A stretch of 64,000 nucleotides of DNA from Aquaspirillum serpens DSM 68 (GTDB lineage: Bacteria > Pseudomonadota > Gammaproteobacteria > Burkholderiales > Aquaspirillaceae). The first letter of the stretch is position 1. Every line of letters begins with the position of its first letter. Under the pieces are notes generated by a model, which was given only the letters and a program-made list of their open reading frames with translations, was not told the DNA's origin and ran no database searches. The position numbers and the translations under genes are program-made. This document shows positions 1 through 64,000 of this stretch, piece by piece. The DNA lies in contig NZ_ATVC01000005.1 in assembly GCF_000420525.1 (NCBI RefSeq), forward strand, positions 1 through 64,000, given 5' to 3'.

Positions 1-83
1 ATCAAATCCGACAGCAATTCCGGTGATTGGGCAAAGAGACGTTTGAAGATGTAATCGTTCTTCGGGTCGAGCAATGGCAGCAT
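1..83 (-). CDS. Rpn-family nuclease / PD-(D/E)XK transposase-like protein, N-terminal part only
   Basis: Reading the minus strand from an ATG at 83 gives an open frame that runs off the left edge. It starts MLPLLDPKNDYIFKRLFA and continues about 27 residues. The LDPKNDYIFKRLF start is characteristic of Rpn recombination-promoting nucleases and related PD-(D/E)XK transposase-like proteins. The catalytic part lies outside the window, so intactness cannot be judged. The ORF is too short for a length-based call and rests on this N-terminal signature alone. Such genes are often mobile or multicopy. Confidence 0.7.
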   Translation of the reverse strand, partial: MLPLLDPKNDYIFKRLFAQSPELLSDL

Positions 84-124
84 GGTTGGGGCAGAGACGA
101 AAAGTAATACGGATGATTATAGTA

Positions 125-151
125 GGGTGGATAAACGTAGTGCATCCACCC
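125..151. repeat. Palindromic intergenic repeat (GGGTGGAT / ATCCACCC)
   Basis: GGGTGGAT at 125-132 is matched by ATCCACCC at 144-151, an 8-bp inverted repeat with an AT-containing centre. Elements of this general kind (GTGGATAA...GCATCCAC) are dispersed in many proteobacterial genomes. Here it sits just upstream of the Rpn-like start. Confidence 0.6.
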
Positions 152-256
152 AAAACAATCATTGAGCAATCAAATTAGAATGGTGGGGACAAAATTGGCG
201 GATGGGTTTGGCGATGCAGTCAGTAGGCACAAAACCCGTGCACGCTACGGGTTTGG

Positions 257-277
257 CGGATGCGCTGCGCTTATCCG
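257..277. repeat. Palindromic intergenic repeat (CGGAT...ATCCG)
   Basis: CGGATGCGCTGCGC at 257-270 is followed by TTATCCG, giving nested inverted repeats with CGGAT/ATCCG outer arms. It resembles the widespread GGATAAGCGCAGCGCATCC-type dispersed repeat and is related in layout to the element at 125-151. Confidence 0.6.
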
Positions 278-290
278 ACCTACAGCACTG

Positions 291-316
291 GCCTCCCCCT
301 GAAATCAGGGGGAGGC
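291..316. repeat. 12-bp perfect hairpin repeat
   Basis: GCCTCCCCCTGA (291-302) and TCAGGGGGAGGC (305-316) are perfect inverted copies separated by two bases. No T tract follows, so it is not a convincing terminator. It looks like a dispersed palindromic repeat. The rest of 84-434 shows no gene I can support. Confidence 0.6.
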
Positions 317-434
317 TGGGTGGGGGTCAAACCTCGAAAATATCCTCCAACCGCTGTGCTTGGGTTAAGGATACCCCCATTGCGGCAACTCCTCCGGCGA
401 CAATGGAACAGCCACTAACTCAAGATTAGCTCAT

Positions 435-2330
435 TCAATTACTTTGACCACGCCGTGCCACCCGCATAGCAAAACGCATGGGATCAATGGCGTGCAACAG
501 GCTTTGCTCCACCGGCATCGGTTCGCCTTGGATTTGGCTGGCTAGGATGTCGCCGGCCAAGCTGGCCCACGTCAAACCTCGGGCACCGAATCCTAAAGCA
601 CAAAACAAACCGGCAGTGCGTTGAATGCGTTCTGGTGGGCGTTGCAAATTTTGTTGAGTGGAAGCCAAAGCACCAATCAATGGTAGGCGATCAGGCGATG
701 TTGGCCGTTGGCAATAACGACCATTTAACTCAGCCGCCGCCGGCAAAGTAGCATCGGGCAGTAGTTGTGCTAATTTGCGCAAATTCTGTTGATGATGCTG
801 ATCAGACACTTGCTCCAGCCCGACCTCACTCGCCCCCAACACAGAATAACCAGCGACATTCGGCGTTAAATAGCCATCGCCACATAAGATAGCCTCTGTT
901 TTTGGCGCAACGGTGGTTTTCAACAAACTGACAAAACGGCGATTTTCACCTAACGGCAACTCAGCACAAGGCGCCAAATCCCGTGCAGCAGTGGCATTCG
1001 CGAAAATCACCACTGGTGCAGTGGCAATCAGCTTGTTTTGAGCATCAAAAACTTGCCATTCTCCATCTTCTAATTGTACCAATCGCTGCACTTGTCGTTG
1101 CAGGTGCAGTTGAATGCGCTGCGGTTGACTGGCTAACAAGGCGCGGCAATAAGCCGGTGGTTGCACCCACGCCCCATCAGGAAACCACCAACCGCCGCGT
1201 GTGAGATGTACCCCTACTCGTTCGCTGGCTTCATCTGGATTTAACCAACTGACTAAGGTCGATGGATAAAACCCTTTGGCGATAATCGCCTGTTGCAATT
1301 CAGTGTGTGCGGCGTCGCGTCCGACCTGCAACACGCCGCAGCGTTGATAAGGTAAAGGATGCCCAGCATCAGTCAAGGTTTGCCACCGGCGCAAGGTATA
1401 AAAAAAGCCGGCCCGAGAGAAACGTGCCAACAAATTATCATCTAGCGATAAAGTTGGCATCACCACACCAGCATGATTACCAGAGGCATGTTGCGCAATC
1501 TCGGCCTCTTGTTCAATCACATCAATTTGCCACCCCCGCGCCGCCAGCCGTTCTGCTGCGGCACAACCAGCAATCCCCGCCCCAATCACAATGGCGCGGT
1601 TAACTGCATAGTGTGGTTGTCGATTGGGTACGCGACGTTGGTAAACACCGGCCAAACTTTGCCGTTTTCCGCCAAAACCTGCTCGTTTTTCTACCGCAAA
1701 ACCACAGGCTTGCAACCCCCGCCGCACATGGCCGGCCACAGTGTAAGTCGCTAGTGTTGCACCAGCTTTGGCGACGCGGGCCAATTGGCGGAAAATGGTT
1801 TCATTCCATAATGTTGGATTTTTTGCAGGAGAAAAACCATCAAGATAAAACGCATCAACATTTGCTTGTAACTGAGGCAGCACATCATGTGCATCACCAA
1901 AAAGGAGTAATAATGTCACTCCATTTTCTAGCTCTAATTTATGCCAACCGGCGATCAACGGCGGCCATTTTTTGCATAATAATTCACTTAACTCGGCAAA
2001 CTGCGGCCATTGCTGGTGTAGATATCGCAAATCTTTCGCACTAAAAGGAAATTTTTCGATAGAAATATAGTAAAATTGTTTGCATCGCTGTAAATCATCA
2101 CGCCACTTGGCCCAAGTTGTTAAAAAATTCAAACCTAAACCAAATCCAGTTTCTAAAATGGTAAAAGACGTTTGTTGTGCCCAACGATGGGGCAGACTAT
2201 TGCCAGCAAAAAAGACTTGCTCAGCTTGGCCTAATCCCCCAGCAGTGCTGTGATAGACATCATCAAAAGTTTCAGAATAAGGAATTCCTTGTGCATTGTG
2301 GTGTAGCGGGGCGGCAGAAATGGGCAACAT
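435..2330 (-). CDS. mnmC: Bifunctional tRNA 5-methylaminomethyl-2-thiouridine biosynthesis protein MnmC
   Basis: MnmC completes mnm5s2U34 at the wobble position of certain tRNAs. A C-terminal FAD oxidase removes the carboxymethyl group from cmnm5s2U and an N-terminal SAM methyltransferase then methylates nm5s2U. The 631-residue protein has both halves. The N-terminal part shows the SAM-binding ETGFGLGLNFL stretch (about residues 60-70) and DAFYLDGFSPAKNP (about 160). The FAD-binding GAGIAGCAAAE dinucleotide fold begins near residue 250. Its length matches full-length bifunctional MnmC. The start MLPISAAPL fits the family. It diverges from the GGDEF-EAL gene at 2432. Cytosolic. Confidence 0.95.
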   Translation of the reverse strand: MLPISAAPLHHNAQGIPYSETFDDVYHSTAGGLGQAEQVFFAGNSLPHRWAQQTSFTILETGFGLGLNFLTTWAKWRDDLQRCKQFYYISIEKFPFSAKDLRYLHQQWPQFAELSELLCKKWPPLIAGWHKLELENGVTLLLLFGDAHDVLPQLQANVDAFYLDGFSPAKNPTLWNETIFRQLARVAKAGATLATYTVAGHVRRGLQACGFAVEKRAGFGGKRQSLAGVYQRRVPNRQPHYAVNRAIVIGAGIAGCAAAERLAARGWQIDVIEQEAEIAQHASGNHAGVVMPTLSLDDNLLARFSRAGFFYTLRRWQTLTDAGHPLPYQRCGVLQVGRDAAHTELQQAIIAKGFYPSTLVSWLNPDEASERVGVHLTRGGWWFPDGAWVQPPAYCRALLASQPQRIQLHLQRQVQRLVQLEDGEWQVFDAQNKLIATAPVVIFANATAARDLAPCAELPLGENRRFVSLLKTTVAPKTEAILCGDGYLTPNVAGYSVLGASEVGLEQVSDQHHQQNLRKLAQLLPDATLPAAAELNGRYCQRPTSPDRLPLIGALASTQQNLQRPPERIQRTAGLFCALGFGARGLTWASLAGDILASQIQGEPMPVEQSLLHAIDPMRFAMRVARRGQSN

Positions 2331-2431
2331 AATCGAAATTTCACCGTGAAAACGAGCATAATACGGCCAAGCCGGCGTAGTGAGATAGTCTCTCTATTCG
2401 CGTCTTTTCCGTTCTTCTGTGTCTGATATCC

Positions 2432-5320
2432 ATGTTCAAAGACCCTACTGAGCATTCGCTCGCCCGCATTCAACTTCTTGGTATGTTGGGCATTTCTTTG
2501 CTGATTTCGTTGGTTTTCAGCTTCTATTTCCTGTGGGCACAACGAGAAGATTTTGACTCTACCCTCACCTCAGTGAAGGAAAGGGTATTGTTAGAACAAC
2601 AAAATATTCTGGCAAAACAGATAGAAACCATTCAAAACGATCTGGACTACCGCCGCAGCAATACCGAATCGATTTTACGGCGCGAGATCCGACAACGTGT
2701 CAACGATGCCTATCAAATTGCCGAGAGCCTTTACCAACAAAATCGTCATAGAATGAGCGATCAACAAATTAAAAGCTTAATTGTTGAATCATTGCGCTCA
2801 CTGCGGTTTTTTGAGGGTCGTGGTTATTATTTTATTGATACCCTAGATGGGCTATGTGTGTTATTACCCACCGCACCACAATTAGAAGGCACTTCATTGT
2901 GGGATAACCGCGATCCCACCGGCTATTACATTATGCGTGGTTTAGTTGAAGCCACCAAAAACCCACAACAAGCTGGCTTTTCTCGCTATTATTGGTATCC
3001 GCCTAATGAAAAAATCATGCGCGAGAAAATTTCTTATGTCCGCACGTTTCAACCTTTTAATTGGGTGATTGGTGCAGGTGAATATATTTATAACGTAGAA
3101 CGCGATTTACAAAAAGATGCTTTACAGCAATTACGTTCTATTCGTTTTGGCAATGATGGTTATATTGTTGTTTTCGATCAAAATAAAAGAGTTTTGGTTT
3201 CGCCTTCTCGCATTAAATCAGAAGGTAAATCGGTCGATCAATTAACCGGCCTCGAGAAAAAATCTGTTGATAAAATTTTACAACAAGCGCAATTGGGCAA
3301 TGGTTTAGTCAAATATACTTGGTATCGCCCGGGGACATCGATTGCCACAGAAAAATTCTCTTATGTCGCCAATTACAAGCCGTGGGGCTGGACACTGGTA
3401 ACAGGGGTTTATTTAGGTGATGTCGATTCACTGATGGCAAACCAGCGGTCGGCAATGGAAAGCCGCCTTGAAGCACGGATTATGGTTGGTATCATCATTA
3501 CGATTGCAGTGCTTTTGCTAGCCACTATTTTCTCTTGGGGTTTCTCCCACAAAATGCGCTCGCTGATCCGCCGTTATCAAGCCAGCTTGGCCCAAAAAAA
3601 TGCCGAGCTGGAAGAAAACGCAAAAAGATTGAAGTTATCAGCAGCGGTATTTGAAAGCGGCTCAGAAGCGGTGATGATCAGTGATAGGGAAAATCGAATT
3701 GTAACCGTTAACCAACCTTTTACCAAAATCACTGGCTATGCAGCTCATGAAGTGATTGGTAAACGGCCTGATCTATTTTCTTCTGGCTACCATGATGCAG
3801 AATTTTACCGGCGGATGTGGGAAAAACTAAAAAGTACAGGGCATTGGGATGGTGAAATTTGGAACCGGCGCAAAGATGGCTCAGTATTTCCAGAGTGGTT
3901 ACGCATTGCAACAGTAAAAGATATGTCAGGCAATATTGAGAATTATATTGCCACCTTCTCCGATATTTCTGAGCGAAAAAATGCTGAAGAACAAATTCGT
4001 CATTTAGCATTTTATGACCCATTAACTGAATTACCCAATCGCCGTTTGTTAATGGATCGTTTACAACAGGCTTTGGTACATAGCGAATATGCCAACACAC
4101 ATGGCGCTGTTTTATTTCTTGATCTTGATAACTTCAAATCATTGAATGACACCAAAGGGCATGACTTCGGTGATTTATTGCTGATGGAGGTTGCCCATCG
4201 CTTAAAACTACATGTCCGAGAAACCGATACCGTTGCTCGTTTAGGCGGTGATGAATTTGTAGTGATGTTGGAAGATCTTGCCGAAGATTTTGCAATGGCG
4301 GTCAGCGAGGCAGAAAAAATGGCCAAACATCTGATCTCGGTGGTGCAACACGAATTTTCTTTACAAGGTTATGCCTATCATTGCTCATGCAGCATTGGCG
4401 CCAGCATGTTTTCTGGTCAGCAAGAAACAGTGGAGGAGCTGATTAAACATGCGGATACGGCAATGTATCAAGCCAAGGCCGCTGGTCGTAATACCACTCG
4501 TTTCTTTGTCCCTGCGATGCAGGCAGCGTTGGAATCACGTTTACGGCTCGAAGCCGAACTGCGGCAAGGGATCCAAGAAGGACAGCTGCGGGTGTTTTAT
4601 CAAGTGCAGATGGGATTGCAACAGCAAGTGTTGGGAGCTGAAGCATTAGTGCGCTGGCAACACCCCGAACGTGGCATGGTCTCGCCAGCCGAGTTTATTC
4701 CACTGGCCGAAGAAACTGGTTTGATTCTTCCCTTGGGTTCGTGGGTGTTACGTGAAGCCTGCCGACAGTTGGCGATTTGGTCACGCTCACCGATGACTGC
4801 TGAATTGCAAATTGCCGTCAACGTCAGTGCCAAACAGTTCCATCAGGCCAGTTTTGTCGAGGAAGTGCGCAATTTGGTCACGGAGTTCGGTTTCCCGCCT
4901 TCTCGCTTAAAGTTAGAACTCACCGAAAGTTTGTTATTGGACAATATCGGCGATTCGATTCAACACATGCAAGCACTACGCGCATTGGGGATTCAATTCT
5001 CGATGGATGATTTTGGGACTGGCTATTCTTCACTCACCTATATCAAGCGACTACCGATTGACCAGCTGAAAATTGACCAGTCATTTGTGCGTGATCTCCC
5101 CGCCGATCGTGATGATGAAGTGATTGTGCAAGCGATTATTGCGATGGCACATAGCCTGCGTTTGGAGGTAATTGCAGAGGGGGTAGAGACCGAAGAGCAA
5201 CGGGCGTTTTTAGAAGCCCAAGGTTGCTATGCTTTCCAAGGCTATTTGTTTGGCCGTCCAATGCCAATCGAACAGTTACAAACGCTATTAGAAAAAGCCG
5301 CCACACCATCGCTATCCTGA
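2432..5320 (+). CDS. Membrane Cache-PAS-GGDEF-EAL cyclic-di-GMP protein
   Basis: A 962-residue sensor for cyclic-di-GMP turnover. In order it has a membrane segment (about 15-35), a periplasmic Cache-type region with two similar lobes (RGYYFIDTLDG near 130 and DGYIVVFDQNKRVLVSP near 245), a second membrane segment (about 348-372), a PAS domain (about 400-510), GGDEF (about 525-690) and EAL (about 705-955). The GGDEF motif is intact and preceded by RETD, a canonical inhibitory I-site. The EAL motif is also intact (GAEALVRW), so both activities are possible and the net one cannot be read from sequence. No clear ribosome site precedes the ATG. A Met at residue 18 is an alternative, but it would remove part of the first membrane segment. 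Confidence 0.9.
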   Translation: MFKDPTEHSLARIQLLGMLGISLLISLVFSFYFLWAQREDFDSTLTSVKERVLLEQQNILAKQIETIQNDLDYRRSNTESILRREIRQRVNDAYQIAESLYQQNRHRMSDQQIKSLIVESLRSLRFFEGRGYYFIDTLDGLCVLLPTAPQLEGTSLWDNRDPTGYYIMRGLVEATKNPQQAGFSRYYWYPPNEKIMREKISYVRTFQPFNWVIGAGEYIYNVERDLQKDALQQLRSIRFGNDGYIVVFDQNKRVLVSPSRIKSEGKSVDQLTGLEKKSVDKILQQAQLGNGLVKYTWYRPGTSIATEKFSYVANYKPWGWTLVTGVYLGDVDSLMANQRSAMESRLEARIMVGIIITIAVLLLATIFSWGFSHKMRSLIRRYQASLAQKNAELEENAKRLKLSAAVFESGSEAVMISDRENRIVTVNQPFTKITGYAAHEVIGKRPDLFSSGYHDAEFYRRMWEKLKSTGHWDGEIWNRRKDGSVFPEWLRIATVKDMSGNIENYIATFSDISERKNAEEQIRHLAFYDPLTELPNRRLLMDRLQQALVHSEYANTHGAVLFLDLDNFKSLNDTKGHDFGDLLLMEVAHRLKLHVRETDTVARLGGDEFVVMLEDLAEDFAMAVSEAEKMAKHLISVVQHEFSLQGYAYHCSCSIGASMFSGQQETVEELIKHADTAMYQAKAAGRNTTRFFVPAMQAALESRLRLEAELRQGIQEGQLRVFYQVQMGLQQQVLGAEALVRWQHPERGMVSPAEFIPLAEETGLILPLGSWVLREACRQLAIWSRSPMTAELQIAVNVSAKQFHQASFVEEVRNLVTEFGFPPSRLKLELTESLLLDNIGDSIQHMQALRALGIQFSMDDFGTGYSSLTYIKRLPIDQLKIDQSFVRDLPADRDDEVIVQAIIAMAHSLRLEVIAEGVETEEQRAFLEAQGCYAFQGYLFGRPMPIEQLQTLLEKAATPSLS

Positions 5321-5332
5321 TGGTAGGCGGCT
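5291..5332 (-). terminator. Terminator of pdxH nested in the 3' end of the convergent GGDEF-EAL gene
   Basis: AGCCGCC (5296-5302) and ACCATC (5305-5310) pair with GATGGT (5319-5324) and GGCGGCT (5326-5332). The run of A residues at 5292-5296 gives a T tract when read on the minus strand, downstream of pdxH. The stem straddles the stop codon of the plus-strand gene. Confidence 0.65.
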
Positions 5333-5342
5333 AGACACTGAC

Positions 5343-5984
5343 TCAAGGCGCTAAACGGCTCCGCTGCCAGCCCTCAGAGGTGCGTTGATATAACACACGA
5401 TCATGCAGCCGGCTGGGACGGCCTTGCCAAAATTCAATTCGTTCGGGTGTGACGGCATAGCCTCCCCAATGCGGTGGACGGGGGACATGTAGGGGATGAC
5501 GCGCCGCAAACAACGCAGCGCGGGTAACCAATTCGGTTTTGCTGCTGATTTCACGGCTTTGTTCCGATGCCCACGCCCCCAAGCGGCTTTGGTAGGGGCG
5601 ACTGTGGAAATAGGCATCGGATACGTCGTCTGATACTTTTTCTGCCCGTCCTTCAATGCGGACTTGACGTTCTAACTCCGGCCAAAAAAAGGTCAATGCC
5701 ACATCAGGATGACTGGCAATCGCCTGTCCTTTACGGCTGTCATAGTTGGTGTAAAACACCAGTTGGCCAGCCTCTATGCCTTTTAGCAATACCATCCGCG
5801 CACTCGGTTTTCCATCGGCATTCACCGTAGCAAGGTGCATCGCCGTCGGTTCATGCACTTGCGAGGTAATCGCCTCATTGAGCCATATTTCAAACTGTGC
5901 CACGGCATCGGCCAAACACTCTTCCGGCGACAATTCTTTCTTGCTGTAATCTTGGCGAATATCTGCCAAATTCGGTGTACTCAT
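5343..5984 (-). CDS. pdxH: Pyridoxamine 5'-phosphate oxidase
   Basis: FMN-dependent oxidation of pyridoxamine/pyridoxine 5'-phosphate to pyridoxal 5'-phosphate, the last step of de novo synthesis and of salvage. The 213-residue protein matches the family length. Family hallmarks include [10 protein letters not shown] (FMN/substrate region), [23 protein letters not shown], the [16 protein letters not shown] stretch and the conserved C-terminal RLAP. Cytosolic. It is followed by its own terminator and lies behind benE on the same strand (35-base gap), although no functional link is evident. pdxJ, another gene of this pathway, is at 29.0-29.8 kb. Confidence 0.96.
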
Positions 5985-6018
5985 CGTCTGTCACTTTCTT
6001 TAAAGAATCCTGTTTTGC

Positions 6019-7200
6019 TTAGTTACGGCGTGGTTGACTATGCAAAACTAAGCTGGCCACACCACCTGCCACCAAGCCCCAAAATGCCGACCCAATGCCC
6101 CACAAGGTCAATCCTGACGCCGTGACCAAAAAGGTAATCAAAGCCGCTTCGCGTTCTTGCTCATCGCGCATGGCCGTGGCTAAACCATTGCCAATGGTGC
6201 CGAGCAATGCCAACCCAGCAATGGCCAAAATCAAGGTTTTCGGCAGCGCACTGAATAAAGCGGCAACTGTCGCACCAAACACCCCGATTAACAGATAAAA
6301 CACCCCAGCGGCAACCGCAGCCACATAACGGCGTTGGCTGTCTTCGTGTGCTTCACGGCCCATACAAATAGCAGCAGTAATGGCGGCGAGATTCAACGCA
6401 TAAGCACCAAACGGCGCCAGCAACAGCGTTACCGTTGAAATCCAACCAATTAAGGGTGAAATCGGCGCTTCATAACCCGATGCCCGAATCACTGCCACCC
6501 CTGGGATATTCTGCGAAGCCATCGTCACCATAAACAACGGCAAGGCAATCCCGATCATCGCTGATAATGAAAAACTGGGTTCAATCCACACCGGTAAGGC
6601 TACCGCGAAGGCAAAACGTTCAAAGTGTAATTGGCCTTGCACCGCCGCAATCACCGTCCCCACGACCAATGCCAGAATCACCGCATAGCGCGGCAAAAAA
6701 CGCCGACCCAATAGATAGACCACACACATGCTCAATACCATTGCTAGTGCATGTTGCAGCGAGACAAACACATCCAGACCAAAACGCAATAACACGCCGG
6801 CCAGCATCCCCGAGGCCAACGACAACGGGATACGCTTTAATGCACGCTCGAACCAACCAGAAAAACCACTCACCGCCATCAGCACAGCACACACAATAAA
6901 TGCGCCAATCGCCTCAGCCATCGGCACCCCAGAAGCCGAAGTAATTAGCATGGCTGCCCCCGGAGTAGACCATGCGGTCACCACGGGTACACGGTAGCGC
7001 AATGATAAGACGATACAAGTCACCCCCATACCGATACCCAATGCCCACATCCATGACGCCATCTGGGCTGGCGTTGCACCTACGGCATGTCCCGCTTGAA
7101 ACACCAATGCTGCCGAGCTGGTAAACCCAACCAACACCGTCACAAAACCGGCCAAAATAGCCGAGAGCGAGCAATCTCGCCATACATCACGCAATCGCAT
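6019..7200 (-). CDS. benE: BenE/YdcO-family benzoate:proton symporter-like membrane protein
   Basis: A roughly 393-residue integral membrane protein with about a dozen hydrophobic segments, resembling the BenE/YdcO family of proton-coupled aromatic-acid transporters. Typical stretches are TAWSTPGAAM, VTMASQNIPGVAVIRASGY and FGAYALNLAAITAAICMG. The frame is open to 7230, but the ATG at 7200 is preceded by AAAGGAAAG at a good distance and starts MRLRDVW just before the first membrane segment, so I place the start there. Substrate is inferred from family only. No benzoate catabolic genes are nearby and many family members are uncharacterised. It is divergent from the TonB receptor. Confidence 0.85.
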   Translation of the reverse strand: MRLRDVWRDCSLSAILAGFVTVLVGFTSSAALVFQAGHAVGATPAQMASWMWALGIGMGVTCIVLSLRYRVPVVTAWSTPGAAMLITSASGVPMAEAIGAFIVCAVLMAVSGFSGWFERALKRIPLSLASGMLAGVLLRFGLDVFVSLQHALAMVLSMCVVYLLGRRFLPRYAVILALVVGTVIAAVQGQLHFERFAFAVALPVWIEPSFSLSAMIGIALPLFMVTMASQNIPGVAVIRASGYEAPISPLIGWISTVTLLLAPFGAYALNLAAITAAICMGREAHEDSQRRYVAAVAAGVFYLLIGVFGATVAALFSALPKTLILAIAGLALLGTIGNGLATAMRDEQEREAALITFLVTASGLTLWGIGSAFWGLVAGGVASLVLHSQPRRN

Positions 7201-7229
7201 GCAAAACTTTCCTTTTTGTTTAAGTTGCA

Positions 7230-7248
7230 ATTGAGACGAGTTCTCAAT
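7230..7248. promoter_or_regulatory. 19-bp palindrome between benE and the TonB receptor, candidate Fur-type operator
   Basis: ATTGAGA (7230-7236) and TCTCAAT (7242-7248) form a perfect 7-bp inverted repeat with a 5-base spacer. Length and the GAGA...TCTC layout resemble Fur boxes of the GAGAATGATTCTC type. It lies 30 bases upstream of benE and 163 upstream of the receptor start. Assignment to Fur is inferred from the downstream siderophore-receptor genes. Confidence 0.45.
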
Positions 7249-7410
7249 AGAATTGAGGCCGCATTTAGCCAGCAGCAGCTGATCAGGATAATCGGGTCAG
7301 CGTCAACTGCAAGCCACTGCCCACGTTTGGATCAAAACCATCCAACCGTCTGTGCCCGCACCGTATGGCGCGGACGGCTTTCTTTGACGCAAATTCAAGA
7401 GCACACCCTG

Positions 7411-9591
7411 ATGATGAAATGCCTGAAAGAGTCTTCTGCAGTCCACAGCTTTGCTAAAGTTCCACTCAGTGTTGCCACTGTGGCAGGTTTATTAGGCACT
7501 TTGGCCGCCCCCGCTTTTGCTGATACTGCCGCTAACACCCAAGTTTTACAGCCGGTGAATGTGACGGGTCAAAACAGCACTGGCCGCACACCACAAAATG
7601 GCTATGCCGGCAATTTTACCAGTGTTGGCAAAGGCAGCCAGCAACAACGCGATATTCCACAATCCACCACCGTCATTACACAAGAAGTGTTGAAAGATAC
7701 TGGTGCAACCAGCTTAAAAGATGCGTTGAGAACTGTCAGCGCCATCACATTTAACGCTGGTGAAGGCGGTCGGACGGGTGATATTTTGGCTTTGCGGGGT
7801 TTCTCTGCGACCACCGATTTGTTCCTCGATGGGGTGCGTGATGCCGGTCAATACAACCGCGACACCTTTAACATTGAACGTGTAGATGTACTGCGTGGCG
7901 CCAGCTCAATGTTGTTTGGTCGAGGTTCGACAGGTGGGGTGATTAACCAAGTATCGAAACGGGCGCATTTAGAGAATGAACGCACGGTTGGTTTAACTGT
8001 CGGCACCAGCGATTTCTATCGTGTTGAAGCGGACATCAACCAAAAATTAGATGACACCTCCGCCCTGCGGGTGAATGTCATGGGGCAAGATGCCGAAAGC
8101 TTCCGCTCGGGTGCAACCAGTGACCGGTGGGGCGTTGCACCAACTGTTCGCTTTGGGATCAATACGCCAACGGAAGTTGAGCTGTCTTATTTCTATATGA
8201 AGGAAAAAAATGTCCCCGATTATGGCGTGCCATTTAATTCCTTTACCCGCGAGCCTTTGGATGTGCCGGTGGATCGTTTCTATGGCTTGAAAAACCATGA
8301 CTACGAACACACTGAAACTCATATTGCCACCGCCACCATTCAACATCGCTTCAGCCCAACAGCCAGCGTAAAGAACACCCTGCGTTATGCAGAATACGAA
8401 CGTGATGTGTGGCCAACCGCGCCACGTATCAGCCTCGGCGGGGCCTCGTCGATTAGCGATAAAACCACGGTCAACCGCAGCCGCCCCGGTCGCAGTGGTA
8501 AAGATGAAGTCTGGTCGAACCAAACCGATTTTTCGTTCCGATTATTTACTGGCGACATCAAACATGATGTGTTGGCCGGCTTAGAATTGGGTCGTGAAAA
8601 ATCGAATACCTTGCGTTGGGCTAACGTCAATGGTGCGGTTCCTCCAACAACGGTCGGCAACCCCAATAATAGTGACAACATCACCAATGCCACCAAAGTC
8701 TATAGCACAGATGTCAATTTCACGGCAGACACGGTATCGGCGTATGTGCAAGATATGATGTCGATCACGCCAGAATGGAAAGTGCTGTTGGGCGCACGTT
8801 GGGATCGTTTCTCGGGTGATTACACCACAGTCAATCTGGCCAATAAAACCAAGGAAGACACTTCGCGTACCGACTCGATGTGGAACTGGCGCGCAGGCCT
8901 GATTTGGCAACCTGATGCACAACAGTCTTATTACATTTCCTATGGCACATCGTTTAACCCTTCTGGTGAAGCCTATGCCTTAGATCCTCGTGGTGCCAAT
9001 ACGCCACCGGAGAAAAACCGTAACTATGAAATTGGCGCGAAGTGGGATTTGTTTGAAGGTGATTTGTTGCTGAGAACTGCGATTTTCCGTACCGAAAAAA
9101 CCAACGAGCGTAATACCGACCCGTTGGTAACCGATGTGTATCTGTTGTCGGGTGCCCGTCATACCGATGGTATCGAGTTGGAAGCAGCAGGTCGTATCAC
9201 TGACAAGTGGAAGGTGTTTGCTGGTATCGCTTTGATGAACCCGAAAATCACCAAAGCCGCCGGTTCTGCTAAAGGTACCGAGGGCAATGCGCCAGCCAAT
9301 GCCCCTGAATACACTGCCAACTTGTGGTCAACCTACGAAGTGGGTAATGGTTGGAAAGTTGGCGGTGGCTTCAACGCCGTGGGCCGTCGTTTTGTTAACG
9401 CGAACAACGTCAACAAGATGCCGTCTTATGTCCGTTGGGATGCGATGGTGGGCTATGACGCTAAGACATGGGATGCACAGTTAAACATCTACAACGTGTT
9501 TGACGAGAAACATTACGAAGGTCTGTATGGCGGTCATGCCTTACCAGGCACCGAGCGTTCTGCCCACGTCAAAGTCAATTTCAAATTCTAA
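7411..9591 (+). CDS. TonB-dependent siderophore receptor (Fiu/catecholate type)
   Basis: Outer-membrane gated barrel importing ferric siderophores with TonB energy. From the ATG at 7411 it is 726 residues. An N-terminal signal peptide (hydrophobic core VATVAGLLGTLAAPAFA, cleavage before DTAANT) is followed by a plug domain (RDIPQSTTVITQEVL, LRGFSATTDLFLDGVRD, ERVDVLRGASSMLFGRGSTGG). A barrel ends in HVKVNFKF with terminal Phe. The frame is open upstream to 7087, but those residues lack signal-peptide character. The next gene encodes a PKHD hydroxylase, a partner usually found with Fiu/PiuA-type receptors, which supports a catecholate or monomeric siderophore substrate. Exact ligand unknown. 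Confidence 0.92.
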   Translation: MMKCLKESSAVHSFAKVPLSVATVAGLLGTLAAPAFADTAANTQVLQPVNVTGQNSTGRTPQNGYAGNFTSVGKGSQQQRDIPQSTTVITQEVLKDTGATSLKDALRTVSAITFNAGEGGRTGDILALRGFSATTDLFLDGVRDAGQYNRDTFNIERVDVLRGASSMLFGRGSTGGVINQVSKRAHLENERTVGLTVGTSDFYRVEADINQKLDDTSALRVNVMGQDAESFRSGATSDRWGVAPTVRFGINTPTEVELSYFYMKEKNVPDYGVPFNSFTREPLDVPVDRFYGLKNHDYEHTETHIATATIQHRFSPTASVKNTLRYAEYERDVWPTAPRISLGGASSISDKTTVNRSRPGRSGKDEVWSNQTDFSFRLFTGDIKHDVLAGLELGREKSNTLRWANVNGAVPPTTVGNPNNSDNITNATKVYSTDVNFTADTVSAYVQDMMSITPEWKVLLGARWDRFSGDYTTVNLANKTKEDTSRTDSMWNWRAGLIWQPDAQQSYYISYGTSFNPSGEAYALDPRGANTPPEKNRNYEIGAKWDLFEGDLLLRTAIFRTEKTNERNTDPLVTDVYLLSGARHTDGIELEAAGRITDKWKVFAGIALMNPKITKAAGSAKGTEGNAPANAPEYTANLWSTYEVGNGWKVGGGFNAVGRRFVNANNVNKMPSYVRWDAMVGYDAKTWDAQLNIYNVFDEKHYEGLYGGHALPGTERSAHVKVNFKF

Positions 9592-9617
9592 TGTGAGCTG
9601 ATTTCACACTGAACCAC

Positions 9618-9646
9618 AACACGGCACAGCTTTGTGCCGTGTTTTT
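9618..9646 (+). terminator. Intrinsic terminator/attenuator after the TonB receptor
   Basis: AACACGGCACA (9618-9628) and TGTGCCGTGTT (9633-9643) form a perfect 11-bp stem with a GCTT loop, followed by TTT. It lies between the receptor and the hydroxylase, so it may limit downstream transcription. Confidence 0.8.
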
Positions 9647-9668
9647 CATATACCAGAAAGGTCATATT

Positions 9669-10349
9669 ATGTTGCTCCATATTCCTGAAGTGCTCAGTGG
9701 TGAATCGCTACAACAGGTGCAACAGCTATTGGAACAAGCGGAATGGGTCGATGGTAAGGTCACCGCTGGCACCCAATCGGCCCAAGTCAAAAACAATATG
9801 CAGTTACCGGAGGATAGCCCCGCCGCCCAAGCCGCCGGCCATATTATTTTGACGGCTTTGGGTCATCACCCCATTTTTATGTCGGCTGCCTTGCCAAAAC
9901 GGGTGTTTCCGCCACTGTTTAATTGTTATCAAGGTGGGATGGCCTTTGGCAATCATGTTGATAATTCTGTCCGCACCATTGCCCGCACTGGCGAGCATAT
10001 TCGTACCGATGTGTCGTGCACTTTGTTCTTGGCCGAGCCCGACAGCTATGAAGGCGGAGAATTGATTGTTGAAGACACCTATGGCGTGCATTCGGTGAAG
10101 CTACCCGCCGGCCATGCAGTGATTTATCCATCAACGAGTCTGCATCGGGTCGAGCCGGTTACCAAAGGCGCCCGCGTGGCTTCTTTCTTTTGGCTGCAAT
10201 CGATGATTCGTGATGACAGTAAACGGGCACTGTTGTTTGATATGGATATGAACATCATGCGCTTGCGTGAAACCTACGGCGACCAAGAAACCATCATCGG
10301 CCTTACTGCGACTTATCATAATCTGGTGCGGATGTGGGCGGAGATTTAA
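9669..10349 (+). CDS. piuC: PKHD-type Fe(II)/2-oxoglutarate hydroxylase (PiuC/YbiX family)
   Basis: A 226-residue Fe(II)- and 2-oxoglutarate-dependent dioxygenase of the PiuC/YbiX family. These genes usually accompany Fiu/PiuA-type TonB receptors and are iron-regulated. Their physiological substrate is not established. Visible iron ligands are the HVD triad start in [10 protein letters not shown] (about residues 95-105) and the distal His in SLHRVEPV (about 158). [13 protein letters not shown] is also typical. The start is the ATG at 9669 ([11 protein letters not shown]), preceded by GAAAGG. The frame extends to 9639 but that region is the terminator hairpin. Confidence 0.92.
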
Positions 10350-10415
10350 CGCGACTCGCGAACTGACAAGCGGGCGGTGTATAGTGATGGGTTTCCTGTA
10401 CTGCTGGCTTTGGAC

Positions 10416-13244
10416 ATGACCGACTTTATCCGTATTCGTGGTGCGCGTACGCACAATCTGAAAAATGTTGACTTGGACTTGCCGCGTCACCAGCTGATTG
10501 TGATGACGGGTCTTTCTGGCTCGGGCAAATCTTCGCTCGCTTTTGATACGCTCTATGCCGAGGGCCAGCGCCGTTATGTCGAATCCCTCTCGGCTTATGC
10601 CCGTCAATTCCTGCAAATGATGGAAAAGCCGGATGTCGATTTGATTGAAGGTCTATCGCCGGCCATTTCAATTGAACAAAAAGCCACCAGCCACAACCCC
10701 CGCTCAACCGTCGGCACCGTTACTGAAATTCACGATTACCTGCGCCTGTTATTTGCCCGTGTGGGTACGCCAATCTGCCCCGATCATGGCCAGCCGCTGG
10801 CCTCACAAACCGTGAGCCAAATGGTCGATCATGTCTTGTCCTTACCCGAAGACACCAAACTGATGGTTTTGGCACCGGTGGTGATGGGGAAAAAAGGCGA
10901 GAATCACGATTTATTTGAAGAATTACGCGCCCAAGGCTTTGTTCGAGTGCGGGTTGATGGTGAAGTTTATGACATCGACGCCATCCCCAAACTGGAAAAA
11001 AACCGCAAACACACCATTGAAGTGGTGATTGATCGTTTAAAAGTCCGTGCCGATAATCAGCAACGGTTGGCAGAATCGTTTGAAACAGCACTTGGTCATG
11101 CCGAAGGGCGGGCGATTGCTGTGGAAATGGATAGCGGTAAAGAACACTGGTTCTCTGCCAAGTTTGCCTGTCCGGTGTGCAGTTATTCCTTACCAGAATT
11201 AGAACCGCGCTTATTCAGCTTTAACAATCCAATGGGGGCATGTCCCAGTTGCGATGGGCTGGGGCATATGAGTTTTTTTGATCCAAAACGGATTGTTGCC
11301 CATCCTAGTCTTAGCTTAGCCGCCGGTGCTATTAAGGGATGGGACCGCCGCAACCAATTTTATTTTCAGATGCTACAAAATCTGGCTGAACACTATCAGT
11401 TTGATTTAGAAACCGCATTTGAAGACCTGCCAGAAGCGGTACAACAGGTGGTGCTGTATGGTTCTGGGCACGAGGAAATTGCGTTTACCTATCTCAATGA
11501 ACGTGGCACGCGTTTTTCTCGCAGCCATCCGTTTGAAGGGATTGTCTCTAACTTCGAGCGGCGCTATCGCGAAACCGAATCCAGCGCGGTGCGTGAAGAA
11601 CTCGCCAAATATCAAAACAGCCAAGTATGTCCAAGCTGCCAAGGGTCGCGGTTACGCAAAGAGGCACGATACGTCGAAGTCGGCGGCCAGACCTTACATC
11701 ACATCAACCAATGGCCGTTAAAAAATACCCTCGCTTGGTTTGAACAGTTGCAGCTTGTCGGCCACAAACAAACCATTGCCAGCAAAATCGTCAAAGAAAT
11801 TGCCGACCGCCTAGGATTCTTGGTGAATGTCGGTCTCGATTATTTATCACTCGAACGCTCCGCCGACACCTTATCCGGCGGTGAAGCCCAACGCATTCGC
11901 CTCGCCAGCCAAATTGGTTCGGGATTAACGGGGGTGATGTATGTGTTGGATGAACCTTCGATTGGTTTACATCAACGAGATAATGACCGTCTGTTAACAA
12001 CGTTGATGCGGCTGCGCGATTTAGGTAACAGCGTGATTGTGGTTGAGCATGACGAAGACGCAATTCGGGCGGCTGATTTTGTGGTGGATATGGGGCCTGG
12101 TGCTGGTGAACATGGTGGAAAAATTTTAGTGGCTGGCAAACCAGAAACGGTTGCCAACCACCCGGACTCCATCACCGGCGCTTTTTTATCCGGTCGGCGC
12201 AGTATTCCCACGCCGACTGACCGCCGCGCCCCCAGCGATAAAGTATTAAAAATTCATGGCGCCAGCGGCAATAACTTAAAACAGGTTGACCTGACCTTGC
12301 CGGTGGGGTTGTTTGTCTGTGTGACCGGTGTATCGGGGTCTGGCAAATCGACGCTGATCAACGATACGCTCTATCACGCTGTCGCACATCATCTTCACAA
12401 TAGCCAAACCGAAGCCGCACCGTATCAAGACATCACGGGCTTAGAGCATTTTGATAAGGTCATTAACGTTGACCAATCACCAATTGGCCGCACGCCGCGT
12501 TCCAATCCCGCCACCTACACCGGTTTATTTACCCCAATTCGGGAATTGTTTGCTGGTGTACCCATGAGCCGCGAGCGTGGCTATGGCCCTGGCCGCTTCT
12601 CATTTAATGTCAAAGGTGGACGTTGCGAAGCGTGCCAAGGCGATGGTGTCTTGCGTGTGGAAATGCACTTCTTACCCGATATCTATGTCCCTTGTGATGT
12701 CTGTCATGGTAAACGCTACAACCGTGAAACATTAGATGTGCAATATAAAGGCAAAACGATTGATGAAGTGTTGCAAATGACAGTGGAACAGGCGCTGGCT
12801 TTTTTTGCGGCTGTGCCGACTGTCGCTCGTAAACTACAGACTTTAATGGATGTCGGTTTGGGCTATATCCGGCTGGGACAATCTGCCACCACCCTATCCG
12901 GCGGCGAGGCGCAACGGGTTAAGTTGGCATTGGAACTCTCGAAACGCGATACCGGTCGAACGCTGTATATCTTGGATGAGCCCACCACCGGCTTGCATTT
13001 CCACGATATCGATTTATTGCTCAAGGTTCTGCATCGTTTGCGTGAACATGGCAACACGGTGTTGGTGATTGAGCATAATTTGGATGTGATTAAAACTGCC
13101 GACTGGATTATCGATCTTGGGCCAGAAGGGGGTGCTGGAGGGGGGATGATTCTCGCCAATGGTACACCAGAACAGGTCGCCGCCATGAACAACAGCCACA
13201 CCGGCCGCTATTTGGCAAAAGTCTTAGGCATGGCAACACCCTAA
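10416..13244 (+). CDS. uvrA: Excinuclease ABC subunit A
   Basis: The damage-recognition ATPase of nucleotide excision repair. It loads UvrB at lesions. The protein is 942 residues with two ABC modules: Walker A motifs GLSGSGKSS (about 30) and GVSGSGKST (near 640), and signature motifs [12 protein letters not shown] and [12 protein letters not shown]. Zinc-finger cysteines are seen in CPVCSY...CPSC and in CEACQG...CDVCHG. The frame begins at 10377 but the conserved start is [15 protein letters not shown] at 10416. I looked for a LexA box immediately upstream and saw no convincing CTG-N10-CAG element. Confidence 0.97.
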
Positions 13245-13259
13245 TTTTAGAAAACTATC

Positions 13260-14705
13260 ATGGCTCAATTTATCAACCGTTTTGCCCGCCTGCCAGACGC
13301 CTTGTTTGCGCGGGTGAAAGCCACGCCACTCTCGGACAGTCGGTTGCTGCTATGGAATCAAGCGCTGGCACAACAACTGCAAATAGAAGCGTGGCAACAA
13401 CAACCGGCAACCCTCGCCGCATTAGCTGGAGACGGCCATCTTGTTGGCAGTGAGCCGCTGGCCGCTTTATATGCAGGTCATCAATTTGGGGTGTATGTGC
13501 CACAACTTGGCGATGGCCGCGCATTATGGCTTGGCGAATTGGCTGTCGCCGATGGGCAGTGTGCTGAGTTACAACTCAAAGGCGCCGGCCCTACGCCATT
13601 TTCTCGCGGTGCCGATGGTCGAGCGGTGTTGCGTTCCAGCGTCCGCGAATATCTGGCCTCGGAAGCGATGCACGGTTTAGGCATTCCCACTACCCGCGCC
13701 CTTGCCTTATTTGCCTCGTCCCAGTTGGCACGGCGTGAGCGTTGGGAACCCACTGCGGTGGTGTGCCGCGTCGCACCGACGTTTATCCGCTTTGGCTCAT
13801 TTGAAGTGTTGTACTGGCGTGGTGAAACTGCTTTATTAAAAACCTTAGCCGATTTTGTCATTGAACAAAGTTATCCCGACTGTCAATCGGCTCCCAATCC
13901 GTATCAAGCCCTGTTGCAATGCGTGGTATTGCGCACAGCAGAGCTGATGGCCGCATGGCAAGCGGTGGGGTTTGTGCATGGGGTAATGAATAGCGACAAT
14001 ATGTCGATTGCTGGGCTGACGTTGGATTATGGGCCATATGGTTTTCTCGACCGCTATGTACCCGATCAGGTATTCAATCACTCCGACGATCATGGGCGCT
14101 ATGCTTTCTCACAACAACCGCGCATTGGCCTGTGGAATTTATATTGTCTTGGTCAAGCTTTAATCGATCTGATCGGTAAGGACACCACGCTGGCGGTACT
14201 CGGACAATATGAAGCGCATTATCAACAGGCTTGGCAACAGAATATGGCCGCCAAATTGGGATTAAGTGAATGGCAACCCGACGATGCCGCTTTAGTTGAG
14301 GCATGGCTGGCTTTATTAGCCGAGCAAGGGGCAGACTACACCCGTGCCCACCGCCTGTTGGCTTATTTCTCCAGCACCGAAGCCGCCGGCCCAGTTCGCG
14401 ATGAATTTGTCGATCGAGCTGCGTTTGACCAATGGGCACAGCGCTATCAGCAACGCTTACAACAACAGGCCTTATCTGATGCCGAGCGGCAAACGATGAT
14501 GCTGGCGGTGAATCCCAAATATATCCTGCGCAACTACATGGCAGAACACGCCATCCAGCAGCTAGAACAACATCAAGACGACAGCGAGTTACAACGCCTC
14601 GCCCATCTGTTACAACAACCCTACGCTGAACAAGAAGAATACGAAGCCTATTTCGCCCATCCACCAGCATGGGCGGAGGGCATCCATCTCAGTTGTTCAT
14701 CCTAA
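13260..14705 (+). CDS. selO: Protein adenylyltransferase SelO (YdiU/UPF0061)
   Basis: A 481-residue pseudokinase-fold enzyme that transfers AMP from ATP to Ser/Thr/Tyr of target proteins (AMPylation), linked to redox stress in E. coli. Conserved segments include GHQFGVYVPQLGDGRA, LQLKGAGPTPFSRGADGRAV, RSSVREYLASEAM and the catalytic HGVMNSDNMSIAGLTLDYGP region, with NPKYILRNY near the C terminus. It ends in SCSS, the Cys-containing tail seen in bacterial YdiU/SelO proteins. It begins 15 bases after uvrA and is probably co-transcribed with it. Confidence 0.95.
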   Translation: MAQFINRFARLPDALFARVKATPLSDSRLLLWNQALAQQLQIEAWQQQPATLAALAGDGHLVGSEPLAALYAGHQFGVYVPQLGDGRALWLGELAVADGQCAELQLKGAGPTPFSRGADGRAVLRSSVREYLASEAMHGLGIPTTRALALFASSQLARRERWEPTAVVCRVAPTFIRFGSFEVLYWRGETALLKTLADFVIEQSYPDCQSAPNPYQALLQCVVLRTAELMAAWQAVGFVHGVMNSDNMSIAGLTLDYGPYGFLDRYVPDQVFNHSDDHGRYAFSQQPRIGLWNLYCLGQALIDLIGKDTTLAVLGQYEAHYQQAWQQNMAAKLGLSEWQPDDAALVEAWLALLAEQGADYTRAHRLLAYFSSTEAAGPVRDEFVDRAAFDQWAQRYQQRLQQQALSDAERQTMMLAVNPKYILRNYMAEHAIQQLEQHQDDSELQRLAHLLQQPYAEQEEYEAYFAHPPAWAEGIHLSCSS

Positions 14706-14741
14706 ACACTGCGCCCACCTGCCCCCTCGGGGCAGAACACA

Positions 14742-15503
14742 CTATTTGCTGAGGGGTGCCAGTTGGAGGTAAGGCGAGGTTGGCGCGTAGGCAGGCTGAT
14801 CACCAGCAGTGGAGACACGATGTAGAGACAATAAGGTGTAATGACCGATATTGCCCTTTTCAATCGCCATCTGTTGCCACTGTTCGCCATCAAATAGCGC
14901 AATGCTGTTGCCATGTTCCATCTTCGGGCATTCATCGGCTAAACAGAGGGAATAGCGGGTAAAGCGTGCCGCACCTTCAACCCGTCCATCAGGTAAAAAG
15001 CGGACTTGCTGTGGTGTCGCTTGACCGGAGGGGGTCAGGACACGATAGTAACCTTGGAACCACATTTGATTGAGCAAGCTGCGAAACGGCGATGCCTCGT
15101 CCGGACTGACTTTCATAAACAAGGCATTATCTCGTAGGCGTTGATACTTGCCATTCGCCAGAGGGATAAAGACTTCTTGTGGATGTTCACCCATCGCCGA
15201 CACGGTAACGCGACCACTGAAATCACGTTGGTAAGCCAAGCTAAGATTGTGTTTGGCGGTACTCAACAACACTTGTGGCGCGGACGGATGGAAACGCAGC
15301 TCTAGTGTTTCGTGAACAGGCAGCGTGCCTTGTAGCGTTTTCGCTGTGGATAAGGTTTCAAGTGCCGATTCATTGATCCACACCCCGCGCTCACCCTGTA
15401 TTTTTACTTGTTGTGTAGCCAGCGGGGTGGTACACGCGCCCAACGTCAAGCCCATCATCGTTGCGGTCATCGTGGTTTGCCACATGCGTTTTGACATGAC
15501 CAT
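14742..15503 (-). CDS. Predicted lipoprotein of unknown function
   Basis: I do not recognise the family. The mature sequence is about 230 residues, mixed beta-like and without membrane segments. A lipoprotein signal is clear: MSKRMWQTTMTATMMGLTLGAC with lipobox LGAC followed by TTPLATQQ, so the product should be lipidated at Cys and sit in an envelope membrane. The frame extends upstream to 15581 but AAGGAAAA precedes the ATG at 15503, which gives a normal lipoprotein signal. Two further Cys (CLADEC) could form a disulfide. It is convergent with selO and follows phaM on the same strand. Confidence 0.75.
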   Translation of the reverse strand: MVMSKRMWQTTMTATMMGLTLGACTTPLATQQVKIQGERGVWINESALETLSTAKTLQGTLPVHETLELRFHPSAPQVLLSTAKHNLSLAYQRDFSGRVTVSAMGEHPQEVFIPLANGKYQRLRDNALFMKVSPDEASPFRSLLNQMWFQGYYRVLTPSGQATPQQVRFLPDGRVEGAARFTRYSLCLADECPKMEHGNSIALFDGEQWQQMAIEKGNIGHYTLLSLHRVSTAGDQPAYAPTSPYLQLAPLSK

Positions 15504-15588
15504 CTTATTTTTTTCCTTGGCAAAGAAGCAATAGGCGAAGATTAACAGACTTGGCGCTGTCGTACAGCCGCTTTGCAGCATAGATGAC

Positions 15589-15846
15589 TTAGCTATTGTC
15601 CTTCGGTTTCAGTGCCGCCAACGCATTGCGTTGCGCTTCTAAGGCACGAACCTGCATGGTAATCATGCCCAAATTCATGGTCAGCCAATTTTCAATCACG
15701 CGCAATTCAGCCAACTTACGATCTAATTCCGCTTCGTTCATCGGTGGCATGAATTGTTGTAAGGCTTGTAAAGGATTGACCGTGCCACCCGGCCAAAATT
15801 GACGCAACAGGGCAAAGGGATCGGTTGGGTTGAAGTCTTGACTCAT
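15589..15846 (-). CDS. phaM: PhaM-family polyhydroxyalkanoate granule regulatory protein
   Basis: A short (85-residue) protein with the PhaM core: DPFALLRQFWPGG near the N terminus and a helical segment LDRKLAELRVIENWLTMN, then LEAQRNALAALK. In Cupriavidus necator PhaM binds and activates PHA synthase PhaC and tethers granules to the nucleoid through a long basic tail. Here the basic C-terminal tail is absent, so only the synthase-binding part appears to be present. It sits 89 bases downstream of phaB on the same strand. GAGG precedes the ATG. The PHA synthase gene is not in this window. Confidence 0.82.
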   Translation of the reverse strand: MSQDFNPTDPFALLRQFWPGGTVNPLQALQQFMPPMNEAELDRKLAELRVIENWLTMNLGMITMQVRALEAQRNALAALKPKDNS

Positions 15847-15869
15847 ACTATCCTCGGCTCACATGAGGT

Positions 15870-15909
15870 TAAAAAAAGCGCATGCTGAGACATACTCTAA
15901 CACGCGCTT
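15870..15909 (-). terminator. Weak terminator-like hairpin after phaB
   Basis: AAGCGC (15876-15881) and GCGCTT (15904-15909) can pair across a 22-base loop, and the adjacent A run becomes a T tract on the minus strand. The stem is short, so read-through into phaM is likely. Confidence 0.35.
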
Positions 15910-15935
15910 GTCATTCACAGGAAAAGGTGAGACAG

Positions 15936-16673
15936 TTACATCATGTGTTGACCGCCGTTGATGGCTACGTTAGCACCGGTCATAAAGCCCGCTGCATCAG
16001 AGGCCATATAAGTAACCAAAGAAGCGATTTCTTCTGGTTTACCGAGGCGACCGACTGGGATATTGGCAATGATTTTATTGCGTACTTCTTCCGGTACTGC
16101 CATCACCATCTCAGTGGCAATATACCCTGGGCTGATGGTATTGACGGTTACGCCTTTTTTCGCCACTTCTTGCGCCAAGGCCATCGTAAAACCGTGCATA
16201 CCGGCTTTAGCAGCAGAATAGTTGGTTTGACCAAATTGACCTTTTTGGCCATTGATAGAAGAAATATTGATCACACGGCCAAAACCACGCTCAACCATTC
16301 CATCCACAATCGGTTTACAGATATTGAACAGTGAATCCAGATTGGTGCGAATCACCGCATCCCAGCTGTCCTTATCCATCCGCTTAAATGTGCCATCGCG
16401 AGTAATGCCAGCATTATTCACCAACACATCAATCGCGCCGACTTCGGCTTGCACTTTTGCCACCATCTCAGCACATGACGAGAAATCGCCAACATCACAC
16501 TGATAGGCGTGGAATTGGTATCCCTGTTCTTTCATGTTTGCCAACCAATCCTGTTCTTTGCCAGGACGGCTGAATGTTGTCACGACGGTCATTCCAGCAT
16601 CAGCCAGCATTTTACAAATTGCTGTTCCAATGCCACCCATGCCACCTGTTACAAGTGCGATACGTTGAGTCAT
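15936..16673 (-). CDS. phaB: Acetoacetyl-CoA reductase (PHB synthesis)
   Basis: NADPH-dependent reduction of acetoacetyl-CoA to (R)-3-hydroxybutyryl-CoA, the monomer for polyhydroxybutyrate. A 245-residue short-chain dehydrogenase: cofactor motif TGGMGGIG (about 8-15), NNAGITRDGTF, catalytic Ser in NISSINGQKGQFGQ and YSAAK with catalytic Tyr/Lys, then PGYIATEMV. The INGQKGQFGQTNYSAAKAG stretch separates PhaB from FabG-type reductases. Followed by phaM. The 366-base upstream region carries inverted repeats that may be operators. Confidence 0.95.
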   Translation of the reverse strand: MTQRIALVTGGMGGIGTAICKMLADAGMTVVTTFSRPGKEQDWLANMKEQGYQFHAYQCDVGDFSSCAEMVAKVQAEVGAIDVLVNNAGITRDGTFKRMDKDSWDAVIRTNLDSLFNICKPIVDGMVERGFGRVINISSINGQKGQFGQTNYSAAKAGMHGFTMALAQEVAKKGVTVNTISPGYIATEMVMAVPEEVRNKIIANIPVGRLGKPEEIASLVTYMASDAAGFMTGANVAINGGQHMM

Positions 16674-16758
16674 GACTCCCCCTTTATGGTTTTTGTGTGT
16701 CTTAACATCCTGCTTGCAGCAGTTTCGCTAGCTTGTTTATGCCCATTTTTGGGCCAAT

Positions 16759-16776
16759 TCGTACAATTCAGTACGA
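16759..16776. promoter_or_regulatory. Inverted repeat upstream of phaB
   Basis: TCGTAC (16759-16764) and GTACGA (16771-16776) flank a 6-base spacer AATTCA, about 86 bases upstream of the phaB start. The string CGTACAATTCA recurs at the second palindrome near 16955. Possible operator; regulator unknown. Confidence 0.35.
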
Positions 16777-16933
16777 TCGACAAGATTTGAGACTCGCCCC
16801 GCTTGGGTTCACGGGACAGGTCAGATTCAATAGGGTCAATGGTTTTAAAGCCGTATAGCTTAACTTGGTATTGTTAACTTAGCATGAAAGCTGCATGCAA
16901 CAACAGTTCCACTAGGCGGTAATGTCGCGAAAA

Positions 16934-16959
16934 TGTACGTTTTGTTGCAAAAACGTACA
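16934..16959. promoter_or_regulatory. 10-bp perfect inverted repeat upstream of phaB
   Basis: TGTACGTTTT (16934-16943) and AAAACGTACA (16950-16959) are perfect inverted copies with a 6-base spacer. It lies between the gdx terminator and phaB. There is no following T tract on either side, so a protein-binding site is more likely than a terminator. Nothing else in 16674-17039 looks coding. Confidence 0.45.
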
Positions 16960-16965
16960 ATTCAA

Positions 16966-17005
16966 CACAAAAAAAACCTACTGCCAGCAACGGAGCAGTA
17001 GGTTT
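16966..17005 (-). terminator. Terminator of the glycosyltransferase-gdx unit
   Basis: AAACCTACTG (16974-16983) pairs with CAGTAGGTTT (16996-17005). The A run at 16969-16976 gives a T tract on the minus strand, downstream of the SMR gene. Confidence 0.8.
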
Positions 17006-17039
17006 AGATAGAATTAAATCATTTTGGCAAAAAACAGAC

Positions 17040-17363
17040 TTACTCGCTATGAGACAACTTTAAGCCAACAATCCCAATCACAATGCAGAGCACAGACAGA
17101 ATCCGCCACAGATTGGCACTGTCTTTAAATAAAGCGATGCCAACAATAAATGCCCCTACTGCACCAATTCCGGTCCAGATCGCATAGGCAGTGCCAATTG
17201 GAATGGTGCGTTGAGCTAACCACAAAAAATAGCCACTGGCAGTCATTGCCGCAACCGCAAAGCCGATCCACGGCCATTTATATGGCGTGGTTTGCGACAA
17301 CTTTAAGCCCAACGGCCAACCAATTTCACACACGCCTGCCAACAACAAATAAATCCATGCCAT
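17040..17363 (-). CDS. gdx: SMR-family guanidinium exporter-like protein (Gdx/SugE)
   Basis: A 107-residue, four-helix inner-membrane protein of the small multidrug resistance family, acting as a dual-topology dimer that exchanges protons for cations. The Gdx/SugE subgroup is indicated by AGVCEIGWPLGLK, with Glu13 as the coupling residue, and GTAYAIWTGIGAVGA in helix 3; these features favour guanidinium over bulky drugs. It starts 8 bases after the glycosyltransferase stop, so it is probably co-transcribed with it. No guanidine riboswitch fits in that gap. Substrate is inferred. Confidence 0.85.
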   Translation of the reverse strand: MAWIYLLLAGVCEIGWPLGLKLSQTTPYKWPWIGFAVAAMTASGYFLWLAQRTIPIGTAYAIWTGIGAVGAFIVGIALFKDSANLWRILSVLCIVIGIVGLKLSHSE

Positions 17364-17371
17364 AAAACGAC

Positions 17372-19015
17372 CTATTGTTTTTTCAATAAAAAATAAAACT
17401 CTCGCCGCGAGCCAGGGCGATTACCTTGCCAGATAATTTGCCACTGAGGCGAGGGTTGATAGTCAGAACGGTAGTGCATCACCATCCGATACTGACACGC
17501 GGCGCCGGTGGTTTGTTCCGTCGGCAATAACCGAATACCCGCAAAGTAATACCACAACGCACGCTGCACATAATGAGTGGAGGCCGTGGCGACACAGTTG
17601 GCATCGGACGGAATCGCCGCTTGCATTGCCAACGCTGTTGAGCGATAGCTTTTTTGTGCATCAAACCACGGCAACCACAGCGTCATGCCTAATCCCCACA
17701 CCAAAGTTGCCCCTGCCGCCCAATTGGTCACCGCTTGGCGACCACGTACATGGCGGCGTGTAACAGCCCATAGCCATGTCAAGCTCGCTGCAATGCCCAA
17801 AATCAGAAAAGGCCAGTTAACGTGAGGCTGGTATGCCGGACTAAAGAAATGTGAACGCTCGGCTAATTTTGTTGGCCAGCCAAAATTCATTGCCCCCCAA
17901 CCCACCCACATAAACGCCCCCAACAGGCCAAAGGTCATCAACCCAAACCAATTAAGGAAAGAAGCCGCGCCACGCCGTAACGAATCCAACTCGCTGGCAG
18001 CCAAGATCACCAAGGGCAATAACAACGGCAAAGCCAACGCTTGGGTTTGACGAGGGGATAGGGTTAACAGGAATAGCAACACGGTGAAGAACAATAGCGA
18101 CAGCTGTGTCACAGGCTCATCTAAACGGTAACGGCGTTGCCACACCGCCCACGCCGCCAACGGCCACGCCGGCCACGTAAACCACGGGAAAAGTTTGAGG
18201 TAATAACCAAACTCGTGCAGGACATCTAAGCGGCCAAAACCGTTAAATGGCCCCAGCGCATGTTGCAACCACCATTGTTCAAATACTTCAGGACTGGCTT
18301 TGTGCAATAACAAAGGCCAACACAATAGCAATGGCAAGGCCACCACCGGCGCCACTAATAGGGTTTTGAGATATTCTTCGCCACGCCATGCTCTAAACGC
18401 AGGTAGCGTTAACGCCACCATCCAAATCAATGCCAGCTCTAACAAACTGGCGCACCACATAATCAATACACTCGCCAACCCCAGCCACAAACCGGCTAGC
18501 CAGCCCTGACGAATGCCGAGGGCGAGGGCATAAAAGCCAAGACAAAAACCGGTGAACAAGCCGACATCGGGTGATAACTCATGACCCCACGTCATTAAAC
18601 CTAGACAACCAATCAGGATCATCACCGCACTGCGGCCATGGCGACGCCCAATTAAATCGCGCCCAGCCAATCCGACACACCACAGCGCCAGCGACATCAA
18701 CAACGGTGTCGCAATCCGCGCTGCATCGTGGGCAGACAACAACCACGGTGACAATAACGAAACCAGTGATGCAGCCAACCAATGATAGAGCGGGGGCGTT
18801 TCTAAGTAAGGCACCCCGACAATGCTTGGTACCGACCAATTGCCCGTTTCTAACATCGACTGCACGATGCCGACCACATATGGTTCATTGGGGCGCCACG
18901 GATCGTGCCCCAAGATGCCGGGCCATAGCCAAACAAAACACAATAAAAGTAACAACCACGGTTTTTCTGTGGGTCGTTCGGCTTCGGGTGGGCGGGGAGG
19001 AGTGTAGGTCAACAT
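17372..19015 (-). CDS. ArnT/PMT-like membrane glycosyltransferase
   Basis: A 547-residue polytopic protein of the GT-C, PMT_2/ArnT-like superfamily, which use polyprenyl-phosphate sugars on the periplasmic side of the inner membrane. After the first membrane segment comes the acidic HDPWRPNEPYVVGIVQS loop, the usual position of the catalytic Asp/Glu. About ten to twelve further membrane segments follow, then a soluble C-terminal part from about residue 455. It lacks lipid A-modification neighbours (no arn genes), so whether it adds aminoarabinose or another sugar cannot be said. The downstream partner is an SMR transporter. Confidence 0.8.
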   Translation of the reverse strand: MLTYTPPRPPEAERPTEKPWLLLLLCFVWLWPGILGHDPWRPNEPYVVGIVQSMLETGNWSVPSIVGVPYLETPPLYHWLAASLVSLLSPWLLSAHDAARIATPLLMSLALWCVGLAGRDLIGRRHGRSAVMILIGCLGLMTWGHELSPDVGLFTGFCLGFYALALGIRQGWLAGLWLGLASVLIMWCASLLELALIWMVALTLPAFRAWRGEEYLKTLLVAPVVALPLLLCWPLLLHKASPEVFEQWWLQHALGPFNGFGRLDVLHEFGYYLKLFPWFTWPAWPLAAWAVWQRRYRLDEPVTQLSLLFFTVLLFLLTLSPRQTQALALPLLLPLVILAASELDSLRRGAASFLNWFGLMTFGLLGAFMWVGWGAMNFGWPTKLAERSHFFSPAYQPHVNWPFLILGIAASLTWLWAVTRRHVRGRQAVTNWAAGATLVWGLGMTLWLPWFDAQKSYRSTALAMQAAIPSDANCVATASTHYVQRALWYYFAGIRLLPTEQTTGAACQYRMVMHYRSDYQPSPQWQIIWQGNRPGSRREFYFLLKKQ

Positions 19016-19047
19016 AACAGCACCACGTGATCCAAAATGGACAGGCG

Positions 19048-19078
19048 AAAAAAAAGGCAGCCTGCGCTGCCTTTTTTT
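19048..19078. terminator. Strong bidirectional terminator downstream of rpmE
   Basis: GGCAGC (19056-19061) and GCTGCC (19066-19071) form a stem with CTGC loop, flanked by eight A on the left and seven T on the right. It ends rpmE on the minus strand and lies just upstream of the glycosyltransferase start. Confidence 0.85.
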
Positions 19079-19095
19079 GCGGAGACGCGCAGAAA

Positions 19096-19308
19096 TTAAC
19101 GCGCGAACTTGCCGAACTTCTGTTTGAACTTGTCGATACGACCTGCGGTGTCAACCACTTTCTGTTTGCCTGTGTAGAAAGGATGGCACTCGGAGCACAC
19201 TTCAACGTGGAAGCTTTCTTTGCTCATGGTCGATTTGGTCACAAAAGCGTTGCCGCAAGAGCAAGTCACTTTCAGATCGGTGTATTCAGGATGGATACCG
19301 GATTTCAT
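19096..19308 (-). CDS. rpmE: 50S ribosomal protein L31
   Basis: A 70-residue zinc-ribbon ribosomal protein of the 50S central protuberance. It is the zinc-containing C+ form: Cys in TCSCGNAF (16 and 18) and VCSECHPFY (38 and 41). It begins MKSGIHPEY, as in bacterial L31. In many proteobacteria a second, Cys-less L31 paralogue is under Zur control. None is seen here. Monocistronic, ended by a strong hairpin. Confidence 0.97.
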
Positions 19309-19408
19309 GATTTTCCTTTGGGGTTTCGGGTATAGGGGTTGTGCCTATACCGCTTTGAAAACCCAGCATTATCCTTGAGCCTTGGCCGATTGACAAGGTA
19401 AAACCGCG

Positions 19409-20794
19409 TTAAACACGCCGCCAAGTGGTCCCTTGTGGGCCATCTTCTAACAAAATCCCCGCTGCCAATAATTCATCACGGATGCGGTCAGATTCTGCCC
19501 AATTCTTTGCCGTTCTTGCCTCGCGCCGCGCCACAATCGCTGCTTCGACACGTTCAGCATCCCAATCCCCCGCTTCTTGCCCGCCTTGTAGGAAAGCCAG
19601 CGGTTCGCGTTGCAATAAACCCAACACACCACCCAAAGCACGCAACATCGCCGCCAAAGCTACCGACCCCGTACGATTGACTTCACCAGCCAATTCAAAC
19701 AACACTGCGACAGCTTCAACCGTATTGAAGTCATCATTCATGGCAGCTTGGAAACGCTGGGCATACGGTTGTTGCCAATCAATTTCTGCTGTCAAATCAG
19801 CGACTGCAAACGGTTTTAATGCCGTGTAAAGACGGGTTAAAGCCCCTTTGGCATCTTCTAAATGGGCATCAGAGTAGTTTAATTGGCTACGGTAGTGTGC
19901 ACGCAAGATAAAGAAGCGCACCACCTCGGCATCAAATTTTTCTAGCACTTCGCGGATGGTGAAGAAATTGCCGAGAGATTTCGACATTTTCTCGTTATCC
20001 ACCCGAATAAAGCCATTGTGCATCCAATAGTTCACATAAGCGTGACCATGTGCGCCTTCGCTTTGTGCAATTTCATTTTCATGGTGAGGGAACTGTAAAT
20101 CTGCACCGCCGCCGTGAATATCGAAGTGATCACCTAGATGGTGGCAGCTCATGGCCGAGCATTCGATATGCCAACCCTGACGGCCTTCACCCCACGGCGA
20201 AGCCCATTTTGCCTCGCTGGGCTCATCGGCTTTGGCTGCTTTCCACAACACAAAATCCAACGGATCTTGTTTATTAGGATCGACATCAACCCGTTCACCT
20301 GCACGTAAATCTTCTAAACTTTTGCCGGACAACTTGCCATAACCAGCAAATTTACGCACCGCATAGTAGACATCGCCATTCGGGGCAGAATAGGCCAAGC
20401 CTTTTTCAATCAGGGCTGCAATCAGTTGGTGCATTTGCCCGACAAACTCAGTGGCTTTTGGCTCATGATCGGGTCGTAACACACCGAGCGCGTCGGCGTC
20501 TTCGTTCATCGCTTGGATAAAACGGGCAGTTAAGTCGTGAATGGACTCTTGATTTTCCAGTGCGCGCTTAATGATTTTGTCGTCGATGTCAGTGATATTG
20601 CGAACATAGGTGACTTGATAACCCGCAGCACGCAACCAACGCGCCACCATGTCAAAGACCACCATCACTCGAGCATGACCTAAGTGGCAATAATCATAAA
20701 CCGTCATACCACAGACATACATCCGCACTTGATTAGGGGTAATAGGATGAAAAACTTCTTTTTGACGAGACAGTGTATTGAACAGAGTAAGCAT
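19409..20794 (-). CDS. cysS: Cysteinyl-tRNA synthetase
   Basis: Class I aminoacyl-tRNA synthetase that charges tRNA-Cys. The start is the ATG at 20794 ([15 protein letters not shown]), giving 461 residues, the usual length. The frame runs upstream to 20908 without homology. Visible motifs: [18 protein letters not shown] with zinc-ligand Cys and the HIGH-like site, ECSAM and [11 protein letters not shown] with further zinc ligands, and KMSKSLGNF. The C-terminal anticodon-binding region ends [10 protein letters not shown]. Cytosolic. Confidence 0.97.
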
Positions 20795-20927
20795 AATGAT
20801 CCGACGGTAGGCCAGCTGAAAATGGTACAGTGTAACAGAAAGGCGCGCAGCAACTGAACGCCACGCGCCAACAAATAAAACGTGCTCTACCGGATGAGGG
20901 CAGAGCACTGATTATCAAGCGCCAAGC

Positions 20928-22529
20928 TTAAGCGGGTTTCTTCACGTCTGCAGCGGCGTCCTGTGGTTCTGAAGGGACTTCTGGCTCGGGTTCGGGTTCT
21001 TGCCACGGCAAGCTAATCGGCTGTTTATTTACCGTCAGTTGCTGCCCGTCCCACGTCAGCGCAGTATCAATCTGTCCGCCTCGGATAACAACATAGCCCT
21101 GTTCTCGCCATTGTAGTAACTGACTTGAAAAGAGACTTTTCGCCAAGTCATCAATTTCTTGCACACTCGGTGGATTTTCGGCCCGTTCATCCACCATAAA
21201 CAAATTACGCGCCTGTGCCACCACTAAATCTTCTAGTGTTTGACGTGGCAGGCTTAATTTGGCATCAGCATGCACTTTCGCCAAAAAGTCGAGGGCTTTG
21301 TGTAAGTCGGCGTCTTGTACCGCTTTCAACGCCACCTGTCCACTGACATCCACCACCCCATCTGGCAACTGCAATTTTAGCGTGTTGACTTTAACAATCG
21401 GGTCTTGCTTCAGCAGTGGCGCACCCTCACGCAACACGGTGTCAACATAAGCACGGCGCAATTCAGCAGGGTCTTTGCCTTCGAATGGGATAGCAGATAG
21501 GGCTTTATCGAGTTTGACCAAGGTAGGGCCATGTAGATGATTTGCCGACACATCCAACTCTAACGGGCCCACCGTGGTTTTATTGATCATCAAACTGGCG
21601 AAATCGAAGCGGCCACGGGTGTTAACAAATTCACCATCCTCTTCTGTATTGACACGATAGCGCAGCTTTTTCAGCTCGGCTTTCGATGGTTTGATTTCAC
21701 CGGAAGGATTGATAAATTCACCAACCCGAATCCGCGTCAACAAATAGACCAACTCATTCAAACGAATTTCGTAAGGCACACTTTCTCGGGAATCGAGTTG
21801 GATGTTTTCTATCGTTAATTCGCTATTACCAATATCAACGCCAGTTTTGCCAGGGGTGGTCTCGGACACAAACGCCACATTTTTAAATTCAACATGGCCT
21901 TTAATCGCCGCATCGACTTCTAAACCGGGTAAACGTGCATCAATATGGTATTGCTGATAACCCGAGGCATAGTCCACTTTGCCATTAAAACCGCCCCAAC
22001 GAATTTTGACGCCGGAGAGGGTTTCTTCGTAGTCAAATTTTGGAATGGCGACCTGCAGTTCACCACCACCGGAGAAGTACAGACGGTTGGTTAAGGTAAT
22101 CGGGTCGGCATCGCCAAAAAACTTGCTCAATGTCTTGCGCGTGGCATCACTCATAATAAATTCAGTGCTGACCAAGGCACGTGCAGGACGTAAGTCGAAA
22201 TCAGTCAGGCCGGGTAAAGGCCCATGTTTGATGTGGTGGGTATAGACAATTTTGGCGTCTAACATCCCTCTTGCTTGTTCGGGCAAAATATTGAGATAGG
22301 GTTCAAACAACTTACGGTTGAGCACCAACTCGGTTTTTTCACTAGAGCTAAACCAACCGCGTTGATAGTCATGAGATTGCACAGTAAATAAAGGCAACCC
22401 AGCCACCATGCGGTGTTGTTCTAACAAGGTTTCTTCTGCTTTTAAACCTGTCCAATACGCTGCCCCTGCATAGCACAGAGCTGACAGAGCCACTCCAGCC
22501 GCAGCGAGCCGCCATGTTTGCTTACTCAC
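20928..22529 (-). CDS. DUF945 (YdgA-like) envelope protein
   Basis: About 533 residues with one N-terminal membrane anchor (LAAAGVALSALCYAGAAYW) followed by a large periplasmic beta-rich region. The opening RMVAGLPLFTVQSHDYQRGWFSSSEKTEL is the DUF945/YdgA signature. YdgA-like proteins are poorly characterised. The C terminus is a Pro/Glu-rich tail (QEPEPEPEVPSEP). No ATG start is available in the frame, which opens at a TTG at 22586. I prefer the GTG at 22529 (SKQTWRLAAAG) because it leads straight into the anchor; GTG at 22583 is the alternative. Confidence 0.8.
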   Translation of the reverse strand: MSKQTWRLAAAGVALSALCYAGAAYWTGLKAEETLLEQHRMVAGLPLFTVQSHDYQRGWFSSSEKTELVLNRKLFEPYLNILPEQARGMLDAKIVYTHHIKHGPLPGLTDFDLRPARALVSTEFIMSDATRKTLSKFFGDADPITLTNRLYFSGGGELQVAIPKFDYEETLSGVKIRWGGFNGKVDYASGYQQYHIDARLPGLEVDAAIKGHVEFKNVAFVSETTPGKTGVDIGNSELTIENIQLDSRESVPYEIRLNELVYLLTRIRVGEFINPSGEIKPSKAELKKLRYRVNTEEDGEFVNTRGRFDFASLMINKTTVGPLELDVSANHLHGPTLVKLDKALSAIPFEGKDPAELRRAYVDTVLREGAPLLKQDPIVKVNTLKLQLPDGVVDVSGQVALKAVQDADLHKALDFLAKVHADAKLSLPRQTLEDLVVAQARNLFMVDERAENPPSVQEIDDLAKSLFSSQLLQWREQGYVVIRGGQIDTALTWDGQQLTVNKQPISLPWQEPEPEPEVPSEPQDAAADVKKPA

Positions 22530-22726
22530 TATTTCTATTCCATCAGTATTTGCCGTGGCAAGAATCTTAGCATCATTGCTCACCAAATCGTGTTTTTCTA
22601 CGACTTTTCTGCTATCACACTACGGCACCCATACAACGATCAAACAAGCCTCATCTAACAGTGCCAAGTCGATGGCTGCATCTGTTAAGATAGTATTTTG
22701 GTTAAAAAATGAAGGATGTACCGCCC

Positions 22727-23914
22727 ATGTTGTTCCTCGAAGGTCTGATCGACCTAGCCTGGTGGGGCTATGTCTTGGTGGCATTGGGATTAACTCATAT
22801 CACCATCGCGGCAGTGACCATTTATCTGCATCGTCATCAAGCACATCGTGCACTCGACTTGCATCCCATCCCAAGCCATTTTTTCCGCTTCTGGTTATGG
22901 TTGACAACGGGGATGATTACCAAACAGTGGGCTGCCATCCATCGTAAGCATCATGCACGCTGCGAAACCGCAGATGATCCACATAGCCCACAAGTGCTCG
23001 GCATCAAAAAAGTGATGTGGGAAGGGGCCGAGTTATATCGTGTCGCCTGCAAAGATCAATCTATCATGGATAAATTTGGCCACGGTGCTCCGGATGATTG
23101 GTTAGAGCGCAATATCTACACCAAACACAATGGCAAAGGGATTGTCTTAATGGCAGTCATCGATGTCTTGTTGTTCGGCCCAATTGGTTTAACGATCTGG
23201 GCGGTGCAAATGGCGTGGATTCCGTTTTGGGCTGCCGGTGTAGTGAATGGGATTGGCCACTATTGGGGTTATCGCAATTTCGAAAACGAAGATGCCGCAA
23301 CCAATGTCTTCCCTTGGGGTATTTTAATCGGCGGTGAGGAGTTGCATAACAACCACCACACCTTCGGTACCTCGGCCAAGCTGTCTTATAAATGGTTCGA
23401 GTTTGATATTGGCTGGATGTATATCCGTATCATGGAAATGATCGGCCTCGCCAAAGTTCGCCGTGTCGCGCCTAAATTATTGCATGGCGAAGTGAAATCC
23501 CATCTCGATTTGGACACCCTACACGCCATCATCGCCAATCGTTATGCGGTGGCAGCGCAATACGCTAAATCGCTCAAATCGGCTTATGAACAAGAATTAG
23601 GCAACTTGCGTGATAAATTGCCCGAGATGCAAGGCAATATGACGCGGCAAATGAAGGTTTGGCTCAAGCAAGATGGTAAAGACATTCCAGCGCAAGAACG
23701 CTCACAGTTAGATCAATTGTTAGAGCAAAGCCCTGTGTTACAGACCATCTATTCGATGCGGCAAGAATTATCGCGGCTGTGGGAACGCTCGAATTTGACC
23801 AAAGAGCAGTTGCTGAAAGAGTTACAAGATTGGTGCGCACGGGCGGAAGCATCTGGTATTGCCCAATTGCGTGAGTTTTCCTTGCGTTTGCGTGCTGTTG
23901 CCGCAGTGGCTTAA
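22727..23914 (+). CDS. Membrane fatty acid desaturase (delta-9, acyl-CoA desaturase type)
   Basis: An integral-membrane di-iron desaturase introducing a double bond into fatty acyl chains. The three histidine boxes are present: HRHQAHR near residue 35, HRKHHARC near 75 and HNNHH near 210. Four hydrophobic segments surround them. A long alpha-helical C-terminal extension of about 150 residues (from about 250) is charged and coiled-coil-like. That is longer than the minimal enzyme, though common in betaproteobacterial homologues. The frame opens at an ATG at 22709, but GAAGGA fits the ATG at 22727 better. Likely membrane-fluidity function. Confidence 0.88.
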   Translation: MLFLEGLIDLAWWGYVLVALGLTHITIAAVTIYLHRHQAHRALDLHPIPSHFFRFWLWLTTGMITKQWAAIHRKHHARCETADDPHSPQVLGIKKVMWEGAELYRVACKDQSIMDKFGHGAPDDWLERNIYTKHNGKGIVLMAVIDVLLFGPIGLTIWAVQMAWIPFWAAGVVNGIGHYWGYRNFENEDAATNVFPWGILIGGEELHNNHHTFGTSAKLSYKWFEFDIGWMYIRIMEMIGLAKVRRVAPKLLHGEVKSHLDLDTLHAIIANRYAVAAQYAKSLKSAYEQELGNLRDKLPEMQGNMTRQMKVWLKQDGKDIPAQERSQLDQLLEQSPVLQTIYSMRQELSRLWERSNLTKEQLLKELQDWCARAEASGIAQLREFSLRLRAVAAVA

Positions 23915-23929
23915 TCAAGGGGAAAAACG

Positions 23930-24280
23930 ATGTCATCTATTCAACGTTTATTACCTGGCGCACGGTTATCGGAAGCGGTGGTATTCAATGGCATGGCCTT
24001 TTTAGCAGGCCAAGTGCCTGAAGATACCAGCCGCGATGCCGAAGGGCAGACAGCGGAAGTGTTATCGTTAATCGATAATGTGTTAGCGCAACTGGGCACT
24101 GATAAAACCCGTATTCTCGATGCAACGATTTTTTTAGCCGATTTGGCGGATTATGAGGCAATGAATCGGGCATGGGATGCGTGGGTTCCTGCTGGTCACA
24201 GCCCAGCGCGTGCCACCGTCGAGGCAAAATTAGCCAATCCAGCGTGGAAAGTCGAAATTAAAATCGTCGCTGCATTGTGA
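23930..24280 (+). CDS. RidA/YjgF-YER057c-UK114 family protein
   Basis: A 116-residue member of the Rid family. RidA itself hydrolyses reactive enamine/imine intermediates from PLP enzymes; other subfamilies vary. The catalytic Arg is preserved in SPARATVEAKLANPAWKVEI at the C terminus, and GMAFLAGQVPED is the typical N-terminal strand-turn. Sequence around the start (SSIQRLLPGARLSEAVV) is closer to the Rid4-7-like group than to E. coli RidA, so exact subfamily is open. It lies 15 bases after the desaturase stop and probably shares its transcript. Confidence 0.85.
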   Translation: MSSIQRLLPGARLSEAVVFNGMAFLAGQVPEDTSRDAEGQTAEVLSLIDNVLAQLGTDKTRILDATIFLADLADYEAMNRAWDAWVPAGHSPARATVEAKLANPAWKVEIKIVAAL

Positions 24281-24298
24281 TTTTTTTGTGGTATCAGG

Positions 24299-24329
24299 CC
24301 CGCTGTGTCCGCACAGCGGGTCTTTTTTT
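24299..24329 (+). terminator. Intrinsic terminator after the RidA-like gene
   Basis: CCCGCTGTG (24299-24307) and CACAGCGGG (24312-24320) form a perfect 9-bp stem with TCCG loop, followed by TCTTTTTTT. It ends the desaturase-Rid unit and sits 12 bases before the rarA start. Confidence 0.88.
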
Positions 24330-24340
24330 GCGATGTGAAA

Positions 24341-25639
24341 ATGGATTTATTCGAGACCTTTCCCTCAACCACGCTGCCCTTAGCCGAACGGATGCGCCCG
24401 CAACATCTGGATGAAGTCATTGGGCAATCGCATTTGCTTGGTGCAGGTAAACCATTACGGTTGGCTTTTCAAGCACGAAAACTGCACTCGATGATTTTTT
24501 GGGGGCCACCTGGGGTGGGTAAAACCACTTTGGCAAGACTCACCGCCCATGCTGTTGATGCAGAATTTATTGCGCTCTCGGCAGTATTTTCCGGTGTGAA
24601 AGAGATTCGTGCGGCAATGGAGCAGGCCGAACACTATCGGCAACAGAATAAAAAAACCATTTTGTTCGTCGATGAAATTCACCGTTTTAATAAGTCGCAA
24701 CAAGATGCGCTATTGCCTTATACCGAGAGAGGCGTCATCACCCTACTCGGTGCCACCACCGAAAACCCCTCATTTGAAGTGAATTCGGCTTTGCTGTCGC
24801 GGGCACAAGTCTATGTTTTGCAATCCCTCACCGATGATGAATTACAACAGCTATTAGCCCGCGCTCAACAAGTGGCGATGCCAGATTTGATTTTGGATGA
24901 AGTGGCACGCACTACGCTGGTTGCCTATGCCGATGGTGATGGCAGAAAATTGCTCAATTTGGTTGAACAGTGCGCCACTGCTGCACAAGCGGCAGGGGTT
25001 CACAATATTGATGCGGAATTTATCCACAACGCCTTAACCCTCAACCAGCGCCGGTTTGATAAAGGGGGCGAGTTTTTCTACGACCAAATTTCGGCTTTAC
25101 ACAAGTCAGTACGCGGCTCTAATCCCGATGCCGCCTTATATTGGTTAACTCGAATGTTAGATGGTGGGGCCGATGCTAAGTATTTGTCGCGGCGGATTAT
25201 TCGGATGGCGTGGGAGGATATTGGGCTGGCCGATCCAAGAGCGATGCAAATTGCCAACGATGCCGCCACCACTTTTGAGCGTTTAGGCAGTCCTGAGGGA
25301 GAATTGGCCTTAGCGCAGGCAGTGATTTATTTAGCTGTCGCCGCAAAGAGTAATGCGGGGTATGTGGCTTACAATCAGGCCAAGGCTTTTGTAAAGCAGG
25401 ATAAAAGCCGAGAAGTCCCCGTTCATCTACGCAATGCGCCTACCAAGTTGATGAAGGAACTGGGCTATGGCCATGAGTACCGCTATGCGCATGATGAACC
25501 CAATGCTTACGCCGCCGGGGAAAACTACTTCCCAGAGGGGATGGCCGCCCCGAATTGGTATCAACCTGTACCAAGGGGGCTGGAAATAAAAATTGCGGAA
25601 AAACTCGCTGTTTTGCGGAAGTGGGATGAAGAAGGATAG
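24341..25639 (+). CDS. rarA: Replication-associated recombination protein A (RarA/MgsA)
   Basis: AAA+ ATPase related to clamp loaders and RuvB that acts at stalled forks and single-strand gaps. 432 residues from the ATG at 24341 ([20 protein letters not shown]). The frame extends back to 24305 through the terminator, which argues against the upstream start. Motifs: Walker [10 protein letters not shown], Walker [18 protein letters not shown], sensor [19 protein letters not shown]. The C-terminal part ([34 protein letters not shown]) is RarA-specific. Confidence 0.95.
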
Positions 25640-25746
25640 TCACAAGCCGATTAGGTTTGAGTCTATCGATATGGTCAGCTTCGGTACTACCCTCGAATAA
25701 ATTTGAGAAAAATGTTTTATTAACCACCATAAAAAATGCCAATTTA

Positions 25747-25783
25747 TTTACCTAACGATATTTTTTAATCGGTTAAAGGTAAA
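25747..25783. promoter_or_regulatory. Imperfect inverted repeat upstream of the ATPase/TOPRIM pair
   Basis: TTTACCT (25747-25753) and CGAT (25756-25759) match ATCG (25768-25771) and AGGTAAA (25777-25783) as an inverted repeat, 50-85 bases upstream of the ATPase gene. It could be an operator for the pair or a weak rarA terminator. Confidence 0.35.
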
Positions 25784-25831
25784 TCATGGAAAAATAGTGC
25801 TTTACTCATAGTATCCTTACAAGGAATAACA

Positions 25832-26947
25832 ATGAATATACATAAGCTAGAGATCAAAGGTTTTAAAAGTATTGCACATATTAAGCTTGGTAATAGTTCA
25901 CCCTTTCTGGTGTTAGCAGGTGCAAATGGCTCAGGAAAAAGCAACTTAGTTGATGCACTTGCATTCCTTGGTGCAGTTATAAAACGAGGGGTTGTTCAAG
26001 CGGTTCGTGAGTTTGGTGGGTTTAACCAAATTCACTGTTTCAAGTTTCGCAAAGAGCAACGGACAACGATGTCATTCACACTAGAAATAGATATAAACAG
26101 TGTGCACTATCATTATGACTTAACGATCCGATCGCTAGAAAACTTACCAGAAATCCAAGAAAGTTTAAAAGTCAATGGTAGCATATTGATTGATCGTAAA
26201 AACTCCAGTGAACCTCAAGTCCAATTAGGTGATCGTGAGGGGTTACAAAAATTAACAAGCTATCCTAAGGAAATGTCAGCGATGATGTTATTAAGCGATA
26301 CTGCACTTTATCGCTTTCTGACTAATATTTGTGTTTTCCGTATTGACCCGTTTGCAGCAAAAGAACCTGATAATGCTGCGGCCGATGCCACAGCGCTTGA
26401 TCCAAACGGCAAAAACATCGCAACGATGTTATCTGTGCTTGAAAAAGACGATGATTTTCGCGAACAGGTATTAGAGTGGATCGAACTCATCGTTCCGGGT
26501 ATGGAAAACGTGAAAACAGAGAAGCAAAGGCTGGATGCTTCAACCGTAATAACATTTAAAGAAGAAGGCACCAAGGCACGATTTCCAGCTTCACTAATAT
26601 CAGATGGTACAATTTACGCTTTATGTATATTAACTGCCATTCTAAGCCGCGCACGGGAATATGGAATTACCATCATTGAAGAACCTGAGCGTGGCATTCA
26701 TCCGAAGGCTATCGCCGAACTCGTTCAACTTATGCGTGAAAATGCCTCTACCCAGCACCCTGTGTTCATCACCACTCATAGCGAATCAGTTGTGAGAAGT
26801 TCGGAGGTAGAGGAACTTTATTTTGTGAGTAAAAAAGAGGGAAAAACACAAATTCAAAGTGCTAAAACCTCTGGTATTGACAAGAAAAAAATTGCATTAG
26901 ATACAGCATGGTTAACAAACCTATTTGATGGGGGTTTGCCATGGTAA
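25832..26947 (+). CDS. SMC/OLD-like AAA family ATPase of a two-gene accessory module
   Basis: A 371-residue ABC/SMC-type ATPase of the AAA_21/AAA_15 group found in bacterial defence operons. It begins MNIHKLEIKGFKSIAHIKL, the usual RecF/OLD-like start. Walker A is GANGSGKSN (about 31-39). Walker B is TIIEEPERGIHP (about 282), with the D-loop-like acidic pair and His-switch region FITTHSESVV (about 308). No nuclease domain is fused. AAGGAA precedes the ATG. The stop overlaps the next start (ATGGTAA), so the two are translationally coupled. Base composition is visibly more AT-rich than in the flanking rarA and nagZ. Role as an ATPase sensor in phage defence is inferred. Confidence 0.85.
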   Translation: MNIHKLEIKGFKSIAHIKLGNSSPFLVLAGANGSGKSNLVDALAFLGAVIKRGVVQAVREFGGFNQIHCFKFRKEQRTTMSFTLEIDINSVHYHYDLTIRSLENLPEIQESLKVNGSILIDRKNSSEPQVQLGDREGLQKLTSYPKEMSAMMLLSDTALYRFLTNICVFRIDPFAAKEPDNAAADATALDPNGKNIATMLSVLEKDDDFREQVLEWIELIVPGMENVKTEKQRLDASTVITFKEEGTKARFPASLISDGTIYALCILTAILSRAREYGITIIEEPERGIHPKAIAELVQLMRENASTQHPVFITTHSESVVRSSEVEELYFVSKKEGKTQIQSAKTSGIDKKKIALDTAWLTNLFDGGLPW

Positions 26948-27531
26948 CAAATGAACGTAAAAAAATAGGCTTTATTGTTGAAGGGGGTAGTGAAAAAATT
27001 ATTATTGAGTCGCCACAGTTTAGGGCATTCTTGAACAAACATGGTTATGAACTGGTAACACCAGTTATCGATGCCGAAGGCGGGGGTAATTTACTACCAC
27101 AAAATATTGAGGAATTTATTAGCCGACTTGAACAAAAACAAGTAGATGCTATTTATGTTTTGACTGATTTAGAAGATGAATTGCACATCGAGACGGTCAG
27201 AAAAAGGGTGAGACACACCAAGGTTACCTTTGCTTTCATTGCTGTCAAAGCACTTGAAGCATGGTATTTAGCAGATACCGATGCGATGAATACTTGGCTA
27301 GGCACCCAAGATTTTTATGAATCAGAGCCAGAGAAAACAGTGGGCAAGCCATGGGATAGATTAAAAGAAATTGCAGCTGAAAAGGGTAAGCGTGGCCCTG
27401 GACAAAAAATATCTTTTGCAAAGAGAATCACTAAATATTGGCATTTCGCTATTGAAAATGCTGCAAAACATGAAGCTTGCCCGAGTGCAGCGGAGTTGAT
27501 CAGTCATTTTGAAAAATCAACTCACAGATAA
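26941..27531 (+). CDS. DUF4276/RloB-like TOPRIM-fold protein, partner of the ATPase
   Basis: A 196-residue protein that overlaps the ATPase gene by 7 bases. It starts KKIGFIVEGGSEKI, with the TOPRIM-type glutamate after the first strand, followed by VLTDLEDE with clustered acidic residues as in the DxD motif of TOPRIM nucleases. FAFIAVKALEAWYLADTDAM is typical of DUF4276-like proteins, which accompany AAA_21-type ATPases. By analogy with OLD, PARIS, AbiL and RloAB partners it may be a nuclease released or activated by the ATPase. That is inference. It converges with nagZ. Confidence 0.75.
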   Translation: MVTNERKKIGFIVEGGSEKIIIESPQFRAFLNKHGYELVTPVIDAEGGGNLLPQNIEEFISRLEQKQVDAIYVLTDLEDELHIETVRKRVRHTKVTFAFIAVKALEAWYLADTDAMNTWLGTQDFYESEPEKTVGKPWDRLKEIAAEKGKRGPGQKISFAKRITKYWHFAIENAAKHEACPSAAELISHFEKSTHR

Positions 27532-27560
27532 TCAACTCAGACTACAAAACTTGAATGGCG

Positions 27561-28652
27561 CTAATGCGCCTCCCCGACTTTCACACCAGAACGTAATTGC
27601 TCTGGTGGAATGGCGAGGGCGGCGACGGTGGTTTGCATCGCAATAAAGTCTGCTTCGGTTAACCGTTGCTGTGCCGCTTCGATAGACAACTGCCCCGCCA
27701 TCGCAGCCAAACGCGGCGCTAAAGAAGACGGAATCGCACGCTGTTCACCCCATGCGTTCAAAAGCGTCTGTGCCAAATCAGGACGGTTACACACCAACAC
27801 CATGTCACAACCGGCTTGCAAAGCCAACACAGCCCGTTCCACCACGCCACCGGCGCCTGCAGCCCCTTCCATGCACAAATCATCGCTGAAAATCACGCCT
27901 TCAAAACGCAATTGTTGCCGCAGAATGTGTTGCAACCAGAAAGCAGAAAAACCAGCAGGTTGATCATCAACCGCCGGATATACCACATGGGCCGGCATCA
28001 CCGCAGCCAACCCCTGTTGAGCCAAAGCAGAAAAAGGCTGTAAATCCGCCGCTGCAATCGTGGCAAAATCACGCTCATCCACTGGAATTGCATGATGAGA
28101 GTCTGCTTCTACCCAGCCATGCCCCGGGAAATGTTTGCCACACGCCGCCATCCCACCGCGAGCTAAGCCACGTATCAACGCCTGTGCTAACACCGTTACC
28201 GTGCTTGCCTGCAAAGCAAAAGAACGGTCGCCAATCACCCCAGAACGGCCCCAGTCTAAATCTAAGACTGGCGTAAAACTCAAATCGACGCCCACTGCAC
28301 GCAATTCAGTCGCCAACACTTCGCCACATTGCTCTGCCAAAACCAGCGCCTGTTCAGGGGTTTGTTGCCATAACTGCCCCAATACCCGCATCGGCGGCAA
28401 ATGCGTAAAACCGGATAAAAAGCGTTGCACCCGCCCACCTTCATGATCGACTGCCACCAATAAAGCAGGAGATCGCACCGCATGAATCTCTGCCACCAAA
28501 TCGCGAATTTGTGCTGGCGAGAGAAAATTACGCCGGAACAAAATCACCCCGCCGACTTGTGGGTGACACAGTAATTCGCGTTCATGGGCTTGTAGCTCGG
28601 TGCCCTGAATATCCAACATTAAAGGGCCGCGTGGCAAAGATAAAATTGGCAT
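27561..28652 (-). CDS. nagZ: Beta-N-acetylhexosaminidase (peptidoglycan recycling)
   Basis: Cytosolic GH3 enzyme that removes N-acetylglucosamine from GlcNAc-anhydroMurNAc peptides during cell-wall recycling. 363 residues. Motifs: VDHEGGRVQRF, KHFPGHGWVEADSHHAIP with the catalytic His of the NagZ loop, and FSDDLCMEGAAG with the nucleophile Asp. It begins MPILSLPRGPLMLDIQG, as in proteobacterial NagZ, and lies 4 bases after acpS. It is the distal gene of the rpoE-to-nagZ block. Confidence 0.95.
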   Translation of the reverse strand: MPILSLPRGPLMLDIQGTELQAHERELLCHPQVGGVILFRRNFLSPAQIRDLVAEIHAVRSPALLVAVDHEGGRVQRFLSGFTHLPPMRVLGQLWQQTPEQALVLAEQCGEVLATELRAVGVDLSFTPVLDLDWGRSGVIGDRSFALQASTVTVLAQALIRGLARGGMAACGKHFPGHGWVEADSHHAIPVDERDFATIAAADLQPFSALAQQGLAAVMPAHVVYPAVDDQPAGFSAFWLQHILRQQLRFEGVIFSDDLCMEGAAGAGGVVERAVLALQAGCDMVLVCNRPDLAQTLLNAWGEQRAIPSSLAPRLAAMAGQLSIEAAQQRLTEADFIAMQTTVAALAIPPEQLRSGVKVGEAH

Positions 28653-28656
28653 CGGT

Positions 28657-29040
28657 TTATTCGTCCGTTTCTAAGACAACAAAAGCTAGCGACAGCTGTT
28701 TTTCATCAGAGAGAGAAAGATGACAACGCTGAATCTGACGTTCAGCCAACCACTGCGCCGCTGCAGGGGCAAACACCACAACAGGCTTGCCAAGGTGATC
28801 GCGTTGAATCGACATGGCCGGCAACAAAAAAGGCGCACGTACCCCCAACCCTGTCGCCTTACCAATCGCCTCTTTTGCCGCCCAACGCTTGGCTAAAAAA
28901 GCCACCGGCTGTGGATGGGAAAGGAACTCAGCAAACTCAACCGCACTCAGCAAACGGCGGGCAAACCGCTCACCATGTCGGTGCCACACCGCAGCAATGC
29001 GTTGATGATCGGTGAGATCGGTACCAACACCGTAAATCAC
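28657..29040 (-). CDS. acpS: Holo-[acyl-carrier-protein] synthase
   Basis: Transfers 4'-phosphopantetheine from CoA to apo-ACP, activating fatty acid synthesis. 127 residues, normal length. Metal/CoA-binding residues are in [13 protein letters not shown] (Asp) and [17 protein letters not shown] (Glu, Lys). The start codon is GTG, overlapping the pdxJ stop as GTGA, which implies translational coupling. The pdxJ-acpS order is conserved in beta- and gammaproteobacteria. Confidence 0.95.
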
Positions 29041-29771
29041 TTCGCACCCCGCCGTGCCTCAACCATCAGGGTTTTCATATCGCGTACCGCTTGAGAAAAA
29101 CCAGTGAACAAAGCTTGTGCCACAATGGCGTGACCAATGTTTAATTCTGCGATGTCGGCAATTTCTGCAATCGGTGCCACATTGTGATAGTGCAAACCAT
29201 GACCGGCGTTCACCACCAAGCCTAAATCGGCGGCACGACGAGCAGCAACACGAATCCGCTTCAATTCTTGTTGCGGTAAATCATGCCCCTCGGCATCAGC
29301 GTAACGGCCAGTGTGCAATTCAACCACCGTTGCCCCCGACTCTGCTGAAGCACGAATCGCTTCTTCATCAGGATCGATAAACAGCGACACCCGAATGCCA
29401 GCCTTACGCAACGTGCGGACATAGTCTTGAATCAAATCAAACTGTGCCAACACATCTAAACCACCTTCAGTGGTGATTTCTTCACGTTTTTCTGGCACCA
29501 AACAGACATCTTGTGGCCGAATGGCAAGAGCGTGTTCCAACATCTCTGGCGTCAGTGCCATCTCTAAATTCATGCGCGTTTTAATCGCCCCACGCATCAA
29601 TTTCACATCTTGATCTTGAATATGGCGGCGGTCTTCACGCAAGTGCAGTGTGATTAAGTCAGCACCGGACGATTCCGCCACCAAAGCTGCCTCAAGTGGA
29701 CTGGGATACCGTGTGCCACGCGCTTGTCGCAAAGTAGCGACATGATCGATATTTACACCAAGCAAAATCAT
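29037..29771 (-). CDS. pdxJ: Pyridoxine 5'-phosphate synthase
   Basis: Condenses 1-deoxyxylulose 5-phosphate with 3-amino-1-hydroxyacetone 1-phosphate to give pyridoxine 5'-phosphate, which PdxH (5.3-6.0 kb) oxidises. 244 residues, TIM barrel. Motifs: [65 protein letters not shown] and [15 protein letters not shown] precedes the ATG. Confidence 0.97.
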
Positions 29772-29796
29772 GGCAAACCCTTCTTAAAAAGAAACA

Positions 29797-30564
29797 TTAA
29801 GCCGGCATCACCGGCCACACGCGCGTACGCGGCTCATGTACCGCATGTAACACCCGTCGCGAGGCTAAAGGCACCGCCCCTAACACGGCATCAAGCAAAG
29901 TGCGCAGCAAGATTTTTGCTTCTTGTACGACCCAACGCTGTTGCAGTTGATCGTGCGCTAACGCCAATAAGGTCGTGCCGGAAACCAGACATTGATAACC
30001 GGTTTCGGGAATATCAACCGGCAACACCAACGGCAACGGTTCAGCCCCATGACCGGCAATAAAACAATATTGTTGTTCTGGCTCAATCGGTATTACACCA
30101 CCGGCTTGGTGGCTGAGGTTGGGGGCATAACCCAAGCCGGTCAACAACGCCAATTCAAAACGCCGCAATACTAACGACACCGCGCCGAGTTCACCACAGG
30201 CTAGCCCAATAATGGCTTGTTGATAGGCAGTGAACACCGCTTCATGTGGGTCATCACGCGCCAGCAATCGCAACAACAACTCGTTGAGATAAAAGCCAGA
30301 CAGCAAGGGCAACCCGCTTAACTGTGGCACACCGCCTAGCCATTCCACCCGCGCTAAAGTCCGCAGTTCGCTTTTACCAAACCAATCCAGCACCAACGGC
30401 ACAAACGGTAAAACTTGCCCGCGAATTTCTGCCCGAGGCCGCCGCGCACCACGCGCCACTAAAGCCACTCGACCATAATCACGGCTCAAGCATTCCAACA
30501 ACAGGCTGGTTTCTTTATAAGGCTGACTGTGTAGCACAAAAGCCGGTTGTCCCTCGACTTTCAT
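29797..30564 (-). CDS. recO: DNA repair protein RecO
   Basis: Recombination mediator of the RecFOR pathway; it binds ssDNA and SSB and helps RecA loading at gaps. 255 residues. An N-terminal OB fold (FVLHSQPYKETSLLLECLSRDYGRVALVARGARRP) is followed by a helical domain (GFYLNELLLRLLARDDPHEAVF; RRFELALLTGLGYAP). The zinc-finger cysteines of some RecO proteins are absent, as is usual in proteobacteria. Between era and pdxJ in the conserved order. Confidence 0.95.
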   Translation of the reverse strand: MKVEGQPAFVLHSQPYKETSLLLECLSRDYGRVALVARGARRPRAEIRGQVLPFVPLVLDWFGKSELRTLARVEWLGGVPQLSGLPLLSGFYLNELLLRLLARDDPHEAVFTAYQQAIIGLACGELGAVSLVLRRFELALLTGLGYAPNLSHQAGGVIPIEPEQQYCFIAGHGAEPLPLVLPVDIPETGYQCLVSGTTLLALAHDQLQQRWVVQEAKILLRTLLDAVLGAVPLASRRVLHAVHEPRTRVWPVMPA

Positions 30565-30573
30565 GGCCGGTGC

Positions 30574-31521
30574 TTATAAATCGAATTGCTTCAAGAAACG
30601 AACATCATCTGCCCACCCGCCTTTAACCTTGACCCATACTTCAAGGAACACGCGGGTGGCAAACAGTTTTTCCATATCAGCCCGCGCTTCGGAGGCAATT
30701 TTCTTCATCCGTTCGCCGCTTTTGCCAATCACAATCGCCTTTTGTCCGGGTTTATCGACAAAAACAGTGGCGTAAATATGGAAGCGGCCATCTTCTTCGG
30801 TTTCAAAGCGATCCACTTCGACATTCATCGCATACGGTAATTCTTCACCGAGATAACGGAACAATTTTTCACGGACAATTTCTGCGGCTAAAAAGCGCGA
30901 ATTTTTGTCGGTGACCATGTCCTCTGGATATAACGGTGGGCCTTCTGGCAAATAGGGGCTGATGATGCTGAGCAGTGCATCTAATCGATGACCATGTTTT
31001 GCCGAGACACTAATAATTTCGGCAAATTCAAATGCTTGGCTGGCCGATAATAAAAACGCCGCCATCCGCGCTTTGTCTTTTAAACGATCGGCTTTATTCA
31101 CCACCAAAATCACTGGGCGGTTTTTCGGCAGTAACGCAATCACTTCACGGTCGGCATCCGACAAACGCCCCGCTTCCAACACAAATAACACACAATCGAC
31201 ATCAGACAAGGTATCACGCACGCTCTTATTCAACGCATCGTTAAGCGCATTGCGGTGTTTGGTCTGAAAGCCTGGGGTGTCAACAAAGATATATTGCACC
31301 AATGGCCGTGTTTCGATACCGGTTACACGATGGCGTGTGGTTTGGGCTTTTTCTGAAGTAATCGAGATTTTTTGCCCAATCAGGTGGTTCATCAACGTCG
31401 ATTTACCGACGTTTGGCCGCCCGACGATGGCGACAAAGCCACAGCGGAAACCTTCTGGCACAGCAAAATACGGTTGCGCGGTCTCGGGGAGCTCGGGCAA
31501 GGTGTCGATAGAGTCGTTCAT
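30574..31521 (-). CDS. era: GTPase Era
   Basis: Essential GTPase that binds the 3' end of 16S rRNA and assists 30S maturation. 315 residues: P-loop GRPNVGKSTL, switch/G3 VDTPGFQ, G4 NKADR, G5 SAKHGH, then a C-terminal KH domain with AIVIGKSGERMKKI. The ATG overlaps the rnc stop, so translation of rnc and era is coupled, as in many proteobacteria. Peripheral membrane/cytosolic. Confidence 0.97.
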   Translation of the reverse strand: MNDSIDTLPELPETAQPYFAVPEGFRCGFVAIVGRPNVGKSTLMNHLIGQKISITSEKAQTTRHRVTGIETRPLVQYIFVDTPGFQTKHRNALNDALNKSVRDTLSDVDCVLFVLEAGRLSDADREVIALLPKNRPVILVVNKADRLKDKARMAAFLLSASQAFEFAEIISVSAKHGHRLDALLSIISPYLPEGPPLYPEDMVTDKNSRFLAAEIVREKLFRYLGEELPYAMNVEVDRFETEEDGRFHIYATVFVDKPGQKAIVIGKSGERMKKIASEARADMEKLFATRVFLEVWVKVKGGWADDVRFLKQFDL

Positions 31522-32228
31522 GATTTCACTTTCCGTTTTTTGCTGGGTGATGGCTGGGCCAAAATGGCAAGCACAGCCTCAGCCGCTTGTTGCTCTGCAC
31601 GCCGGCGGCTCGAACCACTGCCCTCGGCCACCACGGTCAGGACAGGTAGTTCACAACTGACGCGGAAGTGCTGTGCATGGGCTTCGCCCGACTGTTCGAT
31701 AATACGATAGTTCGGCAATGCCAAGCGGCGGCTTTGCAGCCATTCTTGCAGCCGAGTTTTGGCATCTTTGACGTGGCCTTCTGGGTTTAAAGCATTGACC
31801 TGTTCAACAAACAGATGGCGCACCACATGCTCTGCTTGTGCAAAATCGGCATCTAAACAGACCGCCGCAAAAATCGCTTCTAGGGCATCCGCCAAAATCG
31901 ATGGCCGTTGTGCACCACCGCTTTTCATTTCGCCTTCACCCAAACGCAAGACACCACTGATACCGATGTCTAATGCCACTTGTGCCAAGGTATCCTGATT
32001 GACCAAATTGGCACGCAAACGCGACAAACTGCCTTCGGATTGATCAGGAAAACGGTCAAACAGCATCCGCGCAATGCTGTAATTCAAAATACTGTCGCCG
32101 ATAAATTCGAGGCGCTCATTATTAGGTACACCAAAGCTGCGATGGGTCAGCGCCTGTAACAGCCATTCAGGTTGTTGAAAGACATAATTCAGACGCTGCA
32201 TCAACAGCGGTAGAGAAGAAGACGCCAT
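31518..32228 (-). CDS. rnc: Ribonuclease III
   Basis: Double-strand-specific endoribonuclease processing rRNA precursors and some mRNAs. 236 residues from the ATG at 32228; a TTG two codons upstream at 32234 is less likely. The signature NERLEFIGDSILNY contains the catalytic Glu/Asp. A second acidic cluster is ADALEAIFAAVCLDADF. A C-terminal dsRNA-binding domain follows (KTRLQEWLQSR... to GSSRRRAEQQAAEAVL). The start is 3 bases from the lepB stop. Confidence 0.96.
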   Translation of the reverse strand: MASSSLPLLMQRLNYVFQQPEWLLQALTHRSFGVPNNERLEFIGDSILNYSIARMLFDRFPDQSEGSLSRLRANLVNQDTLAQVALDIGISGVLRLGEGEMKSGGAQRPSILADALEAIFAAVCLDADFAQAEHVVRHLFVEQVNALNPEGHVKDAKTRLQEWLQSRRLALPNYRIIEQSGEAHAQHFRVSCELPVLTVVAEGSGSSRRRAEQQAAEAVLAILAQPSPSKKRKVKS

Positions 32229-32230
32229 GC

Positions 32231-33193
32231 TCAATGTATCCGCGTCCCAATGCGAGAGGGTTCGCTAAAATTCATCCAAATAAAGAAAGCCTCACCGACT
32301 AATAACTGATCTGGGACAAACCCCCAATAACGGCCATCATGACTGTTATCGCGGTTGTCACCGATGGTGAAATAATGTCCAGCAGGCACTTTGCAGCTAA
32401 AACCTTCTTCGTTGTAACGACAATTTTCACGGAAAGGAAACTCCGCCACTTGAGGCATAAACACCGGCGGCATTCCTTCCACTTTCAACACTTGGTAAGA
32501 ACGGCCATCAATCGTTTCGCGATATTGCCGCGAATGCACCATCGCCAACCCTTGTTCTAAATAATCGTAGGTACCATCGGCAACATCTTTGACTCGTTCG
32601 CCGTTGATAATCAAAGTCTTATCACGGTACTCAACCACATCACCCGGCAGACCTACTACCCGTTTAATGAAGTTCACCTGTGGATTTGGCGGAAAACCGA
32701 ACACCACCACATCACCGCGTTTTACCTTGTTCACTTCGATTAAAACATTGTTTAACACCGGCACTCGAATACCGTAGGTAAATTTATTCACCAGAATAAA
32801 ATCACCGACCACTAAGCCCGGTCGCATCGAACTGGAAGGAATTTGGAATGGTTCGACCAAAAAAGCACGCAGCAAAAACACCACTAGAATCACAGGGAAA
32901 AAGCTACGGGCATATTCAACAAAATGAGGTTGTAGCTGTTCGGGTGAACGGCGTTTGGCTAGCACAAAGCGATTCAGCCCTGTCACCACCCCCGTCACCA
33001 GCACAAACACCAACATCACAGCAGTAAAGCTCATCCATTGGGACAACAAACCAAAGCCACCGAGCACCAAACACAAATAACCTGTTTGCACGCCAATCGG
33101 CTGATCTTTATCGGTTGGCTGCCGTTTTCCTGAGACCGCAATCAGGATAGGGCCCAATACGGTCAGAATGGCAAATACCCATAACCAATTCAT
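32231..33193 (-). CDS. lepB: Signal peptidase I
   Basis: Inner-membrane serine protease that cleaves Sec and Tat signal peptides. About 320 residues. The ATG at 33193 (MNWLWVFAIL) is preceded by AAGGA; a TTG at 33202 is the longer alternative. Two N-terminal membrane segments, then catalytic Ser in IPSSSMRPGL and catalytic Lys in NFIKRVVGLPGD; TIGDNRDNSHDGRYWGFVP is the family box E. The lepA-lepB-rnc-era order is conserved. Confidence 0.96.
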   Translation of the reverse strand: MNWLWVFAILTVLGPILIAVSGKRQPTDKDQPIGVQTGYLCLVLGGFGLLSQWMSFTAVMLVFVLVTGVVTGLNRFVLAKRRSPEQLQPHFVEYARSFFPVILVVFLLRAFLVEPFQIPSSSMRPGLVVGDFILVNKFTYGIRVPVLNNVLIEVNKVKRGDVVVFGFPPNPQVNFIKRVVGLPGDVVEYRDKTLIINGERVKDVADGTYDYLEQGLAMVHSRQYRETIDGRSYQVLKVEGMPPVFMPQVAEFPFRENCRYNEEGFSCKVPAGHYFTIGDNRDNSHDGRYWGFVPDQLLVGEAFFIWMNFSEPSRIGTRIH

Positions 33194-33205
33194 CTCGTGC
33201 AATCC

Positions 33206-34999
33206 TTATTTATCGCTGACTTGCAAAATGGCCAAGAAAGCGGCTTGTGGAATTTCCACATTACCCACTTGCTTCATCCGTTTCTTACCTGCTTTTTGTT
33301 TCTCGAGCAGCTTTTTCTTACGCGTAATATCACCACCGTAGCACTTCGCTAACACATTTTTACGCAGTGCTTTAATGGTTTCACGGGCAATAATGTGGCT
33401 ACCGATGGCGGCTTGCACGGCAATATCAAACATCTGGCGTGGAATTAATTCGCGCATCTTGGCGGCTAATTCTCGACCACGATATTGGCTAGAAGCACGG
33501 TGTACGATTAAAGACAAAGCATCGACCCGTTCGCTATTGACCAAAATATCCAATTTCACCAAGTCTGCCGTTTGGAATTCTTTGAATTCATAATCCAACG
33601 AAGCATAGCCACGGCTGGTTGATTTCAATTTATCAAAGAAGTCCATCACCACTTCATTCATTGGCATGTCATAGGTCAGCATCACTTGCCGCCCCATGTA
33701 TTGCATATTGCGCTGCACTCCGCGTTTTTGATTACACAAGGTCATCACTGCGCCGACATAATCTTGTGGTACCAAAATGGTCGAGGTGATGATCGGTTCG
33801 CGGATTTCTTCGATTTTGCCGGGGTCGGGTAGGCGCGAGGGGTTTTCCACCTCGATTAACTCACCGTCTTTCAGCAACACTTCATAGACCACCGTTGGCG
33901 CAGTGGTAATCAAATCCATATCGAATTCGCGCTCAAGACGCTCTTGCACAATTTCTAAGTGCAACAGCCCCAAGAAGCCACAGCGGAAACCAAAACCCAA
34001 AGCTTGCGAGACTTCTGGTTCAAATCGCAACGAAGCATCATTGAGCTGCAATTTTTCTAGCGCATCGCGTAAAGCTTCGTAGTCATGGCTTTCCACCGGA
34101 TACAAACCGGCAAACACTTGTGATTGCACTTCTTTGAAACCTGGCAAGGCTTCAGTAGCGGGCTGGGTGGCTAAGGTAATGGTGTCGCCGACTTTGGCCG
34201 ATTTCAGCTCTTTAATGCCAGCAATCACAAAACCCACTTCACCAGCATGCAATGCCGGACGTGGCAGCGATTTAGGTGTAAAGACCCCGACTTGCTCACA
34301 TAAATGTTCCGCGCCGGTGGCCATGAACTTGATTTTGTCTTTGGGTTTGAGACTGCCATCCACCACCCGCACCAACATCACTACACCAACATAGTTATCA
34401 AACCAAGAGTCGATAATCAGGGCTTTCAGTGGGGCATCAGGTTTTCCCTGTGGCGGCGGAATTTTTTTAACAATCTCTTCTAAGATATCTTCGATACCAA
34501 TGCCCGATTTTGCCGAGGCACGCACGGCATCGGTGGCTTCAATCCCGATAATGTCTTCAATTTCTTGCGACACGCGCTCCGGTTCAGCGGCGGGCAAGTC
34601 AATTTTATTCAACACCGGCACCACTTCTACCCCCAGCTCGATGGCGGTATAGCAGTTGGCAACGGTTTGGGCTTCCACCCCTTGTGAAGCATCAACAACC
34701 AACAACGCCCCTTCACAGGCCGACAACGAGCGACTGACCTCGTAAGAAAAGTCAACGTGTCCAGGGGTGTCAATCAGGTTTAAGGCATAGGTTTGACCAT
34801 CACGGGCGCGATATTGCAAAGCAGCGGTCTGAGCTTTAATGGTAATGCCACGCTCTTTTTCGATATCCATCGAATCAAGCACTTGGCTGTTCATTTCACG
34901 CTCAGATAAGCCACCGCAGTATTGAATAAAACGATCAGCCAGTGTGGATTTACCGTGATCAATATGGGCAATAATCGAAAAATTACGGATTAGGTTCAT
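33206..34999 (-). CDS. lepA: Elongation factor 4 (LepA)
   Basis: Ribosome-bound translational GTPase, proposed to back-translocate ribosomes and to aid 30S biogenesis. 597 residues from the ATG at 34999 ([19 protein letters not shown]); ten further upstream residues in the frame are not family-like. G motifs: [40 protein letters not shown]. The C-terminal LepA-specific domain ends in [20 protein letters not shown]. It precedes lepB by 12 bases. Confidence 0.97.
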
Positions 35000-35065
35000 G
35001 GCATTCGGCAAAAAAGATGAAGGGCACACGCGGTGCCCTCTAAAGACGCTTAACAGCGCGCGATT

Positions 35066-35317
35066 CTAGCGGATTTCCTTTAGGAAAGCATTAACCCGTG
35101 TCAGGTCGAGATGCCAATGACAGAGTTCTTCTTCCTCGTACATTAAAACTGGCACCTTTTCATCAAAGCGGGCTTCTAATTCGGGGTCGGCATCAACATC
35201 CCGAATATCCAGTAAAAACGGATAGCTTTGTTGCAACTGTTTTAACTGCGCCAGCATGGTATGACACAAACTGCAATACTCACGGAAATAGAGAGTGAGG
35301 GTGATGGGTTGTGTCAT
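35066..35317 (-). CDS. Glutaredoxin-family thioredoxin-like protein (DUF836 type)
   Basis: An 83-residue thioredoxin-fold protein with the redox pair in REYCSLCHTM (Cys15 and Cys18) and the cis-Pro in EKVPVLMYEEEE. Small glutaredoxin-like genes of this type lie between mucD and lepA in several betaproteobacteria and pseudomonads. Reducing partner and target unknown. It begins immediately after the mucD stop codon (35318), so co-expression with the stress block is likely. Confidence 0.85.
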   Translation of the reverse strand: MTQPITLTLYFREYCSLCHTMLAQLKQLQQSYPFLLDIRDVDADPELEARFDEKVPVLMYEEEELCHWHLDLTRVNAFLKEIR

Positions 35318-36770
35318 TTATTCTGCCCCAACCGGAATGGCAACAAACAGCGTACCACCACCGCGCACAATACGCAGCGCCAGTGCGCCACCGGATTTGG
35401 CTTCATTGACAGCTTGGCGGAATTGTTCACTATTGCTCAACATCTCATTACCCACCCCAATAATGATGTCCCCCGTCTGCACACCGGCGCGCTGCGCCCC
35501 TGCACCGACTCGCTGCACCAACAAACCAAATTTCACCTGAAAGCGGGCGAGCTGTGCAGCAGGTAATTCAGCCAGCTGTAAACCCAAACGCGGCGCAGCA
35601 ACTTGGCCGGCAGGTTCGGTATTACGTTTCGGCTCACGTTGTGCGACACGACCTTCGGCTTCGCGGATTTCATCCGGTGTTACTGATACCTGCCGCAGAC
35701 CACGATTGCGCCAAATTTCTAATTGAATGGGCTTACCGGGTTGGCTATTACCCACTTGACGCGGTAAATCAGCAGAGTTTTCAATCGCCTGCCCATTGAC
35801 CTTCAAAATAATATCGCCAGTGCGTAACCCTGCACGCTCAGCCGGCCCCCCAGGCTCTACCGCATTGACCAAGGCACCATTGGCAGAGGTCAGGCCAAAA
35901 GAGGCCGCTAAATCACGCGACAGCTCTTGAATGGTGACACCAATCCGGCCACGCACCACACGGCCTTTATTTTTCAGTTGATCAGCAATTTGCATCGCCA
36001 CATCAATCGGGATAGCAAAGCTAATCCCCATAAAACCACCAGAGCGGCTGTAAATTTGCGAGTTAATCCCAACGACTTGGCCATTCATATTGAACAACGG
36101 GCCACCAGAGTTACCCGGATTAACGGCAACATCAGTTTGAATAAAAGGCACATAGGATTCATCTGGCAACCGGCGCCCTTTAGCCGAGACAATCCCCGCT
36201 GTGACCGAACTTTCAAAACCAAAGGGAGAGCCAATCGCCACCACCCACTCACCGACTTTCAGTTGCGCGGGATTACCCAAAGAAACCGACGGCAAATTAT
36301 TGGCCTCGATTTTGAGCAATGCCACATCCGTCCGCGCATCCGCGCCAATCAATTTGGCACGATACTCCCGCTTGTCAGTGAAAGTCACTGTGATTTCATC
36401 GGCTTTTGCGACCACATGGGCGTTGGTTAGCACATAGCCATCTGGCGAAATAATAAAGCCAGACCCCAAAGAGCTGGCTTGAAACTCGCGCTGCGGTGCG
36501 GTTTGTGGTTGACCAAAGCGGCGGAAAAATTCGAATAGTGGATCATTTAATAATTCATCAGGAAACGGCGAAGCATTTTGCCGCTGTCGTACTGTTTGTT
36601 TGGTCGAGATATTGACCACAGCACGGCCTTCTTTTTCGACCAGTTGCGAGAAATCCGGCAAATTGTTTACCAACGGTGAACGGTGCCGCTGTTACCGGCA
36701 TCGCCACCGCTAATAAGGCAGCGAGGCTGCTGGCAATTAAGAGTTGGCTGAATTTTTTTTGAGCTGACAT
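35318..36770 (-). CDS. mucD: Periplasmic serine protease MucD/DegP, with an apparent frameshift after the signal peptide
   Basis: HtrA-family protease/chaperone that degrades misfolded periplasmic proteins and restrains sigma-E. The protease frame (to 36673) has the catalytic triad (TNAHVV, RTDVALLKI, GNSGGPLF) and two PDZ domains. It has no usable secretion signal and no ATG at its 5' end; the first codon is TTG. The missing signal peptide (MSAQKKFSQLLIASSLAALL, ending ...VTAAPFT) is encoded in a different frame from the ATG at 36770, with GGAG before it. Joining the frames needs removal of one base near 36675. So this is either a mutation/pseudogene, an assembly error, or a recoding site. 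The start overlaps rseC by 34 bases. Confidence 0.88.
36660..36690 (-). other. Site of the one-base frameshift in mucD
   Basis: On the minus strand the signal-peptide frame reads ...GCACCGTTCACCGTTGGT and continues out of frame, while the protease frame resumes as GTAAACAATTTGCCGGAT (VNNLPD). One extra base, most simply one G of the GG in GTTGGT, separates them. No A or T homopolymer typical of programmed slippage is visible at the junction. Confidence 0.75.
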
Positions 36771-37219
36771 GGCTTCTCCACACAACGCCGCTGTTGTGGC
36801 AAGCGACGTAAAATCACAGGCTGAAACACAGCATTGCCACGGTATTTGGCTGCGTATTGTCGAATCATCAAGAGTGAGAACAAAAAGGCCACCACCGCCG
36901 CCACCACTGAAGCGATTTCACTCATCAGTGCCCCCAATATTGCCCCAAAAAATAGGGCCAATAATGGCACGATATAACCCAGTAGTGCGCTGCGGGTGAG
37001 TGCTTGCTCTGCCACCGCCACCACCACTTGATCCCCCGGTTGCGAATGCAGGGGATCGAGAACTTGATAGTGTTGTGGCTTAAGCGCAAACACACGCGCA
37101 ATCGAAAGTGAGCGACAGCCATGCACGGGGTCGCAGTTTGGGCAAGCTTGATGAGGGCGGGTTTCTACCCATGCCATGCCATCTGCTACCGAGATGACAT
37201 ACGCTTCTGTTTCAATCAT
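36737..37219 (-). CDS. rseC: RseC/MucC-family sigma-E regulatory membrane protein
   Basis: A 160-residue inner-membrane protein. RseC modulates sigma-E signalling and is part of the Rsx/Rse SoxR-reducing system in E. coli; MucC is the Pseudomonas version. It starts MIETEAYVISVADG and carries the Cys cluster ACPNCDPVHGCRS near residues 25-36. Two hydrophobic segments (LLGYIVPLLALFFGAILGAL and VVAAVVAFLFSLLMI) follow. Between rseB and mucD, overlapping the mucD signal-peptide frame at its 3' end. Confidence 0.92.
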   Translation of the reverse strand: MIETEAYVISVADGMAWVETRPHQACPNCDPVHGCRSLSIARVFALKPQHYQVLDPLHSQPGDQVVVAVAEQALTRSALLGYIVPLLALFFGAILGALMSEIASVVAAVVAFLFSLLMIRQYAAKYRGNAVFQPVILRRLPQQRRCVEKPCQLKKNSANS

Positions 37220-37247
37220 AAGGGTCGTGGGCTAAAAAATCGGCGGA

Positions 37248-38192
37248 TTAACGTTTTGCTGAAACCGATTCAGCAATATCACGCAGCGCATTATCCGGCA
37301 AATCACCCACTACCGTCACTCGCGTTCCGTCACGTTGACGAATATACAGTCGTGTGGCGCCTTGGCCTTCCATCTTCACTGGCCGCATCTGTGGCTGCAC
37401 CGGCTCGATAAACACAGAAAAGCGCGCCAAACCATCGCTAAAAGTCAAATGGCGCACCGCTTGTCGGCCATCGGGAAAGGTGCGGCTACGGTCTTTCAAT
37501 AAATAGAATCCGGTTGGCAGGGTCAATATGTCGGTTGTGGCGGCGCTGTTGTTCGAGATCGGTGGTTCAACAAAACGCCGTTGTTCAGGAAACGCCGGTT
37601 TTGGCCATGTATTGGGCGGCGGCACTTGGCGAGAGAAAGCAGTAAACATCAGTCGCTCTAAGACTTTGCCATCGACATCTAATACTTGGGTTTTCATCAC
37701 CATACCGCTGTCGGGTTGAAAACAGACATGGCGGACAAAACGATTTGGCTCGATTGGCACCAACGCCCACCACAGACAATTTTGCCCTGCGGCACGATCA
37801 AGGTGTAATCGCTGTAAGCGATAGTGGTTCAGAATATGTTTCGGTTCACCGGTAAAAATATTGGGGTAGGGACGAGCAAGTGCCGTATGTGCTGCCATTT
37901 TTCCAGCATGATGAGGCGCAAACAGCCGAATCAGATGACCATCACGCCATGCTTCCCATGTTTCACCCTCGAGGGAACTGCGTTTTTCTAATACACCCTC
38001 GGGGCTCCAATGGTGCATGATTTGTAATGCCGTCAACTGTGCATCGGCATGTAACACATAGCTACCTTGATAGGTCGTTTGCTGGGCGGCCAGCGTGGCC
38101 TTTTCCAACAACGCCACCCCTGCCTCATTGTTTGCCATCGCCCAGCTTGCTTGCCACAACAAGCCCATGGCCAGCCCATAGCGCCAGCGCAT
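37248..38192 (-). CDS. rseB: Sigma-E regulatory protein RseB/MucB
   Basis: Periplasmic protein that binds the anti-sigma factor RseA and senses envelope stress (lipoprotein/LPS intermediates), protecting RseA from proteolysis. About 314 residues with a short signal peptide (LAMGLLWQASWAMA, cleavage near NNEAG). The family body includes GSYVLHADAQLTALQIMHHW and LPTGFYLLKDRSR. The ATG at 38192 overlaps the rseA stop as TGATG; a TTG one codon earlier is less likely. Confidence 0.95.
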   Translation of the reverse strand: MRWRYGLAMGLLWQASWAMANNEAGVALLEKATLAAQQTTYQGSYVLHADAQLTALQIMHHWSPEGVLEKRSSLEGETWEAWRDGHLIRLFAPHHAGKMAAHTALARPYPNIFTGEPKHILNHYRLQRLHLDRAAGQNCLWWALVPIEPNRFVRHVCFQPDSGMVMKTQVLDVDGKVLERLMFTAFSRQVPPPNTWPKPAFPEQRRFVEPPISNNSAATTDILTLPTGFYLLKDRSRTFPDGRQAVRHLTFSDGLARFSVFIEPVQPQMRPVKMEGQGATRLYIRQRDGTRVTVVGDLPDNALRDIAESVSAKR

Positions 38193-38842
38193 CAACGGCC
38201 TTCTCCAGACAGGGCGACACGTTGTGCCATCACGGGTGCAAAAGCACCCTCTTGGTGCGCATAGAGATAAGGATTATTGACCCCTGTATCACGCCATGCC
38301 ACCGCCGTTTGGTCGGCCACCATCGGCGCACGCACTGAGACCGTGGGTTCTGCTTTCACACTCACAGCAGCCACTGGGGTTGCCGACACCGCCGACTCCC
38401 ACTGCGGAGCAAACCACCAACTTAAGGCAAACACCGATGCTGCGGTGGCAGTAAACCACCACGCCGAGGGCATCATGCGTGGTTTTGCCGGCGGTTGTTC
38501 TTGGATTGGGATCACCGAAGGCGCAGGTTGAGCAACATCAACTGTTAGGTCAGCCGTTGGCTCATTGTGTGGGATGGTTTTCTGTTCAAACGCACGCGGC
38601 GCTAAAATCACTGGTTCGTGCTGTAACGCTTCGCGCACCCGATCAGCCACCGAACGCCCCACCACCCCCGCATCCCCTCGCAAGGCATCACCAATCAGGT
38701 GATAGGTTTGCCAACGCTCGTTCAATAGCGCGTCGCTTGCCGCCAATCGAGCTAAACGGGCAGATTCGGCAGGATCATCTACCTCGCCATCTAACCACGC
38801 CGACAACTCGGCCAGCTTATCCTCATCATGTTTTGACATCAT
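38192..38842 (-). CDS. rseA: Anti-sigma-E factor RseA/MucA
   Basis: Inner-membrane anti-sigma factor. The cytoplasmic N terminus (LAELSAWLDGEVDD, WQTYHLIGDALRGD) binds RpoE. A single membrane segment near residues 130-148 (AWWFTATAASVFALSWWFA) is followed by a periplasmic domain for RseB. The GTG at 38848 is possible, but GAAGG lies ahead of the ATG at 38842, which overlaps the rpoE stop as TAATG. 216 residues. Confidence 0.93.
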   Translation of the reverse strand: MMSKHDEDKLAELSAWLDGEVDDPAESARLARLAASDALLNERWQTYHLIGDALRGDAGVVGRSVADRVREALQHEPVILAPRAFEQKTIPHNEPTADLTVDVAQPAPSVIPIQEQPPAKPRMMPSAWWFTATAASVFALSWWFAPQWESAVSATPVAAVSVKAEPTVSVRAPMVADQTAVAWRDTGVNNPYLYAHQEGAFAPVMAQRVALSGEGR

Positions 38843-39441
38843 TACCACCTTCTATCTTCAGATGTTTCCAGAATCGGGCGCAAACGCGCTGCAATCGCCT
38901 CTCGGGCACGGAAAATACGCGAGCGAACCGTACCAATCGGACAATCCATCACTCGCGCAATTTCTTCATAACTTAGCCCTTCCAGCTCGCGCAGCGTAAT
39001 AGCAGTACGCAATTCTTCTGGCAAGGCCTCTGTCGCGGCATGGACAGTCGCGACAATTTGCTTGTTGGACAATTCCGCCTCGGGCGTCGCCAAATCGCTA
39101 CCGTGGGCAAAGGATTCTTGCCACTCGCCTTCGTCATCTAGTGTATCGCCGTTTACCACAATTCGACGACTGCCGGCGCTGATGTAATTTTTGGCAGTAT
39201 TGATGCCAATTCGATACAACCACGTATAAAAAGCACTATCACCACGGAAGTTCGGCAAAGCCCGATACGCTTTGACAAAAGCTTCTTGTGCCGCATCCTC
39301 AACTTCGGCAGGATCGCGTAGATAGCGACTGATTAACCGCATTAGGCGCCGTTGATATTTCAAAACCAACAAATCAAACGCACGAGGCTCCCCTCGTTGT
39401 GCTCGGCGCACCAAATCTTCATCGACTTCTCGTTCAGTCAT
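38842..39441 (-). CDS. rpoE: RNA polymerase sigma-E factor (RpoE/AlgU)
   Basis: ECF sigma factor directing the envelope-stress regulon. 199 residues. Region 2 contains DAAQEAFVKAYRALPNFRGDSAFYTWLYRIGINTAKN, and region 4 contains LRELEGLSYEEIARVMDCPIGTVRSRIFRARE. It begins MTEREVDEDLVRRAQRGE, typical of AlgU/RpoE. It heads the rpoE-rseA-rseB-rseC-mucD operon. I did not find a convincing GAACTT-N16-TCTGA self-promoter in 39442-39540, though the 5' leader contains a perfect inverted repeat. Confidence 0.96.
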   Translation of the reverse strand: MTEREVDEDLVRRAQRGEPRAFDLLVLKYQRRLMRLISRYLRDPAEVEDAAQEAFVKAYRALPNFRGDSAFYTWLYRIGINTAKNYISAGSRRIVVNGDTLDDEGEWQESFAHGSDLATPEAELSNKQIVATVHAATEALPEELRTAITLRELEGLSYEEIARVMDCPIGTVRSRIFRAREAIAARLRPILETSEDRRW

Positions 39442-39469
39442 GATTCATTATTCTTTCGTTACGCAGGTC

Positions 39470-39494
39470 GTCCCCATCGAGATTAGATGGGGAC
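39470..39494. promoter_or_regulatory. 9-bp inverted repeat in the rpoE leader
   Basis: GTCCCCATC (39470-39478) and GATGGGGAC (39486-39494) are perfect inverted copies with a 7-base loop. They lie 28-53 bases upstream of the rpoE start on the minus strand. Either an mRNA hairpin or an operator. Confidence 0.5.
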
Positions 39495-39536
39495 AACGTC
39501 ACTTGGCCAAGTTACCGCGAACATGCAGTGGGTACG

Positions 39537-39594
39537 GTGCGACATCTGAGACACACTGCTTACATTTCAGTGCACTGTGCTACATTTGATACAC
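39537..39594 (+). promoter_or_regulatory. Direct repeats upstream of prpB (GTGCnACATnTGAnACAC)
   Basis: GTGCGACATCTGAGACAC (39537-39554) and GTGCTACATTTGATACAC (39577-39594) match at 15 of 18 positions and are exactly 40 bases apart. A weaker third copy (TGCTTACATTTCAGTGCA) lies between them, giving roughly 20-base phasing. Candidate activator or repressor sites for the prp operon, or for the divergent rpoE operon. No regulator gene for prp is in the window. Confidence 0.5.
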
Positions 39595-39721
39595 GCATCA
39601 GCTGTCAGTTAAGAACAACTATGCAGACAAAAGTTCCCAACAAAACAATCTTCTGCTGGGACTTGCCAATGATTTCCTTGTTGCAGTTTGATGAAGATAT
39701 TGCATCTTCTATTTACGCCTA

Positions 39722-39754
39722 AACCAAGCACTTGCTAGAATACCAAGCAATTGC
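39722..39754 (+). promoter_or_regulatory. Tandem 14-bp repeat (ACCAAGCAnTTGCT) upstream of prpB
   Basis: ACCAAGCACTTGCT (39722-39735) and ACCAAGCAATTGCT (39741-39754) repeat with a 19-base period. Each contains a near or perfect palindrome (AGCAATTGCT). They sit 47-79 bases upstream of the prpB start, a good position for operator control of prpB. Regulator unknown. Confidence 0.55.
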
Positions 39755-39800
39755 TCGGTAACCCCGCAGCACAACCCCAGTTTCCTTCAGGAGAGTAACT

Positions 39801-40682
39801 ATGACCACAGCCGGCCAGCGCTTCCGTCAAGCCGTTCAAGAAGAACATCCACTCCAAGTTGTTGGGGCGGTGAATGCCTATGCCGCCCGTCTTGCTGAAC
39901 ATTCCGGTTTCAAAGCCTTATATCTGTCCGGTGGCGGTGTGGCGGCTTGCTCTTGCGGGATTCCAGACTTGGGCATCACCACATTAGAAGATGTGTTGAT
40001 CGACGTGCGCCGGATTACTGAAGTCACCGAATTGCCCCTGTTAGTCGATATCGACACTGGTTGGGGTGGCGCTTTTAATATTGCTCGTGCTGTGCGCGCC
40101 TTGGAAAAAGCCGGTGCTGGTGCGGTGCATATTGAAGACCAAGTGCAACAAAAACGCTGCGGCCATCGCCCAAACAAAGCGATTGTGAGCCAAGAAGAAA
40201 TGGTTGATCGCGTGAAAGCCGCAACCGATGCCCGCCGCGATGACAGCTTTGTCATTATGGCTCGTACCGATGCGCTGGCGGTTGAAGGTTTGCAATCTGC
40301 CATCGACCGTGCCCGCGCTTGCGTAGAAGCCGGTGCTGATATGATCTTCCCAGAAGCCATCACCGACTTGGCAATGTATAAGCAATTTGCCGAAGCAGTT
40401 GGTGTGCCCGTGTTAGCCAACATCACCGAATTTGGCTCCACCCCACTGTATACCACCCAAGAACTGGGCGAAAACGGCGTCAGCTTAGTGCTGTATCCGC
40501 TGTCAGCCTTCCGTGCCATGAGCAAAGCCGCATTGGCCGTTTATGGCAGCCTGCGTGAACACGGTACCCAAAAACATGTGGTTGACTTAATGCAAACCCG
40601 TATGGAGTTGTACGATCACTTGGGCTACCACGACTACGAACAAAAGCTGGATGCGCTGTTCGCCGAAGGTAAAAACAAGTAA
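39801..40682 (+). CDS. prpB: 2-Methylisocitrate lyase
   Basis: Cleaves 2-methylisocitrate to pyruvate and succinate, the last step of the methylcitrate cycle. 293 residues, isocitrate-lyase/PEP-mutase superfamily. [16 protein letters not shown] is the PrpB start region; DIDTGWGG binds metal; [15 protein letters not shown] carries the catalytic Cys in KRCGH. AGGAGAG precedes the ATG. First gene of prpB-prpC-acnD-prpF. Confidence 0.97.
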
Positions 40683-40696
40683 TTCATTTAATAAGG

Positions 40697-40723
40697 GCGT
40701 TGTGCATACTGACACAACGCTTT
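40697..40723 (+). terminator. Intercistronic hairpin between prpB and prpC
   Basis: GCGTTGTG (40697-40704) and CACAACGC (40713-40720) form an 8-bp stem with an 8-base loop, followed by only three T. Likely an mRNA-stability or partial-termination element. Confidence 0.5.
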
Positions 40724-40773
40724 ACCACGCAGTTGCCTCACTTAATGTCACTGCCTACTCAGGAGACTCACCC

Positions 40774-41922
40774 ATGACCGAAGCAGCACAAGCCCCTAAA
40801 GTTAAAAAATCTGTTGCCTTGTCTGGTGTCGCCGCCGGTAACACCGCTTTGTGTACCGTTGGCCGTACCGGTAATGACCTGCACTACCGTGGTTACGACA
40901 TTCTCGATATCGCTACCACCTGCGAATTCGAAGAAATCGCTTATCTGCTGATTCATGGCAAATTGCCAAACACCGCCGAATTGGTCGGTTACAAGAAAAA
41001 ATTGAAAGCCCTGCGTGGCTTGCCAGTGGCAGTGAAAACCGCATTGGAAGCCTTGCCAGCCGCCAGCCATCCAATGGATGTGATGCGTACCGCAGTGTCG
41101 GTGTTGGGTTGTGCCTTGCCAGAAAAAGACGACCACAACAGCCCTGGTGCACGCGATATCGCCGACCGTCTGATTGCTTCCTTGGGTTCGGCCTTGCTGT
41201 ACTGGTACCACTTCAGCACCAACGGCAAACGCATTGATGTCGAAACCGATGACGATTCCGTCGGTGGTCATTTCTTGCATCTGTTACATGGCGAAAAACC
41301 CTCCGAATTGTGGGTGAAAGCCATGCACACCTCGTTGATTCTGTACGCAGAACACGAATTTAACGCTTCGACCTTCACTGGTCGTGTGATTGCCGGTACA
41401 GGATCGGATATGTACAGCGCCATCACCGGTGCCATCGGTGCTTTGCGTGGTCCAAAACACGGCGGTGCCAACGAAGTGGCATTCGAAGTGCAAAAACGCT
41501 ACGAAACCCCAGACGAAGCCGAAGCTGACATCAAAGCACGTGTCGAGCGTAAAGAAGTGGTGATTGGTTTTGGCCATCCGGTTTACACCATTTCTGATCC
41601 ACGTAACAAAGTGATCAAACAAGTGGCACAAGAGTTGTCCGAAGCCGCTGGCGATATGAAGATGTATGACATCGCTGAACGCTTGGAAAGCGTCATGTGG
41701 GACATCAAGAAAATGTTCCCGAACCTCGACTGGTTCAGTGCCGTGTCTTACCACATGATGGGCGTACCAACAGCGATGTTCACCCCATTGTTCGTGATTG
41801 CTCGTACCACTGGCTGGGCAGCACACGTGATCGAGCAGCGCATTGATGGCAAGATCATTCGCCCAAGCGCCAACTACACCGGCCCAGAAAATCTGGAATT
41901 CGTTCCTATCGCTCAGCGGTAA
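40774..41922 (+). CDS. prpC: 2-Methylcitrate synthase
   Basis: Condenses propionyl-CoA with oxaloacetate to 2-methylcitrate. About 382 residues from the ATG at 40774 ([18 protein letters not shown]), preceded by AGGAG; the frame is open upstream to 40651 without homology. Citrate-synthase fold landmarks: [12 protein letters not shown], the substrate His in [27 protein letters not shown], and the catalytic [13 protein letters not shown]. The short [18 protein letters not shown] start is typical of PrpC. Confidence 0.97.
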
Positions 41923-41931
41923 TCAAGAATT

Positions 41932-41949
41932 GGGGGGGCTACGGCCCCC
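41932..41949 (+). other. GC hairpin between prpC and acnD
   Basis: A run of seven G at 41932-41938 faces five C at 41945-41949, allowing a five-pair GGGGG/CCCCC stem. Only TT follows, so it is unlikely to terminate strongly. Confidence 0.4.
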
Positions 41950-41985
41950 TTGCCGAGTTATGACTTCTCTTTTTGCATCGACATC

Positions 41986-44604
41986 ATGAACACAGCAAAC
42001 CGCAAACCTCTGCCTGGTACCTCTCTGGATTATTTCGACGCGCGCGCCGCAGTCGAGGCCATTCAACCTGGCGCATACGATACCCTGCCTTATACCTCGC
42101 GTGTGTTGGCAGAAAACTTAGTGCGTCGTTGCGATCCCGCTACCCTAACCGACTCTCTCAAGCAACTCATCGAGCGCAAACGCGATCTGGACTTTCCTTG
42201 GTATCCAGCACGGGTAGTGTGTCATGACATCTTAGGTCAAACTGCACTGGTGGATTTGGCGGGTTTGCGTGATGCGATTGCAGAACAAGGTGGCGATCCA
42301 GCTAAAGTCAACCCAGTGGTTCCCACCCAGTTGATCGTTGACCATTCGCTGGCTGTTGAATGTGGCGGCGATGATCCAGACGCCTTTGCCAAAAACCGCG
42401 CCATCGAAGAACGCCGCAACGAAGACCGTTTCCACTTTATTGATTGGACACGTACTGCATTTAAAAATGTGGATGTGATTCCTGCCGGTAACGGCATCAT
42501 GCACCAAATCAACTTGGAAAAAATGTCGCCGGTGATCCAAGTGCGTGACGGCATTGCTTTCCCAGATACCTGTGTTGGTACCGATAGCCACACCCCGCAT
42601 GTCGATGCTTTAGGTGTGATTGCGATTGGTGTGGGTGGTTTGGAAGCAGAAACCGTGATGTTGGGCCGCGCCTCGATGATGCGCTTGCCAGATATCGTCG
42701 GTGTGAAATTGACCGGTAAACGTCAACCCGGCATCACTGCAACAGATATCGTTTTAGCATTGACCGAGTTCCTGCGTAAGGAACGGGTGGTCGGTGCTTA
42801 TGTTGAATTCTTTGGTGATGGTGCTGCCAGCCTGTCAATCGGCGACCGCGCTACCATCTCCAATATGTGTCCAGAATATGGCGCCACTGCAGCCATGTTC
42901 TACATCGATGAACAAACCATCGATTATCTGAAATTGACTGGCCGCGAGTCCGAGCAAGTGGCTTTGGTGGAAAACTACGCCAAAGTAACCGGTCTGTGGG
43001 CGGATAGCTTGGTGAAAGCAGAATACGAGCGTGTGCTTGAATTTGATCTGTCCAGCGTCGTGCGCAATATGGCTGGCCCATCCAACCCACACCGCCGCTT
43101 GCCAACCAGTGCCTTGGCCGAACGCGGTATTGCGGTGGATCTTGATAAGGCCAAAGCAGAAGAAGCACAGGGCTTGATGCCAGATGGTGCAGTGATTATT
43201 GCCGCCATCACCAGCTGTACCAACACTTCGAACCCACGCAACGTCGTCGCCGCCGGTTTGTTGGCGAAAAAAGCCAATGAATTGGGCTTAGTGCGTAAAC
43301 CTTGGGTGAAATCCTCTTTTGCCCCTGGTTCTAAAGTGGCTGAGTTGTATCTGCAAGAGTCTGGTTTATTGCCTGAACTGGAAAAACTCGGCTTTGGTAT
43401 CGTGGCTTTCGCTTGCACTACCTGTAACGGCATGTCTGGTGCACTCGATCCAAAAATCCAACAAGAAATTATCGACCGCGATTTGTACGCCACTGCCGTG
43501 TTGTCAGGCAACCGCAACTTTGATGGTCGGATTCACCCCTATGCCAAACAAGCTTTCTTGGCATCGCCTCCATTAGTGGTGGCCTATGCCATCGCTGGTA
43601 CGGTGCGTTTTGACATTGAAAATGATGTCCTCACCGTAGTCGATGGCAAAGAAATCCGCCTGAAAGACATTTGGCCTTCGGATGAAGAAATCGACGCTAT
43701 CGTTGCCGCTTCGGTGAAGCCAGAGCAATTCAAACAGATTTACATTCCGATGTTCGACCTCGGCACAGTAGAAGAAGCCAAGAGCCCACTGTACGACTGG
43801 CGCCCAATGTCCACCTATATCCGTCGCCCACCGTACTGGGATACCGAAGGCGTAGGCGCACTGGCAGCCAACCCACGTACGCTCAAGGGCATGCGCCCCT
43901 TGGCTGTGTTGCCAGACAACATCACCACTGACCACCTGTCGCCATCTAACGCGATTTTGGCCAGTTCGGCAGCGGGTGAATATCTGGCGAAAATGGGCTT
44001 GCCGGAAGAGGACTTCAACTCTTACGCCACTCACCGTGGCGACCACCTGACCGCGATGCGCGCCACCTTTGCCAACCCACAGTTGGTGAATGAAATGGCC
44101 GTTGTCGATGGCGAGGTGAAAAAAGGTTCGCTGGCCCGCGTCGAGCCGGATGGCAAAGTAATGCGGATGTGGGAAGCGATCGAAACCTACATGGAACGCA
44201 AGCAGCCACTGATTATTGTGGCCGGTGCTGACTACGGCCAAGGTTCTTCCCGTGACTGGGCAGCGAAGGGCGTGCGTTTAGCTGGGGTAGAAGCGATTGT
44301 TGCAGAAGGATTTGAGCGCATTCACCGCACCAACTTGGTCGGTATGGGTGTGTTGCCACTGGAGTTCAAATCTGGCGTCAACCGCAAGACCCTGAACATC
44401 GATGGTACTGAAACCTATGATGTGATTGGTGAGCGTAAACCACGTGCCGACTTGACCTTGGTCATCCATCGTAAAAATGGTGAAACCGTCGAAGTGGCTG
44501 TGACCTGTCGTCTCGATACCGCAGAAGAAGTGTCAATCTATGAAGCAGGCGGTGTGTTACAACGCTTTGCACAAGACTTCTTAGCGTCTTCTGCTTCGGC
44601 CTAA
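41986..44604 (+). CDS. acnD: Fe/S-dependent 2-methylisocitrate dehydratase AcnD
   Basis: Aconitase-family enzyme that dehydrates 2-methylcitrate, acting in place of PrpD and requiring PrpF. About 872 residues from the ATG at 41986 (MNTANRKPLPGTSLDYFDAR); a TTG at 41950 only adds non-conserved residues. The [4Fe-4S] cysteines are in ITSCTNTSNPRNV and FACTTCNGMSGA. Other family sites are GTDSHTPHVDALGV and the swivel-domain YGQGSSRDWAAKG. Its position between prpC and prpF separates it from housekeeping acnA/acnB. Confidence 0.97.
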   Translation: MNTANRKPLPGTSLDYFDARAAVEAIQPGAYDTLPYTSRVLAENLVRRCDPATLTDSLKQLIERKRDLDFPWYPARVVCHDILGQTALVDLAGLRDAIAEQGGDPAKVNPVVPTQLIVDHSLAVECGGDDPDAFAKNRAIEERRNEDRFHFIDWTRTAFKNVDVIPAGNGIMHQINLEKMSPVIQVRDGIAFPDTCVGTDSHTPHVDALGVIAIGVGGLEAETVMLGRASMMRLPDIVGVKLTGKRQPGITATDIVLALTEFLRKERVVGAYVEFFGDGAASLSIGDRATISNMCPEYGATAAMFYIDEQTIDYLKLTGRESEQVALVENYAKVTGLWADSLVKAEYERVLEFDLSSVVRNMAGPSNPHRRLPTSALAERGIAVDLDKAKAEEAQGLMPDGAVIIAAITSCTNTSNPRNVVAAGLLAKKANELGLVRKPWVKSSFAPGSKVAELYLQESGLLPELEKLGFGIVAFACTTCNGMSGALDPKIQQEIIDRDLYATAVLSGNRNFDGRIHPYAKQAFLASPPLVVAYAIAGTVRFDIENDVLTVVDGKEIRLKDIWPSDEEIDAIVAASVKPEQFKQIYIPMFDLGTVEEAKSPLYDWRPMSTYIRRPPYWDTEGVGALAANPRTLKGMRPLAVLPDNITTDHLSPSNAILASSAAGEYLAKMGLPEEDFNSYATHRGDHLTAMRATFANPQLVNEMAVVDGEVKKGSLARVEPDGKVMRMWEAIETYMERKQPLIIVAGADYGQGSSRDWAAKGVRLAGVEAIVAEGFERIHRTNLVGMGVLPLEFKSGVNRKTLNIDGTETYDVIGERKPRADLTLVIHRKNGETVEVAVTCRLDTAEEVSIYEAGGVLQRFAQDFLASSASA

Positions 44605-44608
44605 TCGC

Positions 44609-44670
44609 CCTACTGCGCTGATGTCCCACTCTATGTTTTAGACATGGAGTGGGGCAGTAGGCTTATTTTT
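44609..44670 (+). terminator. Bulged hairpin with T tract between acnD and prpF (possible attenuator)
   Basis: An outer stem CCTACTGC (44609-44616)/GCAGTAGG (44654-44661) stacks on an inner stem CCCACTCTATG (44625-44635)/CATGGAGTGGG (44643-44653). An 8-base bulge on the 5' side separates the two stems, and TTATTTTT follows. Confidence 0.6.
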
Positions 44671-44722
44671 GAATGACCCCAATCGCGTGCTGTGCTGCCG
44701 CGTTTGATGAGGATTGATTGTC

Positions 44723-45910
44723 ATGGCTCACCTACCTCAAATGAAAATCCCCGCCACTTATATGCGTGGTGGCACCAGCAAAGGCGTGTTTTTCCGCTTA
44801 CAAGATTTACCAGCCAGCTGCCAAGTCCCCGGTGAAGCGCGTGATAAATTGTTTATGCGGGTCATCGGCAGCCCCGACCCCTATAGTGCCCACATCGATG
44901 GCATGGGCGGCGCCACCTCGAGTACCAGCAAGTGCGTGATTCTTTCTCAGTCCAGCGTACCAGACCACGACGTAGATTATTTGTATGGTCAAGTATCGAT
45001 TGATAAAGCTTTTGTCGATTGGTCGGGTAACTGTGGCAATCTGTCTACTGCCGCTGGTGCCTTTGCCATCCACGCAGGCTTAGTAGACCCAGCCCGTATT
45101 CCAGATAACGGCACAGCCGTCGTGCGGATTTGGCAAGCCAATATCCAAAAAACCATTATCGCCCATGTCCCAGTGGTCAATGGTCAGGTGCAAGAAAGTG
45201 GTGATTTTGAGCTCGATGGTGTGACTTTCCCTGCGGCAGAGATCGTCTTGGAATTTATGGATCCATCGGATGATGGCGAAGAAGGCGGCTCGATGTTCCC
45301 CACAGGGAATCTGGTCGATGACTTAGAAGTGCCCGGTGTTGGGACTTTTAAGGCCACCATGATTACCGCCGGCATTCCGACAGTATTTGTTAACGCGGCG
45401 GATATTGGTTACACCGGCACCGAATTACGCGAACAAATCAATACTGATCCCGAAGCATTAAAACGCTTTGAGGCGATTCGTGTGGCAGGGGCATTGCGGA
45501 TGGGTTTGATTAAAACGCCAGAAGAAGCCCTCAAGCGTCAACATACGCCAAAAATTGCCTTTGTCGCTCCCCCCACTGATTATGTCGCCTCTAGCGGCAA
45601 AACGATCCAAGCCAATGAAATTGACTTATTGGTACGCGCCTTGTCGATGGGCAAATTGCATCATGCCATGATGGGCACGGCTGCTGTTGCTATCGGTACT
45701 GCCGCCGCCATCCCTGGCACCTTAGTCAACCTCGCCGCAGGCGGTGGAGAACGGCAAGCCGTGCGTTTTGGCCATCCCTCGGGCACCTTGCGCGTTGGGG
45801 CAGAAGCCAAGCAGGTTGATGGCACATGGACAGTCACCAAGGCCATTATGAGCCGCAGTGCGCGGATTTTAATGGAAGGTTGGGTGCGAGTCCCAGCGGA
45901 CACCTTTTAA
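44723..45910 (+). CDS. prpF: PrpF, AcnD-accessory isomerase
   Basis: PrpF family (diaminopimelate epimerase-like fold). It isomerises trans- and cis-2-methylaconitate so that AcnD-derived product can be used. About 395 residues from the ATG at 44723 (MAHLPQMKIPATYMRGGTSK), with GAGG upstream; the TTG at 44714 is less likely. Landmarks: RGGTSKGVFFR, GMGGATSSTSKCV, WSGNCGNLSTAAGAFA, and GHPSGTLRVGAE near the end. Last gene of the operon. Confidence 0.96.
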   Translation: MAHLPQMKIPATYMRGGTSKGVFFRLQDLPASCQVPGEARDKLFMRVIGSPDPYSAHIDGMGGATSSTSKCVILSQSSVPDHDVDYLYGQVSIDKAFVDWSGNCGNLSTAAGAFAIHAGLVDPARIPDNGTAVVRIWQANIQKTIIAHVPVVNGQVQESGDFELDGVTFPAAEIVLEFMDPSDDGEEGGSMFPTGNLVDDLEVPGVGTFKATMITAGIPTVFVNAADIGYTGTELREQINTDPEALKRFEAIRVAGALRMGLIKTPEEALKRQHTPKIAFVAPPTDYVASSGKTIQANEIDLLVRALSMGKLHHAMMGTAAVAIGTAAAIPGTLVNLAAGGGERQAVRFGHPSGTLRVGAEAKQVDGTWTVTKAIMSRSARILMEGWVRVPADTF

Positions 45911-45930
45911 CTGAAGCAAGGTTTGTTTTT

Positions 45931-45962
45931 GGTCAATGGGTCGCAACACGGACCCATTGACC
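45931..45962. other. 12-bp perfect hairpin downstream of prpF
   Basis: GGTCAATGGGTC (45931-45942) and GACCCATTGACC (45951-45962) are perfect inverted copies around an 8-base loop. First of three consecutive hairpins after prpF. Confidence 0.65.
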
Positions 45963-45986
45963 GGTAGTGTGTGTCGTTCTACCGGT
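45960..45986. other. Second hairpin downstream of prpF
   Basis: ACCGGTAG (45960-45967) and CTACCGGT (45979-45986) pair perfectly across 11 bases. Its left arm overlaps the end of the preceding hairpin by three bases, so the two are mutually exclusive at their edges. Confidence 0.55.
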
Positions 45987-46013
45987 GTGGCGATCCCAGG
46001 CACCGGTCCTTGT

Positions 46014-46044
46014 CGCCGTTCGGTATTTGCCGAACGGCGTTTTT
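46014..46044 (+). terminator. Terminator of the prp operon
   Basis: CGCCGTTCGG (46014-46023) and CCGAACGGCG (46030-46039) form a perfect 10-bp stem with a 6-base loop, followed by five T. Confidence 0.88.
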
Positions 46045-46058
46045 CTTGCCATAGCGGT

Positions 46059-46424
46059 TTAAGGGTGGTAGTACAAGCCGTACATTGGACGTTGGTCGTT
46101 ATAATTTAGCCAACCACGAATCACCCGATACAACGTCCACACCCAAACTATCCCCAATACAATAAAACCGACACCTAGCCACGATGTCAGCAATCCCAAC
46201 CCAGTCCACAGCAATCCATACCAAAAGGTGCGAATTTGCCAACGGAAGTGCGATTCTAGCCACGTACCGGCCACGGCATCACGCTTGAGATAGTTAATGA
46301 TAATCCCCGCTACCGCAGGCAAGCCGCCGAAGAAAAAGGCAAGCCCCTGTAAAATATAGACAAATAGTGTCACTTTAGCCGCAGCGGCCAGTCGGTCAGG
46401 TTGATTCGGGTTAGGGTAGTACAT
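46059..46424 (-). CDS. DUF4870-like small membrane protein
   Basis: About 121 residues from the ATG at 46424 (MYYPNPNQPDRLAAAAK), with GGAGACG upstream; the frame continues to 46445. Three hydrophobic segments and a HFRWQIRTFWYGLLW loop resemble DUF4870/YidC-unrelated small membrane proteins whose role is unknown. The C terminus YNDQRPMYGLYYHP is aromatic and probably cytosolic. No neighbour suggests a function; convergent with prpF. Confidence 0.72.
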   Translation of the reverse strand: MYYPNPNQPDRLAAAAKVTLFVYILQGLAFFFGGLPAVAGIIINYLKRDAVAGTWLESHFRWQIRTFWYGLLWTGLGLLTSWLGVGFIVLGIVWVWTLYRVIRGWLNYNDQRPMYGLYYHP

Positions 46425-46585
46425 AGACGTCTCCAAAGGCACCAAATATTCAGTAACAACCTATCATATACGGCAGCATCACATTTCATATAAATGTGAT
46501 ATGTTTTTTGACTTGGCTCAAGATAGAGAAGGACAAACTGCGTCAAATTGACGCTATCTATTTTAACTAAGCAAGGAGAACAGCG

Positions 46586-46723
46586 ATGGCTCTGCTCAAA
46601 GAAATGCTGTCATCAGATGTGGGGTTGATGAGCCTAGGTACAATCGTCGTGGCAACGATTGTGGTGGTGGTCTGTGCTATTGTCTTTATTCGCAAAGCAA
46701 ATGAAGAACCGCCAAAACAATAA
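46586..46723 (+). CDS. DUF3149-type 45-residue membrane micro-protein
   Basis: Too short for a length-based call, but AAGGAG lies 8 bases ahead of the ATG and a terminator follows the stop. The product starts MALLKEMLSSDVGLMSLGT, then a single membrane helix (IVVATIVVVVCAIVFI) and a charged end RKANEEPPKQ. The short amphipathic LLKEMLSSDVGLMSL stretch before the helix is the DUF3149 pattern, seen mainly in betaproteobacteria. Function unknown. Confidence 0.8.
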   Translation: MALLKEMLSSDVGLMSLGTIVVATIVVVVCAIVFIRKANEEPPKQ

Positions 46724-46743
46724 CCACAGCCCCAAAAAAACAA

Positions 46744-46793
46744 CCCCGCGATGTGAGGCAAGGGATACTTGCTGTTTACATCGCGGGGTTTTT
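46744..46793 (+). terminator. Terminator after the DUF3149 gene
   Basis: CCCCGCGATGT (46744-46754) and ACATCGCGGGG (46778-46788) make a perfect 11-bp stem with a 23-base loop, followed by TTTTT. It also lies downstream of the XRE gene on the other strand. Confidence 0.8.
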
Positions 46794-46826
46794 GTTGCGG
46801 CCTAACCGCAGCTAATCCGATCAAGA

Positions 46827-47162
46827 TCAGCCGATGGTCGAACCCAGCGCGTCGCCAGACTCGGCTTGAGCCGCTTCGGTCTTTGCTTTTACTGCTTTAC
46901 GCAAGCTCTTGTACAGATCTGGATGCGTCTCTTTGAGATACTCAATGATTTCAAAGTCTTCGCGTTTCACTTTGGACAGATCGATTTGCTCGATGTGCAC
47001 CAAGCGCAACAATTCGCGCACCGGCTTAGGCATGTTCCTGCCAGATTCGTAGCGAGAACCGCCAGATTGCGTCACACCGATGCGGCTCCAGAATTCTTGC
47101 TGGTTCAAGCCCAATTTGCGGCGGATTTCACGAGGGTTTTGGATTTTTTCAAACAATTTCAT
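46827..47162 (-). CDS. XRE-type helix-turn-helix DNA-binding protein
   Basis: A 111-residue protein with an N-terminal helix-turn-helix: NPREIRRKLGLNQQEFWSRIGVTQSGGSRYESGRNMPKPVRE (about 9-50), of the Cro/C1 type. The remainder is charged and helical (DLSKVKREDFEIIEYLKETHPDLYKSLR). The HTH sequence NQQEFWSRIGVTQSGGSRYE recurs in betaproteobacterial regulators of unknown target. Its upstream 580 bases carry no gene but have two long-range inverted repeats. Confidence 0.85.
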   Translation of the reverse strand: MKLFEKIQNPREIRRKLGLNQQEFWSRIGVTQSGGSRYESGRNMPKPVRELLRLVHIEQIDLSKVKREDFEIIEYLKETHPDLYKSLRKAVKAKTEAAQAESGDALGSTIG

Positions 47163-47744
47163 TGATTGTGTGCGAGCAAGCCCGGCTAATGTGCACGGGT
47201 AGGGATAGCGCGTCGTTATGTCAACGACCCTGTCCTCGCCTCTCCTTTCTGTTCAGAGTGCTATCTTTAACGTTAACCATCACACCATCACTACACAGCG
47301 TTGGTATCTGTGATGGCGCCGATTTCATGCCTAGTGTTTACGGTAAGCATAAACGGGATTTTGCAATTTCATCTCGCTTGCTTACCGACAAAGAACGTTT
47401 ACTACAGCCTTTCTGACATAAAAACTATGTTGAAAGTTGCAGTGGCCGAATCATTTGTCCTCTCGTTTTGACTAATGAAACAACCGCTCCCTGAATTTTA
47501 TAAACAATATCTTCAAAAAAACCAGCAAAATTTGCAAAAAACTTTCTTCACCTGCGGTTTCTACTGAGGGTCGTGCCTAAGACATGACCACTTCATTAGC
47601 CATTCTATGCAAAGAATAGGCACATGACAAACAAGAGAATGTTACATATTGTTCAAAATGCAACATCTTTTCAGTTATAACAAATGAGTTCACAGCAGAA
47701 AAATTCAAGAGAAGAAAAATACAACAAGAGAATAAAGCGGAGGT
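47163..47744. other. Gene-free stretch with two inverted repeats, possibly a structured RNA
   Basis: No convincing coding frame. CCATCACA (47277-47284)/TGTGATGG (47309-47316) and CGGTAAGCA (47341-47349)/TGCTTACCG (47379-47387) are perfect inverted repeats with 24- and 29-base loops. The right half is AT-rich. It could hold the XRE promoter and operator sites or a small RNA. Confidence 0.4.
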
Positions 47745-47840
47745 GGCGAGCCTTAACCCCGGCACTTGCAAATCATAGCTGTGGCTGCTTCCTTCCGGAC
47801 CTGACCAGGTTCACTACATTGCAATGCGAGGAGACCCGCC
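47745..47840 (-). ncRNA. ffs: 4.5S signal recognition particle RNA
   Basis: Minus-strand sequence contains the SRP domain IV core GGTCAGGTCCGGAAGGAAGC followed by AGCC, including the GGAA tetraloop and the internal loops that bind Ffh. The ends GGCGGG...GGCTCGCC pair, giving the single hairpin of about 96 bases typical of small bacterial SRP RNA. It works with Ffh and FtsY in co-translational membrane targeting. Ends are set from pairing and may differ by several bases. Confidence 0.95.
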
Positions 47841-47858
47841 ATAGAGACAAGACGGCGG

Positions 47859-47887
47859 ACTATATACCTATCCGTCTTGTTTGACAA
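47859..47887 (-). promoter_or_regulatory. ffs: Sigma-70-like promoter of the SRP RNA gene
   Basis: On the minus strand TTGTCA (47887-47882) and TATAGT (47864-47859) are separated by 17 bases, ending 18 bases before the predicted RNA 5' end. The first nucleotides may be removed by processing. Confidence 0.7.
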
Positions 47888-47926
47888 GAGTCAAAGAAAA
47901 GAAATTTTTATGCTGCTTACAACAGC

Positions 47927-48373
47927 TTAATCTTCTTTCTTAAACTGGTCGTGACAGCTTTTACAGGTTTTTTGCACTGCGCCAAACTGGGGTTTGATTT
48001 GGGCTAAATCGCCGGTTTGTGCCACTTGTACCAGTTTTGCAGTTTCAGCTTGATGCTGATCGATGGCTTTTTTGAATTCGGCAGGTTTGGTCCAAATTTC
48101 AGCACGCGAATTGGTTTTGCCTTTGTCGCTCCCTGCGGGGAAATGCTCCCATGGTTTTTTTGCCAAGGCATCCATATCGCTAGCCAACTTAGCAAAAGCA
48201 GCTTTGTCGTAAGGTTGTTTGCCTTTAATCACTGCCCCCATCTGCTCGCCGAACACTTTTTTGTATTCTTTGAAGACCGCTTTACGCGCTTCGATAGGAT
48301 CTTGGGCAGCAGCTTGCGCGCCGAAGGCAGTACCGGCTAACACGGCTGCGAACAACAATTTGGTGATACGCAT
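47927..48373 (-). CDS. Cytochrome c'-like class II c-type cytochrome
   Basis: A 148-residue periplasmic haem protein. Signal peptide MRITKLLFAAVLAGTAFGAQA. The haem-binding CKSCH is close to the C terminus (QKTCKSCHDQFKKED), as in class II/cytochrome c' four-helix bundles. Members bind NO and may protect against nitrosative stress. The start is the ATG at 48373 with AAGGAG at -15; the frame extends to 48427 without a signal-peptide pattern. The distance from the zinc operon start is short but they are divergent. Confidence 0.9.
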   Translation of the reverse strand: MRITKLLFAAVLAGTAFGAQAAAQDPIEARKAVFKEYKKVFGEQMGAVIKGKQPYDKAAFAKLASDMDALAKKPWEHFPAGSDKGKTNSRAEIWTKPAEFKKAIDQHQAETAKLVQVAQTGDLAQIKPQFGAVQKTCKSCHDQFKKED

Positions 48374-48505
48374 GTTTTCCATCTCCTTTGTCATAAGACA
48401 ATGACTATTTACAACACAAACCGACATAGTATCGGCAAATCATAATTAAGAAAATATTAAACTGATGCCAATGGCGAAAAATTTTTCGGGCTATCTGTCA
48501 GGCCA

Positions 48506-48528
48506 GAAATGTTATACAATATCATTTT
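48506..48528 (+). promoter_or_regulatory. Zur box ahead of the zinc operon
   Basis: A 23-base imperfect palindrome centred on 48517: GAAATGTTATA - C - AATATCATTTT. The left half is a full match to the gammaproteobacterial Zur consensus half-site GAAATGTTATA and the right half matches its complement at 8 of 11 positions. It ends 20 bases before the zur ATG and overlaps a TATACAAT stretch that could be the -10 element. Confidence 0.8.
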
Positions 48529-48548
48529 GATCGCCACTTGCTAGACTT

Positions 48549-48998
48549 ATGGACGCTGAACTGTATTTACAGCGCGCAGCATCACACTGCACCGCACAAG
48601 GCAGTCGCCTCACGCCACTGCGCCGCAAAATTTTACAACTCGCTCTTGCCCAATCCGGTTTGGTCAAAGCCTACCAGCTCCTGCATTGTTTACAAGCCGA
48701 ACGAGGGCTCGATAACGGGGTGGTTGCGCCGCCGACTATTTACCGTGCGCTAGATTTTTTGGTAGCACACGGTTTTTTACATCGTGTGGATGCTCTCAAC
48801 GCGTATGTCGTGTGTCCACATTTTGCCTGTGAACATGATGGCATTATGTTGGTATGCGACCATTGCGGCCAAGTGCAAGAAGTCGATGCCACACACAGCC
48901 TCGGTTCTCTGTGGCAACAGTGCCACCAACATGGCTTTCAGCCTCACCAACGCGACTTAGTCCTCACCGGAACGTGTCAACAATGTCAAACAGCCTAA
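48549..48998 (+). CDS. zur: Fur-family zinc uptake regulator Zur
   Basis: A 149-residue Fur-family repressor. A winged-helix N-terminal half (SRLTPLRRKILQLALAQSG, PPTIYRALDFLVAHGFLHRV) precedes a metal-binding half with CDHCGQVQEVD and GTCQQCQ, the two CxxC structural zinc sites, and a His-rich stretch HQHGFQPHQR. The N-terminal extension and the downstream znu genes favour Zur over Fur. With zinc bound it should repress its own operon through the box at 48506-48528. Confidence 0.93.
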   Translation: MDAELYLQRAASHCTAQGSRLTPLRRKILQLALAQSGLVKAYQLLHCLQAERGLDNGVVAPPTIYRALDFLVAHGFLHRVDALNAYVVCPHFACEHDGIMLVCDHCGQVQEVDATHSLGSLWQQCHQHGFQPHQRDLVLTGTCQQCQTA

Positions 48999-49945
48999 GC
49001 GCCCCGACTCAAGGCATCATGACGCCGGTTCACTTGCTGGCGGGATTCCTTGGCACCGGTAAGACCACCACACTATTACAGCTATTGGCCCAACGTCCTA
49101 CCACAGAAAAGTGGGCAGTAATCGTCAACGAGTTTGGTGAAATCGGCATTGATGGTGTGGTGTTACAGCAACAAGACATTGAAGTACGCGAAATCAGTGG
49201 CGGGTGTCTGTGCTGTACCACCGGCCCACAGTTACCCGTCACTGTTACCCGTCTGTTACGCGACTATGAACCAGATCGCCTGTTTATTGAAACCAGCGGC
49301 CTTGCCCATCTGGCAACATTAGTCGATCAACTGAAACGGCCACCATTGGGCAATGCACTGGCGATGCAAGCGGTGATCACCCTTGTCGATGTCCGACAAT
49401 TTTTTGATAGCCAATATCGCGATCATCCGGTATACCGTGACCAAATTCAAATTGCTGATGTTTTGGTTGCCAGCAAAACCGATCTCGCCAGCCCGGAACA
49501 ATTGTCGGCCTTCGAACAAGAAGCCGCCGCCATGTTCCCCCCTAAACAAGCCATCTTGAATATTCAACACGGCCACCTCGGCGCCGAAGTGTTGACGATG
49601 CACACCGCCTCGCCCGCACCAAGTCGCTATCGGCCCAAATTACCCAGTGCTGATAATGACATCAGCAGTTGTGGTTGGCGTTTTCCGGCTCAACAACGCT
49701 TTGATACAGACCGCGTGGCACGGCTTTTTGATCAACTACCCCATTTAGTAACAGGGCTGTGGCGTGCAAAAGCGGTGTTATACGTCCATCAACAACGCTT
49801 GTGGTTTAACTGGAGCGCGGGGCAATGGGGTGTTGAATCTGTGGCATGGCGCGGTGAAAGTCGCTTTGAGCTAATTTGTCGTCAAGCACAAGACTTTTCT
49901 GATCTCGAAGCCGCGTTATATGCCTGTCTGGTTACCGATTATTGA
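48983..49945 (+). CDS. COG0523 CobW-family GTPase (zinc-responsive metallochaperone type)
   Basis: A G3E GTPase of about 320 residues. Motifs: GFLGTGKTT (P-loop), INVNEFGE-type stretch (VNEFGEIGIDG), the metal-binding GGCLCC, and a C-terminal CobW_C region. These proteins deliver zinc to client enzymes, especially under zinc limitation, which fits its place between zur and znuC. The frame extends back to 48854. I favour the ATG at 48983, overlapping the zur 3' end by 16 bases; ATG at 49019 (MTPVHLLAGF), close to the P-loop as in many homologues, is a good alternative. Confidence 0.92.
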   Translation: MSNSLSAPTQGIMTPVHLLAGFLGTGKTTTLLQLLAQRPTTEKWAVIVNEFGEIGIDGVVLQQQDIEVREISGGCLCCTTGPQLPVTVTRLLRDYEPDRLFIETSGLAHLATLVDQLKRPPLGNALAMQAVITLVDVRQFFDSQYRDHPVYRDQIQIADVLVASKTDLASPEQLSAFEQEAAAMFPPKQAILNIQHGHLGAEVLTMHTASPAPSRYRPKLPSADNDISSCGWRFPAQQRFDTDRVARLFDQLPHLVTGLWRAKAVLYVHQQRLWFNWSAGQWGVESVAWRGESRFELICRQAQDFSDLEAALYACLVTDY

Positions 49946-49952
49946 AGCAGGA

Positions 49953-50075
49953 ATGGTTATGCATCATCACACAGGTTTTAGCCTGTTTGCCGCCTCATTG
50001 TGGGCACGGCTGGGTTTGGTTGCGTTAGCAGCAAGCACTTTATGGCTTGGCGTCTATTGGGCAATGTCACAATGA
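49953..50075 (+). CDS. 40-residue single-pass membrane peptide in the zinc operon
   Basis: A small frame between the GTPase and znuC. It starts 7 bases after the GTPase stop and its TGA overlaps the znuC ATG (ATGA), so it is enclosed by tightly packed genes. The product begins MVMHHHTGFSLF, then one hydrophobic helix (LGLVALAASTLWLGVYWAM). The three His at 4-6 could bind metal. I do not recognise a family. Coding status rests on position, overlap and membrane-helix composition; the ribosome site (GCAGGA) is weak. Confidence 0.6.
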   Translation: MVMHHHTGFSLFAASLWARLGLVALAASTLWLGVYWAMSQ

Positions 50076-50851
50076 ATAGCGTCTCTCTCTCCAGCGACGC
50101 CCAATTTGGCCTCGACAATCTTACTGTCTCTTATCAGCGTCGTCCGGCAATTCACCACCTCAGTGGCCGCTTTACCCTCGGCAGCAGTAATGCCATTTAT
50201 GGCCCAAATGGTGCCGGCAAGAGTACGGTCCTTAAAGCCTTACTGGGTTTGGTGCGCCCCGACCACGGCAAAGTGATTTGTGACGGTATCCGTACAGCAG
50301 ACATTGCTTATTTACCGCAGGCCAGCGATATCGACCGCAGTTTGCCAATTACCGTAGCTGATTTGGTGTTAACGGGCTTATGGCAACGAATTGGCATGTT
50401 TCGTGCCGCAGGCAAAGCAGGCCGACAACGGGTCAGTGCGGCGCTCACCACCGTCGGCTTATCTGGCTTTGAACATCGTCCGATTTATCAGTTATCGGGT
50501 GGTCAATTTCAGCGGGTGTTATTCGCTAGAATTTTGGTACAAGACGCCAAGGTGATTTTGTTAGATGAACCGTTTAATTCGATTGATGCCAAAACCACAG
50601 AAGAACTGTTGGCACTGATTAACCAATGGGTATTAGAACAACGTACCGTGATTGCCGTGTTACATGACGAACAACAAGTGCGCAACCATTTCCAACACAC
50701 GCTTTTACTCGCCCGCGAAATGATCGCGTGGGGCCCAACTCACAAAGTGCTAACCCCGACCCACCTCCAACGCGCTCGGATGAATGTAGCGGTATGGGAT
50801 GAGGCGCCACCAGTCTGCCATCGTGATGATGCCGTCGTAACCGCTTCTTGA
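50072..50851 (+). CDS. znuC: Zinc ABC transporter ATP-binding protein
   Basis: ATPase of a cluster 9 zinc/manganese importer. About 259 residues from the ATG at 50072 (MNSVSLSSDAQFGLDNLTVS); the frame is open from 50000, but that stretch lies inside the upstream small ORF. Motifs: Walker A GPNGAGKST, Q-loop LPQAS, signature LSGGQFQRVLFAR, Walker B VILLDEPFNSID, H-loop VLHDEQ. Zinc specificity comes from the Zur context. Cytoplasmic face of the inner membrane, paired with ZnuB. Confidence 0.93.
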   Translation: MNSVSLSSDAQFGLDNLTVSYQRRPAIHHLSGRFTLGSSNAIYGPNGAGKSTVLKALLGLVRPDHGKVICDGIRTADIAYLPQASDIDRSLPITVADLVLTGLWQRIGMFRAAGKAGRQRVSAALTTVGLSGFEHRPIYQLSGGQFQRVLFARILVQDAKVILLDEPFNSIDAKTTEELLALINQWVLEQRTVIAVLHDEQQVRNHFQHTLLLAREMIAWGPTHKVLTPTHLQRARMNVAVWDEAPPVCHRDDAVVTAS

Positions 50852-50859
50852 GATTCACT

Positions 50860-51732
50860 GTGACCTTTTACGATTTATTTTTTGCTCCCTTTGTAGAGTT
50901 CAGTTTTATGCGCCGCGCACTGGTGGGGTGTATTGCCCTCGCCTTCGGCTGTGGCCCGATTGGTTTATTTTTGGTGATGCGGCGGATGAGTCTGATGGGT
51001 GATGCCATGAGCCATGCCGTATTGCCAGGGGCGGCAGTCGGTTATCTGTTGGCAGGTCTATCACTGCCAGCAATGAGTATTGGTGGCTTTATTGCGGGTG
51101 TCAGTGTGGTGTTAATCGCTGGCCTTGCCAGCCGCTTTACCGAGCTAAAAGAAGATGCCAGTTTAGCGGCGTTTTACTTGTTGTCTTTGGCCGCCGGTGT
51201 GTTGTTAGTGACCCGTTTTGGCAGTCAAGTCGATTTAATCCATATCTTGTTTGGTTCGGTGCTTGCCGTCGATAACGCCGCGCTCTACCTCGTCTCGACT
51301 ATCGCCACCCTATCAATGCTCACCCTCGCGGTGATTTATCGGCCTTTACTGTTAGAAAGCCTCGACCCTGCGTTCCTGCGCGCCAGCGGCAACCGAGGGG
51401 GGTGGTACTACCAAATCTTTATGCTGTTGGTGGTGTTGAATTTAGTCGCGGGCTTTCAAGCACTGGGTACGCTGATGTCAGTCGGATTGATGATGATTCC
51501 AGCTGTCAGTGCCCGACTGTGGGCGCAATCCATTGGCTACATGTTGTTATTTGCAATTGGTATTGCACTGTTTTCCGGTTATGGCGGTTTATTACTGTCG
51601 TTCCATTTTGACCTACCTTCTGGCCCCGCCATTATCTTGCTCGCTGGCAGTATCTATGCCGTCTCGCTTCTGATTGCCCCTGCTGGAGGCGTTTTAGGCC
51701 GCTATCTCCGCTTACGCCATTTAGAACGCTAG
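50860..51732 (+). CDS. znuB: Zinc ABC transporter permease
   Basis: Inner-membrane permease of the ABC-3 family. The GTG at 50860 (MTFYDLFFAPFVEFSFMRR) agrees with the family start; the open frame reaches a TTG at 50848 that overlaps the znuC stop. About 290 residues and eight or so hydrophobic segments. The family stretch SLMGDAMSHAVLPGAAVGYLL (cytoplasmic coupling region) is present near residues 45-65. Partner of ZnuC and ZnuA. Confidence 0.93.
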   Translation: MTFYDLFFAPFVEFSFMRRALVGCIALAFGCGPIGLFLVMRRMSLMGDAMSHAVLPGAAVGYLLAGLSLPAMSIGGFIAGVSVVLIAGLASRFTELKEDASLAAFYLLSLAAGVLLVTRFGSQVDLIHILFGSVLAVDNAALYLVSTIATLSMLTLAVIYRPLLLESLDPAFLRASGNRGGWYYQIFMLLVVLNLVAGFQALGTLMSVGLMMIPAVSARLWAQSIGYMLLFAIGIALFSGYGGLLLSFHFDLPSGPAIILLAGSIYAVSLLIAPAGGVLGRYLRLRHLER

Positions 51733-51745
51733 GAATGCTCATTCA

Positions 51746-52651
51746 ATGAAAAAATCCCTTCTTGCCCTTAGCCTCAGTCTCGGTTTTTCTGCCTCCGTTT
51801 GGGCAGCAGAACCCTTACCAGTGTTAGCCAGTTTCAGCATCCTTGCCGACATCACGCAACAAGTCGGCGGTGAACGGGTGGCGGTAAACAGCTTGGTCGG
51901 CCCTAATCAAGATGCCCATGTCTATCAACCCTCGCCGCAAGACGTCAAAAAACTGTTAGCCAGCCGCGTATTTGTGGTGAATGGTTTAGGGTTCGAAGGC
52001 TGGATTCAACGGTTGACCCAATCCAGCCAATATCGTGGTCAAACCGTGGTAGCGAGCGAAAAAATCAAACCGCTTACCGTAAAAAACAACCATGGACACG
52101 ATCACGGTCATCGCCATGATCATGGAAAAGGGGTCGATCCCCACGCTTGGCACAATCCACAGCATGTCATTCAATATGGCCATACCATTGCCCAAGCGTT
52201 AGCCAAGGCCGATCCTGCCGGTGCCAGCTACTATCAACAGCGCGCACAACAGTTTGAACAACAACTGCGCCAGCTCGACCAGTCGATTGAACAACAGTTT
52301 GCTGCAATCCCAGTGGCACAACGTAAAGTGATCACCAGCCACGATGCCTTTTCCTATTTGGGACAACGCTATCAGATTCGCTTTATCGCCCCACAGGGCA
52401 TGAGTACCGAATCGGAAGCCTCTGCCGCCAGCGTGGCCAAATTGGTCAAACAAATTCGCCAAGAGAAGGTCAAAGCGTTGTTTGTCGAAAATATGGCCGA
52501 CCAACGTCTGTTACAGCAAATTTCACAAGAAACCAGCGTCAAAATCGGTGGCAAGTTGTATTCCGATGCTTTGTCAGCCGGCGCTCCGGCTGGTTCATAT
52601 ATTGAACTAATGCAATATAACGCTAAAAATCTCGCTTCTGCTTTGCAATAA
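51746..52651 (+). CDS. znuA: Zinc ABC transporter substrate-binding protein
   Basis: Periplasmic cluster 9 metal-binding protein, 301 residues. Signal peptide MKKSLLALSLSLGFSASVWA cleaved before AEPLPV. Metal ligands are in PNQDAHVYQPSP (His), DPHAWHNPQH (His), and SHDAFSYLG (His/Asp). Between residues 113 and 129 is the His/Asp loop NNHGHDHGHRHDHGKG typical of zinc-specific ZnuA. Last gene of the zinc operon, with a hairpin 16 bases after its stop. Confidence 0.95.
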   Translation: MKKSLLALSLSLGFSASVWAAEPLPVLASFSILADITQQVGGERVAVNSLVGPNQDAHVYQPSPQDVKKLLASRVFVVNGLGFEGWIQRLTQSSQYRGQTVVASEKIKPLTVKNNHGHDHGHRHDHGKGVDPHAWHNPQHVIQYGHTIAQALAKADPAGASYYQQRAQQFEQQLRQLDQSIEQQFAAIPVAQRKVITSHDAFSYLGQRYQIRFIAPQGMSTESEASAASVAKLVKQIRQEKVKALFVENMADQRLLQQISQETSVKIGGKLYSDALSAGAPAGSYIELMQYNAKNLASALQ

Positions 52652-52666
52652 TTGCGCTAGAATGGC

Positions 52667-52715
52667 CACCCATCACCGGTTTCCCCATAGAAATTGGGGA
52701 TGGGTGTTTATTTTC
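52667..52715 (+). terminator. Terminator of the zinc operon
   Basis: CACCCAT (52667-52673) and CCCCA (52683-52687) pair with TGGGG (52695-52699) and ATGGGTG (52700-52706) as a two-part stem, followed by a T-rich TTTATTTTC. From 52716 to 52944 there is no gene, only the promoter region of the next regulator. Confidence 0.7.
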
Positions 52716-52944
52716 TTTGACATTGGCGTTTAATTTGTTAAATTAGACCAAACATAGCTTGTCTAACACAATTCTTTTTCCTGTTTATTCAGCTACCGAG
52801 GCAATATCCTTGTCTCACATCCGCTTGGCTGCAAATTTTAGCCACAGTGAACGACAAAATTTTTAGGTATTTGTCCATAACAGTGCTCATCTTTGACAAA
52901 AAATCGGATAAAGTAGCGTTTTTGTTATTCTGAACGAGGTTTGC

Positions 52945-53580
52945 ATGTCTCGCACACCCAATACGTCCCAATCAGCAGCTCTCGATGCCGACTCGCCTGA
53001 TGCTTTCTGCAGCACACGCCAAGCAGCCACTCGTCTAGGTGTGTCAGTAGGGACAGTACAGCAAATGGTCGAACAAGGCGTGCTATCTGGTTGGAAAACC
53101 GCCGGTGGACACCGCCGTATCAGCCTGCGCTCGCTCGAAACGCTACTACGCTCCCGCGTTGGCGCAACCTCATCGTCTGACGCGCACACGCTCTCTGTGT
53201 TGATCGTTGAAGATGATCCTTTCGAACAAGCGTTCTATCGTGAAACGCTGGCCGAAATGAAATTGCCCTTAAAACTGGAAATTGTTGGCAATGGTTTCGA
53301 TGGTTTGCTGGTTGTCGGTCGCCAACGCCCTGATGTGTTGATCTCTGACTTGATGTTACCGGGGATGGATGGCTTCTTGATGATTCGTGCCTTGCGTGCC
53401 GATCCAGATTTATCCTATCTCGATATTGTTGTCGTCAGTGGCCTCAGCAACGAAGAAATCGCCGAGCGCGGTGGTTTACCAGAAGATGTAACTGTCTTTT
53501 CCAAGCCAATTCCTTTCCGTGAATTACACGGCTATTTACTCGCTAAACGTATCCAGCTCGGTCGACGCAGCGCACGCTAA
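52945..53580 (+). CDS. HTH (excisionase/MerR-like) - receiver domain response regulator
   Basis: A 211-residue regulator with the DNA-binding domain at the N terminus: [38 protein letters not shown] (about 23-60), an excisionase/MerR-type winged helix. A receiver domain follows (from about 87): [15 protein letters not shown], the phospho-acceptor Asp in [12 protein letters not shown], and Lys in FSKPIPF. This domain order is the reverse of ordinary response regulators. No histidine kinase is adjacent. GAGG precedes the ATG. Target unknown. Confidence 0.88.
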
Positions 53581-53624
53581 TTCCTTTCTGCCAGCCCGTC
53601 TGCATGATATCCGGAAGTTTTAAT

Positions 53625-55094
53625 ATGCTGAATCAATCAGAATTTGACGCGCTGGCGGCACAGGGATATAACCGTATCCCCGTTACGCTGGCTTTATTTG
53701 CCGACCTCGACACGCCCTTGTCGGTTTATTTGAAGCTAGCCAACCAACCTTATTCCTATTTGCTTGAATCGGTTGTCGGCGGGGAACGGTTTGGTCGTTA
53801 CTCTTTTATTGGCCTGCCTGCGGCAACCCGCTTGCGGGTGAATGGTAAACGGGTACAAGTCGAACACGGTGATCGAGTCCTCGAAACCCACGATGGTGAC
53901 CCACTGGCGTTTATCGAAGCATTTCAAAATCGCTTTTCTACCCCACCACAGCAAGGTCTACCGCGCTTTTGTGGCGGTCTTGTCGGTTATTTCGGTTATG
54001 AAACGATCAAACTAATCGAGAAAAAATTGGCCGATTGCCCAAACAAAACCGACACAATCGGCACCCCCGATATTTTGTTAATGCTGTCAGAAGAACTGGC
54101 CGTGGTAGACAATTTATCGGGCAAATTGCATTTGGTCGTGTATGCCGACCCAGCCGTCCCAAATAGCTATCAAAAAGCCCTTGCACGCTTGGAAGTATTA
54201 CGGCAAAAACTGCGTGAACCCACGCCGATGCCGCTGTCGAGTCCATCTCAAGTGACCACAGCACACAGTGTCTGGGGACAAGAGGCGTTTAAAGACGCAG
54301 TGAGCCGCAGCAAAGCTTATATCCAAGCGGGTGACATCATGCAGGTGGTGTTATCACAGCGGATGGAAATGCCTTTTAGCGACAGTCCACTGTCACTGTA
54401 TCGCGCCCTACGCAGCCTCAATCCCTCGCCCTATTTGTTCTTCTACCATTTTGATGATTTTCATGTCGTCGGAAGCAGCCCTGAAATTCTCGTACGCCAA
54501 GAAAACCGAACGGTCACCGTCCGCCCAATCGCCGGTACCCGTGTGCGCGGTCAAACACGCGAAGAAGATCAAGCACTCGCAGAGGACTTGCTGGCCGATC
54601 CCAAAGAGATTGCTGAGCATGTGATGTTGATGGATTTGGGCCGCAATGATGTTGGTCGTGTTTCGGAAACTGGCTCGGTGCAGGTCACTGATCGCATGGT
54701 GATCGAAAAATATTCACACGTAATGCACATCGTCTCTAGTGTGGAAGGCCGTTTGCAAAAGCAACTCGGTAATCTGGATGTGCTAAAAGCGACTTTCCCA
54801 GCAGGGACTCTATCTGGTGCGCCCAAAGTCCGCGCCATGGAAATCATTGATGAACTAGAACCGATTAAGCGTGGGATCTACGGCGGTGCCGTCGGTTATC
54901 TCGGTTTTAACGGTGATATGGACTTGGCGATTGCGATTCGGACAGCGGTGATTAAGGATGGCACCTTGTTTGTGCAAGCGGGTGCCGGTGTGGTCGCTGA
55001 CTCGGTCCCAGAAAGCGAATGGCAGGAAACGTGCAATAAAGCCCGCGCGGTGCTGCGCGCCGCCGAATTGGTGCAACACGGTTTGGATGCCTAA
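53625..55094 (+). CDS. trpE: Anthranilate synthase component I
   Basis: Converts chorismate to anthranilate with ammonia or glutamine (through TrpG), the first committed step of tryptophan synthesis. 489 residues from the ATG at 53625 with GGAAG upstream. N-terminal Trp-inhibition site [18 protein letters not shown]; catalytic part with [45 protein letters not shown] and [21 protein letters not shown]. No leader peptide or attenuator was seen in the 40-base gap upstream. trpG is not next to it. Confidence 0.97.
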
Positions 55095-55148
55095 TGCCCT
55101 GATTGACAAAATCAGGGTATAATTGCCCGACATAATAGGGCAATAGAT

Positions 55149-58070
55149 ATGACAAAGCAAAAAGCCGTTCTCACACCCTTCCTCACTGCCTCCCGAGCAA
55201 GTGTGATACTGTTTTTGCTGTATTTGCTCAGTGGCTGGGTGTCGTTGCTGTTAATCGCACCACCCGACTATGCCATCCCCATTTATCCCCCTGCCGGTTT
55301 TGCCCTTGCCTTTGCTCTGATCTATGGCATTCGGGTTTGGCCGGCGGTGTTGTTCGGCTCTATCGGCATCCAATGGTTATTAAACACCTCACAACCAATG
55401 CCGAGTGGTATTGGCTGGCCGATGCTGTCCTTTATCCCCCTTGGGGCGGTATTACAGATGTGGGTGGGACACCGCCTTGCTAAAACGCTACTCCCCTTCC
55501 CGTACGCCTTAGATACCCCAAGCAGTATTGCGCGGTTTTTACTGATTATTGCACCGCTAGGTTGTCTCATCAGTGCCAGCGTGGGGATTGCCACGCTCTA
55601 TTTTGCCGGTCATCTCAAGGGTGATGATCTTGGCTTTAATTTATGGAGTTGGTGGATTGGCGACACCCTCGGTGTGTTGGTGGTCACGCCACTGGTATTT
55701 GCCTTGTTGGGCCAACCGCGTAGCGATTGGATAGGCCGCCGCTTAGTGATTATCTTGCCGTTAATCGTGGCGCTTTCGGTGGTTGCGGTGGCACATACCC
55801 ATATCAACCGCTGGGAAAAACAACGCCTCGCCAGCGAATTTGAACGCGATGCCAACCACCTCAGCCAGTTACTCAGCCATCGGCTGCGCGTGCAGAACGA
55901 TATGGTATTTGCACTGGAACGGTTTTTAATCTTGCACCGTAATCTGACTGCGGCTGATTTCAAAACTTTTGTTTCCGCTTGGCTACAGCGTTATCCCGGT
56001 TCACAAAATATTGCATGGAGTCCGATGGTACCAGACAGCCAACGCACCACATTTGAACAGCACTGGCAACAACAACTGCAACAACCCGATTTTTCCATTC
56101 TGGTGCGCGACCCAAACGGCAAAACCTTCCCAGCCCCCACAGCATCACATTATTTACCCATTTTGTTTGTTGAACCTCTACAAAAAAATCTCAGTGTCAG
56201 AGGACTCGATCCACTCGGCTTTGCCCCAACTCGCTCGGCGATTGAAACCGCCATTCATAGCGGCAACCCCTCCGCCGCCCAAGCCATCCGCTTGGTTCAA
56301 GAAGCCCATCATCAAAAAGAACAGCGCGGTATCGCGGTCTATCATGCGGTGTATGCGCCAGCAGACACCCCCAATGAAAAACCGACTTGGCTGGGGGTGA
56401 TTTCCACCGTATTTCGGATGGATGATGTGTTACAGGCCACATTAGGCAACCCGTCTGACCAAATTGAAATTTGTTTGGTTGATATTTTCTCGCCACCGAG
56501 TAAACAACGGCTTTCCGGCCCAGAAGGTTGCCAATACAACAATTGGCTTGCCGGTCACAGTCCAGTTTATCGAGAAACTTTACAATTCGGTGGGCGCGAA
56601 TGGGAATTGCGCTTGCGTCCAACAGAATTGTATTTGGCACATAAGCGGACATGGGCAGCATGGTTTATGTTGGCAGCCAGCTTGGGTTCGGTAGCGGTCT
56701 TAGGTGCTTTCTTACTGTTAATCAGTGGTCGAACACGGCGCGTGGAGGAACACATTGAATACCTCGCCCACTACGATGTATTGACCAATTTACCCAACCG
56801 CAATCTATGGCGACAACAGGCAGAAGAAGCGATTGCAGAAGCACAAAAATATCAAGATAAATTAGCCATCTTATTTTTAGACCTCGATCATTTCAAAACC
56901 GTCAATGACTCCCTCGGTCACCCGGTTGGTGATCAATTATTGACCATCGTCGCCGATCGTCTGTCCTCTTGTCTGCGGCAAGAGGATGTTTTAGCCCGCC
57001 AAGGGGGGGATGAATTTGTATTGGTCTTACCTGCGCTCGACAACCCACAGCAAGCGGGTGTTGTCGCACAGCGCATGTTGACCACCCTCGGGCAAAAAGT
57101 GGAGATTGAAGGCCACGAATTAAAACCCTCCATGAGTATTGGCATTGCCATTTACCCCGAAGATGGTGAAGACATCGATACCCTGTTGCGCCATGCCGAT
57201 TTAGCCATGTATAGCGCCAAAGCCGATGGCCGTAACAGCTACCGCTTCTTTGAAGAAGAAATGAATGCCCGCGCTTTAGAACGTCTGATGTTAGAAAGCG
57301 CACTGCGGCGGGCGATTGAACGCGATGAATTGGTGTTGTTCTACCAAGCGCAATTTGATACGGAACAGCAGGGCTTTTTTGGCTGTGAAGCCTTGGTTCG
57401 CTGGCGGCATCCTGAAATGGGGATGATTTTGCCAGCACAATTTATCCCTGTAGCAGAAGAGTCGGGATTGATTGTGCCGATGGGGGAATGGATTTTGCGC
57501 GAGGCGTGCCGACAACAAGTGCGGTGGCGCATGGAAGGCAAACACATCATTATTGCGATTAACATTTCGGCATTGCAGTTTGCTAAGCCCGATTTTGTTA
57601 CGACAGTGGCAAAAATTTTGCAAGAAACGGAAGCCGACCCCGCCTTTATCGAACTGGAAATTACCGAAAGTGCGTTAATGCAAAATAGTGAGGTATTGCA
57701 AAAACGCTTACAGGCATTGCGTGATTTGGGTCTGACCCTCGCTTTGGATGATTTTGGTACTGGGTATTCTTGCCTTGCCTATCTCAAACAACTGCCAATT
57801 AGCCGTATTAAACTCGATCGCTCTTTTGTCAAAGAATTACCAAGCGACAGTGAGGATATTGCGATTGCCAGTGCCACGCTGTCATTGGCACACAATCTGG
57901 GAATGGAAGTGGTGGCCGAAGGGGTCGAGAACGAAGATCAAAAGATCTTTTTGGAAGGGCTAGGTTGCCGTTTTATGCAAGGCTATTTCTTCGCCCGCCC
58001 AACCGCCGCCGATCATTTCCTACACGTGCCACAACTCAAACCCGTGCCGGCGGCAGGGGAAATAGCATGA
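55149..58070 (+). CDS. MASE1-CHASE-GGDEF-EAL cyclic-di-GMP protein
   Basis: A 973-residue membrane sensor for cyclic-di-GMP. N-terminal MASE1 membrane region (about 15-215, with YPPAGFALAFALIYGIRVWPAV), periplasmic CHASE domain (about 225-460, with RVQNDMVFALERFLI), one more membrane segment near 500, then GGDEF (about 530-695) and EAL (about 710-960). GGDEF is intact and preceded by the I-site RQED; EAL is intact (CEALVRWRHPE, LELEITES, DDFGTGYSCLAYLKQLP). Second such protein in the window, after the one at 2.4-5.3 kb. Likely transcribed after trpE from its own promoter. Confidence 0.9.
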   Translation: MTKQKAVLTPFLTASRASVILFLLYLLSGWVSLLLIAPPDYAIPIYPPAGFALAFALIYGIRVWPAVLFGSIGIQWLLNTSQPMPSGIGWPMLSFIPLGAVLQMWVGHRLAKTLLPFPYALDTPSSIARFLLIIAPLGCLISASVGIATLYFAGHLKGDDLGFNLWSWWIGDTLGVLVVTPLVFALLGQPRSDWIGRRLVIILPLIVALSVVAVAHTHINRWEKQRLASEFERDANHLSQLLSHRLRVQNDMVFALERFLILHRNLTAADFKTFVSAWLQRYPGSQNIAWSPMVPDSQRTTFEQHWQQQLQQPDFSILVRDPNGKTFPAPTASHYLPILFVEPLQKNLSVRGLDPLGFAPTRSAIETAIHSGNPSAAQAIRLVQEAHHQKEQRGIAVYHAVYAPADTPNEKPTWLGVISTVFRMDDVLQATLGNPSDQIEICLVDIFSPPSKQRLSGPEGCQYNNWLAGHSPVYRETLQFGGREWELRLRPTELYLAHKRTWAAWFMLAASLGSVAVLGAFLLLISGRTRRVEEHIEYLAHYDVLTNLPNRNLWRQQAEEAIAEAQKYQDKLAILFLDLDHFKTVNDSLGHPVGDQLLTIVADRLSSCLRQEDVLARQGGDEFVLVLPALDNPQQAGVVAQRMLTTLGQKVEIEGHELKPSMSIGIAIYPEDGEDIDTLLRHADLAMYSAKADGRNSYRFFEEEMNARALERLMLESALRRAIERDELVLFYQAQFDTEQQGFFGCEALVRWRHPEMGMILPAQFIPVAEESGLIVPMGEWILREACRQQVRWRMEGKHIIIAINISALQFAKPDFVTTVAKILQETEADPAFIELEITESALMQNSEVLQKRLQALRDLGLTLALDDFGTGYSCLAYLKQLPISRIKLDRSFVKELPSDSEDIAIASATLSLAHNLGMEVVAEGVENEDQKIFLEGLGCRFMQGYFFARPTAADHFLHVPQLKPVPAAGEIA

Positions 58071-58184
58071 TTGGCTAACCTTACATCTCCCCCTGCGCCT
58101 CAGCCTGCCGCAGCGCCAGCTCGTAGGTATCTGTATTTGCGCAGCACCATCAGACGCAGAAAGCGTTTAATTCATGCTAAAAAC

Positions 58185-58219
58185 AAAAAGCGCCATCGCA
58201 GAAACGATAGGCGCTTTTT
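58185..58219. terminator. Bidirectional terminator between the GGDEF-EAL gene and the secreted-protein gene
   Basis: AAAAAGCGCCATCG (58185-58198) pairs with CGAT-A-GGCGCTTTTT (58205-58219) with one bulged base and a 6-base loop. T and A tracts on both sides fit use from both strands. Confidence 0.85.
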
Positions 58220-58259
58220 GATTGGTTTGGTAACGCTATATCAAAAAAAATCAAAGACT

Positions 58260-58685
58260 TTATTCTGTTTTTGGCCATAACAACGCAAGTTGTTTTTGCC
58301 CTTTACCTAATTGGAAATTTTGTGTTTTTTGCACACCATTTGCCGTTGCTTCGATACGGTAGGTGCCGGCGGGTAATTTCACCAATACCAAAGGCCCCAA
58401 ACCAGCGGCTTCCATCACCTTATCCCCTTTGGGCGTACGGATGGTGATAGCGACATTGGCTAAATACTCCGCCCCACCCTCACGTAAACGCGCCAATTCA
58501 ATATACAGCGGGTATTGTTTGGCGGCGGCCTTGATAGCATCGGTTTCATCACTGCCAATCCCACCCGAGATATACGTTGCCTGACCGGCATGTTGCACCG
58601 GCGGCAGGGCTGTCTCATCCGCCCACACTGGCATGGCAAGCGATAAGGTAGCAAAAGACATCACGGTTAACAGACGTTTCATCAT
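58260..58685 (-). CDS. Secreted protein of unknown function
   Basis: A 141-residue protein with signal peptide MMKRLLTVMSFATLSLAMPVWA, cleaved near DETALP. Mature sequence contains a regulatory-like beta fold (YLANVAITIRTPKGDKVMEAAGLGPLVLVKLPAGTYRIEATANG), resembling carboxypeptidase-regulatory or PEGA-like modules. I do not know a function. The motif ATYISGGIGSDETDAIKAA near the start of the mature part may mark a conserved family. AGGATAG lies before the double ATG. Confidence 0.75.
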   Translation of the reverse strand: MMKRLLTVMSFATLSLAMPVWADETALPPVQHAGQATYISGGIGSDETDAIKAAAKQYPLYIELARLREGGAEYLANVAITIRTPKGDKVMEAAGLGPLVLVKLPAGTYRIEATANGVQKTQNFQLGKGQKQLALLWPKTE

Positions 58686-58854
58686 CGCATCTATCCTTTC
58701 TAAATATTAGAAATTGCTACTTTAATTAGCATCGAGGCAAGGCAAACAAATTTCAAGCAGCAAGTGCCCCACAGCCAGCAAAATCAGAACGGTTGAAAAA
58801 CTGGAGCAAGCATTTTTAAAATATCCGTTCTACTGGATTTTTTTTGATCAAGCA

Positions 58855-59205
58855 ATGAATATCTGCCAATCTTGTGGCGCATGTTGCGCCCATTTTCGCG
58901 TGTCTTTCTATTGGGCCGAAGCCGATGATGGGGGCGGCCCTGTCCCTGCTGCTTTAACAGAAAACATCTCACCGCATCTGCGCTGTATGAAAGGAACGTG
59001 GTCGAATCACCCCCGCTGCATCGCCCTCGCCGGCACCATAGGGGAACAAGTGCACTGCACCATTTATCAGCAGCGTTCCTCTACTTGCCAACAACTTGCA
59101 GCAGGATCGGAAGGCTGTTTACGCGCACGCCAACGTTGGGGTTTACCAGCAATTGCCCACGAAGAACAGCCCTATCCCGATTTTAATAATCCACAAGCGG
59201 CTTAA
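58855..59205 (+). CDS. YkgJ-family cysteine cluster protein
   Basis: A 116-residue protein with the YkgJ-type cysteine cluster. [11 protein letters not shown] at 4-14 resembles zinc/iron-sulfur binding sites, and further Cys are at about 44, 55, 68, 78 and 87 ([14 protein letters not shown]). YkgJ proteins are predicted Fe-S or zinc-binding, with no defined reaction. No good ribosome site is visible before the ATG. Its stop codon shares TTAA with the convergent kup stop. Confidence 0.85.
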
Positions 59206-61076
59206 ATTTCAACCTGTGAACCTAATTCAATCACGCGATTCGTTGGAATATTAAAGAAAATCATCGCGCTGGTGGCACTGCGGCTCATCCAAATAAAGAT
59301 TTTTTCTCGCCAACGTGCCATCCCACCACTTAAAGTGGAAACAATCGTTTCACGGCTAAAAAAGAAAGAGGTTTCCATCAAAGCAAATTCTAAACCATGT
59401 AGATTTTGATTATATAAAATCGCTGGGATATCTGCCGTTTCTTTAAATCCATAACGGACAATTAAACGATAAAATCCATTTTCGAGAGAAATTAAAGTAA
59501 CTCTCTCCTTATCATCAACAAAAGGTACGTCTTGGTTTTTGACGGTTAATAAAACAATTCTCTCATGCAATACTTTATTATGATACAGATTATGTAGTAA
59601 AGCATGTGGCACACCTTCATCACTTGCGGTCATAAATACAGCTGTACCACTCACACGATGAGGAGATGAATAAGATAGGCTAGTAATAAATGGCTCTAAC
59701 TCAATTAAATTTGGTTTTAGGCGATCAAATAAAATTTCACGACCCCTTTTCCAAGTCAACATAAGAATACAAATCATACAACCTAGGAATAAGGGAAACC
59801 AACCACCATCAGCAATTTTCAGCAAATTAGAGCTAAAGAAAGCTAAATCAATCAGCAAGAAAATACCACCTACCAAAATTGCTAACCCAAGCGGCCACCG
59901 CCAAACATAACGCATCACCACACATGCTAACAGTGTCGTTACAATCATCGAACCCGTGACGGCAACACCATAGGCAGCAGCAAGGTTACTCGATGTTTTA
60001 AAACCTAAAATGGAAATCATCACACACAGAAACAGGGTCCAGTTCACAAATGGGATATAAATTTGGCCGGCAGATTGTGCTGGATAAAAAATATCCATCC
60101 GAGGCCAAAAGCCCATTTGGATTGCCTGTTTTGTCAATGAAAATGCGCCAGAAATCACAGCCTGTGAGGCGATGACCGTTGCTAGGGTTGCCAACACAAC
60201 CATTGGATACAACGCCCATTCGGGAAACATCAAGAAGAACGGGTTTTCAATGGCCTCGGGATTGTCTAATAACAATGCCCCTTGCCCAAAATAATTCAGC
60301 CCCAACGACGGTAAAACCAAAGAGAACCATGCTTTTCTAATCGGCTGTACGCCAAAGTGGCCCATGTCAGCGTATAACGCCTCACCTCCGGTTAAAGACA
60401 ATACCACTGCACCCAAGGCAATAAAAGCCACTAATGTGTTCTCAACACAAAAGTTAAAAGCATAATAAGGATTGATGGCATATAGGATGTCTGGTTTTTT
60501 GGCAATACTCATCACACCGAAGACAGCCAGACAGCTAAACCATAACAACATAATCGGGCCAAAGAACTTGCCAACTTTCTCAGTACCGTTTTTCTGTACT
60601 AAGAACAACAGTGATAAAATTAAGATGGCAATAGGAAGGATATAGCGATCAAAAACAGGGGTAGCGACTTTTAATCCTTCAATCGCACTCAATACCGATA
60701 CCGCTGGTGTAATCACACAATCACCATAAAAGAGCGCAGCACCTACCACCCCTGCAACAAGTAAAATCTTATGAAAATGAAGAGGAGACTGACGTAATGC
60801 GAGGGCTAATAAGGCAAGCACACCACCCTCTCCCTTATTATCTGCTCGCATAATAAAAATCACATATTTTAGTGTAACCACTAAAATGACTGACCACAAA
60901 ATTAAAGATAAAATACCAAAAATATTAGTAGGTATTAGTTCGATGCCACTCTCAGCATGGAAGCATTCACGTAAGGTATACAGCGGACTTGTACCAATAT
61001 CACCATATACCACACCAATTGCCCCAACGGTTAGGGCTAATAATGTCTTTTTATCTGTTGCTGTAACATGTTGCAT
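59202..61076 (-). CDS. kup: Low-affinity potassium transporter Kup
   Basis: KUP/HAK/KT-family potassium-proton symporter, 624 residues. It starts [39 protein letters not shown], and [14 protein letters not shown] is the family signature. About twelve membrane segments are followed by a cytosolic C-terminal domain from about residue 450. No K+-responsive riboswitch (ydaO/c-di-AMP type) is visible in the short upstream region. Stop codon overlaps that of the YkgJ-family gene by four bases. Confidence 0.95.
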
Positions 61077-61211
61077 AAAAAACTGGCTTTCATCCCATTA
61101 TAGGGTCTGATGAAGGCAGCTATGTTACTCCTCGCAACATGTCGTGAATATGATTGTGGATTTTGTTTAGTAAATTATAAATTTTAGATATACTTAATTT
61201 GCTGTAAAAAA

Positions 61212-61274
61212 TAAAAGCCTGAGGGCTCACACAAAAACCATATTGATTCGATTATTGTATGTTGCCCTCAGGCT
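61212..61274 (-). terminator. Long-loop terminator of the chemotaxis receptor
   Basis: AGCCTGAGGGC (61216-61226) and GCCCTCAGGCT (61264-61274) are perfect 11-bp inverted copies with a 37-base loop. The A-rich left flank gives T residues on the minus strand after the stem. Unusually large loop. Confidence 0.65.
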
Positions 61275-61285
61275 AACTGACTGTA

Positions 61286-63259
61286 TTAACACCGGAATAC
61301 TGCGCTTCGTCCTTGTAGCTGTTGAATTAACTCAGTTAAACGATGGGTAGCTTCGGAGGCTTGGTCGGCCATGGTAGCGGCCTGCATCCCATGTTGCGAT
61401 AACGCACTCAAACTGTGATGGATATTGTGCACTGCACGATTTTGCTCTTCCGTGCCGTGGGCAATCTGCCGGTTCATGTCAAACATGGTGCGCAAACGCT
61501 CGCTGAGCTGTTGCAAATCATCCTTAGCCTGTTGCAGCTGTGCCATGCCTTGCTCGGCATTACTAAAACTGTTCGACAACTGCTGGGTCATGGCCTCGTT
61601 AGCCGAGCGCAGATTTTCGGTTGTGTGTTGAATTTCCATGGTCGAGGCCTGCGTCCGTTGTGCCAAAGCACGCACTTCATCGGCCACCACGGCAAAGCCC
61701 CGTCCTTGCTCTCCCGCCCGCGCTGCTTCAATCGCCGCATTCAAGGCTAATAAATTGGTTTGATCGGAAATATCACGAATCACATCCAATACATGACTGA
61801 TTTTCTCGCTATGCTCGCGCAAAGCCGCCAGTTGTTGCCGGTTCGCCTGCATATCACGGTTGAGTTGGGCAATGGCGGCATAGCTCGATTCAATCTGCAC
61901 ATTGGCATCTTGCAGCACCGCGCCACCATCGTCCGAATGCCGCGCCACACTGCCGGCGTGATTGGCAACAGTACCGACTTGTTGGGTGATTTCATCCATA
62001 TCAGCCGCCACCCGTTCTAGCGTCGATTGTTGTTGATGAAAAGCAGAAGTAGCCTCATCCGCTCCTCCCCGCAATTCGGCTGCAATCGCCTGCACTGCTT
62101 CGCTGGTTTGTTGTACGGCGCCAATCGTGTCATGCAAACGCGCAACAAATTGATTCAGCTGTTCACACATTTCGCCAATTTCGGCTTGGTCGCGAGATTG
62201 AAAACGGGTACGCAGATCGAGGCTATCGGTAATTTGTTTGACCTGTTGCCGCAGGGCAGCCAAGGGCCGCAACAGACCACCGGCCAAGGGATATAACAAC
62301 ACTGTTGCTATCAGTAACAACCCTGCACCAGCGGCTAAGGTCAACCATTGGTTATCTTGAATGCCTTGGGTAATTTCTGCTGAGGGAAGAGTGGCCACCA
62401 AATAGCGTTGCAAGGAAGGAATATAAATTGCCCCCACAAAAGCGGCAGACCCATTCGGCAATGTTGCCTCACGAATCGCGTACCCCTGCTCTTTCAGCGC
62501 CGACCAGCCATTGTTAAGCAAGGCCTGATAAGCCGACTCTTGCTGTAGATTGAGTTTACCGGCTTGGCTAGCATCGGGATGGACGTCCACTACACCACCG
62601 GCTTGCACCAACATCACCGACCCTTGCTCACCAATGCGGTAGTTGCGAATCAGCTCGGCCAATTGCTGCATATTCATCGCACCACCGGCCACATTTAGCG
62701 GCAAACCATCGCTATGTTTAGCCTCGCTGCGATAGTTGATGAAAATTTGTAAACCGGCGCTGCTCAAAGCATTGCTGTCTAAATTCAGTTCATACGCCTG
62801 TCCGGTTTTGACATAGTTGAAATACCAGCTGTCATCAGCAGAAGTAGGCGACATCAGGCGGTGTTGCAACTTGCCTTTTTCATAGTGGTGATAGCGGATG
62901 CCCTCTGGCGTATGTACCGCCATAAAAACAGCGTTTGCCTGCAACGAACGTTGTGTACGCGCCATAGCCGCTTCCATCTCGGGGAGGCGATCGAGTGGGG
63001 CACCTTGTTGAATCCATTGCTGAATAAAGGTGTTATTGGTTAAGGCTTCCGAACCCGAGATTGACGCACTCAATTTTGCTTCAATCGCCTTCGCCACACT
63101 GGTTAGCTGTGCAGGTAACTCTTGTTGTTCCAGCCGCTGTAGCTGGTCTGTTCGCGATAGGTGTGATTGAAATAACACCACCACACACACAGTCAAACAC
63201 AGCATCAACGCCGACACGGTAAAAAACCGCACACGCAAAGATAAAGCATGCCAAAGCAC
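61286..63259 (-). CDS. Methyl-accepting chemotaxis protein
   Basis: Transmembrane chemoreceptor of about 657 residues. The first membrane segment ([21 protein letters not shown]) and second segment ([24 protein letters not shown], about 310-333) bound a periplasmic ligand region of roughly 265 residues, probably Cache-like ([26 protein letters not shown]). HAMP follows, then the signalling hairpin with [38 protein letters not shown]. The frame opens at a GTG at 63280, but GGGAG precedes a GTG at 63259 that begins just before the first helix. No CheB/CheR tail motif (NWETF-like) at the C terminus. Ligand unknown. Confidence 0.92.
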
Positions 63260-63460
63260 AGGAATCTCCCTCGCTATCACACAGAATCACGCACAAAAAA
63301 AGTGCACAATTTTCCTAGAGGGCCGCACTTTAGCACAAAAATCAATCTAAAAGCATAATCAAATCATTTAACATAAACAGATGTATTTGTTGATTTTGTG
63401 GTATTTATGAGTGTCATCTTACTGAAACATACCTTTTATCTTTTATTTTTCTCCTCGACA

Positions 63461-63495
63461 TAAAAAAAACCGGCACCCAAATGGCGCCGGTTTTT
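63461..63495 (-). terminator. Terminator of the AGCS symporter gene
   Basis: AAAAACCGGC (63465-63474) and GCCGGTTTTT (63486-63495) form a 10-bp stem with an 11-base loop. The A run at 63462-63469 supplies T residues on the minus strand. Confidence 0.8.
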
Positions 63496-63514
63496 CGATG
63501 GCAAGGGATGTAAC

Positions 63515-64000
63515 TTAGCGTTTTTCCCAGAAATCTGCCTGTTGAATATCGAGTTTTTTCGGGTCAAATGTGGGCTCAACCCCAGCTTTTTGTTGTGCTT
63601 CGTAGTCCTTCAAAGCTGCAAAAGCGGGCTTCTGTAACATCAAAATGGCAAAAATGTTCAACCACGCCATTAGCCCCACGCCAATATCACCCAAGCCCCA
63701 TGCCAAATCAGCTGTTTTGATACAACCGTACACGGTAGAGCTCATCAAGCCAAACTTCAACAACAGGGTCAACCAAGGACGGTCAATTTTACGGTTGATA
63801 TACGCAACATTGGTTTCAGCAATGTAGTAGTAAGCAACGATAGTCGTAAAAGCGAAGAAAAACAGGGCAATCGCCACAAACACCGCACCAAAACCCGGCA
63901 TAACACTTTCAATCGCCTGTTGGGTATAAATCGGGCCGGGTTCAAGCTGACCTAAACCGCTATAGATAAAGCTTTTACCATCAGCCGCTTTGACGTTGTA
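63515..64000 (-). CDS. AGCS-family sodium:alanine/glycine symporter, C-terminal part
   Basis: The gene runs off the right edge, so only the last 161 residues are seen. Reading from the edge gives YNVKAADGKSFIYSGLGQLE, then GPIYTQQAIESVMPGFGAVFV. Later hydrophobic segments include FFFAFTTIVAYYYIAETNVAYIN and TAD-LAWGLGDIGVGLMAWLN, the conserved end of AGCS (DagA/AlsT) transporters. It is predicted to co-transport Na+ with alanine or glycine. Terminates with a hairpin at 63465-63495. Confidence 0.88.
   Translation of the reverse strand, partial: YNVKAADGKSFIYSGLGQLEPGPIYTQQAIESVMPGFGAVFVAIALFFFAFTTIVAYYYIAETNVAYINRKIDRPWLTLLLKFGLMSSTVYGCIKTADLAWGLGDIGVGLMAWLNIFAILMLQKPAFAALKDYEAQQKAGVEPTFDPKKLDIQQADFWEKR

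Follow-up and report, generated by a model that had tools for sequence, protein, structure and literature searches.

Two overlapping genes in the 64-kb stretch of DNA analysed here (the window), HEC-01A (gene A; 25832-26947, + strand) and HEC-01B (gene B; 26941-27531, + strand), are a full-length and probably functional copy of HEC-01, a catalogued candidate anti-phage system. Gene A encodes a 371-aa OLD/SMC-type ABC ATPase (Pfam AAA_21/AAA_15) and gene B a 196-aa DUF4276 protein predicted to be a nuclease of TOPRIM fold, and the general reading adopted here, to which a probability of about 0.7 is assigned, is that of a defence module in which the ATPase controls the nuclease. As one more stand-alone copy of a candidate defence system that is already on record, the pair is ordinary as a discovery; being compact, intact and located outside BREX, it makes the ATPase-DUF4276 mechanism testable free of BREX.

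The assignment to HEC-01 is carried by profile matches that span nearly the whole of both proteins. The product of gene A matches the PADLOC model of HEC-01A (PDLC04176) at 595.6 bits (E 1e-179) over residues 1-371/371, and that of gene B matches HEC-01B (PDLC04185) at 295 bits (E 6.6e-89), with residues 7-192 aligned to positions 2-187/188 of the model; homologues of the two genes are likewise full-length HEC-01A and HEC-01B matches. Other named PADLOC systems match A at far lower scores (NsnB 111 bits, AriA 108, AbiLi 97), and B exceeds the Pfam gathering cut-off for DUF4276 (PF14103; 34.7 bits against 30.2). No RloB or DUF4435 match was found in the PADLOC and Pfam HMM searches, and the NCBIfam search of A and B gave no equivalog above cut-off. 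HEC denotes a Hma-embedded candidate, and HEC-01 is included in PADLOC-DB 2 (Payne et al. 2024, bioRxiv 10.1101/2024.01.29.577857, cited in PMC12111858). Antiviral activity has been reported for several HECs, such as HEC-04 and HEC-06 (PMC12111858, PMC12988326), and a search of a literature library for HEC-01 found no report of its activity. The earlier note had described the pair as a candidate uncharacterised anti-phage system, a description that holds for the mechanism only, the system itself being already named as a candidate in PADLOC. Its reading of an ATPase with a TOPRIM-like effector, distinct from standard PARIS, is borne out by the Pfam, PADLOC and structural matches.

The pair is flanked by rarA (24341-25639) and the convergent nagZ (27561-28652), in the housekeeping surroundings and with the AT-rich composition that had been noticed at the outset. 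Its GC content of 39.9% compares with 49.6% for the window and 48-54% for the neighbouring genes, and its GC3 (0.33 for A and 0.30 for B) with 0.44-0.51 for those neighbours; 0.6% of 1.7-kb windows across the 64 kb are equally AT-rich. Flanking direct repeats or tRNA genes that might serve as insertion marks were not seen around the pair. A likely ribosome binding site, AAGGA (25821..25825, + strand), precedes the start of A by 6 nt, judging from sequence. The two reading frames share the 7 nt ATGGTAA (26941..26947, + strand), where the Trp-stop end of A holds the start codon of B, and this overlap recurs as [AG]TGGTRA, 7 nt long and at the same place (A ending in Pro-Trp-stop), in 9/9 close homologues. 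Such conservation suggests translational coupling and a fixed stoichiometry of the two proteins. The imperfect inverted repeat ATTTACCT...AGGTAAAT (25746..25784, unstranded; arms 25746-25753 and 25777-25784), which had been placed in the promoter region, is real and may be an operator or hairpin, with a DNA hairpin z of -3.3 for a stretch picked after the fact. Little can rest on it, since a perfect 8-bp repeat arises in 20% of shuffles of the intergenic stretch upstream of A and the promoter search there gave no match. This intergenic DNA is unique within the genome, and an Rfam search gave no match.

Gene A encodes an ABC ATPase that resembles OLD and Rad50 and lacks none of the catalytic motifs, which are all encoded on the + strand. 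The Walker A motif GANGSGKS (25919..25942; residues 30-37) is intact, and the ABC signature-like SDGT (26600..26611; residues 257-260) invariant, in 11/11 homologues, while the IIEEPE portion of Walker B, ITIIEEPE (26666..26689; residues 279-286), and the H-loop TTH (26771..26779; residues 314-316) are conserved in 11 homologues. Structural matches of the AlphaFold model (pLDDT 82.7) include Rad50 (Z 20.0, aligned over 284 residues), PtuA from retron/Septu complexes (Z 18.4) and the heads of SMC proteins, and Foldseek with the same model gave 1.9e-13. No TOPRIM is fused to the protein, in agreement with its first description as an SMC/OLD-like ATPase that lacks a nuclease domain.

In the canonical TOPRIM layout, a Glu follows strand 1 and a D-x-D/E motif follows strand 3. 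The product of gene B, the model of which (pLDDT 84.9) displays an alternating beta-alpha architecture, models as such a fold. Its acidic motif EGGSE (26980..26994, + strand; E14 and E18) lies at the end of strand 1 (residues 7-13), with E14 and E/D18 each kept in 9/9 copies, and its D76-L-E78 (27166..27174, + strand) at the end of strand 3 (residues 70-76), with D76 and E/D78 kept in all aligned copies that retain the region. The conserved DUF4276-type segment KALEAWYLAD (27247..27276, + strand; residues 103-112) bears K103, E106, W108 and D112 in 9/9, and a conserved basic/glycine segment, RGPGQK (27391..27408, + strand; residues 151-156; G152 in 9/9, P153, G154 and K156 in 8/9), may possibly contact nucleic acid. 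The FIVEGG, DLED and KALEAWYLAD signatures and the length of 196 residues were all as originally noted. The top structural match of the model is the hypothetical protein PH0156 (Z 8.0), and the best functionally named matches are the C-terminal TOPRIM regions of OLD proteins (Z 7.5, 7.5, 7.2 and 6.9 over 157-159/196 residues); further down, among unrelated Rossmann-like folds, come PARIS AriB (Z 5.7) and, at Z 5.0-5.2, a small TOPRIM protein with bound Mg. Each match with Z < 8 is borderline alone, and the TOPRIM assignment draws on the recurring TOPRIM nuclease matches and the placement of the acidic residues together, not on any single Z. Foldseek alone with this model gave no match at E <= 0.001, and a PDB sequence search found no relative of B. 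The concern that B might lack a TOPRIM fold and acidic site does not apply to the protein as modelled.

The TOPRIMs of OLD and Gabija act on DNA, and a DNA-targeting ATPase-nuclease of that kind, in which A and B would remain one complex and B would nick or degrade phage or host DNA, not tRNA, is a serious though doubtful alternative. It draws on the DNA-acting OLD domains as the best functionally named matches of B and on the resemblance of A to DNA-binding Rad50/SMC heads; however, A and B are two distinct proteins, B is small and there is no partner helicase, an arrangement closer to PARIS, and the substrate cannot be read from a common TOPRIM fold.

The pair is patchily distributed. Gene B was found in 2/40 genomes searched, namely this genome and one other (G005), the latter being the 1/5 other family genomes with a copy, at another locus. 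Across the class it was found in 6/369 genomes, mostly as weak matches, and in a phylum sample in 7/398; the pair is present in 26/5,426 E. coli genomes. A search bearing on whether the published Salmonella BREX 'PARIS' genes are HEC-01 gave matches in 3/392 family genomes, and early scans of genomes and viruses that started from individual sequences gave no matches. A conserved core gene pair is ruled out by the presence of B in 2/40 genomes and its absence from the rarA and nagZ loci examined. The rarA-nagZ adjacency is not preserved in the family relatives examined, and the genes beside rarA and nagZ there differ from the pair. The rarA 3' end holds defence genes twice in the family, HEC-01 in the window and, in a relative (L117; G005:C1:878500-888500), an Eco29kI-type restriction-modification pair (4303-6630) that follows rarA and has a duplicated 105-residue rarA 3' end behind it, and next a gene that we read as serS.

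Decayed copies of HEC-01B occur at L031 (8948-9421, without about residues 66-93, the D76 region), at L030 (2421-3005, frame break) and at L140 (6755-7057, stop codon), and the G1065 copy is broken. Such decay elsewhere (L031, L030, G1065) would be in keeping with a window pair that is a non-functional remnant of horizontal acquisition, a reading that we regard as very improbable for genes that are full length, retain all catalytic residues, a ribosome site and the coupling overlap, and evolve under purifying selection: relative to the L027 homologues, dN is 0.21 for A and 0.27 for B, well below a dS that is saturated.

A working defence module also fits the neighbourhoods in which other copies lie, which agree with the mobile, defence-associated character proposed earlier. 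The pair directly follows the BREX gene pglX in 26/26 E. coli copies; the three examined copies for which both flanks are annotated have pglX on one side and pglZ on the other, as does an Enterobacteriaceae copy (G1141), and in p4M18F pglX precedes the pair and brxL follows it. At another locus (L028), a BREX-1 pglX lies directly upstream of the pair; there, over positions 8001-11790, the order is pglX, the HEC-01A/B pair, a repeat of 43 residues similar to a portion of PglX, an ATPase gene and a PDC-M25B gene. These are stacked modules, the first of which perhaps arrived together with a copy of the target gene's end. OLD-ABC/TOPRIM pairs have been described as BREX backup effectors (PMC12839542), and in Salmonella D23580 PARIS is located inside a BREX island (PMC11341690). 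From this setting the pair might be taken for an accessory or backup effector that depends on BREX and is stranded at the window locus. That is unlikely, as stand-alone or non-BREX contexts, with conserved motifs and purifying selection, include the window, G005, G180, L027 (where a Mrr endonuclease lies directly upstream), L029 and phage contigs (L055, L123); the search for BREX proteins within the 64-kb window gave no match, and the pair stands alone. One of these phage contigs (L055, 6001-7571), which bears primase/helicase and DNA polymerase genes, encodes a full-length HEC-01A with a chimeric B in which E14 and D76/E78 are retained and the C-terminal half is missing, possibly a decoy or counter-defence. 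A further region (L121, 5257-8600) contains two tandem ATPase (AAA_21) + DUF4276 pairs along with a ThsB TIR gene.

A mobile, overlapping gene pair with one probably toxic predicted nuclease and a controlling partner could also be a toxin-antitoxin or addiction module, maintained for its own sake, and AAA_21 carries the label 'putative AbiEii toxin, Type IV TA'. That label belongs to a generic ATPase model, however, and both the repeated embedding in defence operons and the size of A, a large ATPase like defence sensors, make this idea improbable, although toxin-antitoxin and defence ideas can overlap.

For the defence module itself, a mechanism can be proposed from family membership, folds and motifs, the conserved overlap, patchy spread and defence context. 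HEC-01A, as an OLD-type ABC ATPase, would act as sensor and controller, its ATP-bound heads assembling into a complex or oligomer that keeps HEC-01B inactive. Once it detects something made by the phage, perhaps an anti-restriction protein, A would release or activate B as a two-metal TOPRIM nuclease; a trigger of this kind would account for the repeated BREX location of HEC-01. B would then cut a nucleic acid required for growth, most likely host tRNA in the manner of AriB of PARIS, and the infection would abort. By analogy, tRNA is named as the specific target tentatively, and RNA is preferred over DNA only modestly, because the nearest functionally named fold of B is an OLD nuclease. The pglX-adjoining E. 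coli copies add evidence that HEC-01, as PARIS, is a backup to restriction-type defence. A bolder and rather speculative extension would make HEC-01 a general fallback for when such defences fail. A would sense an anti-restriction protein that is not among the known triggers of PARIS, and the RNA cut by B, whether a set of tRNAs or some other kind, would differ from that of AriB; if true, DUF4276 would represent a new class of infection-triggered RNase.

Standard PARIS, Gabija and OLD are ruled out by their defining features (a B of DUF4276, not DUF4435, type; no GajB; two ORFs). AriB of PARIS is DUF4435-type, and PARIS is activated by Ocr or Ptr proteins. The window pair shares with PARIS a two-gene ABC ATPase + TOPRIM effector design, a known BREX-island location and a structural match of B to AriB (Z 5.7), whereas the solved AriA has 464 aa against 371 for A, and B is a DUF4276 protein of 196 aa with no match to DUF4435 at E<=1 in Pfam or to an AriB model in PADLOC. 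In PARIS, AriB is kept bound by a hexamer of AriA, from which a phage trigger frees it to cut tRNA (PMC12409363). OLD family nucleases likewise combine an ATPase of this type with a TOPRIM domain (to which B is matched at Z 6.9-7.5) but join them in a single polypeptide, not two ORFs. Gabija (GajA/GajB) follows the same ATPase + TOPRIM logic, yet A has no fused TOPRIM and its neighbours are rarA and nagZ, not a helicase (GajB). The ABC ATPases of AbiL, RloAB and Menshen belong, broadly, to the class of A (AbiLi 97 bits, NsnB 111 bits), although B has no clear match to their partners (AbiLii E 0.03; no RloB or NsnC match). AriA models match A weakly, at 108 bits against 596 for HEC-01A, and it is with HEC-01 that the pair shares both genes at full length and in the same order and pairing, differing in that it lies alone between housekeeping genes, outside a host defence operon.
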